Origin: Rozella allomycis CSF55
Lineage: Eukaryota; Rozellomycota
Direction: 5' to 3'
DNA: 22,993 nt
Assembly: GCA_000442015.1 (NCBI GenBank)
Contig: KE560852.1
Span: 1-22,993, forward strand
The number at the start of each line of letters is the position of its first letter. Within the stretch, counting starts at the first letter, position 1. The position numbers were made by a program, and so were the translations under genes. A model generated the notes under the pieces. It was not told the DNA's origin. It saw nothing but the letters and a program-made list of their open reading frames with translations, and searched no databases. Shown piece by piece: positions 1 through 22,993 of the stretch.

Positions 1-98
1 CACCAACAAATTCATCTTGTGGCGCAGCAAGGAACCTAAGAACTTTTGAATTTAAGTCAAATTTGATAAAAGCTTTCCATGCCATCAAATCCAAGCTA
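1..98 (-). CDS. Partial exon of unidentified gene, runs off the left edge
   Basis: On the minus strand a CTAAC branch-point-like motif followed by an acceptor ending in TAG (complement of 99-107) precedes an open frame that reaches the window edge. The frame begins S-L-D-L-M-A-W-K and ends near A-A-P-Q-D-E-F-V-G. Intron signals of this kind recur in the other genes here, which is the main support. No family is recognised. The upstream donor and the start are not identifiable. It could be a chance open frame of 32 codons. Confidence 0.3.
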
Positions 99-628
99 CT
101 AAGTTAGCAGAATTTGTGTCGGATCTGACTAGAAGATCTTAGGTTCATTAATAGTAAATATATGAAAGTATATGGATAGATTCATCTATTCAAAAATCAT
201 TGTAATAGCTGCTAGAAAAGCCTGGATGCTGGAGATGATGTCAATGGTCGAACTCAACCATAAAATTCGCACCGTACGCAAAATAAGAAAATCTTTTTAG
301 TTTTTGTTTTTATTAAAGTTTGGTCCTCCTAACCAAACAAAGGACCCAAGAGGATACCGTCACCCAACTACGAGTGCGGTTGACATTAAAATGACTAGGC
401 TGGGAAATAGTCCATCTCACAGACTAATTCTCCAAGGGCAGTGGGTAATCATAGAGATTCTCGACCCCCACCTCCTGGTAAGGCCTACCAAAACAAACCA
501 CGAACTAAAACTACAAAAGTTCTGGAAAACTAATATCAGAGTCAAGTTAATCTCCATCACAACTCGCCTAATTATAGAAGCTTTGTTAAATGGGCAGATA
601 TCCAAATCCGGAAGACTAAATATAGAAN
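99..628. other. Stretch without a supported gene, ending at an assembly join (N at 628)
   Basis: A plus-strand frame is open from about 304 to the N. Its first ATG is at 391 and it is rich in basic residues. No family signature, no start context and no splice pattern like the neighbours was seen. On the minus strand there are only short frames. The N at 628 interrupts the membrane protein gene to the right, and the sequence left of it does not look like that protein's continuation. It may belong to another contig end or to non-coding DNA. Confidence 0.3.
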
Positions 629-1618
629 TATCGTAATCAATGATGACTGTGGGGCATCAACTGCGAAAACAAAAATAAATACACCTGTAGTGAAAAGAAA
701 AGTCCCAATTAAGACAATCAAATTTCCCCAGTAATCTAATTTTCTAGGAAAAAATCCAATCCATTTAATTCTCTTTATAGCTCTAACCAAAGAATCCCTT
801 CTAATATTTCTAGGCCTGAAAAGATCACCCAGCAAATCGTTTGAAACGTTTTCAATTTGAGCGGGCTGAGAAGAAGGAAGACTTTCTAATGGAACATTAT
901 TTGATGAATTTGGCAATTCTAATGATGAGAATTTTCTAGTTCTATTTGAGCTAAATAGTCTTTCCTCAGAACCAGGTTTCCATTTCTTCAATGCTTTTAG
1001 CCATTGATCTGCTCGTAGATGAACATCTTCGTTCATTGTTTGCAAAAGACCACAATAAGTCCCAACCATAAATAGGAATGTAGCAACCAACGCTGGGATC
1101 AGAACAACAAAGCGAAGAAGGCTAATATTTTCATGAAACAAACTGACTGCCGCCAATGTGTTGGCTAGAAAGAAAAGAAACGAAGCAGTACCGAATATGA
1201 TAGAATTCCAATATGCAAATCTTTCAGGCTTCCATGAAAAGAGATTTATTTTGGTTGGCTTCATTCTTTCAAGCGTTACAGCTATTCTTTCATAATACGG
1301 ACTCATGGTGGACAATATCTTAACCTTTAATAGAAACTTTGTAAAAGCTGATAATATATTATAAATTATTGATCCAGTGAAAACTAAAAGAGCATCTTTT
1401 ACATTTTTTCTCTTCCTTAAACTCATTGGTGTCTTCGGTCCTCTACCCAATGAATGTCTACGTTGAGACCAATCTATGTTAAAAACCTCATCTGATTGCA
1501 AAGGGACTTGAAATTCTATTTGAGATGATTCAAAGATCTCTGGAACAACCCCTTCAATATTCACAACTCGCCAGTTCGTCGGAAACTCTACTGCAGATAT
1601 AGCTCTTTCTCTAACCAT
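629..1618 (-). CDS. Multi-pass integral membrane protein, C-terminus lost at contig join
   Basis: An intronless open frame of 330 codons starts at the ATG complementary to 1616-1618 (MVRERAIS); the frame extends six codons further upstream but has no earlier ATG. Hydrophobic segments are visible around residues 85-105 (GSIIYNILSAFTKFLL), 140-165 (SIIFGTASFLFFLANTL), 170-195 (VVLIPALVATFLFMVG) and 295-320 (LIVLIGTFLFTTGVFIFVF). Two of them follow a YW motif, a repeated organisation resembling fungal integral membrane proteins with YrhK-like domains; that assignment is inference. A Ser/Asn-rich linker (about 230-270) lies between the third and fourth segments. The gene is divergent from Tim23 with under 100 bp between starts, so they probably share a promoter. 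The reading frame is cut by the N at 628 and the true C-terminus is not in this window. Confidence 0.7.
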
Positions 1619-1714
1619 GTATCTTAAATTAATCAAAAATAGACTTTTCCCCTCTTATTCAAGCTGAATAAGTATCGCCTCGTCCATGTTCCCAAAAAGT
1701 ACCCTGGCAATCAA

Positions 1715-2352
1715 ATGAACATGCTTGAACAAGAAAAAGTAAATGATTCTACAACAACAACGAAAAGCATGGATTTGCTAAGTTCACTTGGCCTAAATTC
1801 TCCAGATAATGTCGATTATGATAAATTAGAATTTATCCTCGAAGACGATATGGATCCTTCTGGGCGCTTGCCTTTGGGTAGTACTCTGACTTTTGGAGTT
1901 GGTACAGCTTATCTATCAGGTAAAGGCTTTGAAAATGCTTGACAGGTATCACGGTTGGATCAATTTGGGGGTTCTTTGAAGGAGTTAAAGATCCAGCGCC
2001 AACCACTATGAAACTGAGGAAGAATGCTATCTTAAATGCCATCACTAAAAGAGGCCCTTTTGTAGCCAATTCAGTCGGTGTTGTATCTATATATTATTTT
2101 GGACTAGAATGGTGTATCGCCAACTTGCTGGGACTAAAAGATGACTTTGTTCTACCAATAACATCAGCGTTCACTGCTGGGGCTTTATTTAAGGCTTCAG
2201 GTAAATTTTTAAGTGTCTGGAAATTAGCCGGTTTGAAAGCATCCGGAAAAATCGGTTTAACGTGCGCGGCTGGAATGGGCGTGATTTCTGGCCTTAAACA
2301 TTTGTATAAGAACTACAAGTTTCAAGAAGAAGATAAAATGTATATGAATTAA
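1715..2352 (+). CDS. TIM23: Mitochondrial import inner membrane translocase subunit Tim23
   Basis: Channel-forming subunit of the presequence translocase in the inner mitochondrial membrane. Exons 1715-1919 and 1946-2352 join over a 26-nt intron to give 203 residues, the usual size for the family. A hydrophilic N-terminal part of about 50 residues faces the intermembrane space in this family. The Tim17/22/23 core follows: GVGTAYLSG joined to ITVGSIWGFFEGVKD, then R-K-N-A-I-L-N-A-I-T-K-R-G-P-F (the family's RGPF-type loop) and further hydrophobic helices with GxxxG-like spacing. The join restores YLSG-ITVGSIWGFFEG, as in Tim23 rather than Tim17 or Tim22; Tim23 is also favoured by the N-terminal extension. 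A tail of charged residues ends the protein. AATAAA lies at 2357-2362. The gene is convergent with the orphan at 2424-3530. Confidence 0.85.
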
Positions 2353-2423
2353 ATTAAATAAAGCATCTTTTTGTTATATTTTTAAAGTATTATTTGGAAC
2401 AAAGTATACTTCTATCATAAACG

Positions 2424-3530
2424 TTAATGCATTTTATTATCCTTAAGAAGCATCCAAGTGATGACGTTAAATAATTCCAACACCGGCTGTATGTTTGGCG
2501 TCGTAGTTTGGTCATTCAAGAAAATTCTGAGAGATGACTTTAAATTATCCAAGGAAATATACTTTTGATCCAAAGTGTACGTACTCAAAAATTCAAGTAA
2601 CGTTTCAATATCATTGGTCTCAAACTCTAAAAATGAGGAAATAGTTGTAGTTAAATGATCAGGATTGGGATCAAAATCATTAATGTGCCACAACAATTTC
2701 ATCAAATTGATTCTCAAAACATCAATATCTATAACTCTCTTTTGAATTTTCAATTTTTGATACTTTCTTGTCAACCTTTCCTTTAAAAGATCGATATTTC
2801 GAAAGTATAGCTCGTCAGATGGAGTCAAATTAAGTTCAAATAATCCTTCGATGTAATCTTTTAACAATTCATTTCTTGTATTTTGATAAGCGTTGTAAAT
2901 GCTTGGAATAATAGAGTTTAATGCTTGATCGATAGATTTTATATACTTTTCTTGTACATTTTCCAACTTGTAATTGATGGCCGATATGAATTGCGAGTAG
3001 ACTAACTGAAACAAATACGAACCTCTTTTGACAAAAGACTTTAGTGATACATCAATATTTCCGAAAAAGTTTTCAGAAATTTTGACTTTTTTCTGCTTGT
3101 TATTCTCAAAATACTTTAGACTCAGATCGGTTACAACTTTAACAGAAAACAAGTTTAGCAATTCGTTCAATTCTATCAAAGTTAATTATGCTTTCTTACG
3201 TTTGTTTAACCTTGGACATTGTCTGTCGTCATTAGACAATCGATTGTTCAATATTGCCACTTTCTTCAAGACTTCATCTTGAACATCTTTGTCAGCGTTA
3301 ATATTGTAATCCAGTAATATCCCCTTGAGTTGCGTGATGATATGTTTTTCGCGGATTTTATACCGTTTTTGAAGTCTGTCATACTCCTCATAAAATCTGT
3401 CAGCATTAATAACTAAACTTTGAGAGTTGTAAAACTCTTCGAGTCTTTGGATCTTGTTCTCAAATAAATCTTCACTGGGAAAACAGAAGAAAGAGGCCGC
3501 TAAAAGTAAAATGGAGAGCCACGTGTGCAT
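2424..3530 (-). CDS. Orphan protein with signal peptide, helical
   Basis: Exons 3530-3200 and 3172-2424 join over a 27-nt intron in phase 1 (donor GTAAGA, acceptor TAG), giving 359 residues. Without the join there would be two separate frames, the second lacking an N-terminus. The first 17-20 residues (MHTWLSILLLAASFFCF) form a clear signal peptide, so the product is probably secreted or lumenal. The rest is Leu/Lys/Glu-rich and likely helical, with long amphipathic stretches (for example 45-110 and 215-260). No transmembrane segment is obvious after the signal. I do not recognise a family. An AATAAA on the coding strand (2433-2438) lies inside the last codons. A secreted effector or an ER-lumenal or vacuolar helper are both possible. 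Confidence 0.65.
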
Positions 3531-3687
3531 GAATTGCTTAAATAACCAGGGTGCATAAACAATTTATAGTCGGAAATTTCTTTACAATACTTTTCTTACT
3601 TCATTATAACAATTCAATAATGATATATTTTTATATTCTCCATTCCAACAACAACCTATTTCTTTGTGAAAACTTAGCCACCCACCC

Positions 3688-4900
3688 ATGCTAAAATGTT
3701 TAGAGTTTTTTAGTGGAGTAGGAGGTTGGGTAAAAATATTCCCTTCAAATAATAGCATTTAGCTTTAACTAAAGCAGGCCTGAAATTTGAGATTTTACAA
3801 GCGTTTGACATTAACGAAAACGCTAATCAAGTTTACGAATATAACTTTGGCATTAAACCATCTAAAGTAAAAAATAACTTTATATTCAAAGAGAAAATAA
3901 TTGATAGACTTACAGTCAATGAGCTGGAAAAATTAGCTGCCAATACCTGGTTAATGAGCCCATGTTGCCAGCCATTTACCCTGAATGGCACCAGACTTGA
4001 TGATAAAGATAATAGGTCGAAGCCGCTGCTTAATTTAATCGATATATTGGCAACTATTTCCAGCCCTCCTGGTTTCATCGCATTAGAAAACGTCCCGTTG
4101 TTTGAAGTACAATATTATTTACATCTATATTGAAAGGGCTCTAATTGTTGCAACAAACTAAAGACCACACTCAAATCACGGGGGTATTTAATCAAAGAGT
4201 ATATTGTTTCCCCGAAAGACATCGGAAATCCAAATGACAGAAAAAGATACTTTCTTGTAGCTTTAAACTCTGATTCAGAATTACTTCATCAAGATTTTCT
4301 GCCTCAAAGAATTGATCGTCTTCCCATGAAATGCCCAGAAATGATGAAACTCCGGGAGTTCCTGGATGTAGATGTNTGCTTTAAACTCCAATTCAGAATT
4401 ATTTCATCAAGATTTTCTACCTCAAAGAATTGAACGTCTACCAATGAAATGCCCAGAAATGATGAAACTCCGGGAGTTCCTGGATGTAGATGTTGAATAT
4501 GAATATTTTCTAACTCTTCCAGACGTCTCAAAGCTTAAGAACTTTCGCCATGACGTTGTTAGCCCCGAAAGTTCAAATTGCTCTACTTTTACGTCTTCGT
4601 ATGAGGCAAGGCATTTGAAGGGGAGTGGATCTATATTACAAACTAAAAATTTTGGTGTATGGTGTTATTTTGTTTTTTATGGAGTTTGAATTCGATAGAA
4701 CTAACCCTGATCATCTGATACACATCGGTGTACGACTTTTTACACCAAATGAGATAATGAAGATTCATGGTTACCCACCAGAATTTAAATTTCCAAAGCA
4801 AATATCTATCAAACAAATGTATAGACTATTAGGAAATGGATTGCATATATCATGTGTTTCAGAGGTCCTTCGGCATGCTGTCATGGAAAAGGAATCATAG
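3688..4900 (+). CDS. DNMT2: DNMT2-type tRNA(Asp) cytosine-5 methyltransferase
   Basis: Family role: methylates C38 in the tRNA-Asp anticodon loop using S-adenosylmethionine. Exons 3688-3729, 3756-4106, 4137-4656 (with a 116-bp duplication around the N at 4376) and 4685-4900 join over introns of 26, 30 and 28 nt. After collapsing the duplication the protein has 336 residues, typical for DNMT2. Visible motifs: FFSGVGGW-HLAL (SAM site, motif I, split by intron 1), AFDINENANQVYEYNF (motifs II/III), MSPCCQPFT (motif IV with the catalytic Cys), ALENV, NPNDRKRYFL (motif VIII region), GSGSILQT and YRLLGNGLH (motif X). Oddities: the usual Pro before the catalytic Cys is Cys, and the family's CFT motif appears as TFT. 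AATAAA lies at 4922-4927. Confidence 0.9.
4260..4493. repeat. 116-bp duplicated contig overlap around a single N, two divergent copies
   Basis: Bases 4260-4375 and 4378-4493 are the same segment of the DNMT2 coding sequence on either side of an N at 4376. I count 7 mismatches in 116, three of them changing amino acids (D/N, L/F, D/E). The gene only makes sense with one copy, so this is an unmerged overlap between contigs, probably from two alleles. Confidence 0.9.
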
Positions 4901-5247
4901 GCCTTACGACTAAACAAATATAATAAATGCATTTTTTAAAATACGATTTATTTAGTGCTCTTTTGCGACATTTAGAGCTAGATATTTTAGGACGAGGGCA
5001 AGAGATTGAATTGTTAGAGAGATTCATTTAAACTCGGACATTGATGGTCAAAAGATAGAGAACGTTGTAAATTCTTTTGTTGGGAAAAGTTGACCTTTGC
5101 CAAAGCCCAAATCATACATTAGAGTTAGACATGGTGGAGCTTTAACTGTAAGCATCATCCGTTGTATTCAAATAGAAACAATTATAGAAAATTTTTCGAC
5201 TATGCACTTACTTTGCCTGCCGCATTTGATATTGGAAAAATTCTAAA
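4901..5247 (+). other. Gap between DNMT2 and DNAJC11 with a possible small orphan gene
   Basis: AATAAA at 4922-4927 belongs to DNMT2. From an ATG at 4927 a 34-codon frame runs to 5031 (MHFLKYDLFSALLRHLEL at its start) with codon choice like real exons here. A second open stretch (5031-5092, D-I-D-G-Q-K-I-E) and a third (around 5100-5152, P-K-S-Y-I-R-V-R-H-G-G) lie in other frames. A donor-acceptor pair of the local type (GTAAGC at 5151 to TAG at 5178, 28 nt) fits a short multi-exon gene, but I could not find a set of joins that keeps one frame throughout. It may be a small gene with uncertain exons or a decayed one. Confidence 0.3.
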
Positions 5248-7208
5248 ATGGAAAGTACTGAAGACGAAGACTTTTATGCAATCTTGAACGTCAGTAAAGA
5301 TGTATCACTATCACTTTTAAAAGAATAGGCCTCAGAGGAGGATATAAAATCTTCCTACCGAAAACTATGCCTAATATTTCATCCAGATAAACAATCGAGC
5401 GATGAAACGAGGGCATCAGCCGAGACACAATTTGTGAGAATTCAAAGAGCATATAATGGTAATGCATTTTAAGAAATGAAATTAGTTTTAATTGATCAGA
5501 ACAGGAGATACATATACGATAGATGTGGCGCTGAAGCTGCCATGCAAGAATGGACGATAGATCACCGGCAAACAACAATGGAAGATGTAAAATATGCTAT
5601 TTAAAAGTTTTTAGATTTTGAATGAAATAGAAAGGAGGAAGAGAGAAGCTGAAAAGAAAAGGTTAGAAAAGGGCTTGTCTAGTGTCGGTAAAGTGACTGT
5701 CCAGTTGAATGCTACAACTTTATTTGATCCGGATGTGGAAGAATTTGTAGATAGAGTTCCCGAAATCGGCCAAATCGCGATACAACAATGGTTTGAAGTA
5801 AATGATTGCTTTCAATGTTGACACAGAGAGATTTTTCGTCGTCATCAAAAGGAATTGCACAATTTGCCCTGGCTACAAATAATGGCTATGGAAGCGGGGT
5901 TATTTCATTTGCCCTTCAACAACGCATAACTTTTTATACACAATTGATGGTAAAATGAAATACTATAAATTAAAGGCAAATATTTCTATTGGGACTAATT
6001 CGGCTGTCTCTCTAACCTTGGGAAATAGATTGNGAATACAAATTAAAGGCAAATGTTTCTATTGGGACTAATTCGGCTGTCTCTCTAACCTTGGGAAATA
6101 GATTGTCAGATACTTCGTAATGAATATTTAAAAGGTTAAAAGAGCGCTAGATACAACCTTAAAGTTATCTTATTTGGGCGGGTCATTATACCCGAGTCTT
6201 AGAATTGGATTTCAAAGATTATTACTTGGCTCAACCACTGGATCAATATCCTATGAAATTAGCAAAAATCCTTCAATTTCAAGCGGATTGGACTATAAGG
6301 CACCTGGAACCAATCGCAGCGTACATTTAACAGTAATTTATTCTTCAAAACATTAAAGTTTACTGATTCATCGACGGATTTAAGTGTGAATTTGTCACAA
6401 AAGATTTCGTCAAACACAAAGATAAAGGGAAAGATATCGATTGGAAATTCTCTGGTTTCCTTGTCTTATGGAGCTTCTAGAAGAATGTCCGAAAATTCTA
6501 CTGTAACTTCAATGGTCGAAGTTGGTTCTCCTGGGGTCTTGGTTTATTTAAAGTAAATTGATGATTTTTTTCAATAATTGTTTTAAGAGACTAGGAACTG
6601 GATTTGAGTGCCCAATAATTTTGTCACCTCAGCCAGATTTGAAGTTGACTATTATTGCCACGGTTGTACCTTCTCTTTTGGCATTTGCCATTAAAAGATT
6701 CATTATAGATCCAACTAGATTTAAATACGAATCCGAGTATGTGGATTTTATCATTTCTATTTAGGGAAATTAAAAGAAAAAGACAAGAAAAAAATGAAAT
6801 GCTTTCCAAAATGAAGACTGATGCATTAAATGCGATAGAAATACTAAAGGAAGCCGCGAACAAAAAGTTGATCGAGGAAACTGCCAATGAAGGAATTATA
6901 ATCATCAAAGCCCTTTATGGAAATTTGGAAGGAATAAAAAAGGATTGTCAGTGTGATTCTGCTCAAGACGTAACTATTGTCCTTCAATCAATGGTCAATC
7001 AATCACAAATTCATATTCCAGATTATTCAAAAGTAAATTCCTGCAATTTCATATATTATAGACCAATATTATTGGATTTTACGATCCATGTTTTGGTGAA
7101 GAAAAGTTTTTGAACGTTAGGTATAAATTCAAAGGGAAATTGCATGAAGTCACAGTTAATGACAAGGAATCTCTTTCAATACCTCAAAGAATTCATATTG
7201 TACAATAA
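5248..7208 (+). CDS. DNAJC11: DNAJC11-like J-domain protein (mitochondrial MICOS/SAM-associated)
   Basis: The human relative associates with the MICOS/SAM bridge and cristae. Eleven exons join over ten introns at 5302-5328, 5459-5485, 5587-5614, 5798-5826, 5950-5975, 6117-6142, 6333-6358, 6553-6589, 6737-6764 and 7033-7061 (26-37 nt). Collapsing the duplication at the N (6033) gives 534 residues, close to the human length of about 560. The J domain occupies residues 1-75 with an intact HPD (IFHPDKQ). A charged helix follows ([15 protein letters not shown]), then a beta-rich middle of alternating G/S/T strands, a hydrophobic helix near [16 protein letters not shown], a coiled-coil stretch, and the DUF3395 end ([16 protein letters not shown]). 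Without splicing, the J domain frame stops almost at once. AATAAA overlaps the stop codon. Confidence 0.9.
5968..6105. repeat. 65-bp duplicated contig overlap around the N at 6033
   Basis: Bases 5968-6032 and 6041-6105 are copies with one difference (ATATTT versus ATGTTT, Ile/Val). They include the acceptor of DNAJC11 intron 5 and the following exon. This is an assembly join, not a tandem duplication in the protein. Confidence 0.88.
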
Positions 7209-7286
7209 AATCATTTTAATTAAACATTTCCGTTTATTTTTCGTCGCTTTGGCAAATGTATCAAAGCCACCAACATTGTATTGTGA

Positions 7287-9248
<1,962 letters not shown>

Positions 9249-9284
9249 TAAATGCTTGATTTAGATGCAACGAATTATCATTTA

Positions 9285-9373
9285 ATTTCAAATCCTTATT
9301 TATAATCTTTTTAAATCCCTCTTTATAATCTCTTCAAATCCCTCTTTAAAATAATTTCAAATCTTCCTTTACC
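9285..9373. repeat. About four imperfect tandem copies of a 23-nt unit between MCCC2 and the P5 ATPase
   Basis: Units at roughly 9285-9307, 9308-9330, 9331-9355 and 9356-9373 share the core TTCAAATCCCTCTTTATAATC with a few changes; the last is partial. The array fills most of the 149-bp gap and ends 25 bp before the ATPase start, so it forms the proximal promoter or 5' leader of that gene. Confidence 0.7.
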
Positions 9374-9397
9374 TTGTTGCCTATAACCAACCCTTGT

Positions 9398-12300
9398 ATG
9401 AAAGATATTTCTAAAACAACCTTTCTATGCCCCAAAGAGGGAGCCCCGCTGTACATATACATTATGGCCGTTCTCGACGTGTTATATATATACTACCGAC
9501 GTCAATCTCTTCTTTTGCAAAACGAGTTGTCTATAGTATCCCTAGTATTGCTGGGAGCGGTGCATATAGTTTTGTACCTGAGCATGCATTGGAGCATAAA
9601 AATGCGTGTGTTATTCGAGTACAAAAAAGTGTCTTTGATAAAGGACGCGAGGTAATTTTAGGTATGTTTGGAGAGTAGATGTGTGTTTGTTGAGCCAGTG
9701 AAGCATCATGGCAAGTGTGAGATTGTTGAATTGAGACGCGGTGTATTGAGAGGCGAGGAGGTGCTGTATATGCGGTTTCAGGAGCGTAATTATGTGTATG
9801 GGCGTGAAGGGTTTGCGAGTCTGAAGATGCCTGTTGATATGAAGTTTGAAGAGTATGTTGGGAGTGAGGGGATTGACAGGGTGGAGGATTACGAGCTGTA
9901 TGGCNTGAGGGGATTGACAGGGCGGAGGATTACGAGTTGTATGGCGAGAATGAGATTCGTGTCAAGATACCAAAGTTCTGGGAGATGTTCAAGGAGCATG
10001 CTGTTGCACCGTTTTTTGTGTTCCAGGTGTTTAGTGTTGTGTTGTGGTAAGGAGATGAAAGGAGGTTGAAAGGATGTTTGATGAGTATTGGATATACAGT
10101 TTGTTTACATTGGTGATGCTGATAGGTAAGGATGCGAAGATTTTTTGAGAAAGGGTTTGAATCGACTGTTGTGTTTCAGAGGCTGAAGATGAAGCAAGAG
10201 TTTTCTGGGATGAAGAATGAGAGTTTTAGGGTGCTGGTGAAGAGGAGGGGCAAGTGGGTTGAGAAGGAGAGTAGGGAGCTGATACCTGGGGATGTGATTA
10301 GAATTACGGGGAGGGAGGAGGAGATGAAGAGTCCGTGTGATTTGGTGTTGGTTGAGGGGAGTGTTGTTGTTAATGAGGTGATATTGACTGGAGAGTCTAC
10401 GCCAATGTTGAAGGAGAATATTTTGAATAAAAAGGGGAGATTTGATATAACAAAAGATAAAGAGAATGTTTTGTTTGGAGGGAGTGAGATTATTTTGGGA
10501 GTTGGAGAAGAAATCAAGTGTTTTGTTTTACGAACAGGTAACAACTTTGCTTAGATTTTCAACAGGTAATGACTATAATATCCCCCATTAAAAGGGTATG
10601 AAACTAGCCAGGGAAGATTGATAAGAATGATGGAATTTCATTCAGAAAATGTGAATGTGAATAGTTATGAGAGTTTTATGTTTATTTTATTCTTGTTGAT
10701 GTTTGCAATACTAGCAGCGTATCATGTGTTTGTGAAGGGGATGGAGTATGATGAGAAGAGCAAGAGCAAGTTGATATTGGAGTGTTTGATGATTATTACA
10801 GCGGTGGTGCCACCAGAGTTGCCAATGGAGTTGTCGATGGCTGTTAATAATTCATTGATAGAGCTTTCGAAAAAGTTTATTTATTGTATGGAGCCATTTA
10901 GAATTCCATTTGGAGGCAAAATTGATGTTTGTTGTTTTGATAAGACTGGAACGTTAACTGAAGACAAAATGGAGTTGACTGAGATTATTGAATATAAAAG
11001 TAACAGTCTTAGTCACTTTGAAGTTAATTCAAGTAGTTTGAAGCCTACGTTGAAACCAACTACATCTAAACAATCTACTTCTACTTCTACGTCTACTTCT
11101 AAAACATCTACTTCTCCCACTTCACCTTCACTATCACTTATAGATTGTGTTGGTTGTTGTAATAGTTTGAAAAAGTTTAATAATAAAATAATTGGAGATC
11201 CAATGGAAGTTGAATTGATTGAGAAACTAGAAATTGATATTTCTAAAAATAAAATAATAAAAAGATTTAATTTTAATAGTGAAAAGAAGAGAATGGGTGT
11301 TCTAGTGGAAATCAATAAAGAAATCTATTTCATAGTCAAAGGAGCCCCTGAGATAATAAAGAGTATGATTAGTAATAACCCCAATAAACCAAATGAACCT
11401 CTGAGTGATTCTACTTCTACTAATACTACTAATACTAATTCTACTAATACTTCATCTAATTCTACCTCTTTTGATTCTGTTTATGAAGAGTATAAAAGGT
11501 TGGCTAAACAGGGGTATAGAATAATTTCATTTGGATTCAAGAAAATATCAAAAGAAATTAAAAATGTTTCTTCATTTGATCAAGAATATTTTGAAAATAA
11601 TTTAACATTTTCTGGCTTTGCTGTTTTTGATTGTAAATTGAAAAAAGATACAAAAGATGCAATTAACAATTTAAGAAATTCAAATCATTTTATTGTTTTA
11701 ATTACTGGAGATAATATTCTAACTGCAATTCATGTAGCCAAAGAATTAAACCTCAAAGGGTCCAACTATATTAAAGAATTCAAGGGGGTTGAAAGTGGAG
11801 TAGAAGGGGTTAAAAGTGGAGATAATGAAAGTGGAGAAGGTGAAAGTGGAGATAATGAAAGTGATGGAGTTGATACTACTAAAGTTGATACTACTAACGT
11901 TGATACTACTAAAGTTGATACTACCACAGTAGAGACTACTACAGTAGACGCTACTACTTCGTTGTCTCCCCCTACTACTTCTCCATTTACCTATGCAGTG
12001 ACGGGTGATACGCTTAATAAAATGTCACCAAGTCAGTTTGATAAATTGATTGATAAAATAATTGTTTATGCCAGAGTATCCCCTGAACAAAAAGAATTTA
12101 TTATTACAAAAATGAAAGAAAAAGGTTTATTCTGTTTAATGTGTGGTGATGGAACAAACGATGTTGGCGCTTTAAAGAAATCTCACATTGGCGTTTGCTT
12201 TGTTAAACGCTTCTGAAGATGATCTACAGAAACAACAATTGGCTCAGAAATCTATTCTTGTTAAAAAGCAAATAAATCAAATTAAATCTTTTGGTCAGAA

Positions 12301-13331
12301 AATGGGTTATTCTGATCAACAAATTCAATCTATCATTGATAAACAGAATTTAAATTCTTTTGATATAGACTATGAAGTGCCCATCATCAAACCAGGTAAT
12401 GTCTTGTAAAAATACTTTAATTATAGGTGACGCTTCAGCTGCCGCCCCGTTTACTTCAAAGTTGTCGTCTATTCAATCAGTTTGTCACATTCTAAGACAA
12501 GGTAGATGCACTCTCGTTACTACAATTCAAATGTACAAAATTTTAGCTTTAAATTGTTTAATCTCTGCCTACTCTATGACTGTCATGACTCTAGATGGTC
12601 TCAGATCTTCAGACTTTCAACAAACATTCGCAGGTATTATAGAATAGGTTTATTAATCTAGGTAATCAATTTNACATTCGCAGGTATTATAGAATAGATT
12701 TATTAATCTAGGTAATCTATTTCAAAAATTTGTAATTTAGGTATCATTTTGGCTTCTTCTTTTCTTTTTCTATCTCAGTCTAAGCCTCTAGATCAGCTGT
12801 CTATTTATAGACCTCCTTACAAGATATTTTCATTCTACTTTTTATCTTCTCTCTTGATTCAATTCGCTATTCACTTCTCTTGTTTATTTTATACTGTTTC
12901 TCTCGTCAAATCAATCTCTGGTCAATTAGATTACAATCTAGAAAGAAAATTCGAACCAAATCTATTAAACTCTTCAATCTTTCTTTTATCGCTCTCAATG
13001 CAAGTCTCCACCTTTCTTGCAAACTATCAAGTACACTTGTTTACCATTTATAATCAAGGGTCATCCATTTAGAGAATCAATCTCTGAAAACAAAAAATTA
13101 AGAAACTCTCTACTAGTAGCTGGATCAGTGGCATTCATTTGTGCATTGGAAATATTCCCAGATTTCAATAATGTAAATTACTTCTTTTAAATCAATCAGT
13201 GGCTGCAGATTGTTCCTTTTCCTGAATCTTTTAAATCTACTTTTGTTTTTATTCTTTTCTTTGATTTTATCGCCTGCTATCTTGTCGAGTATTTTTCCAA
13301 ACTACTCTTTTACAAAAGTCAAAATGTTTAA
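9398..13331 (+). CDS. SPF1: P5A-type ATPase (Spf1/ATP13A1), ER; one frameshift
   Basis: Family role: ER transmembrane-helix dislocase, formerly called manganese transporter. Nine exons are split by introns at 9652-9678, 10047-10072, 10126-10153, 10538-10594 (double), 12396-12426, 12684-12740 (double), 13031-13058 and 13173-13199. With duplications at 9905 and 12673 collapsed and the frameshift bridged, the product is 1186 residues, normal for Spf1. Motifs: [20 protein letters not shown] (actuator), PPELPMEL in TM4, [10 protein letters not shown] with the phosphorylated Asp, KGAPE (ATP binding), [29 protein letters not shown] and the C-terminal helices. At 12193-12196 GTTT should be GTT: HIGV then ALLNASEDD needs a one-base skip. 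Three Ser/Thr/Asn/Asp-rich inserts lie in the cytoplasmic loop. Start at 9398 is chosen because [14 protein letters not shown] aligns with the family's N-terminus. AATAAA lies at 13339-13344. Confidence 0.9.
9865..9945. repeat. 40-bp duplicated contig overlap around the N at 9905
   Basis: Bases 9865-9904 and 9906-9945 match except for two positions (GTGG/GCGG, GAGCTG/GAGTTG). Only one copy is compatible with the ATPase frame; reading through both shifts the frame. Confidence 0.88.
10538..10594 (+). other. Back-to-back double intron (28 + 29 nt) in the P5A ATPase
   Basis: The segment between RTG and YETSQG must be removed whole. It splits at 10565/10566 into two units, each starting GTAA and ending AG. 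Both donors sit in the context ACAG|GTAA, so removing the first unit recreates an equivalent donor for the second. Removing only one unit leaves a frame with a stop. Confidence 0.75.
11059..11115 (+). repeat. Ser/Thr microsatellite in the ATPase coding sequence
   Basis: ACT/TCT triplets repeat here (TCTACTTCTACTTCTACG and similar), encoding an S-T-S-T run between the phosphorylation site and the nucleotide-binding core. A related Asn/Thr/Ser-coding tract lies at 11407-11470. Such inserts are tolerated in loops of P-type ATPases. Confidence 0.8.
11869..11958 (+). repeat. Six 15-nt minisatellite copies coding V-D-T-T-x
   Basis: Six consecutive 15-nt units of the type GTTGATACTACTAAA run through 11869-11958, preceded by a second, Gly/Glu/Ser-coding repetitive part (11800-11868). 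They encode [25 protein letters not shown] and VDATT. The array lies just before the VTGDTLNKM segment of the P domain, in frame. Confidence 0.85.
12624..12722. repeat. 49-bp duplicated contig overlap around the N at 12673
   Basis: Bases 12624-12672 and 12674-12722 match with two differences. They hold the end of an exon (TFAG) and most of the double intron, so the intron is interrupted in the left copy and complete only in the right copy. Confidence 0.88.
12684..12740 (+). other. Second back-to-back double intron (28 + 29 nt) in the P5A ATPase
   Basis: Between TFAG and IILASSF, 57 nt must be removed. They divide at 12711/12712 into a GTATTA...CTAG unit and a GTAATC...TTAG unit. Retaining either unit brings in a stop codon. 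The junction reads CTAG|GTAA. Confidence 0.75.
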
Positions 13332-13514
13332 TACTGAAAATAAATTCACATTAAATNACATTAAATTATTTTTTTCAAATATTTAAATCATGTAAATTAT
13401 GCAAATTATTTTTAAATATTTTATTCTATTTCACGCTTATCGGCCTATTTATATCGTTATCATCTTTTTATCATCCACAAACTTAGCCACTAATATCAAA
13501 TCAAAAAATTACTA
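13332..13514. other. Gap between the ATPase and the FNT transporter
   Basis: AATAAA at 13339-13344 serves the ATPase. A 9-bp duplication (ACATTAAAT) flanks the N at 13357. The rest is AT-rich leader of the FNT gene, with AAACTTAGCCAC 25 nt before its start. No gene seen. Confidence 0.6.
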
Positions 13515-14499
13515 ATGACTGACCTCGAAAGTCAAAAACCAGCATCAAATGACCCCTTTATTAACTTCATTACTCCCCCACAAACATACAACAACCAACA
13601 CGACACTGTAGAACTACTATTCAAAAACGCAATCGGCAAATGCTCCTACAGCCCACTAGTCACACTCATCAACGGATTCCTCGCAGGTAAATATTTTCCG
13701 GTTAATTATTCAGGCATCTTTGTAGCAACAGGCGGCTTCTTCTCCATCATCGTCGGGGGTGGTTTCGACCCTAGTTTCAGCGCACTGTATCCAGCCGTGC
13801 CAAAGGTAACACATAATTGACACTCCACAACTAGGTATCCATAAATAACATTCGATATAATAGGTTACTGGTGGATTCGCATTTTCACTCGCGCTCATCC
13901 TCATTGTCTTTCTTGGCGGCGAACTGTTCACCGGAAATACAATGGTCCTCGCCCTCGGCTTGTTCGGCCGCCGGGTCAGCTACAAAAAAGTACTCATCAA
14001 TTGGCCGCTCGTGCTGCTCGGTAATGTCGCCGGGTGTATTTTCATGGCGTACTTTTTCGGCTACCTCACTGAAATCTTCAAAATGGATCCCTTCCTAACG
14101 TAAAACAAAACAATCCATTTAATCAAGGTACCTCGTGCATCTTACTGAAAAGAAGTGCAGGCTCGCCGTCCACGTCATCTTTCTCAGAGCGATTCCAGCG
14201 AATGCACTCGTTTGCATGGCGATCGTGCTCGGTACCGCGTCGAGAGACCTGACGGGAAAGTTTTTGGCGCTCGTGTTTCCCGTCGTGGCGTTTGCGGCGA
14301 TTGGGTTCGAGCATTCGATTGCAAACTCGTTTTATCTGTCGCAAGGTATGGTGTTTCGTTGAATGTTGTAGGTTGGATGTATGGCGCGGATGCAGAGGGC
14401 GCGTTTGTAAATTTCTTTGTCGCTCTGCTGGGGAATATTGTTGGAGGCGCACTGTTTGTCGCCGGGTCGCAGTATTTCATTTACAAGAATTCACATTGA
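13515..14499 (+). CDS. Formate/nitrite transporter family channel
   Basis: Pentameric plasma-membrane channel for small monovalent anions such as formate, nitrite or lactate. Five exons join over introns at 13687-13713 (27), 13806-13863 (double, 58), 14100-14127 (28) and 14346-14371 (26), giving 281 residues. Visible in order: cytoplasmic N-terminus of about 45 residues, TM1 with NGFLAGIFVATGG, TM2 with VFLGGELFTGN (Omega-loop region), the C-terminal half with FLRAIPANALVCMAI, and GFEHSIANSFY with the central pore His. The usual NWLV after TM4 is NALV, a Trp to Ala change. Codons end in G or C much more often than in neighbouring genes, which could reflect strong expression or acquisition from elsewhere. 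The gene is convergent with PEX1. AATAAA is at 14519-14524. Confidence 0.9.
13806..13863 (+). other. Back-to-back double intron (29 + 29 nt) in the FNT gene
   Basis: The segment between AVPK and VTGGFAF splits at 13834/13835 into GTAACA...CTAG and GTATCC...ATAG, each 29 nt. Keeping the first unit alone gives a TGA stop; keeping the second alone shifts the frame. The following exon also begins with GT. Confidence 0.75.
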
Positions 14500-14582
14500 A
14501 TGTGCGAATCTTGGATTTAATAAACATTTTATACACATGAGATAATAGTTTTGAAAATACGTTTATTAAACATTGATTTCAT

Positions 14583-17131
14583 TTATCGATGAATTACCCT
14601 TTGTGCAGATACATCGCGCCTGCTGTTCATAAACTCATTGAATCTAACTTTACAAATATTAAACTGAATACATTCTTCTGGAATCATTGAGAGATTTATG
14701 AAAAGTCTCGTTCAATTGAAGATTTTGGGCTTCATCTAAAATCATCTCGAGTTTTATTTTTTGTTTTTCATGGATAAGATTGAGGTAACAATTCTGGAAT
14801 AAACTTTGAATATCAGAGTAAGAAAACATTTCCGTGCCATCAATCAATCTTTCCAGCGCTTCATGATCATTTTCAACACTGTACGTAGCCATTAATGAAA
14901 GAATAATCTTTCTTATAATTACAAAATTTTTACTTGCTTCCTTTCTTCTTTAGTTGGCAAATCAAAGAATATTTTGACGCCAAGTCTCCCTGGTCTGAGA
15001 ACTGCCGAGTCAATCAAGTCAGGGCGACTAAATGTAGATGAGTGTAAATAATTACTTTGAAGCAGCCACAACTAGGACATTCTTGCGCTCTTCGAACCCA
15101 TCGAGCTCTGTTAAAAGTTGATTAACAACCCTGTCCGTTACCCCGGAAGAGTCCAAGCCCCTGTTTTGTCGTAATTAAAAACTAACCTTTTGGGCGCAAG
15201 TGCTTCAAACTCATCAAAAAATATCACGCTAGGGCTATTGGATTTGGCCTTTGAGAAAAGATCCCTTATTCCCTTTTCGCTCCCTCCTATGTATTTGTCC
15301 AGCAATTCTGGTCCCTTTATGTAGTACACTGGTAACTTGAAAGACTTTAAGAATTTATGCATCAGAGTTTTTCCCGTTCCAGAGAAACCGTAAAATAAAA
15401 CCCTATTGAAGATCTTTTGCTATTGTACCCGTTTGGTGGATCGATTTTTGATTCCTTAAAGAGCCTTTGGTAAATGGCTGGCCAGACAACCAATTTTTCT
15501 AGTTGCTGTGTTTGGTTATGTAAACCAACAACTTCAACTTTTTCAATTTCTTCAGGGATGGAACTCTTTTTAATTAATGAGATTTGATAAAAGTCTTTGG
15601 TGTTTTTCAAATTCTCTGAACAATGAGAGGCATCAAGTCCAATCAACGCCGCACTGAAAGACAAGTTGGAAATCAATTCGATAAAATTCTTTTATAGTCT
15701 TGAAATGCATTTTACCGGTTCTTTGACAACCCAAAAATGAGCATTGAAGAGGCACAATAAAGTCGGGCGTCTAACTAGTTGTGATAATTTAAAGAGTTTT
15801 AAGAACTCGCTCATACTCACATGTTTGCAGTTTACAAAAGTCACTTTTAAATGTGGATAATGATTATGAAATTGATGGATGATTTTTAAGAATGTCATTT
15901 CATTCAATTCTTTAAATCTACCATTCACAATAAAGTTTTTGAATTTTTTGTTGAATTCTATATTTTCATCCAAGTTTAAATGGTTCTCTATTTTCTTCAA
16001 TCTTGGATTAAATTTGTGAGTGGCATTCTCAATGATACAATGCAATTTATTTTCTTCTGAATGGTTCAATCGGATAATAGAATCCCCAAAAGAATAATCA
16101 ACACCTTTTGTTAAAGTTAATGGGCTAGAAAGACTAAGATTTTCGTTCGATGACTCAATAACGCATTCACTAATTTTTGCAAGTGCATTTTGGTCGATTG
16201 GTTTGATACTTTATTAGATTTGAAGATTTAAATTACACAACTAGATCATTTTTAAATATTTGGTTCAACAATGCAATCTTTTTAGAAATGACAATTTTTC
16301 CCTCTTCCAGGGTTTCATCATTCAAAACATTCAAAACGATTTCTTTATAATTAAATGAAAAATATGAAATAAATCTTGCCAACACATATTTAGTATTTGA
16401 TTTATAGTTCACGCGACATTCATTTGCACCAAGACTATCATTTGTGTCGACCGAGAATACTTGGGCGTCAAAGCTAGATTGAAAAGTCTCTTTTTGAATT
16501 TTCTTATTCGTCTTTTCTTGGCTCATAATTATCAACTCCGTTCCTGAATTTAAGATGGCAACATTTTCGTTGCTATCAAATGTTACTCTCAGTGTACAAT
16601 TAATTGCTTACCAACTTCAATATTAATTATATTCTTAAATACCCTTATTGGTATCACTTGCCCTTTTCTAATGATTCGTACCTGCCGCAAAAATTCATCT
16701 TCTAAGAATTCACTATTATTTTCCTCTATTGAAGTACTTTAATTATTACAATTATTTGCCAGTCTATCTCTTCAACAGGCCTCAATAACACCTGAGAGCA
16801 TGATTGAGGTACTAATTCCAGTATCTCATAAAATACTTCATCTCCGGTATTTACACCAATTTTCTTTGAAAACTCGCAGTCAATTATTATAGCTCCTTCA
16901 TGTGAAAATGAACATTCGCCATTCCAAACCAAATATATTGTTTCTCTATTAATTGATGGTTTTAGTGACACGGATACAAATATTTGGCCGCTTTGATAGT
17001 ATTAAACTAAAATGTTCTTACGAATTAAAATTTAAAGTGTTTTCAAATGGAAGTGCTATGAACCCCCCTTTTAAATCTCCAACAACAATTTTAGAAAGTT
17101 TCCACATATGGACTAATACGAGGGTCACCAT
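14583..17131 (-). CDS. PEX1: Peroxisome biogenesis AAA-ATPase PEX1, short form
   Basis: With PEX6 it extracts ubiquitinated PEX5 from the peroxisome membrane. Eleven exons join over introns at 16991-17021, 16724-16749, 16586-16611, 16209-16236, 15689-15715, 15403-15428, 15161-15186, 15028-15055, 14908-14933 and 14644-14671 (26-31 nt), giving 758 residues versus over 1000 in yeast and human. The N-terminal double-psi-barrel part is clear ([23 protein letters not shown]). The D1 region shows no Walker A or B. D2 is intact: [36 protein letters not shown] and [19 protein letters not shown]. The start could be 17131 or the next ATG at 17107 ([10 protein letters not shown]). The last exon (61 nt) was placed by a 28-nt intron and is less certain. 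One donor is GTTAGT rather than GTA. AATAAA lies at 14562-14567 on the complement. Confidence 0.9.
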
Positions 17132-17220
17132 TGATGCAATCAATGACGATTGAAGAATAGAAAAAATATATCAATGGAGGTTGAATAATGTAAAAAAATA
17201 TATTATTCCGATGAAATGAC

Positions 17221-18176
17221 ATGGATACAGAGGCCACAATCAGTGAACTCATCGCCGTAGTTGCTTTCGATTGTTTAAGCTTCTTCTTCTCACTCTACAT
17301 ATTTTTTAGATTTTACAAAAGAGGAGACTCAGATATATCTACTATTGCAGGATTATATTATTTCATGTTTATTGGTCTGTTTTACCTTGAAGCTGGTCTG
17401 CGATTTATAATAGAGTATTTTGCCTACAGCAAAAAGGTCAACATGTTCGAATACTACGTATTTTTCTCCTGGATTGACATTTTTGAATCTTCATTTATTA
17501 CAGCTGAGAATATTAGTTCGCTCTTCTTTTTTATGGCATTCTGGGGAAAAGTCATGATGGCCAATCAAAAATTTAATACTCCCCTATGGATGCATCGTAT
17601 TTCGCGGCACACAAGATCTGCATCATCAATTAAAACATTGAAATGGATCCTTGCAATTTTCTTTATCACTGTAATTCTAACTCAAGTCATTGGTTTAAGA
17701 GATGTTGTTCTAGTATATTCAATAAGGGCGTTAATAATAACACCTTTGGGCGCTATAATCAACATCCTACTAGTTCCGTTCTTTAGTAAAAAAATCTTTT
17801 CCTATACATAGTACACTCGGTATACATCATAATAAGCTGCCGGTTTAACCAAAAAAGACAAGCTAAAAAATCTCATATCAATCTGCGGCCTTTGTATAAA
17901 CTAAGTTTTTCCTTCCTTTGGGCAGCATTGGTATATATTACCTATGCTTATTCAGCGTTTGATATTCCATTGTCGTATTTACAAGATGCAAAATATTGCA
18001 AAGGGCAACTCGAAGCAGAGATGTTCATCAGAAAGTTCCAACCGCTAGTCGGTTACATGATTGCAGGATCGCGTGGAATTGGTTATTCAGTGGCATTTCT
18101 TTGGAATGATGGCAACCGAAAGTCAGAAAATGATTCAAAAAATAGTACAGCTAGAATAAAAAAGTCCCAAAATTAA
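17221..18176 (+). CDS. Seven-transmembrane protein, GPCR-like topology
   Basis: Exons 17221-17810 and 17837-18176 join over a 26-nt intron, giving 309 residues. Seven hydrophobic segments can be counted: around residues 7-30, 40-65, 75-110, 140-160, 165-195, 222-245 and 268-295, the last carrying MIAGSRGIGYSVAFLWN. A short acidic N-terminus and a charged, Ser/Lys-rich C-terminus (ENDSKNSTARIKKS) flank them. The layout and the RGxGYSVAF ending resemble seven-TM receptors of amoebae and fungi, but no diagnostic motif (DRY, NPxxY) is present, so receptor function is inference only. It is divergent from PEX1 with an 89-bp gap. No AATAAA was found close to the stop. Confidence 0.75.
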
Positions 18177-18257
18177 GTTTCATGATCATTTATTTCGCTT
18201 TGCAGAGATTTTTGCTGCTTTTAACATTCTAGCCTTGATTAAGTTAGTACATGAAGA

Positions 18258-19389
18258 TTATACCTTTTGTTTCTTTTGCAACTTTTTAAATAGTTTATTA
18301 ATCAAGATCAATTTTCTAAAGTTTTCGTGATCAACGCAAGATTCTGGTAGCAGTGAAGAGGGCCCAATTTGGCCAACTGATTTTCTTCCTTGAATCCATT
18401 TTATATAATTTTTGGATTCTTCGTAAGTAAACTTGTTTCCTCTTATGTCAATAGTCCAAAGATTAATGGATTCAATGTCTGTAAAAACATTTAGGCCTTC
18501 TAACTGATTCCTAATAGATAAAAAAAGATATCATGTACGATATTGATGATATTTGGCAATCTACCAAAATCAAATCTTGAAGCGTGTTGTTTTTCGATAA
18601 GGATTGAATAATTTGCCCGAAACAACCGCCAACAGTATTTCCAGTTAAATCGAGAGATCTTTAACTTAACACCAAAAATAAGTCTGTTTTACAATAATCG
18701 AAAGCTAAACTTTAATATTTCAGTTAATGGAGGTATGTATGAAGCATTACAGTCGCAATATCTAAATGAGATATGCTCCAGTTTAGAATTCAAGCAATTT
18801 GAAAGTAATCCAGTAAAAAATCCGTTAAGAGCGTTTGGTTCCATAGAATTGAAATTCATGTTCAACATTTTCAAAGACGAATTTGATGATATTTGATGCA
18901 ACAAGTTCTTGGAAAAGGAAGAAGAGCATTTCACCATTTCAAGGGTTTCAAGTTCTTTTGACGATACTATGAAATCACACTTATAAGCCAAATAATGATG
19001 ATTTACAAATTTAATGAGAGAGTTAGGGCTTACAACAGTGTCCACAAACGACAGATACTTCAATTTATCATAGCTCTGAAGAAACTCAAATAGAGTTTCA
19101 AAGTCATATTGGCCCAATTCTTTTACTCCATGTAACGACAACTTTCCATTAAAATTGACTTAATTACCTTTTTAAAATATGCCTTTTCACTTAAACTCAA
19201 TTTTATTTCGCTGATTAACGGTATAAAGGGCTGTCTCATGTAAATCTTGCATTTTTGCAAATATTCAATTTTGCATTCATTCAAATGTCTAACTATGGTT
19301 ACCTTTTCATCAATTTTCAGTTTCTTTGTTTGTCCTTTAGACTTTTTGTCATTTTTCTTGGAAGAACCGCCGACTCTTTTTTCCGCCAT
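18258..19389 (-). CDS. Leucine-rich repeat protein (ribonuclease-inhibitor type)
   Basis: Exons 19389-19168, 19141-18693, 18658-18539 and 18510-18258 join over introns of 26, 34 and 28 nt, giving 347 residues. The N-terminus is Lys/Ser-rich and probably disordered (about residues 1-25), followed by a helical cap with conserved-looking Cys (ECKIEYLQKCKIYMRQP). LRRs follow: KKLSLHGVKELG, LKYLSFVD, LETLEMVKC, LKMLNMNFN, LEHISFRYC, LSLDLTGNTVGG, LQDLILVDC and INLWTIDIRGNKF. The C-terminal tail is basic. No enzymatic domain is seen; a scaffold role is likely but the partner is unknown. The 34-nt intron has two candidate acceptors six bases apart, the nearer of which creates a stop. Divergent from the SNF2 gene with a 129-bp gap. 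Confidence 0.78.
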
Positions 19390-19518
19390 AGAAACGGAAA
19401 GATTTGTCAGTCAACAGTCGGAAATTTCTTGCAGTAATAAAGATTTAATGTCGTTGAAAAACCGATAATCATCTTTTTTTGAAAGCAACAATTTGTAAAA
19501 TTGAAAACAGAAAAAGCG

Positions 19519-21848
19519 ATGTTGACATGGGAGTTATCAGAAAATGATGCGTACATCGGATCTAAGTTTTCGATGCCTAAAACGCACTACGATAAACTCT
19601 ACCAGCACCAAAAAGAGGGTATTTCTTGGCTTACAAATATTTTTTTCAGTGATCACCTCGTAAAGGGTGCCCTTTTGAACGACGATATGGGGTATATGTT
19701 ATTTTTTCGAAAGATAGACTTGGAAAGACTATTCAAACGATATGTTTTTTAAAAGGACTTTTCAAAGGAAAGGCAATTAAGAATGCACTGATTGTTGCTC
19801 CAGTTTCAGTTTTTGATTCTTGGATGAGAGAGTTGAATCATTGGGCGGGGAATATAAATTGTTTGATTTTGTCTTCCAAACTCCCCTTGCATGAATTCAA
19901 TAAGGCACTTAGGTTATTCAAGGAAGGAGGCATGGTTCTTGTCACAAATTATCAATTAATACAGTCACGATCAGATAAATTTTCAGATGCATTTTCCACC
20001 GATGTCTTAGTTTTGGATGAAGGTCATTGTTTGAAAGGTAGAAACACGAAAACCACTAAAAGCGTGAGATCTATTAATGCGAAATTCAGACTGTTGTTAT
20101 CCGGGACTGTTATTCAAAATAATATTGATGTATCTATTTAATTTCTAAGATATAGGAATTATGGTCGTTATTTGATGTTATAGGACAGGGTAAAATAATT
20201 GGTTCGTATTCAAATTTTTCGTCTCGATTTAAAAAGCAGCTTAAGAATGTAACTTTCATATATTGTGTTTCCCAGATAGACGAGAATAGCGCTGAAAATC
20301 AAGTAGCAATGTCGTCATTGAAGAAGATGATTGATCCTTATATCTTGAGTAGGAGCAAAAGCATTTTAAATGTTCTCAAGGCCAAAAAATTTGAATATGT
20401 TGTTTGGCTTCAATTGCTTGCGAATCAAGAAGAAGTTTATAAAAGAATTGTAAAAGGAGTTGTATTAGAAGAAATGGTAATTTGCCAAGAAAATTAATCA
20501 TAGAAAAAACAACCATTTATTTACATTAATCAGCTACGAAGAGCTTGCAGCATCGCTCATTTAGGGCAGTTTCAGGCATCCGTTTTAAGAGAGTAAATTA
20601 TTCAAGTTTCTTTTAAAGAAATTTGAATACTGAGAGCCTTTCAAAAGTATTGGCATCTTCTACAAAGTTGAAATTTCTCGACGAGTTCATACCTTTTCTT
20701 CATGAAACGAAATTTAAATGCTTGTTTTTCGCAAGGAATTTACTAACTTTGGATTATATTGAAATGATTATAAAGTCAAAAGTAATAATGTATATATTTC
20801 AGGATAAGGACTTGAATTCTCTACGATTAGACGGCGATACCGATAACAGTGAGCGCCAAAAATTGGTCAATGAGTTTAATGAAAATGAAAACATTTTTGC
20901 CTTTCTTTGTACCATTCAATGCGGTTCTGTAGGATTAACATTAACTGGTGCCGATTGTGTTGTAATCTGTAATTAAATTCATTTTGGTGTTTAATAGTCG
21001 ACCCTGAATGGAACCCCGCTATTGATGAACAGGCTGTTGATAGGGCGTATAGAATAAAACAAACTAAAGATGTCGTTACGTTTCGTTTTATTACTTGCAA
21101 CACTGTCGAAGAATCCCTTTATTACAAACAAACAGTGAAATCTTCTATGAAGAAATCCTTTTTTGAAGGAAACTTGCATAAATCGTAACTTTTCCCCCTT
21201 AAATTAAAAGGCCATTTTCTGAAAGCGATTTGACAAAAATATTATCCTTTGAGTCTAGCAAAAGGAGCCAAATTTGTGACCAATTAAAGAACACTATCAC
21301 TTTTGTTGATATCCCAGAAAGAATTTCCTTGTTAACAATGCACTGTTCAACGCTTAATAGTAAAATGAATTGATAAAACTAAATTAGATGTTTACGGTCT
21401 CACTGAACATTCCTCTGACTTGATAAATGAGAAATTGAATATGTCTGACCTGCAAAATAAAGAATTAGAAGAGTTGACGACGAAAGTAGGAAAAGATTTG
21501 CTATTGGAAGAATCCCCAATAGCTTTGAGAAAGCAAAATACACCGCTTCTAAAATCAGACTGCCTTGAGTATCTTAAACATAGAGTCCTAAATGAATCTC
21601 CTTTATTGAATAAAAACACAAGAACCAACTTTCAACAAAGTGATGTAGAATCCACATCTCTTTACGACTCATTTCAAAGCTTTTCAAATAATGACGACTC
21701 TTCTTCCGAGGAAGACGTGATTGAGTTATTGTCTTCACCAATAATTCTCGATAAAAGAAAGGGGCGAAAGTATAGCGAATGCGATGTTGTGATTATATCT
21801 GATAGTGATTCTGACACCCATTCAGAAAAAGAAATAATCATTTTGTAG
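19519..21848 (+). CDS. SNF2-family DNA translocase, ERCC6L/PICH-like
   Basis: Ten exons join over introns at 19692-19717, 20130-20155, 20249-20275, 20477-20503, 20593-20618, 20782-20808, 20969-20997, 21185-21210 and 21360-21387 (26-29 nt), giving 695 residues. Motifs in order: YQHQKEGISWL, DDMG-LGKT (Walker A, split by intron 1), LIVAPVSVFDSW, VLDEGH (Walker B), LLSGTVIQNN, NQLRRACS, LRLDGDTDNSERQ, GSVGLTLTGAD, FDPEWNPAIDEQAVDRAYRIKQ and the family's GTVEE-type NTVEESLYYKQ. After the core comes VYGLTEHSSDL, as in ERCC6L. The C-terminus ends with SUMO-interacting-motif-like VVIISDSDSD and further acidic tracts. PICH resolves ultrafine anaphase DNA bridges; a CSB/RAD26 relative is the alternative. 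Deviations: GTP is GTV, and RIGQ is RIKQ. AATAAA is at 21867-21872. Confidence 0.85.
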
Positions 21849-21984
21849 GCATGTTTACTCAACTAAAATAAACTTATACTATAATATTGCTGGTTCAACA
21901 AACTTATTTTTATACAACGAATTGATAAACATAATTAAGTTCCAATTTGGCAACTAATTGACCCAAAGGGCCAAATACAAGTCC

Positions 21985-22350
21985 ATGCTCCGCATTTTCG
22001 CTGGTCGTAAGTTCTATTTTTGCTGATTTTTTCAGCCAGGGTGATTAGGCTTTCATGGCNTTGAATTTTTTTCAGCCAGGGTGATTAGGCTTTCATGCCT
22101 ATACTTCAACCCCCAAATATATCAGACGTAGAAGGTAAACAATATTTTTATATACCAAAAGAGTTTAACAATAATGGAGCTTCCGAGTCTGAGTTTTCCG
22201 CGAAAAGTACCATACCGAACGCTCAGTTACTTCAACACGCACTATGGGAACATTTTTTGAAAATAAAAGATTAGATGAAAAACAAAACGAAATCATTCAA
22301 ACTTTTATGTACAAATTTTTAGGTTAAATGACATCAGGCAAAACAGGCAA
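21985..22350 (+). pseudogene. Uncertain or decayed coding remnant with a contig join at 22060
   Basis: A perfect local-type intron (22007-22035, 29 nt, donor GTAAGT) follows a 7-codon ATG frame at 21985. The next exon is duplicated around the N at 22060 (about 31 bp). Downstream two frames are open over 22095-22270: one from ATG 22095 (MPILQPPNISDVEGKQYFY) and one reading K-V-P-Y-R-T-L-S-Y-F. Both stop at the T6 run near 22253-22258, and either would continue into the same downstream frame (E-N-K-R-L-D-E-K-Q) if the run were one base longer or shorter. No family is recognised. Confidence 0.4.
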
Positions 22351-22359
22351 ATGACATCA
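22326..22359 (+). repeat. Short direct repeat of AAATGACATCA, 23 nt apart
   Basis: AAATGACATCA starts at 22326 and again at 22349, with GGCAAAACAGGC between them. It duplicates an ATG context just before the small coding segment and may be a local tandem duplication. Confidence 0.6.
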
Positions 22360-22558
22360 AATACCTACTGTCTCAGACTCTCAGCTGCCCTTCATAAAGA
22401 ATGTATGAAGGCAATGGGCTATGAATCTGAAGAGCATCCTCAATATCAGAATCTGCTTAAGAGAATGAAAGTAATTCATTCCACATGACTTAAAAAAGGC
22501 ATATATTAACAACTTTAATCAGAAGCTAAAAATACCCCGAATCTCAATAACTCAATGA
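22351..22558 (+). CDS. Small unidentified coding segment with one 28-nt intron
   Basis: A frame from ATG 22351 (MTSNTYCLRLSAALHKECM) runs to 22470, then joins over a 28-nt intron (22471-22498, GTAATT...AAAAG) to a second exon ending at TGA 22556-22558 (AYINNFNQKLKIPRISITQ). The frame is also open upstream of this ATG, to about 22272. The stop overlaps the ATG of the next frame (22555). This could be the 3' half of the remnant before it, or an exon of the next gene with a frameshift. It is helical and basic; no family recognised. Confidence 0.4.
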
Positions 22559-22989
22559 CAGATAGATCTAAAAATATATCTGATGAGGATAGTCAAGCAA
22601 TCGACTTGTCTGTCATTGCGGCAAGAGTCACTAACTATGCTCGTCCTCTTGGATGGCAAAAAGCAACTTCCGAAAGCCAATGTCGAAACAATGCGGCATT
22701 GAAAGAAGAAAGAAATGAAAGAAATGATGTTATGAAAGTAGCACGTTTATTAGAAGCGTGCATTGCAAGGTCCACAACTTGGAGACCTTTAAACTTTGNG
22801 TGCGAAATAAGTATAGAATTGAACAGAACAAGAATGAATGGCTTTGACAAGCCATTTGTTAAAATGATAAAAATAAAAGAAAAGAAAGAGAATAAAGAAG
22901 AAAGAAATGAAATAAATGATGTTATGAAAGAAGCACATTTATTTTTTTTTTTGATTAGTAAAAAAATTTATTTAAGAAATAATAGATAA
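22555..22989 (+). CDS. Unidentified hydrophilic protein, interrupted by a contig join
   Basis: From ATG 22555 the frame reads MTDRSKNISDEDSQAIDLS and continues to the N at 22799. The sequence is charged and helical with no recognised domain. To the right of the N the frame also stays open to 22989, but continuity across the join is not assured. A segment coding KEERNERNDVMK (about 22701-22735) recurs with changes as KEERNEINDVMK (22895-22930), so either a repeat module exists or two family members were joined. The last part is very A-rich with a T10-11 run and may not be coding. Confidence 0.4.
   Translation: MTDRSKNISDEDSQAIDLSVIAARVTNYARPLGWQKATSESQCRNNAALKEERNERNDVMKVARLLEACIARSTTWRPLNFXCEISIELNRTRMNGFDKPFVKMIKIKEKKENKEERNEINDVMKEAHLFFFLISKKIYLRNNR
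22699..22944. repeat. Two imperfect ~50-bp direct copies on either side of the N at 22799
   Basis: Segments beginning AAGAAGAAAGAAATGAAA and ending in TTTATT occur near 22700-22750 and 22894-22942. They differ at a handful of positions. Unlike the other Ns, the copies do not abut the N, so this is not a simple contig overlap. Confidence 0.6.
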
Positions 22990-22993
22990 ATCT

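Follow-up and report, generated by a model that had tools for sequence, protein, structure and literature searches.

Tandem arrays of complete minimal introns in Rozella allomycis as putative intron minisatellites

Intron gain is a long-standing open problem. Ratchet-point recursive splicing in Drosophila, as described in excerpts of the literature, takes place in long introns and requires a cryptic RS-exon (PMC8605326). Stwintrons are nested spliceosomal introns of fungi in which a splice element is split (PMC7138796, PMC8469720, PMC9024468); in the excerpted account of 117 stwintrons, AG upstream and GT downstream together were not found (PMC9024468). The mirages of amphioxus are duplicated exon-intron boundaries with units of 10-160 bp, and RT-PCR suggests that regular splicing is undisturbed by them, according to the available part of that report (PMC3087553). 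The human UBC gene carries dual-specific splice sites in a repeat unit that codes for ubiquitin, so that its isoforms are described, in the excerpt, as differing in protein (PMC10809524). In Cryptococcus CNN00420, introns were gained by repeat expansion within a repetitive region of a single gene, and zero-length exons are absent from the excerpted description (PMC2395259). The available part of a survey that includes Rozella gives 2.5 introns per kb and makes no mention of tandem, short or adjacent introns (PMC8476143). Among the literature matches listed, which are partial texts, no description of arrays of abutting complete spliceosomal introns was found, and this is weak evidence of absence.

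The window, that is, the whole stretch of DNA analyzed here (22,993 nt; contig KE560852.1, or C70), belongs to the genome of Rozella allomycis CSF55, which comprises 9.97 Mb in 213 contigs. Within a gene for a P5A-type ATPase, 57 nt at 10538-10594 divide into 28 and 29 nt at an inner AG|GT (10565/10566), and both sequence and coordinates are as given in the first-pass annotation (Table 1). The outer context ACAG|GTAA is repeated inside, as was also pointed out there, in the form of two copies of ACAGGTAA. Both halves start with GTAA and end with AG and score close to the lower third of 286 single introns, which bears out the claim that each has normal length and ends. The joint reads ACAG|GTAATG, and the zero-length exon falls between 10565 and 10566, inside the inner copy of ACAGGTAA. 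It had been proposed that excision of the first half recreates a donor; such a step is unnecessary because the second donor, GTAATG, is already complete before any splicing, and either order of removal is possible. Judged from its sequence, 10538-10594 very likely represents two complete and independent minimal spliceosomal introns with a zero-length exon between them, and belongs to a class of tandem arrays of 2-6 units that would be excised singly. In particular, the anatomy, the length statistics and the many longer arrays in the same genome speak strongly for two abutting introns separated by a zero-length exon; the doublet is one of many tandem intron arrays there rather than a lone curiosity.

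These arrays resemble recursive splicing and zero-nucleotide exons in their juxtaposed AG|GT and in their presumed piecewise removal. An acceptor is directly followed by a donor, as in recursive splicing, at the inner joints of all three doublets found in the window (AG|GTAATG at 10565/10566, AG|GTAATC at 12711/12712 and AG|GTATCC at 13834/13835). Unlike Drosophila ratchet points, however, the Rozella pieces are whole introns of approx. 28 nt (28-29 nt in the window) that stand up to six in a row; they leave no room for a cryptic exon, and there is no long host intron. The arrays share with the amphioxus mirages minisatellite-like repeats that carry AG/GT signals, and mirage haplotypes, in the excerpted report, also differ in repeat number (6 versus 3; PMC3087553), but the amphioxus repeats are not each an intron. 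As in UBC, tandem AGGT sites could be used as donor or acceptor, and expansion of the UBC repeat has been proposed, in the part available, to create introns (PMC10809524); in Rozella, by contrast, none of the units is coding, and the protein would be the same whichever route was taken. The likeness to CNN00420 lies in new introns that arise through duplication of a repeat unit.

Table 1. Coordinates of the genes, introns and repeats discussed for the window
Feature	Position	Strand	Remarks
P5A-type (Spf1/ATP13A1) ATPase gene	9398..13340	+	3' end set by eye
ATPase single introns	9652-9678, 10047-10072, 10126-10153, 12396-12426	+	
ATPase doublet 1, unit 1, 28-nt intron GTAACAACTTTGCTTAGATTTTCAACAG	10538..10565	+	GT..AG; splice-site score at 30th percentile of 286 single introns
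ATPase doublet 1, unit 2, 29-nt intron GTAATGACTATAATATCCCCCATTAAAAG	10566..10594	+	GT..AG; 32nd percentile of 286 single introns
Direct repeat ACAGGTAA, outer copy (exon end and unit 1 donor)	10534..10541	+	
Direct repeat ACAGGTAA, inner copy (unit 1 acceptor and unit 2 donor)	10562..10569	+	
ATPase doublet 2, unit 1, 28 nt, copy after N	12684..12711	+	Gapless over junction versus PDB 9jbr
ATPase doublet 2, unit 2, 29 nt	12712..12740	+	Junction of doublet 12684-12740 gapless versus 9jbr
Doublet 2, second (haplotype) copy; unit 1 whole, unit 2 interrupted by N at 12673	12634..12672	+	
Formate/nitrite transporter gene	13515..14499	+	
Transporter single introns	13687-13713, 14346-14371 (both by eye), 14100-14127	+	
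Transporter doublet, unit 1, 29 nt	13806..13834	+	Gapless at junction versus LCIA 9v2a; P0121 joins same exons
Transporter doublet, unit 2, 29 nt	13835..13863	+	Junction of doublet 13806-13863 gapless versus LCIA 9v2a

The coding sequence of the ATPase is continuous once both halves of doublet 1 are removed. Joining 10537 to 10595 leaves no gap at the junction in an alignment with the P5A ATPase 6xmp (E 6e-72), in which the yeast protein has a 12-residue insertion a few residues before the junction. Retention leads to a stop past the junction, after 5 codons for the first half, 8 for the second and 5 for both. The ATPase exon matches best to ROZALSC1DRAFT_16974 of R. allomycis CSF55 (83% identity over 71% of the query), from which it differs at only a few residues outside Ser/Thr-rich stretches that are missing from the annotated protein. 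In the annotated Rozella proteins P0001 (ATPase) and P0121 (transporter), moreover, the exons on either side of the doublets are connected in the predicted way. Near-identical named proteins of this kind identify the genome as that of R. allomycis (Rozellomycota).

Several further features of the window were observed. Ser/Thr-rich low-complexity insertions of the ATPase lie at 11020-11140, 11400-11480 and 11790-11990; the first two are missing from P0001, which stops before the third, and these insertions are either variable or annotated as introns. Two apparent one-letter frame shifts in homopolymer runs of the same gene, seen by eye at 12190-12202 and 13058-13066, are likely sequencing errors. 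The N at 4376, 6033, 9905 and 12673 mark joins with overlapping near-identical copies at which reading frames are broken, apparently two haplotypes assembled end to end.

Two further doublets lie in the window, one in the ATPase gene and one in a transporter gene. The copies of doublet 2 on either side of the N are identical at 47 of 49 overlapping nucleotides, and both are doublets. The predicted transporter equals the annotated R. allomycis protein at every residue in common, and the annotated model lacks four residues at the first, single intron. Retention of one half at these two doublets brings a stop in three of four cases; the second half of the transporter doublet, kept alone, leaves the frame open across the 100 nt read. 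By splice-site score, the six halves of the three doublets lie at the 7th-60th percentile of the 286 single introns and outscore 83-97% of the GT..AG stretches that are 26-31 nt long.

Longer arrays were read in ten stretches picked from the pattern lists described below, a selection on AG|GTA that biases flank counts, though less so for long arrays. Genes were called with a home-made semi-Markov gene finder, whose models were checked by homology at the sites named here and whose unit counts sometimes fall short of the full chain; array calling allowed introns up to 260 nt. After two of the 31 arrays called had been dropped (N or a long piece), 29 clean arrays remained, including the three doublets of the window. 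They hold 96 units in 10 doublets, 7 triplets, 6 arrays of four, 5 of five and 1 of six, and all 96 units measure 26-31 nt under a clean-unit filter of 24-33 nt. Four pieces longer than 33 nt occur in the ten array loci: one is the six-unit chain described next, one is a chain whose three units, all intact, were merged with coding sequence, and two cross an N. Some further chains were merged or missed by the gene finder. Read directly, the array at 2605-2784 on the reverse strand of locus L024, in the gene for a glycogen debranching enzyme, has six units of 31, 31, 28, 31, 28 and 31 nt, and at L030, five GTA..AG units are seen directly without a gene model.

Chains of 3-6 abutting introns occur in genes for topoisomerase II, PRP8, SMC6 and the glycogen debranching enzyme and in a Sec7 gene. 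At six array sites compared with solved proteins, the protein is restored once the whole chain is removed. In particular, topoisomerase II aligns with 6ca8 (E 3e-106) without gaps at the array junctions MTDQ|DHDGSH, YYK|GLGTST and FVG|SNNINLL, and PRP8 is gapless over 169 residues against 6qw6 (E 3e-101) at TTDNM|SIYPSP, across four units. The SMC6 junction KRK|GVRSLSGGEKSFSTVC, which spans five units, adjoins a 2-residue gap in the alignment with 9lwi (E 3e-19), and the debranching enzyme matches 11tn (E 1e-36) at SLAA|GLPHFAIRHMRCWGRD, across four units. The Sec7 gene (L023) was identified from its domain (PF01369, E 3e-62); its array at 1658-1833 is among those of five or six units, as are the arrays of SMC6 (L025) and of the debranching enzyme (L024).

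Three array sites drew separate attention. PRP8, itself a core splicing protein, has its four-unit array at L028, reverse strand, 1069-1361, and the units differ between two copies. At L023:689-794, the sequence after the last called unit starts with GTAAACTCTACAAACTCTAATTCAA, resembles the preceding unit GTAAACTCTACAACTTTAACTCAACAAG and by eye is open into the next exon; it may be a unit that has become exonic or an intron in the making from coding sequence. The debranching-enzyme array at 389-518 on the reverse strand of L024 seems, by eye, to end in an 18-nt piece, GTAAAAATAGCGTAACAG, with the frame kept, and this could reflect a very short intron, a 45-nt intron or a sequence error.

Units within an array are often alike. 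Neighboring units have a mean interior identity of 0.678, and 27 of 67 neighbor pairs, in 17 of the 29 arrays, reach at least 0.7. Identity falls with distance in the array, to 0.564 two apart, 0.540 three apart and 0.534 four apart, and is 0.527 for units of different loci (0.8% of 3,476 pairs at or above 0.7) as well as for neighbor pairs with one partner shuffled (0.65% of 2,000). At L023, 12 of 16 Tandem Repeats Finder rows have a period of 28-31; the units at C118 follow the order A-B-A-B, and C134 has two identical neighbors. In the window, interior identity is 0.41 for doublet 1 and 0.58 and 0.65 for the other two doublets; none reaches 0.7, and duplication is thus not visible in them.

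Unit number and make-up also differ between copies of one locus. Overlapping copies are present at 57 of 90 single-N joins, with identities of 0.93-0.98 at 40 of the 57 and lower values, down to 0.80, at 10; these copies are read here as two haplotypes, a reading based on the overlaps rather than on reads. Between the two copies of the MTDQ|DHDGSH array of topoisomerase II, unit number differs (three versus at least five), while the exon that follows agrees at 196 of 197 positions and the next single intron at 28 of 29. The debranching-enzyme copies have different unit types and an exon that agrees at 194 of 195 positions. In the Sec7 gene, where 44/44 adjoining exon bases agree, either copy contains at least five units, and the units are not of the same make-up. 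Similar neighbors and polymorphic copy number, by which minisatellites are recognized, are thus found in the array class and not in the window doublets (identities of 0.41-0.65).

These similarities suggest that longer arrays originated by duplication. The window doublets may be old duplications or insertions, and doublet 1 may stem from an old duplication or from a second intron that entered at AG|GT. The alternative that a second intron entered the AG|GT of an existing one, either as an introner-like element or by reverse splicing, concerns the origin only and is compatible with two introns; it is a possible but doubtful account. The copies of ACAGGTAA on both sides of unit 1 and the dissimilar halves of the window doublets are in its favor, and the arrays sit at AG|G junctions. 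Arrays of at least four units have AG before in 9 of 12 cases and G after in 11 of 12; for single introns of other genes the corresponding counts are 50 and 97 of 247 (p 7e-5 and 3e-4, respectively). A mobile family, however, is not apparent among the 29 arrays, since similarity across loci stays at the level of shuffled units and no introner-type family common to different genes was seen there; insertion also sits poorly with neighbors within an array that are often alike. AG...G flanks are moreover found around 15 of 39 single introns in array genes, some of which may be stray array units, versus 24 of 247 in other genes (Fisher p 2e-5).

Intron length bears on whether the 57 nt might be removed in one step. 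Stretches were fetched for the intron sample regardless of introns, with 195,835 b outside the window used; a first gene-finder pass, which called 64 introns, has been superseded. An untrained setting (weak donor model, any AG as acceptor, flat prior of 15-130 nt) gave a sharp peak at 26-31 nt and a scattered tail. The trained model called 237 introns in 218,828 b, 203 of them 25-32 nt long, and the final setting, applied to all loci, made 330 single-intron calls, of which 286 are N-free and measure 25-32 nt, under a length prior that favors 24-33 nt. Of the 330 calls, 43 lie above 33 nt (37 to 257 nt) and one below 24 nt, and 5 contain N. Rare longer introns may therefore exist among the 43 long calls, most of which are gene-finder calls alone. 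The range of 26-31 nt given in the first-pass annotation thus holds as a peak and fails as an absolute limit. Against this peak, a 57-nt intron is out of line and each half is ordinary.

That the 57 nt form one intron, removed in a single reaction from 10538 to 10594 while the inner AG|GT is unused or was used only formerly, is unlikely. Single-intron calls of 50-64 nt are few (four, all gene-finder calls), and none contains AGGT; moreover, if inner sites were idle, their decay would be expected in longer arrays, yet the array loci yielded 96 intact units and not one fused unit of 52-62 nt. That no decayed inner site was seen in any array read suggests that the outermost donor and acceptor are not normally joined in a single skip, although one-step removal would give the same mRNA and the exon joins of P0001 and P0121 fit one step and two alike. 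The gene finder divided on this point: under a heavier intron penalty, the trained model split doublet 1 only and called single introns of 107 nt at doublet 2 and 58 nt at the transporter doublet, whereas under a lighter penalty all three window doublets were split.

A nested twin intron, in which an inner intron would interrupt a splice element of the outer one, is highly improbable. With stwintrons, the Rozella arrays have in common two spliceosomal introns at one position, a presumed consecutive removal in two splicing reactions and their occurrence in fungi. Rozella introns, however, are complete and lie side by side; each unit is an uninterrupted GTA...AG with donor and acceptor unsplit. 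Of the two labels proposed in the first-pass annotation, that of a zero-length exon is kept, and that of a twin intron, in the nested sense, is not. In addition, AG precedes 24 and GT follows 18 of all 29 arrays, counts that are biased by the search pattern, versus the 117 stwintrons in which the combination was not found.

The signals of the single introns were also characterized. TTTAA is their most enriched 5-mer (74 versus 35.7 expected), and no clear branch-point motif was found in them, the positions of TTTAA being too scattered for a branch site. U2 snRNA was found in the genome (E 8.8e-30). Eliminated sequences of ciliates (IES) end in TA..TA. An IES-like elimination was considered for Rozella and set aside, as the ends are GT..AG, U2 snRNA is present and models are open under table 11 at the checked sites.

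Pattern counts describe how widely the arrays occur. In the window, AGGTA-N{21,26}-AGGTA-N{21,26}-AG matches four times, versus a mean of 0.02 in 100 shuffles, the four being three independent doublets and one second copy that crosses an N. Genome-wide, the doublet pattern has 163 + 173 matches versus 91 + 132 for the reversed control, and chains of overlapping matches in the list represent several successive introns. Three AGGTA marks at a spacing of 26-31 nt occur 82 + 91 = 173 times versus 4 + 38 = 42 for the reversed control, which is not zero and to that extent counts against reading the matches as arrays. At a spacing of 36-41 nt, matches number 0 + 0 (reversed shifted control, 4 + 32), and spacing thus carries the signal. 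A chance origin, in which an ordinary longer intron has AG|GT in its middle, would suit the dissimilar halves of doublet 1 but is barely conceivable beside four window matches where 0.02 are expected and 173 triple matches where the shifted spacing has none.

The first 100 of the 173 triple matches listed correspond, by eye, to 58 places on 27 contigs; in some cases two places are copies of a single site, and others may be due to chance. Strong clustering was observed at C101:19570-21556 and C101:151491-153813, which together hold 22 of these 100 matches. In the 195,835 b sampled outside the window without regard to arrays, 243 single introns and no arrays were called, and the arrays are thus clustered or local.

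Taken with the longer arrays, the interpretation preferred here is that of intron minisatellites, that is, chains of up to six minimal introns in which each would be excised separately, one joint would be made up to six times, and copy number would drift between haplotypes. This interpretation is probably correct; the heavier-penalty calls, the non-zero reversed control, the window identities of 0.41-0.65 and the prior of 24-33 nt count against it, as do the 43 single-intron calls above 33 nt and the lack of array calls in the sample outside the window. A short-intron spliceosome would meet each unit as a full intron that has a donor and an acceptor of its own. Once unit 1 is gone, ACAG|GTAATG would remain; once unit 2 is gone, the acceptor of unit 1 would stand before the exon. 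Units may be excised one at a time and in any order, every order giving the same mRNA, as would direct splicing of the outermost donor to the outermost acceptor. Since all routes would lead to the same mRNA, unit number would be invisible to the protein.

Gain and loss of units may proceed in the same way as in other minisatellites. AG|GT bounds every unit on both sides, so that slippage at the AGGT repeats, or unequal exchange between them, would add or remove whole introns and leave the protein unchanged; arrays would lengthen and shorten as minisatellites do. An intron flanked by AG...G has the same short repeat at both ends, and misalignment there could duplicate one spliceable unit. There is a fair chance that 'intron minisatellite' deserves to be a name of its own.

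If the interpretation as intron minisatellites is true, introns can be gained in a way that leaves the number of intron positions unchanged. Intron number is apparently changing now, between haplotype copies of one genome and at no protein cost, and the mechanism of the change would be visible in the sequence. For gene prediction and read mapping, such arrays are likely to be a trap. They may also serve as a natural test of how a spliceosome deals with touching introns of approx. 28 nt, in particular whether it skips units, which unit it removes first, and whether removal of 57-180 nt in one step is barred by a length limit.
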